Positions 1-64,000 of a stretch of DNA of 64,000 nucleotides are shown piece by piece. The stretch comes from Saccharofermentans sp. Its GTDB lineage: Bacteria; Bacillota; Clostridia; Saccharofermentanales; Saccharofermentanaceae. A program made the position numbers and the translations under genes. Position 1 is the stretch's first letter. Each line of letters opens with the position of its first letter. The notes beneath the pieces were generated by a model. That model did no database searches and was not told the origin of the DNA. It worked only from the letters and a program-made list of their open reading frames with translations. Location: positions 1 to 64,000 of the forward strand of contig JAEFBB010000003.1 of the NCBI GenBank assembly GCA_016292215.1, given 5' to 3'.

Positions 1-26
1 AAGTTCATTAGAAAGAGGTGATACTT

Positions 27-1463
27 ATGCCCAAGAAAAAAGAAACCAAAAAGATCAAGACCAGCGAGCTTTTCGCTGAATTTCCTAACCTTTATGAGGT
101 AGCTTCACAAGATGATATGACAGCTACTTTTAATTTTGCCGAGGAATATAAGGCATTTTTGGATAATTCCAAGACAGAACGTGAATTTGCCGCAAATGCC
201 ATTCAGGCAGCTGAAGACCTCGGCTATGTCGATATCGCTACAAAGGATACCTTAAAGCCCGGTGACAAGGTCTACCAGAGCATTAAGGGCAAGGGTTTTG
301 CAGCAGCTGTTATCGGTAAGAAGGGACCTGCTGAAGGCTTTAACATCCTCGGCGCGCACATCGATTCACCGAGGCTCGACTTAAAGCCCAATCCGATCTA
401 TGAGGACAACGACACCGTTTACTTCAAGACCCACTATTATGGCGGTATCAAGAAGTACCAGTGGACCACGATTCCTCTAGCTGTTCACGGCGTTGTGTTT
501 ACTAATGACGGCAAGGCTCATCAGATCGTAGTAGGTGAGAAGGAGACAGATCCCGTATTCTATATCACTGACCTTCTTCCGCACCTCGGAAATGAACAGA
601 TGACTAAGAAAGCATCTGATTTCATTCCTGCTGAAGACCTTAACGTGATCATTGGCGGTATTCCCTGCACAGAAGATAAGAAGGCAAAAGATATCTTCAA
701 GGCAGGCGTTTTGAAGATCCTTTTCGAGCAGTACGGCATCAAGGAGAAGGATTTTGTATCTGCTGAGATCGAGATCGTTCCCGCTACACACGCAAGAGAC
801 GTAGGCTTTGACAGAGCTTATATCGCTGCTTACGGTCACGATGACAAGGTCTGCGCTTATCCTGCATTAAGAGCTCTGCTCGCCCAGGAAAAGCCCAAGA
901 AGACATGCGTATGCCTGCTTACAGACAAGGAAGAGATCGGTTCTTATTCCAATTCCGGCGCTACTTCCAATCTTTACGAGAACTTCCTCATGGAAGTATT
1001 CGCTAAGGCTGAAGGCGGCATCGATAAGTTCAATACTTTGAAGTTCCGTAAGGCTCTTGCTGCTACCAAGATGCTTTCTACTGACGTAACAACCGCTTAC
1101 GATCCCAAGTACGCTTCAGTATTTGAGAAGAACAATACCGCATTCATGTCACACGGTCTTAAGATCGAGAAGTACACAGGTGCAAGAGGCAAGTCGGGAT
1201 GCTCTGAAGCTACAGGTGATTTCATTGCTGAGATCACGGATATCTTTGAGAAGAATTCAATCCCGTGGCAGACAGGTGAGCTCGGACGTATCGATGCAGG
1301 CGGCGGCGGAACTATCGCTGCCATCATGGCTGAGCTCGGTATGGACGTTGTAGATATGGGCGTTCCCGTATGGTCAATGCATGCTCCTGTCGAAGTGATC
1401 TCTAAGATCGACCTTTACTATCTCTATCTCGGATATAAGGCATTCATCGAGAATATCGGATAA
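27..1463 (+). CDS. M18 family aminopeptidase
   Basis: Full-length ORF with M18-like motifs (GAHIDSPRLDLKPNP, YGHDDKVCAYPALRAL, TDKEEIGSYSNSGATS, WSMHAPVEVISKID). ATG at 27 follows GAAAGAGG. Confidence 0.93.
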   Translation: MPKKKETKKIKTSELFAEFPNLYEVASQDDMTATFNFAEEYKAFLDNSKTEREFAANAIQAAEDLGYVDIATKDTLKPGDKVYQSIKGKGFAAAVIGKKGPAEGFNILGAHIDSPRLDLKPNPIYEDNDTVYFKTHYYGGIKKYQWTTIPLAVHGVVFTNDGKAHQIVVGEKETDPVFYITDLLPHLGNEQMTKKASDFIPAEDLNVIIGGIPCTEDKKAKDIFKAGVLKILFEQYGIKEKDFVSAEIEIVPATHARDVGFDRAYIAAYGHDDKVCAYPALRALLAQEKPKKTCVCLLTDKEEIGSYSNSGATSNLYENFLMEVFAKAEGGIDKFNTLKFRKALAATKMLSTDVTTAYDPKYASVFEKNNTAFMSHGLKIEKYTGARGKSGCSEATGDFIAEITDIFEKNSIPWQTGELGRIDAGGGGTIAAIMAELGMDVVDMGVPVWSMHAPVEVISKIDLYYLYLGYKAFIENIG

Positions 1464-3022
1464 TGGCTAAGAAAAGAACGGTAGAACGCAAGACTGCGAT
1501 AAAGAACAGTGTCGGAAGAATAATTGTCTTCAGTCTCTTTATCATTGCGCAGTTGGTCGGTTTTGCCGTTCTTGCTTATTATCTCGGAAGCATATTTCCG
1601 GCTTTGGATGTTGGTATCAGAGTTATTGCTTTGATGGTTGCTCTTGGTATCAACGCAAGAGATCACAACGGTGTTTTCAAGCTCATCTGGGTAATAGTCA
1701 TTTTGATCTTGCCTATCCCGGGTCTGCTTTTCTATGCCTTAAACAACTTCAGCAGTTCCAAGATCAAGATCAAGAGACGCCTCGAGAATGTGGACGTCAT
1801 GGTGTTCAGCCATCTGAATTACAATGACGATGTTTTTGTCGAGTTTAAGCAGCAGGATCCTGCAAGAGCTTCTAATGCAAGATATCTCAGGAATTACAAT
1901 TTCCCCATCTATGAGAAAACAGATATCAAGTATTATGCTGTAGCTTACGACAGCTATCTTGATCAGATCGAAGACATCAAGAAGGCCGAGAGATTCGTAT
2001 ATCTTGAGTACCATGCAATTGAGAACAGAGATGCTTTCGAACCGCTTCATGAAGCATTGAAGGAGAGAGCTGCCGCAGGCGTTGACTGCAGAGTCTTGTA
2101 TGATGACGTAGGTTCATTCACGTTCATCAATCCGGCATTCATTAAGCTCCTCGAATCTGAAGGCATCAAGTGCAATGCTTTCAATCCCGCATATCCGATC
2201 GTAGCGCTCTTTATGAATAACCGTGACCACAGAAAGATCACCGTTATTGACGGCAAGATTGGTTATACGGGCGGTTACAATATCGCAGATGAATACTTTA
2301 ACTTCGTACATCCTTACGGCAAGTGGAAGGATAACGGTATCAAGCTTGTTGGTCCTGCCGTCGACAGTCTTACTGCTATGTTCATTGAGATGTGGAACTT
2401 TGCCGATCTTAAGCGTAAAGAAGACGACATGATGACTTTTGAGTCTGCCAATATTCCTCCTGTTGAAGGAGCCATGGGTTATTGCGTCCCTTATTGCGAC
2501 AGCCCTCTTGATAATGAGCCTGTCGGTGAGAATGTTTACCTTAACATGATCAATAATTCCCAGGAATACTGCTGGATCATGTCTCCGTATCTCGTATTGT
2601 CCGATGAGATCTCAAGAGCTTTGAGGATAGCTGCAAAGCGCGGCATTGACGTAAGGATCATGACACCCGGTATCCCTGACAAGAAGCTCACTTATCATGT
2701 CACGAGATCTTATTACAACATGCTCATAAAGGGAGGAGTAAAGATATTCGAATACTCTCCGGGCTTTAACCACTCGAAAACTTTCTTGTGTGACGATACA
2801 TGCGCCGTAGTAGGTACCATCAATCTTGATTTCAGAAGCCTTTATCATCATTTCGAGAATGCCGTATACATGTATAAGACTGACTGCATTCCCGATATCA
2901 AAGCAGACTTCATCGAGACATTTGCAGAGTGCCGTGATGTCACGGAGAAATACAGAAAGAACCCGAATATTTTTGTGCGCTTTTTTAAGTCCATCTTAAG
3001 ACTTATAGCGCCGTTGTTATAA
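1463..3022 (+). CDS. cls: Cardiolipin synthase (phospholipase D superfamily)
   Basis: N-terminal TM helices and two HKD-like motifs (NNRDHRKITVIDGKIGYTGGYNIADEY; FNHSKTFLCDDTCAVVGTINLDFRS). Overlaps the upstream stop (ataATGg). Confidence 0.93.
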   Translation: MAKKRTVERKTAIKNSVGRIIVFSLFIIAQLVGFAVLAYYLGSIFPALDVGIRVIALMVALGINARDHNGVFKLIWVIVILILPIPGLLFYALNNFSSSKIKIKRRLENVDVMVFSHLNYNDDVFVEFKQQDPARASNARYLRNYNFPIYEKTDIKYYAVAYDSYLDQIEDIKKAERFVYLEYHAIENRDAFEPLHEALKERAAAGVDCRVLYDDVGSFTFINPAFIKLLESEGIKCNAFNPAYPIVALFMNNRDHRKITVIDGKIGYTGGYNIADEYFNFVHPYGKWKDNGIKLVGPAVDSLTAMFIEMWNFADLKRKEDDMMTFESANIPPVEGAMGYCVPYCDSPLDNEPVGENVYLNMINNSQEYCWIMSPYLVLSDEISRALRIAAKRGIDVRIMTPGIPDKKLTYHVTRSYYNMLIKGGVKIFEYSPGFNHSKTFLCDDTCAVVGTINLDFRSLYHHFENAVYMYKTDCIPDIKADFIETFAECRDVTEKYRKNPNIFVRFFKSILRLIAPLL

Positions 3023-3046
3023 CACTTAAAACAGAAAGGATAAATT

Positions 3047-4315
3047 ATGTCTGTTCGTTTTTATAATTGCCGAATCCTTACCATGCAAGATGACAAGATC
3101 ATCGAAGGTGAGCTTTGGACAGAGAACGACCGCATCAGCTATATAGGTCCTGCCAAAACTGATGCTGATAAGAAGTTTGACAGGGAGATAGACTGCAAGG
3201 GCAGTCTTCTTATGCCCGGTTTGAAGAATGCGCATACACATTCTGCTATGACTTTCTCCAGATCTCTTGCTGATGAATATTGCCTTAATGACTGGCTTCA
3301 TAAGGCGATCTTCCCGAGAGAAGCAAAGCTTACGCCTGAAAATGTTTACTGGTTCTCAAAGCTCGCTTATGCCGATTACCTGGCAGGCGGAATCACCGCG
3401 TGTTTTGATATGTACTTCCACAAGTATGATAATGCCAAGGCTGCAGTTGAGTCAGGCTTCAGGCATGTCTTCTGCGGAGCAGCCAACGATTACGGCGGAT
3501 TCGAAGCTTTGGAGCAGAACTATATCGATCTTAATGATTACGATCCGCTCGTATCTTTCAAGCTCGGATTCCATGCCGAATATACTACCTGCGAAGATAA
3601 TCTTAAGTTCATGTCAGAACTGGCGCACAAGTATAATGCGCCTGTTTATACTCATATTTCGGAGACTTCTGATGAAGTCGAAGGATGTAAGGAAAGATAC
3701 GGCATTACTCCTGCAGTTCTCTTTGACAAGATGGGCATCTTTGACTTCGGCGGCGGCGGATTCCACTGCGTATGGTTTACTGATGAGGACAGGGATATCT
3801 TCAAGAAGCGCGGCCTCTGGTCCGTATTTAATGCATGCTCCAACTTAAAGCTTGCAAGCGGTATCACGCCTGTCTATAAGTTCATCGAAAAGGATATGAA
3901 CATCGCGATCGGTACAGACGGAGCAGGCTCTAACAATGCGCTTTCAATGTTCCGTGAGATGTATCTTGATACGGTTCTTTCTAACGTTGAGACACATAAT
4001 GCCGCAGCAGTTGATCCGTTCACTATCCTCAAGGCAGGAACGACAGGCGGTGCTCTTTGCATGGGCCTTTATGATTCTGATGTCCTTGCTGAAGGCAAGA
4101 AGGCTGACATCATCATGATCGACATGAATAAGCCCTGTATGCAGCCTGAGAATAATATCGTCAGGAACATCATCTACAGCGCTGACAATGACTGCGTAAA
4201 GATGACCATGATCGACGGTAAGATCCTCTATGAGGACGGCAATTACACGACTATCGATCTTGATGAGGTCATCCGCGAGACAAATAAACTCATGAAGGGC
4301 TTATCTGATATCTGA
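3047..4315 (+). CDS. Amidohydrolase family protein (MTA/SAH deaminase-like)
   Basis: PGLKNAHTHSAM metal-binding motif, VYTHISET, IGTDGAGSNN; RBS AGAAAGGA upstream. Confidence 0.88.
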   Translation: MSVRFYNCRILTMQDDKIIEGELWTENDRISYIGPAKTDADKKFDREIDCKGSLLMPGLKNAHTHSAMTFSRSLADEYCLNDWLHKAIFPREAKLTPENVYWFSKLAYADYLAGGITACFDMYFHKYDNAKAAVESGFRHVFCGAANDYGGFEALEQNYIDLNDYDPLVSFKLGFHAEYTTCEDNLKFMSELAHKYNAPVYTHISETSDEVEGCKERYGITPAVLFDKMGIFDFGGGGFHCVWFTDEDRDIFKKRGLWSVFNACSNLKLASGITPVYKFIEKDMNIAIGTDGAGSNNALSMFREMYLDTVLSNVETHNAAAVDPFTILKAGTTGGALCMGLYDSDVLAEGKKADIIMIDMNKPCMQPENNIVRNIIYSADNDCVKMTMIDGKILYEDGNYTTIDLDEVIRETNKLMKGLSDI

Positions 4316-4317
4316 TC

Positions 4318-6042
4318 ATGAAACTTCTTTTCGACCATATCGGTAAATACAAAGCTGCTTCGATCTTAAGCCCTGTGTTTAAGCTCCTTGAAGCGTGCTT
4401 TGAACTGATCGTGCCGCTCATCGTGGCAGGCGTTATCGATAATGGTATCAGGAAAGGTGACATGAGCTATGTATGGACTCATGTTCCGATCCTCGTTTTG
4501 TTTGCTGTTGTCGGCTTTGCGAGCGCAATTACCGCGCAGTATTTCGCTGCTTATTCCGCAACGGGAATATCTTCCGGAATAAGAAAGAGCCTTCACGACA
4601 AGCTTCAGACATTGTCCGTAAGCGATTATGAGAAGATCGGAACTTCCGGTATGGTTACGCTGCTCACGTCTGACGTTAACCAGATCCAGACTGGAATCAA
4701 TCTGTTCTTAAGACTTCTTCTCAGGTCTCCTTTTATCGTTGTCGGCGCCTGCATCATGGCAGCAACCGTAAAGCCTTCGATCGCTTTGATACTGGTCGGC
4801 TGTACGGCGCTTCTTGCGGTTGTTATCGCGCTTAATATGAAGTTCTCCATCGTAAGGCACAGAGAGTCCAGAGCCGGTTTGGACAGCCTTGTAAAGAAGA
4901 CTTCGAACGGCATTTGCGGTGAGCGCGTCATCAGAGGCTTTAATAAGACTTTAGACGATTATGAGAAGTTTGAGCAGAAGAGTAAGAGCCTTAAGACTTC
5001 ACAGGTAAAGGCTGCTGATTTTGCTGCCTGGCTAAATCCGCTTACATATGCAGTGGTTAATCTCGGAATCTGCCTCCTGATCTACAGAGGTTCGATTCAT
5101 TTCAGCACAGGAAATCTCACTGACGGACAGGTGGTAGCTCTCTATAACTACATGTCCCAGATCCTTATAGAGCTTGTTAAGCTTGCAAATCTCATCGTTT
5201 CCGTATCAAGGGCCTATGCCTGCCTTAAGCGTGCAGAGGGTCTTATGGAGATCAAGAGTACCGCAAATAACGGCACAGAAGAGCTTCCTGTCGGTGCTCC
5301 GCTGTCCGTATCTATGAAGAATGTTTCATTTACTTATCAGGGCAATGTCGAAGAGTCCGTTAAGGATTTCACGATAGACATTAAGCCCGGTGAGACGATC
5401 GGTATCATCGGAAGTACGGGCTGCGGCAAATCAACTGCGGCTTCGCTTATTGCCGGTATCTATAACGCCAATGAGGGCGAAGTCGATATCAACGGCAAGA
5501 ACATTAAGGATATTTCCGTTTCGAGCCTCTCGAAAACAGTTGCTTTGAGCCTTCAGAAGACCAGATTATTCAAGGGTTCGCTCAAAGATAACATCACTCT
5601 CGGCAGAACATCCCTGTCTCAGGAAGATATCGAAGCAGCCTGTAAAGCTTCCTGCAGCGATGACGTCATAGCTACAAAGAAGGAAGGTTTGGACTTCGTC
5701 ATTTCGGACGGCGGCGCGGGCCTTTCGGGCGGTCAGAGACAGAGGATAGGAATAGCAAGAGCACTTGCAGGAAAGCCGGGTCTCGTTATCTTTGATGACT
5801 CTACATCAGCTTTGGACTGGGGAACAGAGAAGAGGCTTCTTAATAATCTTTCGAACCTTCCCGTAAAGCCTACCACGATCCTTGTATCGCAGAAGGTCAG
5901 GACATGCATGAACTGTGACCGCATCGTTCTCATGGATGACGGCAGGATCGAAGCCATTGCGCCTCATGAGGAACTTCTCAAGATCTCTGAGAACTACAGA
6001 TACATGAATTCTCTTCAGATGAAGGGAGGCGCAGTATCATGA
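4318..6042 (+). CDS. ABC transporter, permease-ATPase fusion (exporter half 1)
   Basis: TM domain plus NBD: Walker A GSTGCGKST, signature LSGGQRQR, Walker B LVIFDDSTSALD. Walker B ends in D rather than catalytic E. Confidence 0.93.
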   Translation: MKLLFDHIGKYKAASILSPVFKLLEACFELIVPLIVAGVIDNGIRKGDMSYVWTHVPILVLFAVVGFASAITAQYFAAYSATGISSGIRKSLHDKLQTLSVSDYEKIGTSGMVTLLTSDVNQIQTGINLFLRLLLRSPFIVVGACIMAATVKPSIALILVGCTALLAVVIALNMKFSIVRHRESRAGLDSLVKKTSNGICGERVIRGFNKTLDDYEKFEQKSKSLKTSQVKAADFAAWLNPLTYAVVNLGICLLIYRGSIHFSTGNLTDGQVVALYNYMSQILIELVKLANLIVSVSRAYACLKRAEGLMEIKSTANNGTEELPVGAPLSVSMKNVSFTYQGNVEESVKDFTIDIKPGETIGIIGSTGCGKSTAASLIAGIYNANEGEVDINGKNIKDISVSSLSKTVALSLQKTRLFKGSLKDNITLGRTSLSQEDIEAACKASCSDDVIATKKEGLDFVISDGGAGLSGGQRQRIGIARALAGKPGLVIFDDSTSALDWGTEKRLLNNLSNLPVKPTTILVSQKVRTCMNCDRIVLMDDGRIEAIAPHEELLKISENYRYMNSLQMKGGAVS

Positions 6043-7760
6043 ACGGCAAGTCATTAAAGCGTCTCTTCTCATATCTCAAAGGCTCTGCCGGCCTTGTTGT
6101 TTTGTCCGTCATTATCGGATTGTTGTTTGGCTGTGCTTCTGTTGCTATTCCTTATTTTGCGGGAAGAGCGATCGATAACTTAGGCAATACGGATGAGCTT
6201 GTTAAGTTTATCCTGATCATCGTAGGCCTTATCGTATTAGCAGCACTGCTTCAGTTCGCGCTGATCAAGATGAATAACCGGATCGCATTTGCAATCGGCC
6301 AAAACTTAAGGAATGCCACATATTCAAAGATGCACAGGGTAAAGATGTCTTATATCGACAAGACATCTGCAGGAAAGCTCCAGAGCCTTATTATCAGCGA
6401 CGTTGAGACCGTGTCTGACGGAATGCTTCTTTTCCTTAACCAGTTTGCATCGGGCATCGCGACCATTATCATTACGCTCGTCGTAATGTTTTATATCAAC
6501 TGGAAGATATCGCTCATAGTCGTTATCTTTACGCCTGTATCTATTGCTGTTTCTACTGCCATTGCGAAAGGCGCATATAAGTCATTCGCAAAACAGGCCG
6601 AGATCAGATCAAAGCAGACTTCATTTGTTGCAGAATCAGTTAACAATTTCAGGGAGTGTAAGCTCTATAACGTAACTGATACGAGAATTTCGGGCTTTGA
6701 TGAGATCAACGGTGAATACAGGAAGACATCTACAAAGGCTACGTTCCTGTCATCCATAAGCAATCCGTCATCAAGATTCGTAAATGCCCTTATCTATGCA
6801 GGCGTTGTACTTACAGGATGTTTTGCAGGTATTGGCGGCACCATTACTGTTGGCGCGTTAACTTCGCTTCTTGCTTATGCTAACCAGTTCATGAAGCCTT
6901 TTAACGATCTGTCGGCGGTTTATACGGAGCTTTCTGACAGCTTTGCGTGTCTGGCAAGGGTTTTCGAGTACTTAGACAGCCCTGAGATACCGTCTGAGCC
7001 CGTAAGAGATGACCTTCCTTCGAAGGACGTGCAGTTTGACATCGAGTTTAAGAACGTGTCTTTCTCTTATGTTGAGGGCAGACCTGTGCTTCAGGATATC
7101 TCATTTAAGGTCGGCAGGGGCGAATCCTTTGCGATTGCGGGACCTACGGGCTGTGGCAAGACCACGCTCATCAACCTTCTCATGCGTTACTATGAGCCTG
7201 ATTCAGGCGATATCCTTATTAACGGCAAGTCCATAAAGGATATTCCCAGGTCTGAATTAAGGCATTATATCGGCTTTGTTTCGCAGGATACATGGCTTTC
7301 TGACGATACCGTAATGGAGAATATCCGGTTCTCCGGAAGCCATATTACTGAAGCTGAGGCTGTTGAGGCCAGCAAGAAGGCCGGCTGTGATTCTTTTATC
7401 AGAAAATTGCCAAAGCGTTATAATGAGATGTTAGACAACGACAGAGATGACATTTCCGAAGGTCAGAAACAGCTCCTGACAATTGCCAGGGCAATGGCTT
7501 CGGACCCTTCGATCCTCATATTGGACGAAGCTACGTCATCTGTTGACGTTGTAACGGAAGACCGTATTCAGAAAGCCGTCAAAAAGCTTCTGAACGGCAG
7601 AACAAGTATTATAATTGCGCACAGGCTCTCGCAGATCACATCCTGCGACAAGATCGTCGTAATTGACGGCGGCAAGGTCTCAGAGATCGGTTCGCACGCA
7701 GAGCTTATCGCAAACGGCGGATTCTACAGCAGGCTTTATGCCTCGTATGTATCCGAATAA
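6039..7760 (+). CDS. ABC transporter, permease-ATPase fusion (exporter half 2)
   Basis: TM domain plus NBD: Walker A GPTGCGKTT, ISEGQKQLL signature, Walker B ILILDEATSSVD. Overlaps the previous gene by 4 bp. Confidence 0.93.
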   Translation: MNGKSLKRLFSYLKGSAGLVVLSVIIGLLFGCASVAIPYFAGRAIDNLGNTDELVKFILIIVGLIVLAALLQFALIKMNNRIAFAIGQNLRNATYSKMHRVKMSYIDKTSAGKLQSLIISDVETVSDGMLLFLNQFASGIATIIITLVVMFYINWKISLIVVIFTPVSIAVSTAIAKGAYKSFAKQAEIRSKQTSFVAESVNNFRECKLYNVTDTRISGFDEINGEYRKTSTKATFLSSISNPSSRFVNALIYAGVVLTGCFAGIGGTITVGALTSLLAYANQFMKPFNDLSAVYTELSDSFACLARVFEYLDSPEIPSEPVRDDLPSKDVQFDIEFKNVSFSYVEGRPVLQDISFKVGRGESFAIAGPTGCGKTTLINLLMRYYEPDSGDILINGKSIKDIPRSELRHYIGFVSQDTWLSDDTVMENIRFSGSHITEAEAVEASKKAGCDSFIRKLPKRYNEMLDNDRDDISEGQKQLLTIARAMASDPSILILDEATSSVDVVTEDRIQKAVKKLLNGRTSIIIAHRLSQITSCDKIVVIDGGKVSEIGSHAELIANGGFYSRLYASYVSE

Positions 7761-7769
7761 GGAGGAAAT

Positions 7770-9263
7770 ATGGGCAACTATAAACTTGATGAATTCAAGA
7801 ATTACATAAAGGGCAGGAAGGCAGCCGTCATAGGCATCGGAATTTCCAATACGCCCCTGATCAAGTGGCTGGTCTCTTTAGGCTGCGACGTTACGGCATG
7901 CGACAAACTGACTGAAGAAGATCCGGTGCTCAGAAAGAATATAGATATGCTCAAGGAGATCTCTCCTGACATCAAGTGGTCATTGGGCGAATCTTATCTT
8001 ACTCACTTAAGGGAAGATCATTACGATATCGTTTTTAAGACTCCTAAGATGAGGTTTGAGACACCCGAACTTCAGGCTCTCAAAGAGATGGGCTCTATCC
8101 TTACGACTGAGATGGAGCTTTTCATGAATCTGTGTCCTGCGGAGATATTTGCTATCACAGGATCAGACGGTAAGACAACTACGACAACACTTACATCTGA
8201 GATCTTAAAGCAGGCAGGCTATAAGGTTTGGATCGGCGGCAACATCGGAACACCGCTCCTTGACAGGATCGCTGAGATCGAAGCTGATGATAAGGTGGTT
8301 CTCGAGTTGTCTTCATTCCAGCTTCTCGGCATGAACACTCCCGCTGATGTTGCCATCGTTACCAACATCACGCCTAACCACCTTGATTTCCACAAAGATT
8401 ACGACGAGTACATCCAGGCAAAGGTCAATGCTTTCAGGAATCAGGGTCCTGTAGGCAAGGTAGTCCTTAACGCAGGCTGCGATCTGACATATGAGATGAA
8501 GGATATCGCCAGGGGAAGAGTAAAGCTCTTCTCGGCCAACAAGGGCAAGGTAATGAGATCTGATTCTCCGCTTTATCCCAGAGCTTACACTGAGGACGGA
8601 AGGCTCATCTATCAGGAAAAAGGCGACATCATTGATATCTGCGGCATGGATGAGATCTTCATACCGGGACTGCACAATGTTGAGAATTTCCTCGCTGCGA
8701 CCTGTGCTGTTATCGACTATGTAAAGCCTGAAGATATCGCTTATGTAGCAAAGAACTTCAAGGGCGTACCTCACAGGATCGAGTTTATAAGAGAGCTTGA
8801 CGGCATCAGATGGTACAATTCCTCGATCGACACTTCTCCGAACCGTTCGCTCAATACTATGAATGCTCTTGCAGCACGCAACGAGAAGGGCGTTCTTATC
8901 TGCGGCGGTGCTGACAAGAAGTGCCTTTACAGCAAGCTCGGTGACGCGATCCTCAACGTCTGCGACAGGATAATCATCTACGGATCTAATGCGGATCTTG
9001 TAACGGACATCATCGCAAAGGAAGCTCACGGACGTAAGTATGAGATCTACCGTATTCCTGATAAGGAAGGCGACGTCTATGAGTTCCCCAAGACCCGTGA
9101 TAACGTTGTAAATGCTTATAAAGAAGCTATCAATAAGGCAAGAGAGTGGGCAAAACCCGGAGAGATTGTTATTATGTCTTCTATAGGTACGTCCTACGAT
9201 CATTTCAGACACTTTGAGCACAGGGGAGACATGTTTAGAGATCTCGTTAATGAGCTCGAATAA
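7770..9263 (+). CDS. murD: UDP-N-acetylmuramoyl-L-alanine--D-glutamate ligase
   Basis: Mur ligase ATP-binding motif ITGSDGKTTTTTL, ELSSFQLLGM, NITPNHLDFH; GGAGG upstream. Confidence 0.92.
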   Translation: MGNYKLDEFKNYIKGRKAAVIGIGISNTPLIKWLVSLGCDVTACDKLTEEDPVLRKNIDMLKEISPDIKWSLGESYLTHLREDHYDIVFKTPKMRFETPELQALKEMGSILTTEMELFMNLCPAEIFAITGSDGKTTTTTLTSEILKQAGYKVWIGGNIGTPLLDRIAEIEADDKVVLELSSFQLLGMNTPADVAIVTNITPNHLDFHKDYDEYIQAKVNAFRNQGPVGKVVLNAGCDLTYEMKDIARGRVKLFSANKGKVMRSDSPLYPRAYTEDGRLIYQEKGDIIDICGMDEIFIPGLHNVENFLAATCAVIDYVKPEDIAYVAKNFKGVPHRIEFIRELDGIRWYNSSIDTSPNRSLNTMNALAARNEKGVLICGGADKKCLYSKLGDAILNVCDRIIIYGSNADLVTDIIAKEAHGRKYEIYRIPDKEGDVYEFPKTRDNVVNAYKEAINKAREWAKPGEIVIMSSIGTSYDHFRHFEHRGDMFRDLVNELE

Positions 9264-9284
9264 TCTTTAGGGTGGAGGAAGATT

Positions 9285-10967
9285 ATGGCTGATATGAATT
9301 ACCGCAAATATAAGGCTCATCCGACAGTTGACCTGCCGGACCGCAAGTGGCCTTCAAACAAGATAACCAAGGCACCTATCTGGTGTTCTGTAGATCTGCG
9401 TGACGGTAATCAGGCATTGGAAGTCCCAATGACACTTGAGGAGAAGGTCGAATTCTTCGAATATCTCTGCTCCATCGGCTTTAAAGAGATCGAGATCGGT
9501 TTTCCCGCCGCTTCTGAGACTGACTATAACTTCTGCAGGCATTTGATCGACAACAATCTGATCCCTTCTGATGTTGCGATTCAGGTACTGACCCAGTCCA
9601 GGGCTCATATCATCGACCAGACAATGGAAGCCGTAAAAGGCGCTCCGAATGTCATCATCCACCTTTACAATGCGACAAGCACGCTCCACAGGGATGTTGT
9701 TTTCAATTTTTCCTGCGAAGAATGCATCAATCTTGCCGTTGAAGGCGCGAAAATGATCATCGACCGCATCAACGCTGACACGAGCGGCACGAAGTTTGTC
9801 TTGGAGTACTCTCCGGAGGCGTTCTCTGATACCGAGCTTGATTTTGCTGTTAAGATCTGTGACAGCGTCCTCGAGTGCTGGAATCCTACGCCTGACAATA
9901 AAGCGATAATCAATCTGCCTGAGACCGTAGAGTATCAGACAGCGAATGTCTATGCGGACCAGATCGAGTATTTCTGCTCTAAGACCAAGTGGAGAGATTC
10001 GATAATCATCTCGCTTCACACCCATAACGACAGGGGTACAGCCGTTGCCACATCCGAGTTCGGCCTGATGGCCGGCGCTGACAGAGTGGAAGGCACTTTG
10101 TTTGGAAACGGCGAGAGGACCGGAAACGTTGATATCATTACGCTTGCGATAAACATGATGATGCTCGGCATCAATCCGGGACTTGATTTTTCCAATATCA
10201 ACAAGACCATCGATGTCTATGAGGAATTGACCGGAATGAAGGTCGAGCCGAGACATCCGTGGGCCGGAAAGCTTGTATTTACAGCTTTCTCGGGTTCTCA
10301 CCAGGATGCCATCAATAAGGGCAGGAAGAAGATGGAAGAGAGGGGAGAGAGCATTTGGGCAGTCCCTTATCTTCCTATCGATCCCAAGGATGTCGGCAGA
10401 GAATATGAGCCTATCATCCGCATCAATTCCCAGAGCGGAAGAGGCGGTATCGCTTATGTTATGGAGACTTACTTCGGAGTCCAGCTTCCGAAGGCGTTCC
10501 AGCGTGATTTCCTGCCTGTCGTTAAGGCCGCAACCGAAGAGAACGGCACTGAGAATGAGCTTACGCCCCAGCAGATCTTCGATCTGTTTGATGATAAATA
10601 CATCAATGTGCTTGAGCCTTACGGCTTAAAGAATTTCTCGGAGCAGCAGGACAGCGATCAGGTATCTACTGTTGAAGCGCTTATCACTGACCATGGCAAG
10701 GAAGTTACCATCAAGGGCAAGGGTAACGGTCTTCTCGATGCCTTCGTCAGGGCCTTCTGCGATTATACGGGCGTTGAATTCTCGATCTCTAACTATTCAG
10801 AGCACGCTATGAAGTCAGGTTCTGACTCTGCGGCTATCACATATATTGAGATTTCCAATAAGTCCAACAGACAGACCTATATCGGCGCCGGAGTATCAAG
10901 CTCTGTCACTAAATCTTCCGTTCGTGCCGTAGTTTGCGCATATAACAGAATGATAAGTGTGTTATGA
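9285..10967 (+). CDS. leuA: 2-isopropylmalate synthase
   Basis: WCSVDLRDGNQALEVPM, SLHTHNDRGTAVATSE, GNGERTGNVD; C-terminal LeuA regulatory domain; 560 aa. Confidence 0.95.
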   Translation: MADMNYRKYKAHPTVDLPDRKWPSNKITKAPIWCSVDLRDGNQALEVPMTLEEKVEFFEYLCSIGFKEIEIGFPAASETDYNFCRHLIDNNLIPSDVAIQVLTQSRAHIIDQTMEAVKGAPNVIIHLYNATSTLHRDVVFNFSCEECINLAVEGAKMIIDRINADTSGTKFVLEYSPEAFSDTELDFAVKICDSVLECWNPTPDNKAIINLPETVEYQTANVYADQIEYFCSKTKWRDSIIISLHTHNDRGTAVATSEFGLMAGADRVEGTLFGNGERTGNVDIITLAINMMMLGINPGLDFSNINKTIDVYEELTGMKVEPRHPWAGKLVFTAFSGSHQDAINKGRKKMEERGESIWAVPYLPIDPKDVGREYEPIIRINSQSGRGGIAYVMETYFGVQLPKAFQRDFLPVVKAATEENGTENELTPQQIFDLFDDKYINVLEPYGLKNFSEQQDSDQVSTVEALITDHGKEVTIKGKGNGLLDAFVRAFCDYTGVEFSISNYSEHAMKSGSDSAAITYIEISNKSNRQTYIGAGVSSSVTKSSVRAVVCAYNRMISVL

Positions 10968-11000
10968 TGCTAGGGGTTAAATAAAGGAGATTTGATATAA

Positions 11001-11924
11001 ATGATTTGGGATTTTATTCTTTCGATTATTTACGGCATTGTTGAAGGCATTACAGAGTGGCTTCCTATCAGCTCTACGGGCCACATGATCATCTTGGAAA
11101 AGCTCCTTGGCAAAGGCACCATGTCCGAAAGCTTTTTCCAGGATCTTTACCTCATCGTTATCCAGCTTGGCGCGATAATGGCTGTCGTAGTCATTTTCTG
11201 GAAAGAGATCTGGCCTTTTGGTGTAAAGAATAATACCCATCCGTTCGCTAAGCAGGGTATCGGCAAATATATCATGAAGGATAAGATCATCCTTTGGCTT
11301 AAGATCGCGCTTGCGTGCATTCCTGCAGCTATCATCGGTGTGCTTTTTGATGATGAGCTTGCGAAAATGGAAAACTACGTTGTAGTTGCTATCGCCCTTA
11401 TCGTATTCGGTGTGGCATTTATCGTCGTCGAGTACCTCAATAAGAACAGGAATCCTTCCGTTAAGACTGTTAACCAGCTTAACTGGGGACATGCTCTTGC
11501 TATCGGCTTTTTCCAGCTTTTGGCTGTTATTTTCCCCGGCGCTTCCAGATCAGGGTCTACGATCGTAGGTTCTATCGCTATCGGCATCAAGAGAGAGGCG
11601 GCTGCTAAGTTTACTTTCTTCCTCGCTATCCCTGTAATGTTCGGCGCCAGCCTTCTTAAGGTCATCAAATATGACGGTGATGTCTCCGGCCACGAGATCG
11701 TACTTCTTTTAGTCGGTATGGTTACGGCTTTTATCGTCAGCCTTCTTATAATTAAAAAGCTTATGGCTTTCATCAAGAAGCATTCGTTCTCTTGCTTCGG
11801 CTGGTACAGAATAGCTCTCGGCGTTCTGGTACTTATCCTTGGCGTTGCAGGAGTGATCAGCGGATCTTCTGACAGTGAGGCCGTTGCGACGACTGCAGCT
11901 GCTGCGGCTGTCCTGATCCCTTAA
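11001..11924 (+). CDS. uppP: Undecaprenyl-diphosphatase
   Basis: IIYGIVEGITEWLPISSTGHMII and FPGASRSGSTIVGS motifs; polytopic. Confidence 0.94.
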   Translation: MIWDFILSIIYGIVEGITEWLPISSTGHMIILEKLLGKGTMSESFFQDLYLIVIQLGAIMAVVVIFWKEIWPFGVKNNTHPFAKQGIGKYIMKDKIILWLKIALACIPAAIIGVLFDDELAKMENYVVVAIALIVFGVAFIVVEYLNKNRNPSVKTVNQLNWGHALAIGFFQLLAVIFPGASRSGSTIVGSIAIGIKREAAAKFTFFLAIPVMFGASLLKVIKYDGDVSGHEIVLLLVGMVTAFIVSLLIIKKLMAFIKKHSFSCFGWYRIALGVLVLILGVAGVISGSSDSEAVATTAAAAAVLIP

Positions 11925-11962
11925 GGCGAAAATTTACTGCCATAGGATTCCTTTATTTATAA

Positions 11963-11991
11963 TTAGTATATTATCTTGTTTATGCTATAAT
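11963..11991 (+). promoter_or_regulatory. Putative promoter (weak -35 TTAGTA, 17-bp spacer, extended -10 TGcTATAAT)
   Basis: TATAAT at 11986-11991 with TG at 11983-11984, upstream of the 12007/12028 ORF. Confidence 0.55.
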
Positions 11992-12005
11992 TCATGATGA
12001 ATTAT
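11987..12005. promoter_or_regulatory. Perfect palindrome ATAATTCAT-G-ATGAATTAT, operator candidate
   Basis: 9-bp perfect arms around one central base, overlapping the -10 hexamer and the expected transcription start. Confidence 0.6.
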
Positions 12006-12027
12006 TATGCGGACAGGAGACGTCTTT

Positions 12028-12786
12028 TTGCGTAAATATATATACAACAGCCGTGATGTAGCGGCTTACTTCAAATATTTCTCGGTTCCGAGCCATCTTG
12101 AAGTGTCATATATGCAGTATATCTTTAGTCTCGGGAGCAAGGTCCTGGCTGAGCCTTTGACCCGCGATTTTGAGAGCTTTAAGAGGGAAGTATACAGGGA
12201 ACTGTACTTTTTGTGGGCCAACGGCTTCGAGAATGAGAAGGCCGATATCTCCAAGATGACTTCGGACGGACAGTTCTCGCTTATCTGCGACCAGGAATGC
12301 ATCTGCCTTGAGTCGTATATGAAGCTTATCTGTCTTCATCTGATCTTCTCTGGCAATCTGCCTTATATCAATCTGAACTTTACCGGTCTCATGACGCAGC
12401 TCGGCATCAAGTGCGGTGTTGAGCTTTATGAAGAAAACTGCAAGAAGGTATGCGAGTCATTGCAGCTCGTAGTATCTGACTCTTTCGGAAAGCCTTTTGA
12501 TCTGTCGCTCGGCATTCCCGATGAGCTTCTTCGCGTGGCACTGAGCCCTGAATTTAAGGAAGGCCTTGATGTAAGAAACTTCAAGGAGACTTTGAGATCC
12601 GAGCAGATGAACTGGCTTAAGGACCTTAAGGATAAGTCCTTTAAGCTTTTCGGATCGATTCCGCAGAGAAAGAAAACAACAAAGAGCCGCTCAACAGGCT
12701 CCAAACCTAAGAACTACAGGGATCCGGCTTACCCTGCAGTCAAAAATAGCGCGCAGCCCAAGGGCACGCCTAAGCCGGGTAAGTAA
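12028..12786 (+). CDS. Hypothetical protein of unknown function with basic C-terminal tail
   Basis: Long ORF. ATG at 12007 is in frame, but TTG at 12028 has the better-placed RBS (AGGAGA 12015-12020). C-terminus KKTTKSRSTGSKPKNYRDPAYP...KGTPKPGK. Confidence 0.75.
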   Translation: MRKYIYNSRDVAAYFKYFSVPSHLEVSYMQYIFSLGSKVLAEPLTRDFESFKREVYRELYFLWANGFENEKADISKMTSDGQFSLICDQECICLESYMKLICLHLIFSGNLPYINLNFTGLMTQLGIKCGVELYEENCKKVCESLQLVVSDSFGKPFDLSLGIPDELLRVALSPEFKEGLDVRNFKETLRSEQMNWLKDLKDKSFKLFGSIPQRKKTTKSRSTGSKPKNYRDPAYPAVKNSAQPKGTPKPGK

Positions 12787-12803
12787 GTAATTGGAGGGCA
12801 AGG

Positions 12804-15800
12804 ATGGATAAGATATTTAAGCTCGGTCTTGATATCGGATCTACAACGATTAAAGTAGTTCTTCTTGACGGGGAGAAGATCATTCATAGTGACTATCAGA
12901 GGCACCATTCAGATGTTTCGGGACTTCTGGATGATTTATTCGAAGATCTTAATAAGAAATTTCCGGGAATCACTGTTGATGTAGTAATTACCGGTTCAGG
13001 CGGACTTTCCGTAGCAAACTGGCTCGGATTTAAGTTCACACAGGAAGTTATGGCTGAGACAAAGGCCATTAAGACATATCACCCTGAGACTGATGTCATA
13101 ATCGAGCTCGGCGGTGAGGATGCCAAGATCACATATATGCATCCTGTTCTTGAGCAGCGTATGAATGGTACATGCGCAGGCGGTACGGGATCTTTCATCG
13201 ACCAGATGGCATCGCTCCTGCAGACAGATGCAGACGGTCTTAATAACTTTGCCAAGGACTACAGATCTCTCTATACGATCGCAAGCAGATGCGGTGTTTT
13301 CGCGAAGTCTGACCTGCAGCCCCTCATCAATGAAGGCGCAGCTAAAGAAGACCTTGCGGCTTCCATCTATCAGTCAGTAGTAAACCAGACTATCTCAGGC
13401 CTTGCATGCGGCAGACCTATCAAGGGTAATGTCACATTCTTAGGCGGTCCTCTTTTCTTCAATTCAGAGCTTCGAAATGCTTTTGAGAGAACTCTCGAAG
13501 GCAAAGTGGATTCGTTCTGGATGCCTGAAGAAGCCCAGATATATGTCGCTTTGGGCGCAGCGCTTTCCGCTGACTGCCAGAATCCGATCGCTTTGTCCGA
13601 CCTCCTTGTAAAGCTTAAGAACAGGGAAGGCTTTGTACCGGATATCATCAGGATCGATCCTATCTTCAAGAATGCCGAAGATAAGAAGGCTTTTGATGAG
13701 CGCCATAAGAAGGACCAGATCCCCGTACTAGATTTCAGCGAGCAGCATGGCGCGCTCTATCTCGGTATCGATGCAGGTTCTACAACTACTAAGGCTGTAG
13801 TCATCAACAAAAAGGGCGATCTCGTTTACACATACTACGCAAGCAATAAGGGCAATCCTGTCATGAGTGCCGTAGGTATCATGAAGGATATCTATTCAAA
13901 GATGCCTGAAGACTGCTATATCGCTCATTCCTGCGTAACCGGTTACGGTGAGAACATCATAAGAGCAGCTCTTAACGTCGACATCGGTGAGATCGAGACA
14001 ATGGCACACTTCCAGTCTGCGAAGTTCTTCTGCCCGGATGTTGATTTCATCATCGACATCGGCGGACAGGACATGAAGTGCATGAAGATCAGGAACGGTG
14101 TTATCGATTCCATCATGCTCAACGAGGCATGTTCTTCAGGATGCGGCTCATTCATCCAGACATTTGCGCAGACTTTAGGTCTTACCACACCTGAGTTTGC
14201 TGAAGCAGCCTTAAGCTCTACTAAGCCTGTAGACCTCGGTACACGTTGTACTGTATTCATGAACTCAAAGGTTAAGCAGGCGCAGAAGGAAGGCGCATCT
14301 GTAGGCGATATCTCCGCAGGCCTTTCTTATTCCGTCGTGCGTAATGCTCTCTACAAGGTTATCAAGATCCGCGATACAGAGCAGCTCGGTAAGAACATCG
14401 TCGTTCAGGGCGGTACATTCCTTAACGACGCTATCTTAAGATGCTTCGAGCTCGTATCAGGCAGAGATGTAATAAGACCTAATGTAGCCGGACTTATGGG
14501 CGCTTTCGGCGCTGCGCTTATCGCTCAGAGGAGAGCCAAGGAAGGCTCTAAGTCCAACGTCCTCGGCAGGGATGAGCTCGATTCATTCAAGATGGATACT
14601 GAAAATACTCAGTGCCAGGGCTGCACCAATCACTGCCGTCTTACCATCGCTACATTCTCCAACGGTACGAAGTTCGTATCAGGAAACCGCTGCGAGAGAG
14701 GCGAAGACCTCGCTCTCGACAGAGCACCTGTCAGCAATAAGAAAAAACTCCCGAATCTTTTCGAGTACAAATACCAGAGGACCTTCAAGCACTATGTGCC
14801 TTTGAAGAAGGAAGATGCTCCGAGAGGAGAGATCGGTATACCGAGAGTTTTGAACCAGTATGAGAATTATCCTTTCTGGTTTACCGTGCTCACAAAGCTC
14901 GGATTCAGAGTTATTGTTTCCGCAAGATCATCTCACAAGATCTACGAGGGCGGAATGGAGACGATCCCTTCAGAGTCAGTCTGCTATCCTGCAAAGCTCG
15001 TTCACGGTCACATCGAGAATCTTATCTCCAGAGGGATCACCACGATATTCTATCCTGATGTTCCTTACGAGAATATCGAAAACTCAAATTCCAACAACCA
15101 CTATAACTGCCCGATCGTATGCTCATATCCTGAGGTTATCCGCAACAACGTTGAGAACCTCCAGGAGAAAAACATCAGATATCTTAACCCGTTCATGCCT
15201 TTGGATAATCTCGATAATGTTGCTTTGCACTTATCTGAGATATTCTCTTATCTCGGTGTGTCTGCTGAAGAAGCAAGACATGCGGTAGAAGCGGGCGCTG
15301 AAGAATACTTCAACTACAAAGAAGAGATCAGGCAGAAGGGCGTGGAGATCCTTAAGGAAATGGAAGAACAGGGCCTTAAGGGTATCGTTCTTGCAGGAAG
15401 ACCTTATCACGTCGATCCTGAGATCAATCACGGTATCCCTCAGATGATCAATTCTTTGGGCCTTGCAGTTCTTACAGAAGATGCTGTCGCCAAGCCGGGT
15501 GTATTAAAGCGCCCTATCAGAGTTATCGACCAGTGGATGTATCACACGAGACTTTATGAGGCAGCAGCTTTTGTAATCACAAGACCTGACTTGGAGCTTG
15601 TCCAGCTTACAAGCTTCGGCTGCGGCCTTGATGCCGTTACTTCCGACCAGGTACAGGAGATCCTTGAATCTTCAGGAAAGCTCTATACATTGCTCAAGAT
15701 CGATGAGGTAAGCAATCTCGGCGCTGCAAGGATCAGAATGAGATCTTTGGTCGTAGCCATGAACGAGAGAATGGAACTCCTTGAGAAGGGTGAGATTAAA

Positions 15801-17252
15801 CTTCCTGAAGTTTCTGATTCTGAGGATGCACCTTATACTTTGCGCAGAGTCGAATTTACAAAGGAGCATAAGAAGAATCACACCATCCTTGCTCCTCAGA
15901 TGGCACCTATCCAGTTCGAGCTCGTTGAGTCTGTATTCCGTAAGCACGGATATAAGTTAAAGCTCTTAAAGCAGGCTACGCGTGAGGATATCGAGTGCGG
16001 TCTTAAGTACGTTAACAACGATGCTTGTTTCCCGACGATCATCGTCATCGGCCAGATGATCAATGCGATCTTAAAAGGTGACATCGATCCTGATAACACC
16101 ACTCTCGCGATCACTCAGACCGGCGGCGGTTGCCGTGCTACCAACTACGTAGCGTTCTTAAGAAAAGCTCTTAAGGAAGCAGGTTATCCGCAGATCCCCG
16201 TAATTACGATCTCTGCCCAAAGGTTCGAGAAGAATGAGGGCTTTGAATATACGGTGTCTTTCATCCTCGATGCCATCAAGGCTTTGAGCGCAGGTGATAT
16301 GCTCTCGACATTGCTCTTAAGAGTAAGACCGTACGAGAAGGTCGAAGGATCTGCAAACGCCCTGTATTCTTACTTCAACAGGATCGGAAGAAGACTTTTC
16401 AATCCTAAGCTCAATAACGAAGACCTTACTGAGAGATACGACGTTGTTATGCCTAACAGCTATTTCTCCAAGAATATCGAGCAGAAGAAGGAGATCAGAG
16501 ACGTTCTCCTCTCGATCGGAGTAGATCTCGACAGCATTCCTGTTATCACCAAATACAAGGAATTCGTTAAGTACGCTGTATCAAAGTTTGACCAGCTGCC
16601 TTTGAAGGATATCCCCAGAAAGCCACGTGTAGGTCTTGTAGGTGAGATCCTTGTTAAGTTCCAGCCTGACGCGAATAACAACGCTATCGACGTTATCGAA
16701 GCAGAAGGTTGTGAAGCTGTATTGCCGGGCGTTCTGGACTTCTTCCTGTATTGCGCTTACAACCCCATCTGGCAGGCACAAAACCTCGGTAAGAGCAAGA
16801 AGACAGGCCACATCATGAATATGGCGATCAACTTCCTCGAGTCTTTGAGAAAGCCTATCAATAAAGAGTTTAAGAAGACGGGCGGCAAGTTCATGCTCAC
16901 TGAGAGGATCCAGGAACTTGCGGAGAAATCTTCCACGGTATTAAGCTGCGGCAACTCCTGCGGAGAGGGCTGGTTCCTTACGGCTGAGATGATCGAGCTT
17001 ATCCAGGACGGCGTTCCGAACATCATCTGCGCGCAGCCTTTTGCATGTCTTCCTAACCATGTAACAGGTAAGGGCATGATCAAGGAACTCAGAAGACAGT
17101 ATCCGAATTCCAATATCGTCCCGATCGACTACGATCCGGGCGCATCAGAAGCTAACCAGCTCAACCGTATCAAGCTCATGATCAGCACTGCTCACTCGGT
17201 GCGCGAAAAGGAGATTGAAGATTCGGCTAAAGATGCAGAGGTAAATAAATGA
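12804..17252 (+). CDS. Large 2-hydroxyacyl-CoA dehydratase activator-like protein: two BcrAD/BadFG (ASKHA) ATPase domains fused to DUF2229/dehydratase-like region
   Basis: Two ATPase domains (LGLDIGSTTIKVVLLDG...GTCAGGTGSFIDQMA...ASRCGVFAKSD; LGIDAGSTTTKAVVI...EACSSGCGSFIQTFA...GTRCTVFMNSK), then CQGCTNHC and a C-terminal Cys-containing region (LSCGNSCGEGWF, CAQPFACLPNHVTGKG). Confidence 0.9.
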   Translation: MDKIFKLGLDIGSTTIKVVLLDGEKIIHSDYQRHHSDVSGLLDDLFEDLNKKFPGITVDVVITGSGGLSVANWLGFKFTQEVMAETKAIKTYHPETDVIIELGGEDAKITYMHPVLEQRMNGTCAGGTGSFIDQMASLLQTDADGLNNFAKDYRSLYTIASRCGVFAKSDLQPLINEGAAKEDLAASIYQSVVNQTISGLACGRPIKGNVTFLGGPLFFNSELRNAFERTLEGKVDSFWMPEEAQIYVALGAALSADCQNPIALSDLLVKLKNREGFVPDIIRIDPIFKNAEDKKAFDERHKKDQIPVLDFSEQHGALYLGIDAGSTTTKAVVINKKGDLVYTYYASNKGNPVMSAVGIMKDIYSKMPEDCYIAHSCVTGYGENIIRAALNVDIGEIETMAHFQSAKFFCPDVDFIIDIGGQDMKCMKIRNGVIDSIMLNEACSSGCGSFIQTFAQTLGLTTPEFAEAALSSTKPVDLGTRCTVFMNSKVKQAQKEGASVGDISAGLSYSVVRNALYKVIKIRDTEQLGKNIVVQGGTFLNDAILRCFELVSGRDVIRPNVAGLMGAFGAALIAQRRAKEGSKSNVLGRDELDSFKMDTENTQCQGCTNHCRLTIATFSNGTKFVSGNRCERGEDLALDRAPVSNKKKLPNLFEYKYQRTFKHYVPLKKEDAPRGEIGIPRVLNQYENYPFWFTVLTKLGFRVIVSARSSHKIYEGGMETIPSESVCYPAKLVHGHIENLISRGITTIFYPDVPYENIENSNSNNHYNCPIVCSYPEVIRNNVENLQEKNIRYLNPFMPLDNLDNVALHLSEIFSYLGVSAEEARHAVEAGAEEYFNYKEEIRQKGVEILKEMEEQGLKGIVLAGRPYHVDPEINHGIPQMINSLGLAVLTEDAVAKPGVLKRPIRVIDQWMYHTRLYEAAAFVITRPDLELVQLTSFGCGLDAVTSDQVQEILESSGKLYTLLKIDEVSNLGAARIRMRSLVVAMNERMELLEKGEIKLPEVSDSEDAPYTLRRVEFTKEHKKNHTILAPQMAPIQFELVESVFRKHGYKLKLLKQATREDIECGLKYVNNDACFPTIIVIGQMINAILKGDIDPDNTTLAITQTGGGCRATNYVAFLRKALKEAGYPQIPVITISAQRFEKNEGFEYTVSFILDAIKALSAGDMLSTLLLRVRPYEKVEGSANALYSYFNRIGRRLFNPKLNNEDLTERYDVVMPNSYFSKNIEQKKEIRDVLLSIGVDLDSIPVITKYKEFVKYAVSKFDQLPLKDIPRKPRVGLVGEILVKFQPDANNNAIDVIEAEGCEAVLPGVLDFFLYCAYNPIWQAQNLGKSKKTGHIMNMAINFLESLRKPINKEFKKTGGKFMLTERIQELAEKSSTVLSCGNSCGEGWFLTAEMIELIQDGVPNIICAQPFACLPNHVTGKGMIKELRRQYPNSNIVPIDYDPGASEANQLNRIKLMISTAHSVREKEIEDSAKDAEVNK

Positions 17253-19945
17253 GCAGACTCCTTCTTGTTGACGGAAACTCCATAATGAACAGAGCTTACT
17301 ATGCCGTTATCGGCAGAGCTCCCATGACTGCTCCTGACGGAACACCGACAGGCGCTGTTAACGGCTTCTTCAATTCTGTTCTTGGCGTCATGAAGGAATA
17401 CCAGCCTGATCATATGTGCGTTCTTTTCGACAGAAGAGAGCCTACATTCAGACATAAGATGAGTACTGAATACAAGGCTAACCGCAAGGGTATGCCTGAT
17501 GATCTCGCAGCCCAGATGCCTGTCGTTAAGAACCTTTTGGATCTCTACGGCATCTGCCGTATGGAGCTTGCGGGCTACGAGGCTGATGACCTCATAGGTA
17601 CTCTGTCAAAGCAGGGTGAAGAGCAGGGAATGGATGTTTATATCTTCAGCGGTGACCACGATGATTTCCAGCTGATATCAGATAAAGTCTCTGTTATCAT
17701 GCCGCAGTCAGGTAAGGGTAAAGAGCCGCGCGTGCTTTTCGACCGTGCGATGTTCGAAGAGACTTATGGCGTTAAGCCTGAAGTGTTCGTTCAGGTAAAA
17801 GCTCTTATGGGCGATAATTCCGATAACATAAAAGGCGTTGAGAAGGTAGGCGAGAAGACAGCATTTAAGCTTATTGCTGATTACGGTTCCTGTGAAAATG
17901 TTATCGCTAACGCGGATAAACTTTCTCCTGCATTAGGAGAGAGGATAAAGAATTCCACAGAGCTCTTAGCGCTTAACATCAAGCTTTGTACGATCGACAG
18001 GGAATCTCCTGTTGAGTACCCGGCGTCGGAAGCTGCTTATCCTTCTGCAACAAGAGATCTGCCCGGTATGTCGGGTGTGTTAAACCGCCTTGCGTTAAGA
18101 TCGCTTATTAAGAAGCTTGAATTGGAAGACGTAAAGCCCGCAGGCTTTGAAGCTACTGAAGAAGTTGACGATTTTACTTCGGGAATTACCAAAGACGTTG
18201 AGGCTGCGCTTAAGAACGGTCTTAACATCAAGTATGAAGCGCCTGCTTCTTTTGATTTTGAAAACCTTAACTGCGGAATCGATTTTGTGGATATTCCTTC
18301 AGGCAATAAAGTGCTTCTTCTTGATTGGAGTACTAAGACTTTTTACGTTATTGGTCCTGAGGAATTTGCAAAGCTCACTTCAGGCAAAAAAGTCATTCCT
18401 GCAGCTTATGAATATAAGGACAGATCCAAGATCATTAAAGAGCCGTTGGCTGATGTGGAATCTGTCTTCGACTGCGAGATCGCAGGCTATGTTTTGAATA
18501 TTCTTTCAGGCAAGCCTGATCTTCAGAGACTCTATGAGAGCGTAATGCAGTCGGCTTATCCGGTTGAAGATAAGAAGGGACCTGTAAAGCAGCTCTCGCT
18601 ATTCGATGAGATCACCGAAGATGACGGCTCATCCAAAGTAGAAGAGACTGCTTCTAAGCTTTTGGCTGTTACCGCGATCGCGAAAGTCATCTCCAGAGAC
18701 ATAGAGAACAACAAAGAACTTAAGACCCTCTTGTACGAAATCGAATACCCTCTCGTTATCACTCTCGATAAGATCGAGAGAAATGGTATGCACGTTTCAG
18801 GCGCAAGACTAGACGAGCTCCACAGAGAGTATACAAAGCGCTTAGAAGATATCAGCGCGCGTGTTTTCGATGCTTGCGGCACGGAATTCAATATCGGATC
18901 GCCAAAGCAGCTCGCGGATGTCCTTTACGGTGAGAAGCATCTTAATCTGCCTTCGGGAAAGAAGGGCAAGAGCGGTGATTTCTCCACGGGAATCGATGAG
19001 CTCAAGAGATTAAGACCTTATTTCCCGGAGATCGATTACATTATCGAATATAGAGAGCTTTCCAAGCTTGATTCGACATATGCGGTAGGTCTTGCAAGAT
19101 CCATTAAGAGCGACTCGAGGATCCACACGACTTTCACCCAGGCAATGACAAATACGGGCAGACTTTCTTCTACCGAGCCTAACCTCCAGAACATCCCCGT
19201 AAGGACTGAGGAGGGCTCGAGGCTTCGCGAAGCATTCACTGCCGAAGAAGGTAAGATCTTAGTAGATGCTGACTATTCGCAGATCGAGCTCAGGCTTTTG
19301 GCTGCTTTAAGCGGTGATGAAGTTATGTGCTCCGCGTTCCTTGAAGGCGAGGACATTCATAAGAGAACCGCCGCGAAAGTCTATGGTGTATCCGAAGACA
19401 TGGTTACACATAAGATGAGATCGACCGCGAAAACAGTCAACTTCAGTATCATCTACGGTATCAGCGATTACGGCCTCGCGACGGATCTCGGCATCAGCTA
19501 CAAGGAAGCTTCAGACCTCATTAAGGAATACAACAACCAGTTCCCGGGCGTTACGTCTTACCTTGAGCAATTAAGGAAGTCCGGTGAAGAAAAGGGTTAT
19601 GCGGTCACTATGTACGGCCGTAAGAGAATCCTTAACGAACTCAAGAGCCAGAACCGCAATATAAAGAACTTCGGTTACAGGGCTGCCATGAATACTCCTA
19701 TCCAGGGTACGGCAGCTGACATAATCAAGATCGCAATGAACCGCGTCAGTAAGGCTTTGGCAGAAAAGCTCCCTTCAGCAAAGCTCGTAATGCAGGTTCA
19801 CGACGAACTTATCTGTGAGTGTGATATTAAAGATAAAGACCTTTGCGCGTCTATCCTTAAGGAAGAGATGGAAGCTGCAGCTTCATTGAGCGTGCCGCTC
19901 CTTGCAGAGGTCGGCTTCGGAAAGGATTGGCTGGAAGCTAAATAA
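17249..19945 (+). CDS. polA: DNA polymerase I
   Basis: 5'-3' exonuclease domain (LLVDGNSIMNRAYYA...GYEADDLIGTL), family A polymerase motifs (DADYSQIELRLLA, MRSTAKTVNFSIIYGIS, MQVHDELICEC). ATGA overlap with the upstream gene. Confidence 0.97.
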   Translation: MSRLLLVDGNSIMNRAYYAVIGRAPMTAPDGTPTGAVNGFFNSVLGVMKEYQPDHMCVLFDRREPTFRHKMSTEYKANRKGMPDDLAAQMPVVKNLLDLYGICRMELAGYEADDLIGTLSKQGEEQGMDVYIFSGDHDDFQLISDKVSVIMPQSGKGKEPRVLFDRAMFEETYGVKPEVFVQVKALMGDNSDNIKGVEKVGEKTAFKLIADYGSCENVIANADKLSPALGERIKNSTELLALNIKLCTIDRESPVEYPASEAAYPSATRDLPGMSGVLNRLALRSLIKKLELEDVKPAGFEATEEVDDFTSGITKDVEAALKNGLNIKYEAPASFDFENLNCGIDFVDIPSGNKVLLLDWSTKTFYVIGPEEFAKLTSGKKVIPAAYEYKDRSKIIKEPLADVESVFDCEIAGYVLNILSGKPDLQRLYESVMQSAYPVEDKKGPVKQLSLFDEITEDDGSSKVEETASKLLAVTAIAKVISRDIENNKELKTLLYEIEYPLVITLDKIERNGMHVSGARLDELHREYTKRLEDISARVFDACGTEFNIGSPKQLADVLYGEKHLNLPSGKKGKSGDFSTGIDELKRLRPYFPEIDYIIEYRELSKLDSTYAVGLARSIKSDSRIHTTFTQAMTNTGRLSSTEPNLQNIPVRTEEGSRLREAFTAEEGKILVDADYSQIELRLLAALSGDEVMCSAFLEGEDIHKRTAAKVYGVSEDMVTHKMRSTAKTVNFSIIYGISDYGLATDLGISYKEASDLIKEYNNQFPGVTSYLEQLRKSGEEKGYAVTMYGRKRILNELKSQNRNIKNFGYRAAMNTPIQGTAADIIKIAMNRVSKALAEKLPSAKLVMQVHDELICECDIKDKDLCASILKEEMEAAASLSVPLLAEVGFGKDWLEAK

Positions 19946-20550
19946 TGTTTGTATTAGGTATTACAGGCGGAATAGGAAGCGGTAAGAGTACTGTCAGCGG
20001 AATTCTTGCAGACAGAGGACTTCTGGTCCTTGATGCGGATGAGATCTCGCGTGCTGTTACAGGTCCAGGCGGAAGAGCAATGCCGGAGATCGCCGCTACA
20101 TTCGGCAATAAAGTAGTAATGAGCAACGGTGCTCTCAACAGACGCGTAATGTCTGACATCGCTTTTGGTGATAAAAAGAAGCTTGATGATCTCAGTACGA
20201 TCATTCACCGCCATGTTTTCGAGCAGATCATCGAGACGCTCGAAAAGGAAAAGCAGAAGGGCTCAAAGTGTGTCGTGCTTGATGTCCCGATCCCGGTAAA
20301 TAAGTTCCGTGAACTGTGCAATCAGATCTGGGTAGTTACTTGTGATAAGGATGTTCGTCTTGCGAGACTTCAGAAGCGCGGTATGGATAAGGAAGAAGCC
20401 GAGAGAAGGATTGCCGTTCAGATGACTGACGATGAGTATTGCGAGTTGGGCGATTACTCGATCGACAATTCATGGGCTCTTGAAGATCTTAATGACAAGG
20501 TCGAGGCGCTTATAAAAGAGCAGCTTTACGAGAGAGGTATCAGGATATGA
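19945..20550 (+). CDS. coaE: Dephospho-CoA kinase
   Basis: GITGGIGSGKSTVSGIL P-loop; LDADEISRAVT; overlaps polA stop (TAATG). Confidence 0.95.
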   Translation: MFVLGITGGIGSGKSTVSGILADRGLLVLDADEISRAVTGPGGRAMPEIAATFGNKVVMSNGALNRRVMSDIAFGDKKKLDDLSTIIHRHVFEQIIETLEKEKQKGSKCVVLDVPIPVNKFRELCNQIWVVTCDKDVRLARLQKRGMDKEEAERRIAVQMTDDEYCELGDYSIDNSWALEDLNDKVEALIKEQLYERGIRI

Positions 20551-20900
20551 ATATGGCTGCTGTCATTACAGCTTCGGTATTTCTTGCATTTGCAATCGGT
20601 GTGCTTATTTTTCTTTTTATCGGAAAGACATCTTTGTCGGCTAGTAAGATAAAGAATTTCTATCGCGCCTCGGCCGGAGTATATGTAAGCGGCGCTTTGC
20701 TCATACTTGTTTTCGCGCTTGTTATGAAAGGCCTTCCCACAGCATTCGTTGTCATATCGGATGTAACGATACTATTCGTTTTCTGCTTTACCGTGGGTCT
20801 TATGTATTTCATGACCAAGTCGATCGTGGAAGCGGCGTCGAAGGCTCAGGCTAAGGCTGAAGAACAGAAACAGAGTTCAGATGACGAGAATAAAGAGTGA
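20547..20900 (+). CDS. Hypothetical membrane protein
   Basis: Three predicted TM segments with a charged C-terminal tail; overlaps coaE by 4 bp. Confidence 0.7.
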   Translation: MNMAAVITASVFLAFAIGVLIFLFIGKTSLSASKIKNFYRASAGVYVSGALLILVFALVMKGLPTAFVVISDVTILFVFCFTVGLMYFMTKSIVEAASKAQAKAEEQKQSSDDENKE

Positions 20901-21531
20901 TAAAAAAGGGAAGAAGATCTTTTTAAGGATCTTGCTTATAATATTCGTTCTCGGCGTTGTCGGACTGTTCTGTCTGGCGTTGATGAATAATTACGTTATA
21001 GGCTCTACCCAGGATTCGGTTTATTCCCTCGAAACGTTTGAAGCATCCAATAACACTCATTATGAAGCCGTTATCGTGCTTGGCTGCGCTGTATGGGACA
21101 GCGGCCCGAGCCCGATGCTCGCAGACCGTCTGCGCACAGCGGCTTCTGTCTTTAAAACAGGGTGCGCTGATTATATCCTTGTGACAGGTGACAGCGAACA
21201 CCCCGAAAAATACGATGAGATCGGCGCGATGACAAAATTCCTCACAGGGCTTGGAATATCTGAAGACGATATCGTCTGCGACCCGTTGGGGCTTTCTACC
21301 TATGAGTCCATGTTAAGAGCCGTGAAAGAGTTTAATATCAAGAGCGCGGTCGTTGTTACCACTGGATTTCACTGCGCGAGATCGGTTTACGATGCACGCA
21401 GGTTCGGTATAGAATCAGTCGGGGTTGCAGCTATCAATTCAGGTTATGTGATTAAGCAGTATAATTACTATCGTGAGTTCATAGCGCGCGGCAAGGATTA
21501 TGTATTTACGATTTTTAAGCCCGGTTATTGA
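20881..21531 (+). CDS. YdcF/SanA-type DUF218 family protein
   Basis: N-terminal TM; AVIVLGCAVWDSGPSPMLADRLRTAA, LVTGDSEHPEKYDE, VVTTGFHCARS. Confidence 0.88.
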   Translation: MTRIKSDKKGKKIFLRILLIIFVLGVVGLFCLALMNNYVIGSTQDSVYSLETFEASNNTHYEAVIVLGCAVWDSGPSPMLADRLRTAASVFKTGCADYILVTGDSEHPEKYDEIGAMTKFLTGLGISEDDIVCDPLGLSTYESMLRAVKEFNIKSAVVVTTGFHCARSVYDARRFGIESVGVAAINSGYVIKQYNYYREFIARGKDYVFTIFKPGY

Positions 21532-21550
21532 TCAGTTTGAGGTGAGATAA

Positions 21551-22120
21551 ATGGATCCGAAATTAGTTAAGAGATTACCTTCATATATCGGCGGATTGTT
21601 CGTGATAATCGCGGGCATCATTTTTATCCTGTATCCCGAGATCACTTCAAGCTCAATCGGCATAATGATGGGCGCGATATTTTTCGTTACCGGTATTACC
21701 GAAGTTATCGGCTATGTCATCTCTATCAATGATCTCAAGAAGGAAAAATATGGCGTTGCGGTAAGTGCCGAGATTGCCTTTGTGTATTCCTTGATCCTCA
21801 TGGCTTTGGGAATCTATATGGTCATCGAGCCTGCTTATGTGCTTCCTTTATTGATCCAGGTAACAGGCTTGTATTTTCTTGTTGACGGTATCGTTAAGTT
21901 CCGCCGTGAGATGTTTGTATTTGATAAAAAGGACAGCGGCTGCATAATTATCGCTTTGATGTCGGGCCTTTTGATCCTGGCAGGAATCCTTTTGCTGTGC
22001 AATGTCTTTTATGGTACCCGGAATGTAATCGTTTTTGCGGGGCTGTCGTTTATAGTCAGCGGACTAGATGCCATGTGCATGCAGATAATGAAAAGAGACG
22101 AAAATAAAACCCGCAAGTGA
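21551..22120 (+). CDS. HdeD/DUF308-like membrane protein
   Basis: About six hydrophobic helices; ILYPEITSSSIGIMMGAIFFVTGITEV pattern. Confidence 0.7.
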   Translation: MDPKLVKRLPSYIGGLFVIIAGIIFILYPEITSSSIGIMMGAIFFVTGITEVIGYVISINDLKKEKYGVAVSAEIAFVYSLILMALGIYMVIEPAYVLPLLIQVTGLYFLVDGIVKFRREMFVFDKKDSGCIIIALMSGLLILAGILLLCNVFYGTRNVIVFAGLSFIVSGLDAMCMQIMKRDENKTRK

Positions 22121-22137
22121 TGCGGGTTTTGTTTTTG
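22106..22137. terminator. Bidirectional intrinsic terminator
   Basis: AAAACCCGCA-AGTGA-TGCGGGTTTT: 10-bp perfect stem, T-rich on both sides (GTTTTTGG on +, ATTTTCG on -). Sits between convergent genes. Confidence 0.9.
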
Positions 22138-22165
22138 GTTGGTTGATTGTTTTCGTGAATTCAGA

Positions 22166-23260
22166 TCAGACGTTGAATCTGAAGACTACGACATCGCCGT
22201 CCTTCATGACGTATTCTTTGCCTTCTGATCTTACAAGGCCCTTTTCTTTAGCTGCGTTGTAAGTGCCGTTAGCGATGAGGTCATCGTATGCTACGACTTC
22301 GGCTCTGATGAAGCCGCGCTCGAAGTCTGAGTGGATCTTGCCTGCAGCCTGGGGAGCCTTTGTGCCTCTCTTGATAGTCCATGCTCTGACTTCCTTGGGA
22401 CCAGCGGTAAGGAAAGAGATAAGGCCTAAGAGTGTGTAGGAAGCGTTGATCATCTTATCGAGACCTGCGCTCTCGATGCCTAAGTCTTCAAGGAACATCT
22501 CGCGGTCTTCGGGTGAGAGCTCGCCGAGTTCTTCTTCTATCTTAGCTGAGATTACTACAACGCCGGAGCCTTCCTTGGCTGCGATATCCTTAACGACCTG
22601 AACATAAGGAATGTCTTCGTTCTTCTTGATGTCATCTTCTGCGATGTTTGCGCAGTAGAGGACAGGCTTCATGGAGATGAGCTGGAGATCCTTGATGTAT
22701 TCCTGTTCGTCTTCTTCGAAAGTGAGAGTTCTTGCGGACTTACCTTCTGCGAGGCAGTCGTAGATGCGCTCATAGACAGCGAGTTCCTTAGCGAAAGCTT
22801 TGTCGCCGCCTTTCATCATCTTCTTGGTGCGGTCGATACGCTTCTCCATGATCTCCAAGTCGGAGAGGATAAGCTCGACGTCGATCGTAGCGATATCACC
22901 AGCAGGATCAGCGTGACCGTTTACGTGGATGACATCGGGATCATCGAAGCATCTTACAACATGAACGATGGCGTCGCACTCTCTGATATTGGAGAGGAAC
23001 TTGTTGCCTAAGCCTTCGCCCTTGGAAGCGCCGGCAACGAGGCCTGCGATGTCAACGAATTCAACGACTGCGGGTGTATATTTCTCAGGGTTATAGATCT
23101 CGGCGAGTTTGTCCAATCTCTTATCAGGGACGGAGACAACGCCGACGTTAGGTTCGATCGTGCAGAAAGGATAGTTTGCTGCTTCGGCGCCTGCTCTGGT
23201 AATAGCATTGAAAAGGGTGCTCTTACCGACATTAGGAAGTCCTACGATACCAAGCTTCAT
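22166..23260 (-). CDS. ychF: Redox-regulated ATPase YchF (Obg-related GTPase family)
   Basis: [67 protein letters not shown]. Confidence 0.96.
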
Positions 23261-23321
23261 ATATTTACCTCTTGAATAGTTATTTTTGCCTCATAATTTT
23301 AGCACATTCAAAGCATAATTC

Positions 23322-23409
23322 TTTGTTGGTTGTTTGTCGGTATTTGTCGGGTGTTTGTATGTTCTTTTGTAGGTTTTTGTAATAATGTGTCTGTTTTTGT
23401 CGTTTTTGT
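23322..23409. repeat. Phased array of TTTGT (ACAAA on the minus strand) pentamers
   Basis: TTTGT starts at 23322, 23333, 23343, 23354, 23366, 23376, 23396, 23405 (spacings 11,10,11,12,10,20,9). Confidence 0.75.
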
Positions 23410-23508
23410 CTTAGAACTTGTCGGAAATCTTCGTGGTTTCTTGCGGGATTTTTGCACTGATAATTCGATTTTCAAGAGTGTATTCTGCTCTTAAAAGGAG
23501 GATTTCGT

Positions 23509-25032
23509 ATGGCTGCAAAACCCAATGTCGCAAGACTTTATTCCTGCTTTGCAACAGGGACGGAAGTAATAGATACAGTGATCGAAGTAGCTATAGCTCC
23601 CGGCATCCCGACGTTCTCAGTTATAGGCCTGTGCGATTCTTCGATCAGGGAAGCTCAGGGAAGATTGATATCAGCATTTAAGTCGACCGGATTTAACATG
23701 CCCAAAGGACATATAACAATTGGCATAAGTCCTGCATATATGCGCAAGACGGGAACGGGCTTCGATCTTCCGATGGCTCTGGGGATCCTTTTTGCATCAG
23801 GACAGCTTTATCTGCCACAGGATGCAAAGATCTATGCGGAAGGAGAACTGGCTCTGAATGGTGAAGTGAAGGCGACTCCCGGATCGTGCATCAGGCTTAA
23901 GTCAGTACAGAGAAATCCGGTGCTTGATTACAAGATAATCCCGCAAAGTGAGGCTTCGAGTGCGGGCGTTGTAGGATTTACGGGGCATGCCATTTCGAGC
24001 CTTGCGGAATTAACTGATATTTTCGACGGAAATAATTATAAAGAGAGTTCTTTTGATTTTGCTGTTGAGCAGTCCAAAGAAGACTTTATCGATATCTCAG
24101 CGCTTAAAGGGCAGGAGAAAACCAAGAGGGCTTTGCTGATAAGTGCGGCGGGGTTTCACAATATCATGCTTTTAGGGAGTCCCGGCAGCGGTAAGACGAT
24201 GTGCGGAAAGATACTTTCAGGCATTCTTCCGAAGCTCAGCGCAAGTGAGTTGGCAGATGTTTATTCAGTTAACGAGCTTGTCGAAGGTGAGTCATCAGTA
24301 ATCAAAGATGATCGCCCCGTAAGACTTGTCGGGCCTTCTGTTACTGTAGGAAAATTACTCGGGAACGCAGTGAGCATTACTCCGGGAGAACTCGCTCTGG
24401 CAAATCACGGAATACTATTTGCTGATGAGCTTCCGCTCTATAAAAACGAAGTGCTGGATTTTTTGAGAGGACCATTGGAAGAGCGGAAAGTCCATCTGAT
24501 GAAAAAGGGCAATCTTTATTCATTCGACTCAAACTTCATATTTCTCGGTACGGGCAATCCTTGTAAGTGCGGGTTGCTCTATGAATCAGGAAGTAAGTGC
24601 AGATGCAGTGAAGCTGAGAAGATCAGGTATCTTTCAAAGATCAGCGGGCCGTTTTTGGAACGTATCGATATCCTCAGCGAGATGAGATCTGTAAAAGGTG
24701 AAGATCTGGCTTCGATATACATCGATAAGGATAACGGGGAGAGTCCGGATTACAGGAAGACTGTAGAGCGTTGCTGGCAGATCGCTCATGAGAGATATGG
24801 TGCTGAACTTTTGAACGGTACTTTTCCTGAAGGAGATATCAGGGATTCGATGCGCGTTACTGAGAAGGCAGTAAGATTTGCATCTGAACTTTCTGAGAAA
24901 GGATTTTTCTCGGCCAGAGGGTTTACCAGGATCTTAAGAGTCGCCAGGACTATTGCGGACATTAACGAGAGAGATGATGTAACAGCCGATGAGATAGCAG
25001 AAGCGGCACAATTCAGGATGCGGGGTATATAG
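23509..25032 (+). CDS. comM: YifB/ComM family Mg-chelatase-like AAA+ ATPase
   Basis: ComM N-terminal domain (VEVAIAPGIPTFSVIGLCDSSIREAQGRLISAFKSTGFNMPKGHITIGISPAYMRKTGTGFDLPMALGIL), Walker A GSPGSGKTM, FADELPLYKNEVLDFLRGPLE; RBS AAAGGAGG. Confidence 0.9.
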   Translation: MAAKPNVARLYSCFATGTEVIDTVIEVAIAPGIPTFSVIGLCDSSIREAQGRLISAFKSTGFNMPKGHITIGISPAYMRKTGTGFDLPMALGILFASGQLYLPQDAKIYAEGELALNGEVKATPGSCIRLKSVQRNPVLDYKIIPQSEASSAGVVGFTGHAISSLAELTDIFDGNNYKESSFDFAVEQSKEDFIDISALKGQEKTKRALLISAAGFHNIMLLGSPGSGKTMCGKILSGILPKLSASELADVYSVNELVEGESSVIKDDRPVRLVGPSVTVGKLLGNAVSITPGELALANHGILFADELPLYKNEVLDFLRGPLEERKVHLMKKGNLYSFDSNFIFLGTGNPCKCGLLYESGSKCRCSEAEKIRYLSKISGPFLERIDILSEMRSVKGEDLASIYIDKDNGESPDYRKTVERCWQIAHERYGAELLNGTFPEGDIRDSMRVTEKAVRFASELSEKGFFSARGFTRILRVARTIADINERDDVTADEIAEAAQFRMRGI

Positions 25033-25034
25033 TC

Positions 25035-26276
25035 ATGATTTTGGATAATGCGGATTCAAGATTTGAAGATATGTTTTATTCAGCCGTGATGCTGAATACA
25101 GAGGTCACATACAGGACTTTGTGTGACCTGAAAGATAATTTGGCGATAAAAGATTACAGAGATCTTCACGACAGGGAGCTTTTAACAGCAATCGCCAAGG
25201 GGGAATTCAAGTTAAGGAATGATACTGTCTTAAAGATAAAAAAGCTGCTTGAATCTTTTGGCGACCTGGAAAAGATCGTTGAAAAGTATATTCGGATTGC
25301 TCAGGCAAATCACATTGGTGTTGTATCTGTTCTCGATAAATTCTATCCGTATAACTGGAGAGCGTTAAGCGGGATGCCTAAGGTATTTTACTGCAGGGGC
25401 GATTACTCGCTGATTGATTCAATAACGTTAAAAGGCTCAGTCGCTGTAGTGGGGTCAAGAAGTCCGAGTAAATATGCTCAATACGCGACAGATCAGATAT
25501 GCAAAGAACTGGGGGAAAAGAGCGTAACAATTGTTTCAGGCATGGCTTACGGTATTGACCGGCAGGCTCATTTGTCATCGGTTAAAACAAAAGGCGGAAC
25601 AATAGCTATCCTCGCAGGAGGCGTGGACAATATCTATCCGCCAAAGAATAAAGATATATATGATCTCATAAGCAGAAACGGACTTATTATCTCGGAGATG
25701 CCGCCCGGTCAGCAGCCTTTAAGACAGTATTTTCCTTCCCGGAACAGACTCATAGCCGGTCTTACTGACTGTACTGTGGTTATGGAAGCAGGCGCTGTAT
25801 CAGGGACTTTGCATACGGCGTCTTTTGCGGCTAATCAGGGCAAAGAAGTTTTCGTGCTCCCGAACAATATCTACTTTGAGAATGCAAAAGGCGGACTAAA
25901 GCTCCTTGAAGACGGCGGAAATGTGCTTTTGGGTGCAGACAATGTTATCGACAGTGTTGCGAGGTCGGTCATGTATAAACGCATGGCTCTCGGTTGTGCG
26001 GGGGAGATCAATTATTTAGATGACAAGGAGGATTTCGAAGGGCAGGATGATATTGATCTTATTAGAGAACTTGCCAAGGTAAAGCCTGAAGCCGTCAATG
26101 ATGAGCAGTGGAAGATATTGATTAAGGATGCCCTGTCGTTAAAATCTTTGTGCGTTGATGAGCTGTGCGTGCTTACGATGCTGCCGTTTTACAAAGTGTC
26201 AAAGCTGTTGACAGAACTTGAACTTAATGGGACAGTATGTCAGGAAAAGGGGAAGTATTCGTTGACATTTGTATAA
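25035..26276 (+). CDS. dprA: DNA processing protein DprA
   Basis: VAVVGSRSPSKYA, IVSGMAYGIDRQAHLSS, TIAILAGGVDNIYPPKN, YFPSRNRLIAGL. Confidence 0.93.
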   Translation: MILDNADSRFEDMFYSAVMLNTEVTYRTLCDLKDNLAIKDYRDLHDRELLTAIAKGEFKLRNDTVLKIKKLLESFGDLEKIVEKYIRIAQANHIGVVSVLDKFYPYNWRALSGMPKVFYCRGDYSLIDSITLKGSVAVVGSRSPSKYAQYATDQICKELGEKSVTIVSGMAYGIDRQAHLSSVKTKGGTIAILAGGVDNIYPPKNKDIYDLISRNGLIISEMPPGQQPLRQYFPSRNRLIAGLTDCTVVMEAGAVSGTLHTASFAANQGKEVFVLPNNIYFENAKGGLKLLEDGGNVLLGADNVIDSVARSVMYKRMALGCAGEINYLDDKEDFEGQDDIDLIRELAKVKPEAVNDEQWKILIKDALSLKSLCVDELCVLTMLPFYKVSKLLTELELNGTVCQEKGKYSLTFV

Positions 26277-26282
26277 TGATGA

Positions 26283-26304
26283 TATATTTTTAATTAAAAA
26301 TATA
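26283..26304. repeat. 22-bp perfect A/T-only palindrome in the topA leader
   Basis: TATATTTTTAATTAAAAATATA equals its own reverse complement. A TTGACA hexamer lies at 26262-26267 in the end of dprA. Confidence 0.75.
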
Positions 26305-26317
26305 GGGGAGCATCCTA

Positions 26318-28477
26318 ATGGGTAAGAAACTGGTTATTGTTGAGTCTCCTGCCAAGTCTAAGACGATTGGCAGATATCTTGGAAGCGATTATGTTATTTC
26401 GGCATCTTTAGGTCACATAAGAGATCTGCCTTCAGGCAATCTCGGTGTTGACGTTAAGAATAACTTCAAGCCTTTGTACATCACGATGAAGGGAAAGGAG
26501 AAGGTCGTAAGAGACCTTAAGCTCTTGGCAGCTGATGCTGACGAGATACTGCTCGCAACCGACCCTGACCGTGAGGGAGAAGCAATTGCATGGCACCTTG
26601 CAAAGGTATTGAAGATCGATCCTGATTCCAAGTGCCGCATCACATTTAATGAGATCACCAAGTCTGCGGTTCAGGAGGCTATCAAGAATCCCAGGACCAT
26701 TAATATGAATCTTGCCAATGCACAGCAGGCAAGACGTATCCTTGACAGACTCGTAGGATATGAATTGAGCCCGCTTCTCTGGAAGAAGATCCGTAAGGGA
26801 CTTTCAGCAGGAAGAGTTCAGTCTGTAGCTACAAAGATCGTTATGGACCGTGATGCCGAGATCGATGAGTTTAAGCCTGAAGAATACTGGCTCATTAAAG
26901 CTCTGGTAACACCCGGTAAGAACTCTGATAAGTTCATGCTCGGTTATTACGGCGTATCTGACGGAGCAGGCAAGGTCAGAAAAGACGACCTTAAGTGCCT
27001 TGAAGATGCTCAGGAAGTACTTGATGCCGTAGGCAGCGGCCCGCTGGTCGTTGACTCGGTCAAGAAAGGTAATAAGGAGCGCAATCCTTATCCGCCGTTT
27101 ACCACTTCCACTCTCCAGCAGGAAGCTTCAAAGAGACTCGGATTCTCATCTAAGAAGACGATGTCTATTGCCCAGCAGCTCTATGAAGGCGTTGAGATCG
27201 AAGGACAGGGACAGACTGCCTTGGTATCTTATATCAGAACAGACTCTGTACGTATTTCCGATGAAGCTGTTGCGGCTGCAAAGGCTTTGATCAAGGAAAG
27301 ATTCGGTGACGAATATTGCGCACCTTTTAAGAGACAGTATAAGAATAAGAATTCTGCCCAGGACGCTCACGAAGCTATCAGACCTACACACTTTGATCTT
27401 GATCCGAGAAACATCAAGTTTTCTCTTACAAACGATCAGTACAAGCTCTATCAGCTTATCTGGGACAGATTCCTTGCCACACAGATGACTGCATGCAAGC
27501 TTGATACTGTTACTTGCCAGGCTTCCTGCAACAACAGAGTTTTCAGAGCAACAGGTGAGACTGTAACGTTCAAGGGATTCCTTGTTCTTTACGATGACAT
27601 CGCTGAAGATACAAAGGTAGAAGATGCTGATACAAAGGCTGCTATCCCGCCTATTGAAGACGGAATGAAGCTTGAGCTTTTAGACCTTAAGTCACTCCAG
27701 AAGTTTACGACACCGCCTCCGCATTATACGGAAGCTACGCTCATCAAGGCTCTTGAAGAGTACGGTATCGGAAGACCTTCTACATATGCGCCTACTATTT
27801 CTACTATCCTAGACCGTAAGTATATCGAGAAGAACGGAAGACTTCTTCAGATCACTGACCTCGGTAAGATCGTAACCAATATGCTTTCCGAAAATTTCAG
27901 CGAGATCGTTGACCTCTCTTTTACTGCAGAGATGGAGAATAAACTCGATGAAGTAGAAGAGGGCAAGGAAGAATGGGAAGACGTTCTTGAGAAATTCTAT
28001 CCCGAGTTCAATTCTCAGATCAAGGCTGCTCAGGAGTCTATCGATAAGATAACATTTGAGCCTGAGAAGACCGGTGAGGTCTGCCCCCAGTGCGGCGGTG
28101 AGCTTGTCTATAAGGAAGGCAGATACGGCAAGTTTGTCGCTTGTTCTAATTTCCCTGAGTGCAATTACACAAAGAATATAGTTGTTTACGCTAAGGGCAC
28201 ATGCCCCAAGTGCGGATCAGGACTTCTTGTACATAAGTCCAAGAAGTATAGAAATAAGTCATTCTACACATGTGACAAGCAGGGCTCTGATCCGAACTGT
28301 GATTTCATTTCATGGGATCTTCCCATCGACGGCAAGGTTTGCCCTGAGTGCGGAAGCTTTATGGTTCTTAAGCACTTCGGTAAGAAGTCTTATCCCAGAT
28401 GCTCTAATAAGGATTGCATTACTAACGTAAGAAAGTCCAGAACATCCAAGAGTAAGAAGACAGAAGATGAAGAGTAA
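26318..28477 (+). CDS. topA: DNA topoisomerase I
   Basis: [43 protein letters not shown], three C-terminal Cys4 zinc-finger repeats. Confidence 0.97.
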
Positions 28478-29810
28478 GCCGACTGTTACCATCATCGGAG
28501 CAGGACTTGCAGGCTCTGAAGCCGCTTATGTCTGCGCAAGAGCAGGCGTATCCGTCAGGCTTTGCGAGATGAAGCCTGTTAAATATTCACCTGCACATCA
28601 TTCCGAGAACTTTGCTGAGCTCGTTTGCAGCAATTCTTTAAGAGCGGCAGCAAGAGAAAATGCCATCGGACTTTTGAAAGAAGAGCTCAGAAGGCTGGGC
28701 TCTCTCATAATGGAATCTGCCGACAAGGCAAGCATTCCCGCGGGCGGAGCTTTGGCCGTAGACAGAGATGAGTTTTCCGGATATATAACCGAGAAGATAA
28801 AGAACCATCCTTTGATCGAAGTCATCAATGCTGAAGTCCCGAAAATTCCTGAAGAGGGAATTGTAATCGTAGCTACCGGTCCTCTTACAGAGGGCGATCT
28901 TTATGAAGATATCCTTAAAGTAACAGGAGATACTTCAGGCCTTCATTTCTTTGACAGCGCTGCACCGATAGTCAGCGGTGATTCTATCGATATGACAAAG
29001 GCTTTCAGAGCTTCAAGATACGGCAAGGGCGGAGATGACTATATTAACTGCCCTATGACTAAAGAACAGTATCTTGCTTTCAGGGAAGAACTCGTAAATG
29101 CCGAGCGGGCAGAGGTCAAAAACTTTGACAGAGAGATCGTTTTTGAAGGCTGCATGCCTATTGAGGTTATGGCCCAGAGAGGCGTTGATACAATGAGATT
29201 CGGACCTTTGAAGGGTGTCGGTCTCATCGATCCTGCTACTGGAAAAGAGCCATATGCGAATCTTCAGTTAAGACAGGATGACCGTGCCAAGACCATGTAC
29301 AATCTCGTTGGTTTCCAGACCAGACTTAAGTGGCCTGAACAGAAGAGAGTATTTGGCATGATACCCGGTCTTGAGAATGCCGAATATACCAGATACGGTG
29401 TAATGCACCGCAACACTTTCCTTAATTCGCCTTTGTATCTTTCCTCACACTATAATCTCAGGGCAAAGCCGGATATCTTCTTTGCAGGACAGATCACAGG
29501 TGTTGAAGGCTATATCGAATCTACCGCTTCCGGTTTCCTGGCAGGCTTTTATGCCGCCCAGAGAGCATTAGGCATTGAGCCTTCATATGATCCGGATCCT
29601 TGTACTGTTATCGGTTCAATGGCTTTATATGTGTCTGATCCTCATATCAAGAAGTTCCAGCCAATGAATGCGAACTTCGGAATTGTCGCGCCGATCGAAG
29701 GCCGTTTTAAGGGCAAGACAGGAAAGAAAGATAAGAATAATGCTATCGCTGACAGAGCTTTGGAACACCTTAATCTTTTCGAAGAGAGCTTAAAGAGTAT
29801 TACGGGTTGA
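28467..29810 (+). CDS. trmFO: Methylenetetrahydrofolate--tRNA-(uracil-5-)-methyltransferase TrmFO
   Basis: [57 protein letters not shown]; overlaps topA end. Confidence 0.95.
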
Positions 29811-29814
29811 TGCG

Positions 29815-30669
29815 ATGAACAAATCCGATTCTGAAAAGGAATTACCCGCAATAGCAAAAGGTCCCGTCGCGAAGTTTTTTATGTCCGGCTGGTCGAACAT
29901 GGTCAGAATGATGGGCGTAAACGCTCTGTTTATCATATTCAACATTCCTGCCATCGTACTCTGCTATTACATGTCTGCGGTGTTCATTCCGATGCTTGCA
30001 CCGGTAATGAAATGGGATGCGTTCATTACGATTACCGAGACAGACGGAACGGAAGCGATCTCTTATCAGCTTTTGCTTTTGCTTGTCGTTTTCTTCATTA
30101 TGGCTTTGGTATCAAGCCTTCTTGTTTGTGTCGGTCCGTTCCAGGCAGGCTTTGCACAAGTATATAAGTGCATCAGGACTAATACATCCGTATCTTTATT
30201 CAGCGATTTTAAGCGCGGTGTCAAGGAAAACTGGGGCAAGTCACTTGTTGCAATGTTCATAGGCATTGTCTTAACAGTAGTTTTCCTGATAGCTATAGTG
30301 TTCTATGCAAATCTCGGCGGGCAGTCGGGCATAGTCGTTGCTATGATCTTCGGCTTTTTGCTTTTCGCATTCATTCTGGTACAGAATTTCGTATATAACC
30401 TTATGGTAGCCACTAAGTTAAAGCTCGGTAAGATCTATAAGAACGCGATACTGTTCGTTTTGATCAGATTTGTTCCGTGCCTCGGAGTCGCTTTTATCGT
30501 TATACTGTTTTACTTTGCGGTACCGTTTTTCCTTCTGATGTCAGCGTCGTATCTTACGCTCGGGATCTATATGTTCCTTTATTCTTTTGTTGTTATAGCC
30601 TGGGTACAGTATTTCATGTCCTATTACACGGGCAAATTGATTGACAAATATGTTTCAACTGAGGATTGA
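29815..30669 (+). CDS. YesL-like (DUF624-type) integral membrane protein
   Basis: Five or six hydrophobic helices and an FSDFKRGVKENWGKSL loop resembling YesL family; family call tentative. Confidence 0.6.
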   Translation: MNKSDSEKELPAIAKGPVAKFFMSGWSNMVRMMGVNALFIIFNIPAIVLCYYMSAVFIPMLAPVMKWDAFITITETDGTEAISYQLLLLLVVFFIMALVSSLLVCVGPFQAGFAQVYKCIRTNTSVSLFSDFKRGVKENWGKSLVAMFIGIVLTVVFLIAIVFYANLGGQSGIVVAMIFGFLLFAFILVQNFVYNLMVATKLKLGKIYKNAILFVLIRFVPCLGVAFIVILFYFAVPFFLLMSASYLTLGIYMFLYSFVVIAWVQYFMSYYTGKLIDKYVSTED

Positions 30670-30756
30670 GCCTAAATAATACAGCGAGAATGAGTTAGAA
30701 TACAATAAGTTAGTACAATAGCAAACTTATGAGGCTCTGATACAGAAGATATAACC

Positions 30757-31653
30757 ATGTATGATTTTAGTCTTTTGCCTGATGATACCGTTCTCACACT
30801 CGGCATAGCGCTGGTGCTGTTTGCTGTTGCGTTTGTTTTTTTCGTAGTTGTTGCAATTTACACCCTGATCTCGACTACAGCGTACAGTAAGAAGCATAAG
30901 GATAAGCTGAAGCTCGTATGTGACGTGGCTTATTTCCACGAGCGCGGTAAAAGAGACAATCAGGAAGATTCAATCTATATCTCGCCGATCGAAAAGGTGG
31001 AAGAATCCGGCCTGATAGCTGCTTGCTCTGACGGAATGGGCGGACTTCTTAACGGCGAAGTCGTATCAAAGTACGTTACCGATTCGCTTGCGGAGAATTA
31101 TCCTTATGCGTTTGATGCCCAGAATGAAAACGCGAAAATGATCAGCGACATCTCAAATAAGGTCTATGAGGAATATCATCTCGGCGCTGGCGCGACGCTT
31201 GTCATGGTGCATATTTTCGATGATTACATGAACTTCTACAGCCTGGGAGACAGTAATATAATCCTCATACGCAACAACCGTGCAACGCTTTTAAATTATA
31301 AGCAGAATTACATCACTCTCATGATCAAGAAATTTGCAGAAGGCGGGATCGATACCGTCGATGCATACAGGGACACAAGAGCTAAAGGCCTGATCGATTT
31401 TGTCGGCAACCTCAACTGCAAGGTGCTTAAGACGGCTAAGCCTATAAGACTCATCGAGAATGATATCATCATTGTAAGTTCGGACGGCGTTACGGATTCG
31501 ATTCCGCTGAACAGACTCGTTAATCACATTCATTTCGACCAGAATGCGACAGGTATCGCAAGAGCAATAAAATACGGCGTTAAGACCAGAAGAAATCCCA
31601 GGCAGGATAACTATTCTGCTGTGGTCATTAAGATGAACAGGAGCTTCGTGTGA
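30757..31653 (+). CDS. PP2C-family serine/threonine phosphatase with N-terminal TM helix
   Basis: RDNQEDSIYISP, ACSDGMGGLLNGE, AGATLVMVHI, SLGDSNIILIRNN, IIIVSSDGVTDSI, RQDNYSAVVIKM. Confidence 0.9.
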   Translation: MYDFSLLPDDTVLTLGIALVLFAVAFVFFVVVAIYTLISTTAYSKKHKDKLKLVCDVAYFHERGKRDNQEDSIYISPIEKVEESGLIAACSDGMGGLLNGEVVSKYVTDSLAENYPYAFDAQNENAKMISDISNKVYEEYHLGAGATLVMVHIFDDYMNFYSLGDSNIILIRNNRATLLNYKQNYITLMIKKFAEGGIDTVDAYRDTRAKGLIDFVGNLNCKVLKTAKPIRLIENDIIIVSSDGVTDSIPLNRLVNHIHFDQNATGIARAIKYGVKTRRNPRQDNYSAVVIKMNRSFV

Positions 31654-32192
31654 TAGAGTATTACACATTTAAGCACAGGGGAGACTCGTTAGAGTACTTG
31701 GACGAAGTGTATCTGACACTCGTTCCGAGTATTACGGTTGCCATGTTTTACGGCTCGAAGGTCAGGGAAGGCGCCAGAAGCCAGGCTCTGTTATTTTCCG
31801 AATTGTTAAAAAGCGAAGAAAGCGCCAACAGCATTGCTGCCCTCGATGCGTATATGGAAGAATACCTTGATGAGACTTCCGAATACCTGCTCTTAAGGTC
31901 CGTAAATAACGGTATAGAGTGTTTCAGGAGAGGCGATATCTGCGCGAAGATCGTAAGAAACGGGCAGATCAGTATTTTGCCTAACGGGTATTTCTGCTTA
32001 TCTCATGAAGACAGGATCATCTGCGCCACTTCGAATTTCTATAAATATCTGACAGATGAGGGCATCCTTGCAGATGCTCTGGTCGCTGATACATGCTCTG
32101 AATGGATGAATATGCTTATAAGAAGGATCTCAGATCAGAACCAGCTTAAGTGCGGGAATCTTTCTGCGGTAACTCTTAAGCTCGATACTTAA
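31650..32192 (+). CDS. Hypothetical protein, candidate degenerate PP2C-like domain
   Basis: GTG start overlapping the PP2C stop. C-terminal half follows the PP2C strand order (RRGDICAKIVRNGQ...HEDRIICATSNFYKYL...CGNLSAVTLKL) without the metal-binding Asp motifs. Confidence 0.7.
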   Translation: MIEYYTFKHRGDSLEYLDEVYLTLVPSITVAMFYGSKVREGARSQALLFSELLKSEESANSIAALDAYMEEYLDETSEYLLLRSVNNGIECFRRGDICAKIVRNGQISILPNGYFCLSHEDRIICATSNFYKYLTDEGILADALVADTCSEWMNMLIRRISDQNQLKCGNLSAVTLKLDT

Positions 32193-34606
32193 TTTCCCGC
32201 CGTGTGGCTTTCCAAAGCAAACTTGATTATCCTTCTTGCCGACCTCTCGATATCATCGCCTGATATGAGACCTTTTTTGTAGGCTCTCATTATCTTTGAC
32301 GGAATATGAGGAAAACCCGGCATGATGAGGTCCGTGCCTGCTTTGCAGCAGAGTTCGTCAAGACTCTCGTGATGTCCTGTTGCTACCCAGTCGGTCATGA
32401 CGATGCCGTTAAAGCCCCATTCGTTTCTCAATATCTTTGTCTGGAGATCGTAGTTTAAAGCAGAATAGATGCCGTTTATCTTGTTGTAGCTGCACATTAC
32501 CGCTTCCAGGTGATTGTTATCTAATGCGATACGGAATGCTTTAAGATAGATCTCTCTTAATGTTCTTTCATCGAGGTTGGATGAAGAGATATTGCGCTTT
32601 GTCTCCAGGTTGTTTGCGGCGTAATGCTTTATTGTCGGAAAGCAGCCCTTCTGAGAGTGAATGCCGCTCATGGTGTATCTTGCCATAAGGCCTGTGAGCA
32701 GCGGATCTTCAGAATAGTATTCATAGTTTCTGCCGCATAAAGGGTTCCTGTGTATATTGACCGCGGGTGCGAGCCAGAAGACAACACCGTATTCGCGCAT
32801 CTCCCGGGCAATAGCAGCTCCGATCATGCGGGCGCTTTCAACATCCCAAGTCTGCGCGACCAAAGTCTCTGACGGCCATGACGTGCAGAACTGATAGTAG
32901 AGTTCTTTGTAGCCTGAGTTTTCAGATACGCCTGATTTACGGCGTCTTATAGACTCAGGAAGTGTAGGAATGGCATATATGTTGTGCCATGGCTTTTTGG
33001 AAACGCGGGTAAGATTTAATCCCTGCGGTCCGTCAGCCATAGGCATCGCATCGATCCCTTTATGGAAAAGGTTAGATGTTGTATATCCGACGGCGCCGAA
33101 AACCCTGTGCCTGAAGGGCCCGAAATAAGTACGGCCGGTAAGAAGCCTGCACATGTCTTTATAAGAAAGACTTGAAATGATCTTGTCGATCTCTTCGCTT
33201 CTTTCAAATCCGGGGACATTGTATTCATGAGTGATGCATTCGATATATGATGCTTTGATCTTGATCCTGTCCAAGCCTTCCGGGATGTTCCTTTGATTCT
33301 TGTCATAGATTATAAAATCAATGTTTCTGTCTGATAAAGACAGCGGCTCTGTCTTCTCGGTAACAGCATCTGCATCAAGATCAATTACCGCAACAGGAAT
33401 ATCGTTCAGATAAACGATATATCCGCCCTGTTCAAGAATAAACTGATGTCTGTCGTTATCGAATCCTGCAAAGTCAGTAAGATCAAAACCGATAGTTATC
33501 TTTTGGCTTTCTCCGGGCTCTAAGATCTTAGTCTTTTTAAATCCTGCAAGGCTTTTTGCTTCTCTTACCAGAACATTCTCAGGGCAGGATAAGAAGCACA
33601 TGGCGACTTCTTTGCCTGCGGCAACACCGGTGTTAGTTACTTCGGCAGTAACAGATATTGTGGTGTGGTTGTTTTCGCAAACGGAATAAACGGTCTTAAA
33701 GCTTGTATAACTTAATCCGTAACCGAATCTGTATCTGGGCTTAACAGCCTTTTTATCAAACCATCTGTATCCTACGAAGATACCTTCTCTGTAGTCTTCC
33801 TGATGCTTCTCGGGGCTTCTTTCAGAGAACGTGTCGGCACAAGGGTAGTCGCCGTATTTGCATGCCCAGGTATCGGCAAGCCTTCCAGAAGGATTAACTT
33901 TGCCTGTAAGAATGTCTGCAAAAGCATTTCCTGTTTCCATTCCGCCCTGCATAAGAAGAACAACGGCAGAGAAATTGATTTCATCAAGGAATGAGAGGTC
34001 GATGACTGCTCCGACATTAAGGACAAGGATCGTATCCTTATAATGCTCTGCAATCGAACGCATGAGCTTGATCTCGTCAACGGTAGCGTAATAGTCACCG
34101 GGAATGTCTTTCCTGTCTGCGCCTTCGCCGGCTTGTCTGGTCAGTACATAGACCGCTGTATCGGCATCAGTCTTATCTTTGCCGGTCAATGCTCTTCCTG
34201 CGGGAAGATAGAACGGATTGTCAGCGGCATAATCCATGTGTTCCCCGAGAGGGACTTTCCTCATGCCTTTTTTCAATCGCTTTTTGTATGAGATAAGTTC
34301 CTTCTCGAAAAGCACATCGTATTCGTCGAGCCATTCATCGGAAGTGACGGTTAATCCGGCGTTTTTTAAGCCTTCTTCAACATTAACGTTGTGACGGGGA
34401 TTGTTTTCGCCCGAGCCCGTTCCTCCGAAAGCAGTGTGTCTTGCTCCGGCTCCGTAAAGGGCTACTGTTTTGGATTTAAGAGGCAGGATGCCGTTATTCT
34501 CGAGCAGGACTATCCCGTCAGCACAGATCTTTCTGGCAAGATCACGGTGAGAAATCTCGCGCTCCGTTTCTTTGGCGCTTTTCTGTGCATAGAAGACAGG
34601 TCTCAT
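32189..34606 (-). CDS. Glycoside hydrolase family 3 protein with permuted domain order
   Basis: Starts with the GH3 C-terminal sandwich domain (ICADGIVLLENNGILPL...GTGSGENNPR), then FnIII-like (YRFGYGLSYTSF), then the catalytic barrel (MADGPQGLNL, APAVNIHRNPLCGRNYEYYSEDPLLTG, IKHYAANNLE, GFNGIVMTDW). Confidence 0.93.
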   Translation of the reverse strand: MRPVFYAQKSAKETEREISHRDLARKICADGIVLLENNGILPLKSKTVALYGAGARHTAFGGTGSGENNPRHNVNVEEGLKNAGLTVTSDEWLDEYDVLFEKELISYKKRLKKGMRKVPLGEHMDYAADNPFYLPAGRALTGKDKTDADTAVYVLTRQAGEGADRKDIPGDYYATVDEIKLMRSIAEHYKDTILVLNVGAVIDLSFLDEINFSAVVLLMQGGMETGNAFADILTGKVNPSGRLADTWACKYGDYPCADTFSERSPEKHQEDYREGIFVGYRWFDKKAVKPRYRFGYGLSYTSFKTVYSVCENNHTTISVTAEVTNTGVAAGKEVAMCFLSCPENVLVREAKSLAGFKKTKILEPGESQKITIGFDLTDFAGFDNDRHQFILEQGGYIVYLNDIPVAVIDLDADAVTEKTEPLSLSDRNIDFIIYDKNQRNIPEGLDRIKIKASYIECITHEYNVPGFERSEEIDKIISSLSYKDMCRLLTGRTYFGPFRHRVFGAVGYTTSNLFHKGIDAMPMADGPQGLNLTRVSKKPWHNIYAIPTLPESIRRRKSGVSENSGYKELYYQFCTSWPSETLVAQTWDVESARMIGAAIAREMREYGVVFWLAPAVNIHRNPLCGRNYEYYSEDPLLTGLMARYTMSGIHSQKGCFPTIKHYAANNLETKRNISSSNLDERTLREIYLKAFRIALDNNHLEAVMCSYNKINGIYSALNYDLQTKILRNEWGFNGIVMTDWVATGHHESLDELCCKAGTDLIMPGFPHIPSKIMRAYKKGLISGDDIERSARRIIKFALESHTAGN

Positions 34607-34607
34607 G

Positions 34608-36765
<2,158 letters not shown>

Positions 36766-36926
36766 GTGCCAAGCCTTTTAATAATTTATAACGACAGAAG
36801 TTTATCACATTTGGCAAGAAAATGCGGATTCAGATAGAGGTATTTGATATCGGGCGTTTCTTTAGTTTGATAAAATTTCTTTGTCAGTCACGAAAATTGA
36901 TATTTACAGCAGTAAAGGAGAACCGT

Positions 36927-37943
36927 ATGAAAGCATTGTTTATCGGCGGAACAGGCACTATCAGCAGCGCGATAGTAAGAAGACTTGCAAAAGATCCCAT
37001 GTGGGAAGTCTGGCTTCTTAACCGCGGCAACAGGGCAGATACCGTCCCCGAGAATGTCCATCAGATAGTCTGCGATATTAACGATGAGGAAGCAGTGCTT
37101 AAAGCAGTTGGCGATATGGTTTTCGACTGTGTGTGCGAATTCATAGGATTCACTGTAGATCAGGTGGATCGTGACTTCAGGCTTTTTAACGGCAAATGCA
37201 GACAGTATATCTATATCAGTTCCGCTTCCGCTTACCATAAGCCTTCGGCAAACTATGTGATCACTGAAGGAACGGCTCTTGCCAATCTTTACTGGGAATA
37301 TTCCCGCAATAAGATCGCCTGCGAAGAATACCTGATGAAAAGATACAGGGAAGACAAGTTCCCGGTAACGATCGTCAGACCCAGCCATACTTACGATGAG
37401 AGAAGCATTCCTCTGGGCGTACACGGAAAGAACGGATCCTGGCAGGTCGTTAAGCGCATGATGGAAGGAAAACCCGTTATCATTCACGGTGACGGAGAGT
37501 CTTTATGGCACCTGACGTTTAACGAAGACTTCGCTGTCGGCTATACGGCTCTCATGGGTAACCGCCATGCAATAGGCGAGGCCTTCCAGCTGACAGGTGA
37601 TGAAGTTCTTACATGGAATCAGATCTATCAGACCATTGCTGATGCTTTAGGCGTTGAACTCAATGCTTATCACGTATCGTCAGAATTCCTTACGGCTGCA
37701 GGCCCTGATTACGATTTTGAAGGCAGCCTTACGGGTGACAAGGCCGTATCTGTCGTTTTCGATAACTCGAAGATCAAAAGGCTCGCGCCTGACCTTAAGA
37801 CGACCGTTCCTTTCCATAAGGGCGTTAGGATCGCTTTGGAGTACATTCTTAACCACAAGGAATGCATGAAAGAGGATCCTGAGTTTGACAGGTGGTGCGA
37901 TAAAGTGATCGAGACTCTTGAGGAAGCCAAAAAGAGTTTTTAA
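36927..37943 (+). CDS. NAD-dependent epimerase/dehydratase (extended SDR)
   Basis: MKALFIGGTGTISSAIVRRLA Rossmann start at the in-frame ATG with RBS AAAGGAG; IYISSASAYHK. Confidence 0.88.
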   Translation: MKALFIGGTGTISSAIVRRLAKDPMWEVWLLNRGNRADTVPENVHQIVCDINDEEAVLKAVGDMVFDCVCEFIGFTVDQVDRDFRLFNGKCRQYIYISSASAYHKPSANYVITEGTALANLYWEYSRNKIACEEYLMKRYREDKFPVTIVRPSHTYDERSIPLGVHGKNGSWQVVKRMMEGKPVIIHGDGESLWHLTFNEDFAVGYTALMGNRHAIGEAFQLTGDEVLTWNQIYQTIADALGVELNAYHVSSEFLTAAGPDYDFEGSLTGDKAVSVVFDNSKIKRLAPDLKTTVPFHKGVRIALEYILNHKECMKEDPEFDRWCDKVIETLEEAKKSF

Positions 37944-38042
37944 TGTGCGATTTGGATTTTCAACATATTAAATAAGTATTGTGCAATATCTTAGGTTTTG
38001 TTGTAAAATAGCTTAGTTTTTATTTTTGAAGGGAGACAATTT

Positions 38043-39410
38043 ATGTCCGAGATTCCTTACAAGATCTATCTTTCCGAGAACGAGATCCCTTCAGCATGGT
38101 ACAACGTACGTGCTGATATGAAGAAAAAGCCCGCTCCGCTTCTTAATCCCGGAACAGGTGAGCCTCTTAAGGCTGAAGATCTTTATCCTATCTTCTGCGA
38201 AGAACTTTCCAAGCAGGAAATGAACAATGACGATCAGTGGATCGACATCCCCGGTGAAGTCCTTGATTTCTATAAGATGTACAGACCTTCTCCGCTCGTA
38301 AGAGCTTATTGCCTCGAGAAGGCTTTGGGTACACCTGCACATATCTACTACAAATTCGAAGGCAACAACACTTCAGGTTCCCATAAGCTCAATTCAGCTA
38401 TTGCTCAGGCTTATTACGCTAAGAAGCAGGGCCTCAAGGGTGTAACCACAGAAACAGGCGCAGGCCAGTGGGGTACAGCTCTTTCAATGGCTACAGCTTA
38501 TTTCGGACTTGACTGCCAGGTATACATGGTTAAGGTATCCTACGAGCAGAAGCCTTTCAGACGTGAAGTTATGAGAACTTACGGCGCTACCGTAACACCT
38601 TCTCCTTCAATGAACACAAACGTCGGCCGCAAGATCAACGAGCAGTTCCCCGGAACAGACGGATCTTTGGGCTGCGCTATCTCTGAGGCTGTTGAGGCTG
38701 CTACGACTCAGGAGGGCTACAGATATGTATTGGGCTCAGTTCTCAATCAGGTATTGCTCCACCAGTCAGTTATTGGTCTTGAGACAAAGGCTGCTCTTGA
38801 TAAGATAGGCGTTAAGGCTGACATGATCATCGGATGCGCAGGCGGCGGATCCAACCTCGGCGGTCTTATCTCACCCTTCGTCGGCGAGATGCTCAGAGGC
38901 GAGAACCAGTATGAGATCATCGCTGTTGAGCCTGCTTCTTGTCCTTCATTCACAAGAGGTTCCTTCGTTTACGACTTCTGTGACACCGGCCGTGTTTGCC
39001 CTCTCGCTAAGATGTACACGTTGGGCAGCAACTTTATGCCTGCTCCTAACCATGCAGGCGGCTTGAGATATCACGGCATGAGCACGATCCTGTCTCAGCT
39101 CTATGATGACGGCTTCATGAAGGCTACATCCGTTAAGCAGACAGACGTATTTGCAGCTGCTGAGCAGTTCGCAAGAGTTGAAGGTATCCTTCCTGCACCT
39201 GAGAGCTCACACGCAATCAAGGTTGCTATCGACGAAGCTCTTAAGTGCAAAGAGACAGGCGAAGCTAAGAACATCGTATTCGGCCTTACAGGCACAGGTT
39301 ATTTCGACCTCGTTGCTTACCAGAAGTACAACGACGGTGTCATGGATGATTACATTCCTACAGATGACGATATCGCAGCTTCTCTGGCTCAGTGCCCTAA
39401 GCTCGGCTGA
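38043..39410 (+). CDS. TrpB-like PLP-dependent enzyme (TrpB2 type tryptophan synthase beta chain)
   Basis: YYKFEGNNTSGSHKLNSAIAQAYYAKKQG PLP lysine region, ETGAGQWGTALS, GCAGGGSNLGG; 455 aa as for TrpB2. Confidence 0.88.
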   Translation: MSEIPYKIYLSENEIPSAWYNVRADMKKKPAPLLNPGTGEPLKAEDLYPIFCEELSKQEMNNDDQWIDIPGEVLDFYKMYRPSPLVRAYCLEKALGTPAHIYYKFEGNNTSGSHKLNSAIAQAYYAKKQGLKGVTTETGAGQWGTALSMATAYFGLDCQVYMVKVSYEQKPFRREVMRTYGATVTPSPSMNTNVGRKINEQFPGTDGSLGCAISEAVEAATTQEGYRYVLGSVLNQVLLHQSVIGLETKAALDKIGVKADMIIGCAGGGSNLGGLISPFVGEMLRGENQYEIIAVEPASCPSFTRGSFVYDFCDTGRVCPLAKMYTLGSNFMPAPNHAGGLRYHGMSTILSQLYDDGFMKATSVKQTDVFAAAEQFARVEGILPAPESSHAIKVAIDEALKCKETGEAKNIVFGLTGTGYFDLVAYQKYNDGVMDDYIPTDDDIAASLAQCPKLG

Positions 39411-39431
39411 TCTTAAAACAGATCTTAAATC

Positions 39432-39463
39432 AAGGGGTTGTCTGATAAGGCAACCCCTTTTAC
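39432..39463 (+). terminator. Intrinsic terminator after TrpB-like gene
   Basis: AAGGGGTTG-TCTGATAAGG-CAACCCCTT followed by TTAC; 9-bp perfect stem. Confidence 0.85.
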
Positions 39464-39505
39464 TTGTTTGAACAATAGGCTTTTGCATATTAACGCTTTG
39501 GTTTT

Positions 39506-39534
39506 TTGATTATTTGTTCGAAAAGTTATAAAAT
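39506..39534 (+). promoter_or_regulatory. Putative sigma-A-type promoter TTGATT-N17-TAAAAT
   Basis: Hexamers 39506-39511 and 39529-39534 upstream of the 39568 ORF. Confidence 0.5.
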
Positions 39535-39567
39535 GATTTTTAGTCTATTGAGGGAGAGATTATATAG

Positions 39568-40512
39568 ATGGCAGATTTTGACAACGATTGGAAGATAAGC
39601 GGCACACCGGATCCTGCTACACCTGATCCGCAGCCTGCCCTGGTCCAGCCCGCAGCACAGGCACCTGTACAGCCGGCCCAGCCTTATCAGCAGACAGGAT
39701 ATGCTTATCAGGCTCAGCCCCAGCAGGCGCAGCCTGTCTACCAGCAGCCTGTATATCAGCAGCAGGCATATCAGCAACCCGTATATCAGCAGCCGGCATA
39801 TCAGCAGCAAAGGGTATATCCCGGAGCCCAGCCTGCTCCTGCATACGGTTATCCTGCACAGCAGGTGCCTTACCAGCAGATAGATTATGCTGCTTTTAAT
39901 GCTCAAAGGGAACAGAGCCTCAATGAGTGCCAGAAGATGATCAATTACTTCTCGCCAAAGGTCGATCTTTTCCAGAAATATGAGAACATCAACAGGGATA
40001 TCACCAGATTTTCAACTTCTCCCAAGAATATGCTTATCTGGGGAATCGTTCTCGCATCGGTTGGTGCGGTCAATCTTGTAATTGAGCTTTTAAGGACTAA
40101 GTATATTACCAACAAGATCATTGTCGGTGTTATCTTCGGTGCGATCATTCTGGCAGGCGCAGGCCTGATCGCCGGATTCTTCATTAAGAAGAGCAGCCGT
40201 AAGAAGAAGCTTGAGAAATTGTACGTAGAAGCGGGCGAGATGTCGACAGAGCTGACGCTTCTTTATAACCGTTACGGCGAATGCTCGCTGGCTTCAGAAT
40301 ACGTTGACCCCAGGATCCTTTTCAAGATCCAGTCGCTCATACTTACCGGAAGGTGCGCCACGATAAGCGATGCTCTCAATCTGCTTTTGACCTATCAGCG
40401 CAATTACGCTACCATCCAGGCAGCTAAGTCGAAGTTTATTGAAGAGACCGAGAAGAGATACGAAGGCAAGGCCGCATTCTTCAATGCAGTGCGCTACTTC
40501 AATCTGAGATAA
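39568..40512 (+). CDS. Membrane protein with Pro/Gln/Tyr-rich repetitive N-terminus
   Basis: N-terminal YQQP-type repeats, then two TM helices (MLIWGIVLASVGAVNLVIELL; IIVGVIFGAIILAGAGLIAGFFI) and a soluble C-terminus. Confidence 0.8.
   Translation: MADFDNDWKISGTPDPATPDPQPALVQPAAQAPVQPAQPYQQTGYAYQAQPQQAQPVYQQPVYQQQAYQQPVYQQPAYQQQRVYPGAQPAPAYGYPAQQVPYQQIDYAAFNAQREQSLNECQKMINYFSPKVDLFQKYENINRDITRFSTSPKNMLIWGIVLASVGAVNLVIELLRTKYITNKIIVGVIFGAIILAGAGLIAGFFIKKSSRKKKLEKLYVEAGEMSTELTLLYNRYGECSLASEYVDPRILFKIQSLILTGRCATISDALNLLLTYQRNYATIQAAKSKFIEETEKRYEGKAAFFNAVRYFNLR
39736..39810 (+). repeat. Five in-frame 15-bp tandem units encoding [VA]YQQ[PQ]
   Basis: VYQQP VYQQQ AYQQP VYQQP AYQQQ, contiguous 15-bp units. 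Confidence 0.85.
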
Positions 40513-40532
40513 GATTTTGCAAGTTAAGTTTT

Positions 40533-40565
40533 AAGGGCGTCTCATGCGAGGCACCCTTTTATTTT
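40533..40565 (+). terminator. Intrinsic terminator after 39568 ORF
   Basis: AAGGGCGTCTC-ATGC-GAGGCACCCTT stem with one mismatch, then TTATTTT. Confidence 0.75.
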
Positions 40566-40592
40566 GCCGTAATATGACACGTTTTTAAGCAA

Positions 40593-40668
40593 ACTTGTAC
40601 AAGTAAATAGTATCCCGCAACTTTCCGCACGAAGGAGGACCTTGTTGCGGGATGCTATTTACTTAGTA
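40593..40668. repeat. Long inverted repeat at the 3' end of the histidine kinase gene
   Basis: AAGTAAATAGTATCCCGCAAC (40601-40621) and GTTGCGGGATGCTATTTACTT (40644-40664): 21-bp arms, one mismatch, 22-nt loop. Left flank adds a perfect 12-bp palindrome ACTTGTACAAGT (40593-40604). Confidence 0.85.
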
Positions 40669-42275
40669 CTATCATTGTTTATCTTAGACAACTGGTCCCT
40701 GTGTACGATTACCGGCAGGATGACCTCGAAGCAGGCACCGCCCTTAGACTTGTTATACGCATTGATCCTGCCGTTGTGCTCTTCGGCTATGGCCTTTGCG
40801 AGGGCAAGTCCTATGCCGTGCTTACCGTCAGCGCCTTTAGAGAAACGCTCAAAGAGGTGATCCAAGACTTCGGGAGCGATGCCCGGGCCGTCGTCGGAGA
40901 TCTGGAAAATGACGTTGGGTGAAGCCTGATCTCTCTTGCAGCTGAAAGTGACTGATGTCTTGCAGTATCTTAAGCAGTTGGAGAATATGTTTTCGAGACA
41001 TCTGATGAGATCGTTCTCGTTGGCATAAATGTAAGTATCCTTAATGTTGATGTCGTTGATGATGGCCTTGTCTTCGTGAATGAAGTTGCCTCTGACACGG
41101 TCGATGATGGTGTCGCAGATCTTCGAAACGTTGATGTTCTGCTTTTTGACCTCGAAGTTGCCGCTGCGGCTCATATCCATCTTGGAGATCGAGAGGAGAT
41201 TTTCAACGAGGGAAGAGAGCCTTCCGGTCTCTGCGATGATGACGTCGATAGCGTTGTCTCTGTCATCGTCGGTCTCGAAAACGCCGTATTTAAGACCTTC
41301 TGCATAGCCCTGGATGGACATGAGAGGAGTACGGAGCTCGTGCGAAGCATTCTGGAAGAAGGTCTTCTGTTCGATATCAGACTCTTCAAGCTTAAATGCC
41401 ATTTGGTTCATGACGTCGCCAAGTTCTGAAAGCTCTTTACTGACGATATGGCCTCGGGAGGGCGTGAAGTCACCCCTTGCGATCCTTCTGGCAAATCTCG
41501 AGAGCTTCTGTGTGGAGAAGATGAGAGGGTACGTCATCATCATACTCAAGATGCCCGCGATAAGGATGGCAAGGAGTGCAGCCTGGATGAGCGCAAGAGT
41601 CATTGCCGCCATGAATGAATAGTATGAGCTTGAGTTAACGTAAACGCAGAGATAGTAATCGTCGAGATTGATCTCTTCTTTTGCTGTCTCAGGATCGATC
41701 TCAACCGAATCCTCGTCAGAGATCTTCGGAGCATAGACGAACTGCATGGATCTGTAGTAGATGATGCTTCCGTCGATATCGATCGTGCGGGTCTTGTTTA
41801 GTTCCAGATAACCCTCTTCCTCGATAACGTTGCCTACTACGTTTGAGGCAATGTTGGCATATGAAGCTGAATATTGGGCAGTAGGCCATAGAAGGATGTA
41901 GTTGCCGGTCTCTTTATCGAGCGTGTAGAGCGCGATGGTTGCCTGGTTTGAAAGGTCGGCAGATGAGACGATGGAATCAACGAGGATAGCGCGGATGTTT
42001 TCTTCAGTCTTTTCGTCGGATGCGCTTATCTGCGAGCTGAATGCGTTAGCGAACTCCTGAGTGGAGTTAACGGCCGCATCAAGACGGGAGTTACACTCAT
42101 TGGCGATGTAATTCTTAACGATGGACTGGATATAGAAATTGATAATAAAGACAACCAGAATAATTATCACGATCTCAACCGCGTAAAAGTGCAGAGAGAT
42201 CGGTATTCTGATTGCCGCTTTATTTCTTGAAGGTTTCTTTGTTTTTAACCGTGGCTGATCCGGTTTGTCAGTCAT
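40659..42275 (-). CDS. Sensor histidine kinase (HAMP-HisKA-HATPase)
   Basis: Two TM segments flanking an extracellular domain; FFQNASHELRTPLMSIQGYAEGLK H-box; NDLIRCLENIFSNCLRYC; SDDGPGIAPE; KHGIGLALAKAI. Confidence 0.95.
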   Translation of the reverse strand: MTDKPDQPRLKTKKPSRNKAAIRIPISLHFYAVEIVIIILVVFIINFYIQSIVKNYIANECNSRLDAAVNSTQEFANAFSSQISASDEKTEENIRAILVDSIVSSADLSNQATIALYTLDKETGNYILLWPTAQYSASYANIASNVVGNVIEEEGYLELNKTRTIDIDGSIIYYRSMQFVYAPKISDEDSVEIDPETAKEEINLDDYYLCVYVNSSSYYSFMAAMTLALIQAALLAILIAGILSMMMTYPLIFSTQKLSRFARRIARGDFTPSRGHIVSKELSELGDVMNQMAFKLEESDIEQKTFFQNASHELRTPLMSIQGYAEGLKYGVFETDDDRDNAIDVIIAETGRLSSLVENLLSISKMDMSRSGNFEVKKQNINVSKICDTIIDRVRGNFIHEDKAIINDINIKDTYIYANENDLIRCLENIFSNCLRYCKTSVTFSCKRDQASPNVIFQISDDGPGIAPEVLDHLFERFSKGADGKHGIGLALAKAIAEEHNGRINAYNKSKGGACFEVILPVIVHRDQLSKINNDSTK

Positions 42276-43018
42276 TAATCCTGAATATCTCCGTCGTCTT
42301 CTTCGTCATCCGTATCTTCGTCTGTTCTGTTGACAAGTCTGAAGCCGTAACCCCAGATAGTAGATATTTTAGCATCAGATTTGCTGATTTTCTTCCTTAG
42401 TCTTTTAACAGTGTCATCGGCGACTCTTGTCTCGACCTGAGTCTCATAACCCCAGATCTTGTCTAAGAGTTCTGCTCTGGATACGGCTCTGTCCCTGTTG
42501 GAGATGAGGTAGGTCAGAAGCTGATATTCATTAGGTGTGAGGGGAAGGGGCTTGCCCTTCATGGTTGTTTCTTTTGTCTTTCTGTTGATGATGATGTCCG
42601 CGAATTCGTAAACTGCATCGTTGTCAGGCTTATCGCCGGTCTTTCCGGTGATTTCTTCCTGTCTCTTCAAAACAGATTTAACTTTTGATACGAGCTTAAC
42701 AGGGGAGAACGGCTTTGTGAAATAGTCGTCGCTGCCCATGTCGAGGCCCTGGATATAGTCAGCATCACTGTCTTTTGCAGTGAGCATAATGATCGGAACA
42801 TTTGATGTCTTGCGGATCTCTTTAAGGATAAAGAAGCCGTCATGACCGGGCATCATGACATCGAGAATGATAAGATCTGCAGGTGAATTGGAGAATACTT
42901 CGAAAAGCTTGTCTCCTGTAGGAAATCCCGTTACGTGAAAGCCTTCTCTTTCAAGGAATGTCTTAAGTAGATTTCTAATGTTATCGTCGTCGTCTGCAAT
43001 ATAGATAAGTTTGTTCAT
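42275..43018 (-). CDS. OmpR/PhoB-family response regulator
   Basis: YIADDDDNIRNLLKTFLE, LIILDVMMPGHDGF, winged-helix C-terminus (LTPNEYQLLTYLISNRDRAVSRAELLDKIWG); abuts the HK. Confidence 0.95.
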   Translation of the reverse strand: MNKLIYIADDDDNIRNLLKTFLEREGFHVTGFPTGDKLFEVFSNSPADLIILDVMMPGHDGFFILKEIRKTSNVPIIMLTAKDSDADYIQGLDMGSDDYFTKPFSPVKLVSKVKSVLKRQEEITGKTGDKPDNDAVYEFADIIINRKTKETTMKGKPLPLTPNEYQLLTYLISNRDRAVSRAELLDKIWGYETQVETRVADDTVKRLRKKISKSDAKISTIWGYGFRLVNRTDEDTDDEEDDGDIQD

Positions 43019-43174
43019 CAGTTACTCCATTAATGTTTTTTAAAAGTACAAGCATATTCTAACTGAAAATGATTTTCTGTTCATTTGAAAATGGTGCAAA
43101 TGTGTGGAATTAGTTTCAAATTAAAATCATTTGTGGTTAAATAACTTATCTAGATGACACCTAAAGGAGATAAT

Positions 43175-44197
43175 ATGCCTACAGTATTAGTTACAGGCGG
43201 TAACGGATATATCGGATCACACACCGTTATCTCATTGCATGAGAACGGCTATGATGTGGTTATCGCCGACAATCTTTCCAACAGCAAGATGGAAGTCCAG
43301 AACCGTTTGGAAAAGATCACGGGCAAGAGATTTAAGTTCTACAACGTTGACTGTTGTGACATTAACGCACTTCGAAAAGTTTTCGAAGAGAACAAGATAG
43401 ACAGCATTATCCATTTCGCAGGCCTTAAAGCAGTTGGCGAATCTGTGCAGATCCCGCTCGATTATTATTCAAACAACATCGACAGCATGATCAATGTATG
43501 CCGCCTGATGTCAGAGTTTGGTGTTGATAAGCTAGTGTTCAGCTCATCAGCTACCGTTTACGGAATGAGCGAAGATGTTCCTTTTACGGAGGAAAGCCCC
43601 TTGGGCGTCTGCACAAATCCTTACGGATGGACCAAGTGGATGCTCGAACAGGTATTAAGAGATTATGCTGCCGCTAATCCGGGAAAGAAGATCTGCCTCT
43701 TAAGATATTTCAATCCTGTCGGAGCTCACGAGAGCGGACTTATCGGCGAAGATCCCAGAGGAATTCCTAATAATCTTTTCCCTTATATTTCGAAGGTTGC
43801 AGGCGGCACATTGGAGTGCCTTACGATCTTCGGAGACGATTACGACACACCTGACGGAACATGTCTTCGTGATTATATACATGTCGTTGACCTTGCAAAA
43901 GGACACGTTAAAGCGATAGAATTCCTCGGTAAAACGAATGATTCTGTCTCAGTGTTTAATCTCGGTACAGGCAAAGGCACGTCTGTAATCGAAGCGGTTA
44001 AAGCTTTTGAGAAAGCATGCGGACATGAGATCAATCATAAGATCGGCCCGAGAAGAGCAGGCGATATTGCTATATGCTATGCTTCGACAAAGAAGGCTGA
44101 AGAAGTGCTCGGCTTTAAGGCTGAGTACGGCATCGAAGAGATGTGTTCATCCTGCTGGAAGTGGCAGACGATGAACCCTGAAGGTCTTAAAGATTGA
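43175..44197 (+). CDS. galE: UDP-glucose 4-epimerase
   Basis: MPTVLVTGGNGYIGSHTVISL, VFSSSATVYG, NPYGWTKWMLEQ, LRYFNPVGAHESG; in-frame ATG with AAAGGAGA. Confidence 0.95.
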   Translation: MPTVLVTGGNGYIGSHTVISLHENGYDVVIADNLSNSKMEVQNRLEKITGKRFKFYNVDCCDINALRKVFEENKIDSIIHFAGLKAVGESVQIPLDYYSNNIDSMINVCRLMSEFGVDKLVFSSSATVYGMSEDVPFTEESPLGVCTNPYGWTKWMLEQVLRDYAAANPGKKICLLRYFNPVGAHESGLIGEDPRGIPNNLFPYISKVAGGTLECLTIFGDDYDTPDGTCLRDYIHVVDLAKGHVKAIEFLGKTNDSVSVFNLGTGKGTSVIEAVKAFEKACGHEINHKIGPRRAGDIAICYASTKKAEEVLGFKAEYGIEEMCSSCWKWQTMNPEGLKD

Positions 44198-44221
44198 AAA
44201 TAAAGTTAGGACGGAGAATTA

Positions 44222-45547
44222 ATGTCTTATAACGATAATAACAAAAGAGGATTACCTGATCCTAATCCGAAGCCTGAAGTTCCTTCCGAGGAGCTTAAAC
44301 AGGACTTAACGACTGTCTATCACGCCGTTTCTGAGAAGGATATTCAGGGTTACAACGACGATAAAGTCTCTGACAATGACGAGGCTTATCAGTACGGTTT
44401 CTCCCAAAAGTCCTCCAAGGCTTCGAAAAAATCAGGCAACAAGAATGTACGCCTCAGGATACTTTTGGGTGCACTTGCCGGTCTTCTCGGCATCGTGCTC
44501 GGTGTCTTTTTCTTCGGTTTGTGGTACAAAGAGTACCTTTTGAACCAGATCACTTATGAGACAACGGCACCGGATGCGGTCATTACCATCGTGGACGAAC
44601 TCGGCAGTACAGTCCCTTTGAGCGATGTAACTGAGACCACCCAGTTTGAAGTAATCCAGGATGAGCCCGTCAAGAACTTCCTTCTTATCGGTATCGACAG
44701 CCGATCCAAGAACTACAGCTCTGACGGTAAGGGTGACCGCTCTGACATCACGATGGTCATGTCTATCGACTCTAAGAACGGCACCATCAAGCTCATTTCA
44801 ATCCCCAGAGATACATATGCATATTTCCCGGGCTACTCAAACCCTCATAAGATCAATGCAGCGATGTCTTACGGCGGTGCTGAGCTCCTGCAGGCAACAG
44901 TCGAGAACTGTCTGAGGATCAAGATCGACGGTTATGCTTACGTTAACTTCAGTCACATGGCGCAGATCATAGACGCTGTCGGCGGCGTTTACGTCAACAT
45001 GACGGCAGGAGAGAAGGATATCGCCAATAACTACATCAAAGAGATGAATTCCAACGCTGCCCTTATCAGCAGCACCGGCTCAGGCACCTGGCTCAACGGT
45101 ATTCAGGCAGTTGCTTATGCCAGGATCAGATATATCGGTAACGGCGAGTACGAGAGACAGGAGCGTCAGGTAGAAGTCTTAAGAAGCCTCTTGAACCAGT
45201 ACATGGGTCTCTCCGCTACAAATAAGCTTGCTTGCCTTGATGATATTCTCAGCGCGGTAGTTACCAATATTTCAAAGGAAGATATCGAGCACTACGCTCT
45301 GGATTTCCTGCCTTCGCTTCAGAATGCCGAGATCATGTATCTCCAGCTCGCGATCGAAGGCTGCTACAATTCGGGCATGTACGGCGACGAGTGGAGCATC
45401 AGGGCTAACTGGAACGCTTATGTTCCTTACGTCCAGCTTTTCTTCTATGGTACGACCACTGAATTTGATGAGGTCAAAGTGCCGTCCCACGCTCCTTCTC
45501 TGGATAGCTGCAGGACAGATATTCCGCTTGATCAGCTGGTCCACTAG
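44222..45547 (+). CDS. LytR-CpsA-Psr (LCP) family protein
   Basis: N-terminal TM; NFLLIGIDSRSKN, RSDITMVMSID, ISIPRDTYAYFPG, KINAAMSYGG. Confidence 0.93.
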   Translation: MSYNDNNKRGLPDPNPKPEVPSEELKQDLTTVYHAVSEKDIQGYNDDKVSDNDEAYQYGFSQKSSKASKKSGNKNVRLRILLGALAGLLGIVLGVFFFGLWYKEYLLNQITYETTAPDAVITIVDELGSTVPLSDVTETTQFEVIQDEPVKNFLLIGIDSRSKNYSSDGKGDRSDITMVMSIDSKNGTIKLISIPRDTYAYFPGYSNPHKINAAMSYGGAELLQATVENCLRIKIDGYAYVNFSHMAQIIDAVGGVYVNMTAGEKDIANNYIKEMNSNAALISSTGSGTWLNGIQAVAYARIRYIGNGEYERQERQVEVLRSLLNQYMGLSATNKLACLDDILSAVVTNISKEDIEHYALDFLPSLQNAEIMYLQLAIEGCYNSGMYGDEWSIRANWNAYVPYVQLFFYGTTTEFDEVKVPSHAPSLDSCRTDIPLDQLVH

Positions 45548-45575
45548 CGCTTTTTGACTTTTTTTGATTTTCGTA

Positions 45576-45604
45576 TTGACACACTCGAAAATAAGAATTA
45601 TATT
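45576..45604 (+). promoter_or_regulatory. Promoter of groESL: TTGACA-N17-TATATT
   Basis: TTGACA 45576-45581, TATATT 45599-45604, exact 17-bp spacing, immediately upstream of CIRCE. Confidence 0.85.
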
Positions 45605-45613
45605 TTGTTGTGG

Positions 45614-45640
45614 TTAGCACTTAGGGTTATAGAGTGCTAA
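45614..45640. promoter_or_regulatory. CIRCE element (HrcA operator)
   Basis: TTAGCACTT-AGGGTTATA-GAGTGCTAA, one mismatch from TTAGCACTC-N9-GAGTGCTAA; arms extend (TGGTTAGCAC/GTGCTAACCA). Confidence 0.96.
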
Positions 45641-45671
45641 CCATAATTTCATTGTATTGGAGGTCTTTTTT

Positions 45672-45959
45672 ATGACAATTAAGCCCTTAGCAGATAAGGT
45701 GGTAGTAAAGAAACTTCAGGCTGAAGAGACAACAAAGAGCGGCATTATCTTGTCATCCGGTGCTCAGCAGAAGCCTCAGATCGCAGAGATCATCGCAGTT
45801 GGTCCCGGCGGAATCGTAGACGGCAATGAGATCAAGATGGAAGTTAAGGTCGGCGAGAAGGTAATCATCCGTGATTATGCCGGCACAAACGTTAAGCTCG
45901 ACGGTGAAGAGTACATCATCGTTCGTCAGGACGACATCGCTGCTATCGTTGAAGATTGA
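45672..45959 (+). CDS. groS: Co-chaperonin GroES
   Basis: [29 protein letters not shown]...[24 protein letters not shown]; start at in-frame ATG 45672 after GGAGGT. Confidence 0.97.
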
Positions 45960-45965
45960 TTATAA

Positions 45966-47597
<1,632 letters not shown>

Positions 47598-47614
47598 ATT
47601 GTTCGCAAACTGAT

Positions 47615-47659
47615 TTTTCGCAACGGGTCCGCGCTTCGCTTGTGCAGAATGTTGCGAAA
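47615..47659. repeat. Inverted repeat just downstream of groEL
   Basis: TTTCGCAAC ... GTTGCGAAA, 9-bp perfect arms, extendable to TGATT(-)TTTCGCAAC with one bulge. Confidence 0.65.
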
Positions 47660-47695
47660 TAATCAATTTGCTCACTTATCGAAGAGAGAACTTAA

Positions 47696-47727
47696 AGAAC
47701 CGTTTCTTAGGAAGCGGTTCTTTTTTG
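47696..47727 (+). terminator. Intrinsic terminator of groESL
   Basis: AGAACCGTTTC-TTAG-GAAGCGGTTCT (one G.T) followed by TTTTTT. Confidence 0.92.
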
Positions 47728-48009
47728 TCTTTATGTTTTGCGCTTTTTCGTCTTACGCTGCTCGTTATGCGCGGGGCCCCCACTTTTTGTGTGACAAAGA
47801 CAGTCATAATACCTTCAAGATTTCATACAAGGTCTAATACAGAAACGACAAAATGCTGCAAGGAATCGTCAAAACCCGTGAAAAAAGCATACAATTACCT
47901 CTGAAATTGCGACAAAATACCCCCTATGAAATTATGGTTCTGAACCCCTGTTTTATTCCGCCCATATTAAGCCCCTTTGTGATAGAATAAACACTGTTCG
48001 AGGTGAATC

Positions 48010-48606
48010 ATGCTACAAGACAGTTTTATTGAATCCTTAACCGTACGTAAGAATGGCGCTAAAGGCATCGTTTTCATAGTCTCATCGATACTTTTATGCC
48101 TGGTACTCATAGTTCTCATAATGTTTATCCCGTTCCTTTTCTGGGGCGCTGCCGTTTGGCCGATCACGTCTTTTATATCGGTCGCTCTGGCTTTCGGTCT
48201 TTACAAGCTCTTAAAGCGCCAGCATAAGGAATATGAGCTTGAGATATCTAATGATTTCTTTGAGTGCGCCGTCATATCCGGTAAAGATAAGCGTGATGAG
48301 CTTGTCAGCTTCTCTATTAAGGAATGCGAATACATTGGTCCTGTAACGTCTGACAGATTCAGCTCTGACAGGAGTAAAGCCAATTTCCTCGTAAGACTTA
48401 CCGAGCTCATGGATTTCCCGATCGAGGACAAGTACTGGTATTGCTGCTTTACGCAGGACGGATATAAATTCGTTGTTGTTTTTGTTTTCAAGCCTGAGAT
48501 GTATAAGGTCTTCAGAAGATATAATCCGAGAGCTACCAAGCCTATGCCTATGCCGATAATCAAGGAAGACAAGGCTGAAAAGGACGAGGCAGAAGACGAT
48601 GAGTGA
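48010..48606 (+). CDS. Hypothetical membrane protein
   Basis: Two TM helices and a soluble beta-rich domain; acidic tail KAEKDEAEDDE. Confidence 0.72.
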   Translation: MLQDSFIESLTVRKNGAKGIVFIVSSILLCLVLIVLIMFIPFLFWGAAVWPITSFISVALAFGLYKLLKRQHKEYELEISNDFFECAVISGKDKRDELVSFSIKECEYIGPVTSDRFSSDRSKANFLVRLTELMDFPIEDKYWYCCFTQDGYKFVVVFVFKPEMYKVFRRYNPRATKPMPMPIIKEDKAEKDEAEDDE

Positions 48607-49369
48607 TCCCGGAAAATATACTGATGTCGAAGTCTATTGCAAGGCAACGGAGTGCGGCATCGGAGATAAGCTTTATTGTTCTTCGCTGATTGGAGATCTT
48701 CAGGAAGCTGCCGAGAGGAGCTCTAATTCCGTCGGCTATGGCACTGATTTCCTTAAAGAACACGAGATTTGCTGGATCATCCTTAAGATGAGGCTTCATT
48801 TTACCGAGCTTCCTTCATGGCATGACACTTTCCACATCAGAACATGGTCTACAGAGCTCAATAAGTTCTATTATGGCCGTGATTTTGAGATCTACAGCAA
48901 AGACGGCAGACTGATCGGCCAGGCGACATCTACGTGGATCCTTGCCGACTGGAACACGCACAGACCTGTCATTGCCAATAAGCGCCCTGAGCTTCCGCCG
49001 CCGGTCATTCAGGACCCGAGGCTTGTTTTCGGTGAGAATTGCCCTAAGATCAAATTCCCTGACAGAAATGACATAGCAGGGGATACGGATAAGCCTGTTA
49101 TCGTCAAATATGCAGACTATAACGAACTCGACCGCAACAGGCACGTAAATAACTCAAGGTATACTGCCTGGGCGTATGACGCTCTTTTCAAGAATGGTTA
49201 TGACGTTTCGCTGATCGAAGACCTTGTGATCAATTACATTTGCGAGGTCAAGGCAGGGGAGAAGGTAGAGCTTTTTATCTTCAATAACGACGGTAAAGTC
49301 ACGGTTTTCGGATATAAGAACATCGATACCAAGGTATTTGCCGTAGAATTTGCCTTAAAACAGGCCTGA
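48599..49369 (+). CDS. Acyl-ACP thioesterase
   Basis: Hotdog-fold pattern WIILKMRLHFTELPSWHDTFHIRTWSTELNKFYYGRDFEI and NELDRNRHVNNSRYTAWAYDAL. Confidence 0.9.
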   Translation: MSDPGKYTDVEVYCKATECGIGDKLYCSSLIGDLQEAAERSSNSVGYGTDFLKEHEICWIILKMRLHFTELPSWHDTFHIRTWSTELNKFYYGRDFEIYSKDGRLIGQATSTWILADWNTHRPVIANKRPELPPPVIQDPRLVFGENCPKIKFPDRNDIAGDTDKPVIVKYADYNELDRNRHVNNSRYTAWAYDALFKNGYDVSLIEDLVINYICEVKAGEKVELFIFNNDGKVTVFGYKNIDTKVFAVEFALKQA

Positions 49370-49445
49370 TACTGCCGCTCTTTTTGACTAATTCATATTT
49401 TTTTGTTTTTCTTACTTTGTTATAATAAAGGATGTATCTACATGC

Positions 49446-50411
49446 TTGGAGGTAACAATGATTGAGATTAACAATCTGGTGAAGAGATACGGCGACAAAA
49501 AAGCCGTCAACGGTATCTCGTTCACTGTCAATGACGACGAGATCCTCGGCTTCCTGGGTCCCAACGGCGCCGGTAAGACCACCACAATGAATATCATCAC
49601 GGGATACATTTCTTCTACATCGGGTACCGTTAAGGTTAACGGACACGATATTCTTGAAGAGCCTGAGCTCGCTAAGAAGGAGATCGGTTATCTCCCGGAG
49701 AATCCGCCGCTTTATTACGATATGACGGTACGTGAGTACCTTAATTACATTTGCGACCTAAAGGGTGTTGCCAAGGAGAGACGTAAGAATCAGCTCGACA
49801 GGATCCTTGCCATGGTCAAGATCGATGATGTGTACGACAGGTTGATCGGCAATCTCTCCAAGGGTTACAAGCAGCGTGTAGGTATTGCCCAGGCAATGGT
49901 CGGCAATCCGCCTATCCTTATCCTTGATGAGCCTACCGTAGGTCTCGATCCGAACCAGATCATCGAGATAAGAAAACTCATCAAGTCTCTTTCGAAGTCT
50001 CATTCGATCATTATCAGCTCTCACATTCTTTCTGAGATCCAGGAGATCGCAGACAGAGTAGTTATCATCAACAGGGGCAAGGTCGCTGCCATCGATACTA
50101 TCGGCGATCTTTCCAAGAGACTTTCCGGTCAGACTAAGCTTCTTATGGTCTTCAAGGGACCTGTTAAGGATTGCGCAAACGCTGTCCGCCAGATCCCCGG
50201 TGTAGCTTCGGCTGTCCCGAGACTTTCCGATAAAATGGTCAGCGAGCTTGAGATCAGCATCGTTACTGACGATTCTTACAAGGTAAGGACTGCATTGTTC
50301 TTCATGATGGCCCAGAAGGGATGGCCTGTCCTTGAGCTGCGTTCAATGGATCCTTCTCTTGAGGAAGTCTTCCTCAATATTACTTCCGGTAAGCGTGGAG
50401 GAAAGAAATAA
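49446..50411 (+). CDS. ABC-2 type transporter ATP-binding protein (GldA/CcmA-like)
   Basis: GPNGAGKTTTMNIITG, LSKGYKQRVGIAQAM, LILDEPTVGLDPNQ. Confidence 0.94.
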   Translation: MEVTMIEINNLVKRYGDKKAVNGISFTVNDDEILGFLGPNGAGKTTTMNIITGYISSTSGTVKVNGHDILEEPELAKKEIGYLPENPPLYYDMTVREYLNYICDLKGVAKERRKNQLDRILAMVKIDDVYDRLIGNLSKGYKQRVGIAQAMVGNPPILILDEPTVGLDPNQIIEIRKLIKSLSKSHSIIISSHILSEIQEIADRVVIINRGKVAAIDTIGDLSKRLSGQTKLLMVFKGPVKDCANAVRQIPGVASAVPRLSDKMVSELEISIVTDDSYKVRTALFFMMAQKGWPVLELRSMDPSLEEVFLNITSGKRGGKK

Positions 50412-51178
50412 TGTTAGCGATATTCAAGAGGGAGTTTTTATCCTACTTCAGATCTCCCGTAGGTTATGTGGCAATTGCCATTTTCTCATTCCTTGCCGGT
50501 TTTATCTTTTATTCCCAGTACAGTGAAGGCGCGGTCAATATCGGCAGCGAAGTAATCTCTTTGAGGACATTCTTCGTCATTATCGTACCGATCATCACAA
50601 TGGGCCTTTTCGCAGAGGACAAGAAAAGGGGAACGGACATTCTTTATTACACGACTCCGGTCAGCCTTTTCTCTGTCGTAGCAGGAAAGGTGCTTGCGTC
50701 TTTTGCGCTTTACGTTGTTATGTTTATCAACGTTATCATCCACATCATCGTTACACTAGCTTCCGGCGGTGTTTTCGGTGTCGGTGCTGTAGGAACGATA
50801 GTTGTTTTCTTCTTCATGGCGTTCATGTTCATCACGATGGGCTTGTTTGCTTCGGCTATAACTGACAGCCAGATCGTCTCCGCTATCGTCTCATTCATCT
50901 TTATTCTCATCACACAGATTATTTCCGTTATCGGCGATTATCTGGGAACGGCAGCTACTTCTTTAGTAGCTATGATCAATCCCGGTTCTGAGACTGCTTC
51001 TTCGTTCGGAGAAGGTGTCAGAAGCTTCATCTCCTGGCTTGATCCCTTTGCAAAGACACAAGATTTCCGTCTCGGAATTTTTTCCGTGTCGGCATTATTC
51101 TTCCTGCTTTCTATCGGAATCCTTTTCATGTACATGACTTACAGGGTTCTTGATAAGAAACGCTGGAGCCAGGCGTGA
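50411..51178 (+). CDS. ABC-2 type transporter permease (GldF-like)
   Basis: IFKREFLSYFRSPVGYVAIAIFSFLAGFIF, six hydrophobic helices; overlaps the ATPase stop. Confidence 0.88.
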   Translation: MLAIFKREFLSYFRSPVGYVAIAIFSFLAGFIFYSQYSEGAVNIGSEVISLRTFFVIIVPIITMGLFAEDKKRGTDILYYTTPVSLFSVVAGKVLASFALYVVMFINVIIHIIVTLASGGVFGVGAVGTIVVFFFMAFMFITMGLFASAITDSQIVSAIVSFIFILITQIISVIGDYLGTAATSLVAMINPGSETASSFGEGVRSFISWLDPFAKTQDFRLGIFSVSALFFLLSIGILFMYMTYRVLDKKRWSQA

Positions 51179-51198
51179 CGGAGGTTTGAGGATTGCAT

Positions 51199-52698
51199 AT
51201 GAGTAAAGAATTCATTAAAGACAATACACAGAATGACACTAGATCTGATAAGCTCAAGCTTTATTCCATCGGCTCGGTTGTATTGCTTGCGCTTATCATT
51301 CTCTTGGTAAACTTCCTTTTCGATAAGATCTTCGGAAAGGCTCTTACTTTTGATTTCTCTGATACCGCACAGAACTCTATCTCGCAGGAATCTATCGATT
51401 ATCTGAATTCTCTTCCTGATGGCACTAATATCAGAGTAATCGGTTTGTTCAACCGTCCCGATAACGTCTCTAACACCAAGTATCAGTACATCGTTCCGCT
51501 TTTGGACGACTATGTGAAGGAATCAGACGGCAAGGTTACGGTAGAATACATCGATCCTAATGAGCATCCGTCTATAATCCAGGAGCTTGATCCCACTAAT
51601 TCTTTCGATCTTGCTTCGAACAGCGAAAACTTCGTTGTTTCTTACAACGGCAAGATCAGGATAATTGCTCCTATCGATTGCTATTCATACGATCAGAACT
51701 ATTATTTCCAGACTGGCAATTATATGATCACCGGAAATAACGCCGAATACACTTTCACAAATACAATGTATTCGCTTACTCAAGGTTACTCAGGTAAGGC
51801 ATATATCGTTACCGGCCTTAAGGAAGAGGGCAACACATCCATCAAACTCGTTCTTGACGGCATGTCTGTCGAGGCAGCTGAACTTCAGTCTTCTGATGCT
51901 TTTGCCATCCCGGATGACTGTGATCTGCTTATCCTTAACGGTCCTAACACCGATATAACGGAGAAAATGTATGTTGCAATGACTGATTACATCAGCAAGG
52001 GCGGAAAGATGCTGGTTGCCGTTGATTACAGTCAGAATAATGTTACCGAGAAATACGACAGATTAAATCAGCTGCTTAACCAGATGAACGTTAATGCTGA
52101 TCCGCTTTTCATTTATGAGACAGATCCTGGTTATCAGCGCAACGGTTATGCAAGTGATTCCAATGTAACTGTAGCTAATGCTTTTGCAAGCTATTCATCT
52201 GATTATGCTCTGCATTGTTCCAACGGAAGATCTATAAGTGAGCTCAGTTCCACTAATTCCGCTATCACTGTTATACCTGCTCTTATGACAAGTAGTACCG
52301 CGTATGCACTTAAACTTGACCAGACAGGCAACCCTATAGACGACGGTATCTATAATTCCGGCACACATTTTGTCGCTGTTTATTCCGGCAATGAGAGCAG
52401 CGGCGCCGAGATGTTCGTTTTCGGTACGCTTAATTTCACGTCAGATGCTTACATTTCCGCTTATGGTACGAATGACTCTAATGTCGAGTTCACGAGATCT
52501 TGCATAAGGGATCTGCTTAACTCCACAGGCAATCCGACATTGGGCATCGCAACAAAGACTGTCGACAATTTCAATATTGATACCACAAAGGCTACGACAA
52601 CATCATCAACGCTTGTCCTCATCATTTTCATGATGGTTATTCCGATCCTGATGATCGGCGTAGCAGTAGTTGTTTATACAAAGAGGAAGAATCTCTGA
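51199..52698 (+). CDS. GldG-family ABC transporter auxiliary protein
   Basis: N-term TM, LNSLPDGTNIRVIGLF..., VEYIDPNEHP, C-terminal TM helix (LVLIIFMMVIPILMIGVAVVVY). Confidence 0.85.
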   Translation: MSKEFIKDNTQNDTRSDKLKLYSIGSVVLLALIILLVNFLFDKIFGKALTFDFSDTAQNSISQESIDYLNSLPDGTNIRVIGLFNRPDNVSNTKYQYIVPLLDDYVKESDGKVTVEYIDPNEHPSIIQELDPTNSFDLASNSENFVVSYNGKIRIIAPIDCYSYDQNYYFQTGNYMITGNNAEYTFTNTMYSLTQGYSGKAYIVTGLKEEGNTSIKLVLDGMSVEAAELQSSDAFAIPDDCDLLILNGPNTDITEKMYVAMTDYISKGGKMLVAVDYSQNNVTEKYDRLNQLLNQMNVNADPLFIYETDPGYQRNGYASDSNVTVANAFASYSSDYALHCSNGRSISELSSTNSAITVIPALMTSSTAYALKLDQTGNPIDDGIYNSGTHFVAVYSGNESSGAEMFVFGTLNFTSDAYISAYGTNDSNVEFTRSCIRDLLNSTGNPTLGIATKTVDNFNIDTTKATTTSSTLVLIIFMMVIPILMIGVAVVVYTKRKNL

Positions 52699-52699
52699 T

Positions 52700-54181
52700 A
52701 TGAAGTCAGTCAAGAATCTCCTTGCTCCGTTCATAATACTGGTCGCGCTGATAATCGGCGTGGTCATCTATTATGCTGTAACGAATGCAGGGAAGAACAA
52801 GCCTGAAGAGACTTCCTCGGGTGTTATGAGCATAGTTTATGTGAGCCCTTCTGAGCTCTCATCTATTTCTGTTTTTGACAAAGAAACTCAGCACACATCT
52901 GTAGTAAAGAGCTTTACGTCCGGCGGTTCTATCACTTATGAGTATCAGGGTGATGATGCTGTTCCCGGTGAATCTTATTCCCAGATGGGTCTTACGAGCT
53001 ATGTTGAATCTCTTACGGCATTTTCCTGCTACGCGAAAGTTTCTTCCGGCGGAAATTTTGCTGAATATGGTCTTGATAACCCCAGATTTACTGTCACGAT
53101 CAATTCGCTGAACGGTACTGTAACTACTGTCTATATTGGCAATAAGTCGCCTGACGGACAGTATTGCTACGTTTATGTTGCCGGAACATCAGACATCTAT
53201 ACGGTTTCTTCGATCAAGTACGCACAGGCCGAGAAGACCGCTATTAATTTCCTTGAGACAAAGGCACTGAATATTGCTTATACAGATCTCGATACTGTCC
53301 ATTTCGACAGGAAGACTGACGGCCTTTCTCTTGATACCAGGGTTTCCGTGACTTCATCGGGATACCCTCAATTTGAGGTCTATAAGCCTTATAAGCATAT
53401 GGCAAGCGGATATTTCGCGACCATGGTAGACAGGATCGCAAGCCTTGAGATCAGTGAATATATCGCTATCGATCAGCAGGAGCTTTCCAAGTACGGACTT
53501 GACGATCCTACGTTCCACTTTATCCTTGCCATGAAGGACGGTCAGAAGACAGAGCTTTTCTTAAGCCAGAAGATAAGCGGATTCTATTACGGTTATCTGT
53601 CCGGAATGGATGAGTATTTTATGCTCTCCGAATATCAGCTGTCCGGTCTTGAACTCCAGGAACTCGTGCTCATTGAACCCTATGTCTGCTATTACTACGC
53701 TACCGATCTTTCTTCGATCACTTTCTATAACGAAGATCAGTCGTTCAATATCAGTCTTGAAGTGCCATGGGGTGAGAGCCTGATATCTGATAAGTCTACG
53801 GTTACAGTCGACGGACGTAACGCCAAGATTTCTGATTCCTACGGCAGATATTACTGTTCGATCCTTTATGAGAGCATTGCCTGCATTAATATCGGCGGTG
53901 TAGAGCTTAACGCTGATGTTAATACATCCGTAGAACCTGTGATCCGAATCGAGTTTATCGATAACAATTACAGCATAACCACGTATTCGTTCTACACAAG
54001 AAACGATGATTCGTATTATGTGTTTATGGATGGCGAGTATACAGGGTTCTACATTTATTCAAGTGAGATCTTCAATAACGGAGGTTCTGACACATACAGC
54101 TACGGATGCTGGAGCGCATACGAACTTCTGAATGAAGCTATAGCTAAAAATATTAACGGCATTTACGATCTGCCGGGTTAA
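52700..54181 (+). CDS. DUF4340 domain-containing protein
   Basis: N-terminal TM; repeated GLDNPRFTVTI, YGLDDPTFHFILA units; start at in-frame ATG 52700. Confidence 0.83.
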   Translation: MKSVKNLLAPFIILVALIIGVVIYYAVTNAGKNKPEETSSGVMSIVYVSPSELSSISVFDKETQHTSVVKSFTSGGSITYEYQGDDAVPGESYSQMGLTSYVESLTAFSCYAKVSSGGNFAEYGLDNPRFTVTINSLNGTVTTVYIGNKSPDGQYCYVYVAGTSDIYTVSSIKYAQAEKTAINFLETKALNIAYTDLDTVHFDRKTDGLSLDTRVSVTSSGYPQFEVYKPYKHMASGYFATMVDRIASLEISEYIAIDQQELSKYGLDDPTFHFILAMKDGQKTELFLSQKISGFYYGYLSGMDEYFMLSEYQLSGLELQELVLIEPYVCYYYATDLSSITFYNEDQSFNISLEVPWGESLISDKSTVTVDGRNAKISDSYGRYYCSILYESIACINIGGVELNADVNTSVEPVIRIEFIDNNYSITTYSFYTRNDDSYYVFMDGEYTGFYIYSSEIFNNGGSDTYSYGCWSAYELLNEAIAKNINGIYDLPG

Positions 54182-54187
54182 AAGATT

Positions 54188-55393
54188 ATGAGTATGGAAA
54201 ACAAAGACAAGACAAAAGCGAAAAAGCCGGTAAAAAAATCACCGGAACCTGTAAAGGAGAGAGCTATCTCTCAGGATGCTATACGAAAAGGGTTAACGAT
54301 TGCCGTTACCATTTTTGGTGCGCTCCTAATTGTCAGCATCGTTATGATATTTGTGGTATCCAAGAAGATCGATTCGATGTCGGGTGCTGATGCCCAGATC
54401 AAGCTCTCTGCGCAGGGCGGTTTTACTTGCGAATATTCTGAAGCTCAGAAGCTCTATCCTTTTGGTGACGGCGTCGTAAAAGTCACGTCTGACAGAATCG
54501 CTTACCTTACTCTTTCAGGTACTGAAGTATTCTCACAGACTGTTTCCTATCAGAATCCCCAGTGCGTCACATTCGGTGAATATGTAGCCGTTTTTGACCG
54601 CGACGGATATAACTTTACGGTTCTTGACCAGTACGGCATATGGTACAGCAAGCCTACGGCAAATCCGGTTAAGTCGGTTCAGATGTCATCAGACGGATTC
54701 ATCGCAGTAATCTGCGGAAGCAGCGAGTCATTTGGTGAAGTCGGATTATATGATAAGGACGGTAATGAACTTGCAGTCTGGACTTCTTACAACTCGGGTT
54801 TTCCTATCTGCTGCGCATTTAATGCCAATTCCTCGCTTCTTGCCGTATCTACCATCAACACGAGCGGCGCCGTAATCGTGCCTTATGTACGTGTTTTCGC
54901 GATCAACAAGTCAGACAAGGGTTATGAAGTAACCGATCATGCTGTTTATACGACTGACGATAATGTCATCTTTGCTTCGGTCTGCTATGTGGGCGACAAG
55001 CTTTGCTGCTTCACGTCCAATGCGCTCTATGAAGTGCGCGATAACACGCTTACACAGATGAATTTTGATTTCTCGGCCATCGGATATGTTAAGAAGGTTG
55101 GCAACAATCTGTTCGTTACTTACGCTGACGGTATCAGCCAGCTTAATAAGCTTGCCATAATAAATCAGAATGACAGCGTAATCTATAACTATAGTATCGG
55201 TTCGAACATCGTCTGCGTTGCGCAGACTGAGAAGCTCTATGCGATCAGCGTCGACCGAAGAGTATTCATCTATAACACATCTGGTAATATTACCGCTGAT
55301 TACTCAGTTGATGAAGATATTATCAGAATGAACTTTATCTCAGGCGACAAGCTCTGCGTTGTTTCTACAGGCGGAGTTCACACGATCAATTAA
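54188..55393 (+). CDS. DUF5711-like membrane-anchored beta-propeller protein
   Basis: N-term TM; repeated beta-blade pattern (DRIAYLTLSGTEVF, VAVFDRDGYNFTVLDQYG, LLAVSTINTSGA). Confidence 0.72.
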   Translation: MSMENKDKTKAKKPVKKSPEPVKERAISQDAIRKGLTIAVTIFGALLIVSIVMIFVVSKKIDSMSGADAQIKLSAQGGFTCEYSEAQKLYPFGDGVVKVTSDRIAYLTLSGTEVFSQTVSYQNPQCVTFGEYVAVFDRDGYNFTVLDQYGIWYSKPTANPVKSVQMSSDGFIAVICGSSESFGEVGLYDKDGNELAVWTSYNSGFPICCAFNANSSLLAVSTINTSGAVIVPYVRVFAINKSDKGYEVTDHAVYTTDDNVIFASVCYVGDKLCCFTSNALYEVRDNTLTQMNFDFSAIGYVKKVGNNLFVTYADGISQLNKLAIINQNDSVIYNYSIGSNIVCVAQTEKLYAISVDRRVFIYNTSGNITADYSVDEDIIRMNFISGDKLCVVSTGGVHTIN

Positions 55394-55402
55394 GGGTATC
55401 TT

Positions 55403-56089
55403 ATGGAAACCGAAGTCAAGCTGGGTTTTAAGGATAAAGAGAGTCTTTATAAAGTTGCTTTGTCAGAAAATTTCAGAAAACTCTGTCCTGACAATTCCGG
55501 TTTTCGTGAGCCTGTTTTGCTCGAAAACACATATCTCGACACAGATGATCTTGCCATTACAAACCGCGGCGGAGCAATAAGAATAAGGCATTATAAGGGA
55601 GCTTCCAAAGACTCTTATGAATTTACCGTAAAGTTCGGCGGAGGCACCTCCAAAGGCCTTCACAGACGCTTTGAGTGGAATGTAAAGAGTAATAGCGGTG
55701 AGTTTTCTATTGAATCTTTCAGAATTGCTGCAACGGGCGGAAATGATCCTTACGATCTTTTGAATGAAGTCTTTAAGGACATTACTGACGATGATCTTAA
55801 AATCGCTTGCTTTAATTCTTTCAACAGAACGGTTTATGAATTGAGATATAACAACAGCAGTATAGAAGCCTGCTTTGACAACGGTGTGATCAGAAATTCT
55901 GACGGCACTAAGACTGATGAGATCTGTGAGCTTGAGTTAGAGCTCATAAAAGGCGATATTAATGATCTTGATGAAGTAACTTCAATTCTTACCGATGGCA
56001 ATGATTGCGCTCCGCTTGATATGACTAAATACATCAGAACTTTAAATATGGCATTGGGTGATAGGAAGGGTGAATCGAATGAAGAGTAA
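55403..56089 (+). CDS. CYTH-domain (triphosphate tunnel) protein
   Basis: METEVKLGF (ExExK-like), ENTYLDTDDLAITNRGGAIRIRHY, YEFTVKFG, EICELELELIKGD. Confidence 0.88.
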   Translation: METEVKLGFKDKESLYKVALSENFRKLCPDNSGFREPVLLENTYLDTDDLAITNRGGAIRIRHYKGASKDSYEFTVKFGGGTSKGLHRRFEWNVKSNSGEFSIESFRIAATGGNDPYDLLNEVFKDITDDDLKIACFNSFNRTVYELRYNNSSIEACFDNGVIRNSDGTKTDEICELELELIKGDINDLDEVTSILTDGNDCAPLDMTKYIRTLNMALGDRKGESNEE

Positions 56090-57341
56090 TGTTTACGACT
56101 GCATCATTATTGGAGGAGGTGCTGCAGGCCTTTACTGTGCAGCTAATCTTTCGAGGATCGTGTTTAACGGTAAGAGGGTCCTGGTGCTTGAAGGCGGAAA
56201 CAGAGTCGGCCGTAAGCTTGCTCTGACAGGCAGCGGCAGATGCAATCTGTCTAATACCGAGATCGATCCTACAAAGTACAATACGGATGACCAGATCAAG
56301 CTTGAATCGTGTCTTTCACGATACGGCTGCACGGAGACGTCTTATTACTTTGAGAATATGCTTGGAGTCGTTCTTGAGCAAAAGGGTACACTTCTTTATC
56401 CTTCGACGCTGAAGAGCTCAACTGTAGTAGATGCATTGAGATTTTACTTAGCTGACAACAATATAGAGACTGAGTCCGGCGTACACGTAGAATCTGTTGA
56501 GAGAACGAGTTCCGTATATGAGATCAAGACTGATTCGGATAAGTCTTATATGGCTAAGAACATTGTTGTCGCAACAGGCGGCATCACATATCCTGTCACG
56601 GGATCTACCGGTGATGTCGTTAAGATATTAAAGAGCATCACTGACGAATCATTCTTCGTACCTTTTAAGCCCGCGCTTACTTCACTTTCATCTGACATAT
56701 CAGGCATCAAGGGACTTGCGGGAATCCGCTGCAGGGGCGATATAAAGATCGTAGACAGCAAAGGCACCATCAAAGCCCAGTCTGAAGGCGAGATCCTTTT
56801 TACAAAGGAGGGCGGCATCTCGGGAATCTGTGTTATGGACGTATCTGATGCTGTCGTAAGGCTTATTGATGACGGTGAAGAAGACGTAAAAGCTGTGCTT
56901 AATCTTACCGGCAAGCCGGCAGGTGAGATCCTTCAGATGATCTATATCAGAAGACAGATGTATGCGCACAGGACTTGTTCTGATGCGCTCTCCGGTATGC
57001 TCTTAAGGAACATCACCGATTTTGTAATGAAGCACATGGGCTTAAAGAGCGACAAGATGACTTTAAGAGAGCTCGATGACAGCAGGCTTTGCGAATTAAC
57101 CAATCTCTTATGTGCTTTCCCGATCCCTGTTAAGGGATATGGAGCAGAAGACAAGGCACAGGTGTCTTCGGGAGGCTTTAAGCTCTCCAAGCTTGACGAT
57201 AATATGCAGGTAAAAGGTTGTCACGGCCTCTATATAATCGGAGAATCCGTCAACGTTAACGGTATATGCGGCGGATATAATCTCCAGTGGGCCTGGACTT
57301 CAGCAGCCCTCGCGGCAGAAAGCATTTCGCAGGATGTTTGA
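56079..57341 (+). CDS. NAD(P)/FAD-dependent oxidoreductase (HI0933/YhiN family)
   Basis: YDCIIIGGGAAGLYCAANL, VLEGGNRVGRKLALTGSGRCNLSN, ICGGYNLQWAWTSA. Confidence 0.92.
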   Translation: MKSNVYDCIIIGGGAAGLYCAANLSRIVFNGKRVLVLEGGNRVGRKLALTGSGRCNLSNTEIDPTKYNTDDQIKLESCLSRYGCTETSYYFENMLGVVLEQKGTLLYPSTLKSSTVVDALRFYLADNNIETESGVHVESVERTSSVYEIKTDSDKSYMAKNIVVATGGITYPVTGSTGDVVKILKSITDESFFVPFKPALTSLSSDISGIKGLAGIRCRGDIKIVDSKGTIKAQSEGEILFTKEGGISGICVMDVSDAVVRLIDDGEEDVKAVLNLTGKPAGEILQMIYIRRQMYAHRTCSDALSGMLLRNITDFVMKHMGLKSDKMTLRELDDSRLCELTNLLCAFPIPVKGYGAEDKAQVSSGGFKLSKLDDNMQVKGCHGLYIIGESVNVNGICGGYNLQWAWTSAALAAESISQDV

Positions 57342-58980
57342 GATAAAGGTAAAACCTGAAGTCTTTAATGACAAAGCCGCTTCCAAACTTCCTGATTCGG
57401 TGATCATAGTAAGAGAGATCAGGAAGACTGGAAATAAGGCCATGAGACAGGGCCTTAAAAGGCTTGAAGACGGCTCTCACATTCTTGATATCTCAAAAAA
57501 ATTCATCGATGCCAGGCACGGTAAAGTCACTGTAAATTACAGATTCGATTTCATTACTCCCGGGCAGAAAGATACACGTGACGAAGAGATAAATTCGAGA
57601 GCCCTGCCTTATGCTGACAGCTTCGAAAACACAGAGAACTTTAAGCGTCCTGTTGTTGTAGGAGCGGGCCCGGCAGGACTTTATGCTGCACTGATACTTG
57701 CAAAATACGGACTTCGTCCCATAGTACTTGAGCGCGGCCCCGAGATGAGCCAAAGAGTCAAAGATACTGAAGCTTTTAAAGTAGGAAAAGGAGCAATTAA
57801 ATCCAATTCCAATATCCAGTTTGGTGAAGGCGGAGCAGGCACGTTCTCTGACGGCAAGCTCTATTCAGGCATAAGCTCAGGACTCAAGGAATATGTCTTA
57901 AGCTCAATGATCGCGCACGGGGCTCCGTCTGATATCCTCTATGATGCTCATCCACATATCGGTACAGACAGATTAAGGAAGGTCGTTACAGGTGTCAGAG
58001 AAGACATAATTGCTTTAGGCGGTGAAGTCAGATTCAATACCACATTCATGGGTTATAAGGCTGACAAAGGCGTTCTTAAGAGCATAACATGCGAAAGTGA
58101 AGAGGGAACTTATGAGATTTCCTGCGACAATCTGATCCTGGCGATCGGTCATTCAAGCAGAGATACCTTCAGAGCGCTTAACCGTTTAGGAATCGAAATG
58201 CAGTCTAAACCTTTTGCTGTCGGCGTCAGGATAGAGCATTTAAGATCAGATATTGATACGGCTCAATTCGGTTTTGATTCCGATTATTCTACTGATGTCA
58301 CAGCATCAATTTATAAGCTCTCCTGTGACACCAAGACTGGGCGTAAACTCTACACATTCTGCATGTGCCCGGGCGGCGAAGTGGTTGCCGCGCAGTCTGA
58401 TAACCAAAGCGTCTGCACCAACGGAATGAGTTTAAGAGCCCGCAATAACAGTAATTCCAACAGCGCGATCCTCGTGCCCGTAGACAGCAAAGATTATGGC
58501 GGAGGTGTTCTTGACGGCATCAGTTTCCAGGAAGAACTTGAGCATCGCGCATTTTTGGCAGGCGGAAGCACAGGAAAAGCTCCTGCCGTAAGATACGGGG
58601 ATCTGATCGAAAACAAGACAACAGATGGATTCGGTAAGGTAAAGCCTTCATACATGCCCGGTGTTACTTGTGCTGATCTTAAGGAAGTGCTTCCGGATGA
58701 GATATTAGAGACCATCAAGGACGGCGTGAGCCTTATGGGCAGGAAGATCAAAGGGTTCGACGATCCCGATGCGGTGCTTACCGCGGTAGAGGCCAGAAGC
58801 TCGTCGCCCGTAAGGATTGTAAGAGATCCCGAGACGTTTCAGAGCGCTTCTGTTAAAGGCATTTTCCCGTGCGGTGAGGGCGCAGGATATGCAGGCGGCA
58901 TTATGTCTTCTGCGATTGACGGTATAAAATGTGCCAATAAACTTGCCGTTTCTTTGCCGGAATGTTCGAAAATACAATAA
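57334..58980 (+). CDS. FAD-dependent dehydrogenase-like protein
   Basis: VVGAGPAGLYAALILAKYGLRPIVLERG, SNIQFGEGGAGTFSDGKLYSG, FPCGEGAGYAGGIMSSAIDGIK. Confidence 0.92.
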   Translation: MFEIKVKPEVFNDKAASKLPDSVIIVREIRKTGNKAMRQGLKRLEDGSHILDISKKFIDARHGKVTVNYRFDFITPGQKDTRDEEINSRALPYADSFENTENFKRPVVVGAGPAGLYAALILAKYGLRPIVLERGPEMSQRVKDTEAFKVGKGAIKSNSNIQFGEGGAGTFSDGKLYSGISSGLKEYVLSSMIAHGAPSDILYDAHPHIGTDRLRKVVTGVREDIIALGGEVRFNTTFMGYKADKGVLKSITCESEEGTYEISCDNLILAIGHSSRDTFRALNRLGIEMQSKPFAVGVRIEHLRSDIDTAQFGFDSDYSTDVTASIYKLSCDTKTGRKLYTFCMCPGGEVVAAQSDNQSVCTNGMSLRARNNSNSNSAILVPVDSKDYGGGVLDGISFQEELEHRAFLAGGSTGKAPAVRYGDLIENKTTDGFGKVKPSYMPGVTCADLKEVLPDEILETIKDGVSLMGRKIKGFDDPDAVLTAVEARSSSPVRIVRDPETFQSASVKGIFPCGEGAGYAGGIMSSAIDGIKCANKLAVSLPECSKIQ

Positions 58981-59043
58981 TCAATGTAGTTTTATAGATA
59001 TTAGCGTTAAAATCAGAAGCATAATTGCAGGAGGTATCTAGTT

Positions 59044-59328
59044 ATGAATCAGGAAAAGAATACGGCTGTTGTTACAGTATTGGGAAGAGACCGCGTAGGT
59101 ATTATTGCTGACGTCTCACGCCTTCTTGCAGATTACGGTATCAATATCAATGATATTTCGCAGACTATCTTAGACGACATCTTCACGATGGTAATGATGG
59201 TAGATCTTAAGGATCTCGTTATTGAGGAGTCTGATATCTCAGATAAATTAAGCGAACTTGGAAAAAAGCTCGGCGTGCAGATCACGATCCAGCACACAGG
59301 CCTTTTCAACGCAATGCACACCATCTGA
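59044..59328 (+). CDS. ACT domain-containing protein (UPF0237 type)
   Basis: AVVTVLGRDRVGIIADVSRLLADYGININDISQTI. Confidence 0.93.
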   Translation: MNQEKNTAVVTVLGRDRVGIIADVSRLLADYGININDISQTILDDIFTMVMMVDLKDLVIEESDISDKLSELGKKLGVQITIQHTGLFNAMHTI

Positions 59329-59349
59329 TAAGCATAAAAAGAGGTTATT

Positions 59350-60708
59350 ATGATCAACGAACATGAGATTATAGAGACGATGCAGATGTTTAACAGCCAG
59401 CATCTGGATATCCGTACGATCACGATGGGTATCTCTCTTATGGATTGTGCCGCTCCGACTGTCGAAGAATCCTGCAACAGGATATACGACAAGATCTGCA
59501 GATATGCAGGAAAGCTCGTAGAGACAGGCGAATTAATCAGCAAGAAATACGGTATTCCGATCATTCACAAGAGGATTTCCGTTACTCCTATTTCGATCGT
59601 TGCAGCTGCATGCGGTGCAAAGGATTACACACCTTTTGCTAAAGCTCTCGATAAGGCTGCAAGGACCTGCGGGGTTAACTTCATCGGCGGTTTTTCCGCG
59701 CTCGTCCAGAAGGGATACACAAATTCCGATAAGGTTCTTATAAATTCCATTCCTGATGCGCTCGCATCGACTGAATTCGTTTGCTCGAGCGTCAATGTTG
59801 CTTCCACAAGAACAGGTATCAACATGGATGCTGTCCGCGACATGGGAGTCATCATCAAGAAGGCTGCTGAAGCTACCAAGAATCAGGGTGCTATCGGCTG
59901 CGCTAAGCTTGTTGTTTTCGCAAATGCACCTGAAGATAATCCGTTCATGGCAGGCGCTTTCTTAGGTCCCGGCGAACCCGAGTGTGTCATTAATGTCGGT
60001 ATCTCCGGCCCCGGTGTCGTTAAGCATGCGTTGGAAGGCGTTAAGGGCAAAGACCTTGGCGTTGTAGCTGAGACTATCAAGAAAGCTGCATTTAAGATCA
60101 CAAGAGTAGGTGAGCTCGTAGCAAGAGAAGCCTCCGAGCGACTTAAAGTTCCTTTCGGAATCATTGACCTGTCACTTGCTCCTACACCTGCGGTAGGCGA
60201 CTCCGTTGCAAGGCTTCTCGAGGAATTCGGCCTTGAGACATGCGGTACATGGGGCACGACAGCCTGCCTTGCAATGCTCAATGACGCTGTTAAGAAGGGC
60301 GGCATCATGGCATCTTCTTATGTCGGCGGTCTTTCCGGTGCATTTATTCCCGTGTCAGAAGACGAGGGAATGATCGCTGCTGCAAGATCAGGATCTTTGA
60401 AGCTCGAAAAGCTTGAGGCTATGACCTGCGTATGCTCTGTAGGTCTCGACATGATCGCTATCCCCGGCGATACGACCGCTGAGACGATCTCCGGCATCAT
60501 TGCTGATGAGATGGCAGTAGGTACATTCAATAACAAGACAACGGCTGTAAGGCTTATTCCTGTTCCCGGCAAGACGGTCGGTGACAGTGTTGAATTCGGC
60601 GGACTTCTGGGTACGGCTCCTATCATGGACGTCAACCGCGCTTCCTGTGCGGACTTCATCCACAGGGGCGGCAGGATCCCGGCACCGATCCATTCAATGA
60701 GAAACTAA
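59350..60708 (+). CDS. PFL family protein (DUF711/UPF0210)
   Basis: [46 protein letters not shown]; adjacent to UPF0237 ACT protein. Confidence 0.93.
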
Positions 60709-60726
60709 TACAAAGAAGGTCAGCAA

Positions 60727-62037
60727 ATGTGGTACGAAGAAGCAGTGTTCTATCAGATCTATCCTTTGGGTTTCTGTGGAGCACCCTTTGAGAATGACGG
60801 AAAACCGGAATCAAGGATCCTCAAAGTCTTAGACTGGATCCCGCATATGAAAAAACTCGGCATAAACGCCATTTATTTTTCACCTGTTTTCGAGTCTGAT
60901 ACACACGGCTACAACACCAGAGACTACGGACTTATTGATACGAGACTCGGCACTAACGACGACTTCAAAAAGGTCGTTGACAGGCTTCACAAAGAAGGCA
61001 TAAAGGTAGTCCTGGACGGTGTGTTCAATCACGTGGGCAGAGGCTTCTGGGCTTTCAAAGACGTTCAGGAAAAACGTTGGGATTCACCTTACAAAGACTG
61101 GTTCCATCTCTCATTTGACGGCAATTCAAACTACAATGACGGCTTCTGGTATGAGGGCTGGGAAGGCAATTACGATCTCGTAAAGCTTAATCTCAGAAAT
61201 CCTGCCGTGATCGATCATATCCTTGATAAGGTCAATTACTGGATAGACTTTTTCGATATCGACGGACTAAGGCTCGATGTTGCTTACTGCTTAGACCACG
61301 AATTCTTAAGAAGATTAAGAGAGTTCACTGACGGCAAGAAGAATGAATTCTTCCTTTTAGGCGAAGTCCTTCACGGTGAATACGGCAGAATGCTTAATGA
61401 GATGCATCTGCATTCGCTTACGAATTACCAGTGTTATAAGGGCATCTATTCGTCCTTTAATTCAGCCAACATGTTCGAGATCATGCATTCGCTCATGAGG
61501 CTGTTCGGACCTGAGAACTGGACTGTATGCAGGGGAGCGCATCTACTCTCATTTGCCGATAATCACGATGTAACCCGCATCGCTTCGATCTTAAACGATG
61601 AGAGCCTTCTGCCTCTTGTTTACACTCTTGTCTTCGGAATGCCCGGAATCCCATGTGTTTACTATGGTTCCGAGTGGGGCACAAAAGCCAGAAAGGAAGA
61701 AGGTGATCCTGCGCTCAGAGTCTCCTTTGATAATCCTGAATGGAATCAGCTGACTGATCATATATCAAAGCTTGCGAAGATAAAGAAGAACAGCCGCGCG
61801 CTCAATTACGGCGGCCTCCGAATCGTTGTACTTACAAATAAGCAGTGCATCTTTGAGCGCAACTCGGGTGACGAGAGGGTAATGGTCGCCATCAATATGG
61901 ATTCGAACCCTTACACTGCTCACTTTGATGCAGGCTGCGGTCAGGCAAAAGAGCTTATCTCAGGCACGATCCATGACTTCGGCGGAGGCTCTGTTTTGCA
62001 GCCAAAATCTTCTGAGATATGGCTTATGGAGCGCTGA
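60727..62037 (+). CDS. Glycoside hydrolase family 13 (alpha-amylase family) protein
   Basis: GINAIYFSPVFESDTHGYNTRDY, VVLDGVFNHVG, GLRLDVAYCLD, LLGEVLHG, FADNHDVTR; no signal peptide. Confidence 0.92.
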   Translation: MWYEEAVFYQIYPLGFCGAPFENDGKPESRILKVLDWIPHMKKLGINAIYFSPVFESDTHGYNTRDYGLIDTRLGTNDDFKKVVDRLHKEGIKVVLDGVFNHVGRGFWAFKDVQEKRWDSPYKDWFHLSFDGNSNYNDGFWYEGWEGNYDLVKLNLRNPAVIDHILDKVNYWIDFFDIDGLRLDVAYCLDHEFLRRLREFTDGKKNEFFLLGEVLHGEYGRMLNEMHLHSLTNYQCYKGIYSSFNSANMFEIMHSLMRLFGPENWTVCRGAHLLSFADNHDVTRIASILNDESLLPLVYTLVFGMPGIPCVYYGSEWGTKARKEEGDPALRVSFDNPEWNQLTDHISKLAKIKKNSRALNYGGLRIVVLTNKQCIFERNSGDERVMVAINMDSNPYTAHFDAGCGQAKELISGTIHDFGGGSVLQPKSSEIWLMER

Positions 62038-62157
62038 AAAGGCTAAAAACTGTAATTTCTCGTAAATTAATATTGATTTTTTCATCTTTAAGTTGCCCTT
62101 CTGTTGTATATAATGGAAGGGTATTTTCATATATTTTGAAAATGGGGAGGGTACTGT

Positions 62158-63957
62158 ATGAATAGAATTCGTAAGTTATTGGCGTTTTTGATGGTATCTG
62201 CGATGATATTATCAGTCTGCTCTTGTGCCAGGGTAGCAAATCCTGAGATTAAGGACGAAGAAGAAAGAAACTACATCAAGCAGGAAAACCCTTATGGAGT
62301 TGATCCTGTAGTTGTTACACCTGATCCCGTAGCAACACCTGTTCCTACTGCCGGCACATATGACGGCATTGTTGACATGACAATGTTTATCGCGATGACC
62401 GGCAGGGAGAAGAACGATGGTAATGACATCCAGGAGCTCATCGCAGAGAAGACGGGTGTCAGAGTAAAAGAGACCTGGCTTACCGGCCAGATGCCTGGTG
62501 AAGCTGTTTCATCGATAATCGCTTCCGGTAAACTTCCGGATATGATCGATGGCGGCGATGCCAGTATTGATCTTTATTATAGCGGCCTTCTCGTTGCCTG
62601 GGATGATTATCTTGAGAGGTATCCTAATCTTAAGGAGTTGTATACCGCCGAGGAATGGGACCAGTTCCGCCAGAGCGACGGACACATTTACTGGGCAAAC
62701 GTTTTCGGCAATCATTATAAAGAAGATACTACAACGCTTCATAATGCTCAGGCTTTCTGGATCCAGACAAGAGTCCTTGAGTGGGACGGTTATCCGAAGA
62801 TCGAGACTTTGGACGAATATTTCGACCTGCTCGAAAGATATGCAGCTGCTAATCCCGAAATGCCGAACGGCGAAAAAGTAATTCCTTATACATGTCTTTG
62901 CGAAGACTGGAAGTATTATTGCCTTGAGAATGCTCCCATGTTCCTTGACGGCTATCCGGCAAATAACTGCGTCATCGTAAATGTTGACCAGGGAATGAAT
63001 AATCCTAAGGTCGTCGATTACAATACTACGGATACAGCTAAATACTATTTCAAGAAATTGAATGAAGAATACAACAAGGGTATTATCGATCCCGATTTTG
63101 CTGCACAGACATACGACGAATACACTGCAAAACTCTGTACAGGCCGTGTTCTGGGCATGAACGACCAGTATTGGAATTTCGCGTATAACATTATGTATTC
63201 TTTTTCTGAATACAGAACAGATGCAAAGAATGGTATTCCATATACGCTTTCAGATATCGGATGCGAATATGTACCGCTCGGACTTACAGTCAAGAATGGA
63301 ATGACACAGCAGTATCACACATACGGCGATACGCTTAATACTTATTCCGGCATTGCTGTTACAACAAGCTGTCAGGATCCTGATCTGGCGTTCAGTTTCT
63401 TAAGCGCACTTCTTGACCAGGATATTCATGATCTCCGTTTCTGGGGTATCGAAGGAGTCGATTATCTTGTCGATAGCAACGGTATGTACTACAGAACTGA
63501 AGAGATGAGAGCTAACTGGGCAAATTATGACTACCTTGCGCAACACACTTGTGAGTACTCTTATATGCCTCAATGGGAAGGAAGAAGCAAGGACGGAATC
63601 AACTACATGAAGCCGGCAGATTCGCCTGCAGAATTCCTCGAAACGCTTCCGGTATGTGTTAAGAAGTGTTTTGAAGCTTATGGGTGCGGTAACTATTGCG
63701 ACTTCCTGGGATCAGAATATGTTGAACAGGGCCCGTGGTATCCTATGTGGTCATGGTCTAATAATCTTGGTACTGGAGATCCCGGTGGTAAGTCGTTTAA
63801 AGAAATGGGCGATGTTAAACATAAATATCTGCCACAGTTAGTTATGAGCACTGATTTTGAATCATCTTGGAAGAATTATATGGATGCATATAATCAGACA
63901 AATCCTCAGGAATTCCTTGATGCAGCTCAAAGAGAACTCGAGAACAGAATGACGTAA
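62158..63957 (+). CDS. Extracellular solute-binding lipoprotein (sugar ABC transporter type)
   Basis: Lipoprotein signal LLAFLMVSAMILSVCSC, Pro/Thr-rich linker (TPDPVATPVPT), solute-binding fold features (IIASGKLPDMIDGGD). Confidence 0.88.
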   Translation: MNRIRKLLAFLMVSAMILSVCSCARVANPEIKDEEERNYIKQENPYGVDPVVVTPDPVATPVPTAGTYDGIVDMTMFIAMTGREKNDGNDIQELIAEKTGVRVKETWLTGQMPGEAVSSIIASGKLPDMIDGGDASIDLYYSGLLVAWDDYLERYPNLKELYTAEEWDQFRQSDGHIYWANVFGNHYKEDTTTLHNAQAFWIQTRVLEWDGYPKIETLDEYFDLLERYAAANPEMPNGEKVIPYTCLCEDWKYYCLENAPMFLDGYPANNCVIVNVDQGMNNPKVVDYNTTDTAKYYFKKLNEEYNKGIIDPDFAAQTYDEYTAKLCTGRVLGMNDQYWNFAYNIMYSFSEYRTDAKNGIPYTLSDIGCEYVPLGLTVKNGMTQQYHTYGDTLNTYSGIAVTTSCQDPDLAFSFLSALLDQDIHDLRFWGIEGVDYLVDSNGMYYRTEEMRANWANYDYLAQHTCEYSYMPQWEGRSKDGINYMKPADSPAEFLETLPVCVKKCFEAYGCGNYCDFLGSEYVEQGPWYPMWSWSNNLGTGDPGGKSFKEMGDVKHKYLPQLVMSTDFESSWKNYMDAYNQTNPQEFLDAAQRELENRMT

Positions 63958-64000
63958 AGTTACGTTCTGACAAAAAATTAAAAAGACTCAACTGTTTCAG

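Follow-up and report, generated by a model that had tools for sequence, protein, structure and literature searches.

Tandem boxes between ychF and comM

The window, meaning the whole 64,000-nucleotide stretch analysed (G000:C38:1-64000), belongs to a 2.33-Mb draft assembly that is 92% complete and 6.6% contaminated. Relatives were collected by protein search and comprise Saccharofermentans species and rumen and gut Clostridia. The spacer between the divergent genes ychF and comM carries short tandem repeats, referred to below as boxes.

22166-23260, minus strand: ychF, divergent neighbour, probably not a target
23296-23301, minus strand: ychF -10 hexamer TAAAAT (TACAAT in relatives)
23323-23328, plus strand: box 1, TTGTTG, weak; shares positions with the ychF -35 zone
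23334-23339, plus strand: box 2, TTGTCG, perfect; column conserved in the six nearest species
23344-23349, plus strand: box 3, TTGTCG, perfect (box scan and six-species alignment)
23355-23360, plus strand: box 4, TTGTAT, weak; TTGTCG in some relatives (box scan and alignment)
23367-23372, plus strand: box 5, TTGTAG (box scan and alignment)
23377-23382, plus strand: box 6, TTGTAA, weak (box scan and alignment)
23387-23392, plus strand: box 7, GTGTCT, degenerate; within a 20-bp gap
23397-23402, plus strand: box 8, TTGTCG, perfect
23406-23411, plus strand: box 9, TTGTCT
23418-23423, plus strand: box 10, TTGTCG, perfect; last clear box
23452-23457, plus strand: possible degenerate box close to the promoter, TTGCAC (two relatives have TTGTAC); TATTCT lies 29 bp further on (alignment, geometry and inference)
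23459-23464, plus strand: alternative comM -10, GATAAT, invariant in six species (alignment)
23481-23486, plus strand: probable comM -10, TATTCT, inside the invariant GTATTCTGC (sequence and alignment)
23495-23501, plus strand: comM ribosome-binding site AAGGAGG (sequence)
23509-25032, plus strand: comM, YifB family Mg-chelatase-like ATPase; the gene that the array appears to serve
25035-26276, plus strand: dprA, same direction, 2 bp past comM

The initial annotation had described this spacer by its TTTGT pentamers, and its count, coordinates and spacings, together with the TTGTCGG positions, were all exact on re-checking. Eight TTTGT start within 88 bp, at 23322, 23333, 23343, 23354, 23366, 23376, 23396 and 23405 (spacings 11, 10, 11, 12, 10, 20 and 9), and TTGTCGG occurs at 23334, 23344 and 23418. 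The minus strand of the window holds at most two TTTGT per 88 bp. Neither eight TTTGT within 88 bp nor eight in a phased chain arose in any of 5,000 shuffles of the intergenic region that preserved its dinucleotides.

Comparison of the ychF-comM spacers of relatives identified TTGTCG, rather than TTTGT, as the conserved unit, repeated in tandem with a 10-bp period, as in TTTTGTCGGTTTTTGTCGGTTTTTGTCGG at locus L009. In the window ten boxes, weak ones included, stand in register from 23323 to 23423 with a mean step of 10.6 bp; four are perfect and all are oriented toward comM. The degenerate box 7 fills the 20-bp gap, and the array extends to 23423. Alignment of the spacers of the six nearest species (the window's own counted) showed that the box register is kept and individual boxes have decayed. 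Elsewhere in the window's genome the intergenic region has a single DNA match, at 47817-47853, an isolated box-like tract containing CGACAAAA and not a tandem array.

Throughout the genus, a group of Saccharofermentans-like Clostridia, the array is kept wherever comM adjoins ychF. At three loci where comM lies elsewhere (L011, L017 and L018) no array was found in the DNA upstream of ychF, and in one genome with a relocated comM (G001) an array precedes comM at its new place. By this comparison the array is assigned to comM and not to ychF.

Arrays upstream of competence and Tad pilus genes

Genomes were searched for TTGTCG-N4-TTGTCG-N4-TTGTCG with up to two mismatches, the same pattern reversed serving as control. 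Every tested genome of the genus contained the three-box pattern, typically at 5-15 sites in a well-assembled one, against 0-2 matches for the control. In the window's genome arrays precede comEA, comEC, recA, a tadZ/cpaE-like gene followed by tadA, and a TadE-like pilin operon, and further arrays lie before a gene of 196 aa and before four paralogous genes of a ~260-aa family. The sampled genomes yielded 85 distinct sites, about 79 of which head one short list of genes: the 260-aa family (27 sites), tadZ-like genes (12), the TadE-like operon (10), comEC (6), comEA (5), recA (4), Rpn-like genes (4), comM (3), the 196-aa family (3), small Fst-like ORFs (3), yraN (1) and a hicAB-like locus (1). 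Here comM is under-counted because most comM arrays came from the ychF loci. The names Rpn, HicB and YraN, and in relatives those of ComEA, ComEC and the pilus genes, come from reading of sequences and clustering with Pfam-confirmed members of the window's genome.

Arrays in other families of the order likewise precede comM, comEA-like, comEC, recA and TadE-like genes and a probable prepilin peptidase gene. Box-to-box spacing was exactly 10 bp in 208 of 236 intervals, and the letters T-T-G-T-C-G are 94-99% invariant, a figure partly built in by the choice of boxes for similarity to TTGTCG. A common operator thus stands before comEA, comEC, comM/dprA and recA, the arrangement expected of a natural-competence regulon. 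On this evidence the array in the window is very probably an operator of a competence/Tad regulon.

No array was found upstream of the pilB/pilT type IV pilus operon that coexists with the Tad genes (L314, G000:C45:25337), where TTGTCG is isolated, or in front of a comFC-like gene near a tadZ/tadA operon (L096, 2783-3590). At one locus (L103 / L035, G005:C1:955978) about 1.8 kb and an opposite-strand ORF lie between the array and the TadE-like operon, as if an element had been inserted between operator and operon. Tandem TTGTCG boxes also precede a parA/soj-like gene in a genome of another family (L343, G026:C1:8434).

Some less familiar genes follow the arrays. A multi-copy, fast-diverging family of ~240-300 aa lies behind TTGTCG arrays at L098, L099, L100 and L093 in the window's own genome and at about 20 loci of relatives, often on predicted leaderless transcripts. 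It has no Pfam match, and its invariant residues are S145, E148, E165, D180, E195 and G198 (alignment A2). For the 260-aa family Foldseek returned nothing but weak matches, led by the restriction enzyme DrdV (E 0.16), while FAN1 and MunI ranked lower; together with the motif pattern these suggest, as a lead only, a PD-(D/E)XK nuclease. Tiny hydrophobic ORFs of 28-29 aa (L155, L127 and L039), directly past arrays in relatives, resemble type I toxins and gave one weak Fst match (E 0.007, below the cut-off). In G001 and G019 the array heads probable Rpn / PD-(D/E)XK transposase-like genes (L123, L124, L138 and L040).

Promoter geometry

Across 115 distinct arrays, -10-like hexamers are most frequent exactly 30 bp from where the last box starts and peak again at 40 bp, as a missed or decayed last box would explain. 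No -35 element is evident at array promoters. In 59 arrays a -10-like hexamer at 28-31 bp could be paired with a placed start codon. For 18 of them the two lie within 12 bp of each other, mostly at exactly 6 nt, so close that leaderless transcripts are predicted.

In the window, 41 and 63 bp separate the last perfect box from the two candidate -10 elements; this departure from 30 bp, like the count of just four perfect boxes in ten, speaks against the reading proposed below. Relatives with short spacers have TATNCT 29-30 bp beyond their last box. The comM -10 is probably TATTCT, with TTGCAC as its putative proximal box, and the main array would then lie further upstream. An inverted box, CGACAA, between array and -10 looked promising by eye; found in 7 of the 115 arrays against 1.6% of random windows, it was set aside as a minor feature.

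A Spo0A-like protein as candidate reader

The Spo0A box is TGTCGAA, within which Spo0A contacts G2, C4 and G5 (PMC3485338). All three contacted letters are retained in TTGTCG; the arrays keep the TGTCG core and not the terminal AA. A search with PF08769, the Spo0A DNA-binding domain, gave at most one divergent gene per genome. By profile search a Spo0A_C-like gene was found in 38 of 40 genomes, single-copy, its match split by stops in one (G039). In the window's genome it is the following gene.

G000:C27:17025-17519, outside the window: candidate regulator gene

In the genus the candidate regulator is ~170-200 aa long, with a Spo0A-type domain after a short N-terminal part. A search with the single sequence (phmmer) found no Spo0A; a profile built from the candidate's alignment matched the Spo0A-DNA complex 1LQ1 at 5e-11. 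With a predicted model the seven best PDB matches in Foldseek were all Spo0A with probability 1.00, at weak E-values of 0.06-0.15. The candidate thus has a Spo0A_C DNA-binding domain. In place of a phosphorylatable receiver (~120 aa) it has only ~70 aa, with invariant G22, G31, D38 and R40, which may be a truncated receiver-like remnant. Its score against NCBIfam spore_0_A is 15.6 bits, the cut-off being 200, and it is not Spo0A proper. Canonical Spo0A is absent from these genomes, as is, in 40 of 40, SpoIVA, the mark of endospore formation used here.

The distribution of the Spo0A recognition helix bears on the link between protein and array. Genomes of the genus keep its ER pair, as do other genomes with arrays; in G026 the pair is DR. 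The four genomes of genus g5 have CY instead of ER and show no array excess; this association of helix and boxes is suggestive only, coming from one lineage in which comM does not lie beside ychF. In G026, which belongs to another family, the regulator gene is itself preceded by boxes, TTTGTCGCTTTTTGTCG, as would be expected for autoregulation. Two genomes, G006 and G022, have arrays and no regulator detectable by profile search. The syntenic neighbour of the regulator gene, fthC, is likewise missing in both, which makes an assembly gap the likely cause.

On these comparisons the Spo0A-like protein probably reads the TTGTCG boxes. An unlikely but still viable alternative would keep the same com/Tad operator and assign it to another transcription factor, for example a response regulator binding direct repeats, leaving the Spo0A-like protein some other role. 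Direct repeats of 10-11 bp period suit several regulator families, the candidate gene was not detected in the two array-bearing genomes mentioned, and G024, G032 and G037 show no array excess although their recognition helix is intact. Against another factor, the conserved box letters include those that Spo0A contacts, the candidate is single-copy in nearly all genomes, arrays are missing where the helix has lost ER, and boxes stand before the candidate's own gene in G026.

Earlier readings of the array

The initial annotation had entertained several roles for the repeats. Its suggestion of cooperative sites for a competence regulator is supported, since the array moves with comM and is found again ahead of the other com and tad genes; its remaining suggestions fared less well. 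It had also seen an ACAAA array of the ychF promoter, possibly acting as an UP-like element or through phased A-tract curvature. Such an effect on ychF is very improbable: the units are T-rich and phased at ~10.5 bp, and box 1 overlaps the ychF -35 zone, but ychF at the three loci with comM elsewhere has no array, and arrays recur at com/tad genes, oriented to those genes. Absence of the array from ychF without comM, and boxes pointing toward comM, leave the ychF readings unsupported. Curvature would moreover leave the invariant G, C and G of TTGTCG, as constant as its Ts, unexplained. Nor is an unstructured leader likely, given that the inferred promoter comes after the array. A functionless decayed minisatellite, or chance enrichment, has next to no likelihood: slippage can yield similar tandem 10-11-bp units and several boxes in the window are degenerate, but the register is conserved in six species and the genome-wide distribution, before one functional gene set with control matches of about zero, refutes it.

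Proposed mechanism

Taken together, these data favour, with a probability of about 0.74, a reading in which the array serves to activate comM-dprA from upstream, as part of a genome-wide competence/Tad regulon, and is read by the Spo0A-like protein. The array and its conservation, the membership of the regulon, the promoter geometry and the candidate's presence and predicted fold are read from sequence. In the proposed mechanism the reader would be this conserved single protein, its Spo0A-type C-terminal domain placed behind an N-terminal domain of ~70 aa. Tandem protomers would occupy the TTGTCG boxes, one per helical turn and along a single face of the DNA. With the last box 30 bp before the -10 at most targets, the regulator would sit just upstream of the -35 position, and once bound would activate sigma-A RNA polymerase where the promoter shows no evident -35. 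We infer that binding to the boxes would lead in this way to activation of com and tad genes and, as the outcome, to DNA uptake.

A broader proposal, which we favour by a small degree, extends this to an entire order of Clostridia that do not sporulate. There the Spo0A DNA-binding domain would have outlived sporulation and the loss of the receiver and been rewired to activate DNA uptake directly, as its master regulator. A co-regulated Tad pilus would be the uptake machine, and multi-box helical arrays and, at many targets, leaderless transcripts would belong to the system. This suggests a possible fate of the sporulation master switch once sporulation is lost.

To our knowledge, the control of competence in Clostridia is largely unknown. 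A literature search for TTGTCG with competence returned nothing relevant, and searches on Tad and competence in Clostridia and on Spo0A with com/tad in non-sporulating bacteria did not find this regulon described in the literature searched. For rumen and gut bacteria, an operator that can be read defines the regulon and supplies candidates for its master regulator and for the uptake pilus, along with several new competence-linked families; it may also open a way to induce transformation in anaerobes that are genetically intractable.

Comparison with known systems

The 10-bp tandem layout resembles the paired 0A boxes of Spo0A. As with Spo0A and the 0A boxes of Bacillus and Clostridioides, the boxes described here have a TGTCG core with the letters G2, C4 and G5 that Spo0A contacts, and the candidate's DNA-binding domain is homologous (PF08769; 1LQ1/1FC3). 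Unlike Spo0A, the candidate has no full receiver, AA is not constant at positions 6-7 of the box, spoIVA is absent from the organisms, and structural com and tad genes are the putative targets.

In the ComK regulon of Bacillus subtilis one activator serves comEA/comEC-type, recombination and pilus genes, as the candidate would here. That regulon differs in its operator, ComK boxes being AAAAN5TTTT pairs and those here TTGTCG direct repeats, and in that the candidate regulator comes from another protein family. ComK drives the competence genes of B. subtilis, and Spo0A~P acts upstream of ComK (PMC3297582).

Transformation dependent on a Tad/Flp pilus has been described in Micrococcus luteus (PMC4322843) and in Liberibacter (PMC8513845). 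In those organisms, as would be the case here, Tad pilus genes are tied to DNA uptake; here the tie is a common operator in Clostridia, seen at the sequence level. By analogy with Micrococcus and Liberibacter, natural transformation by way of the Tad pilus is plausible in these bacteria.
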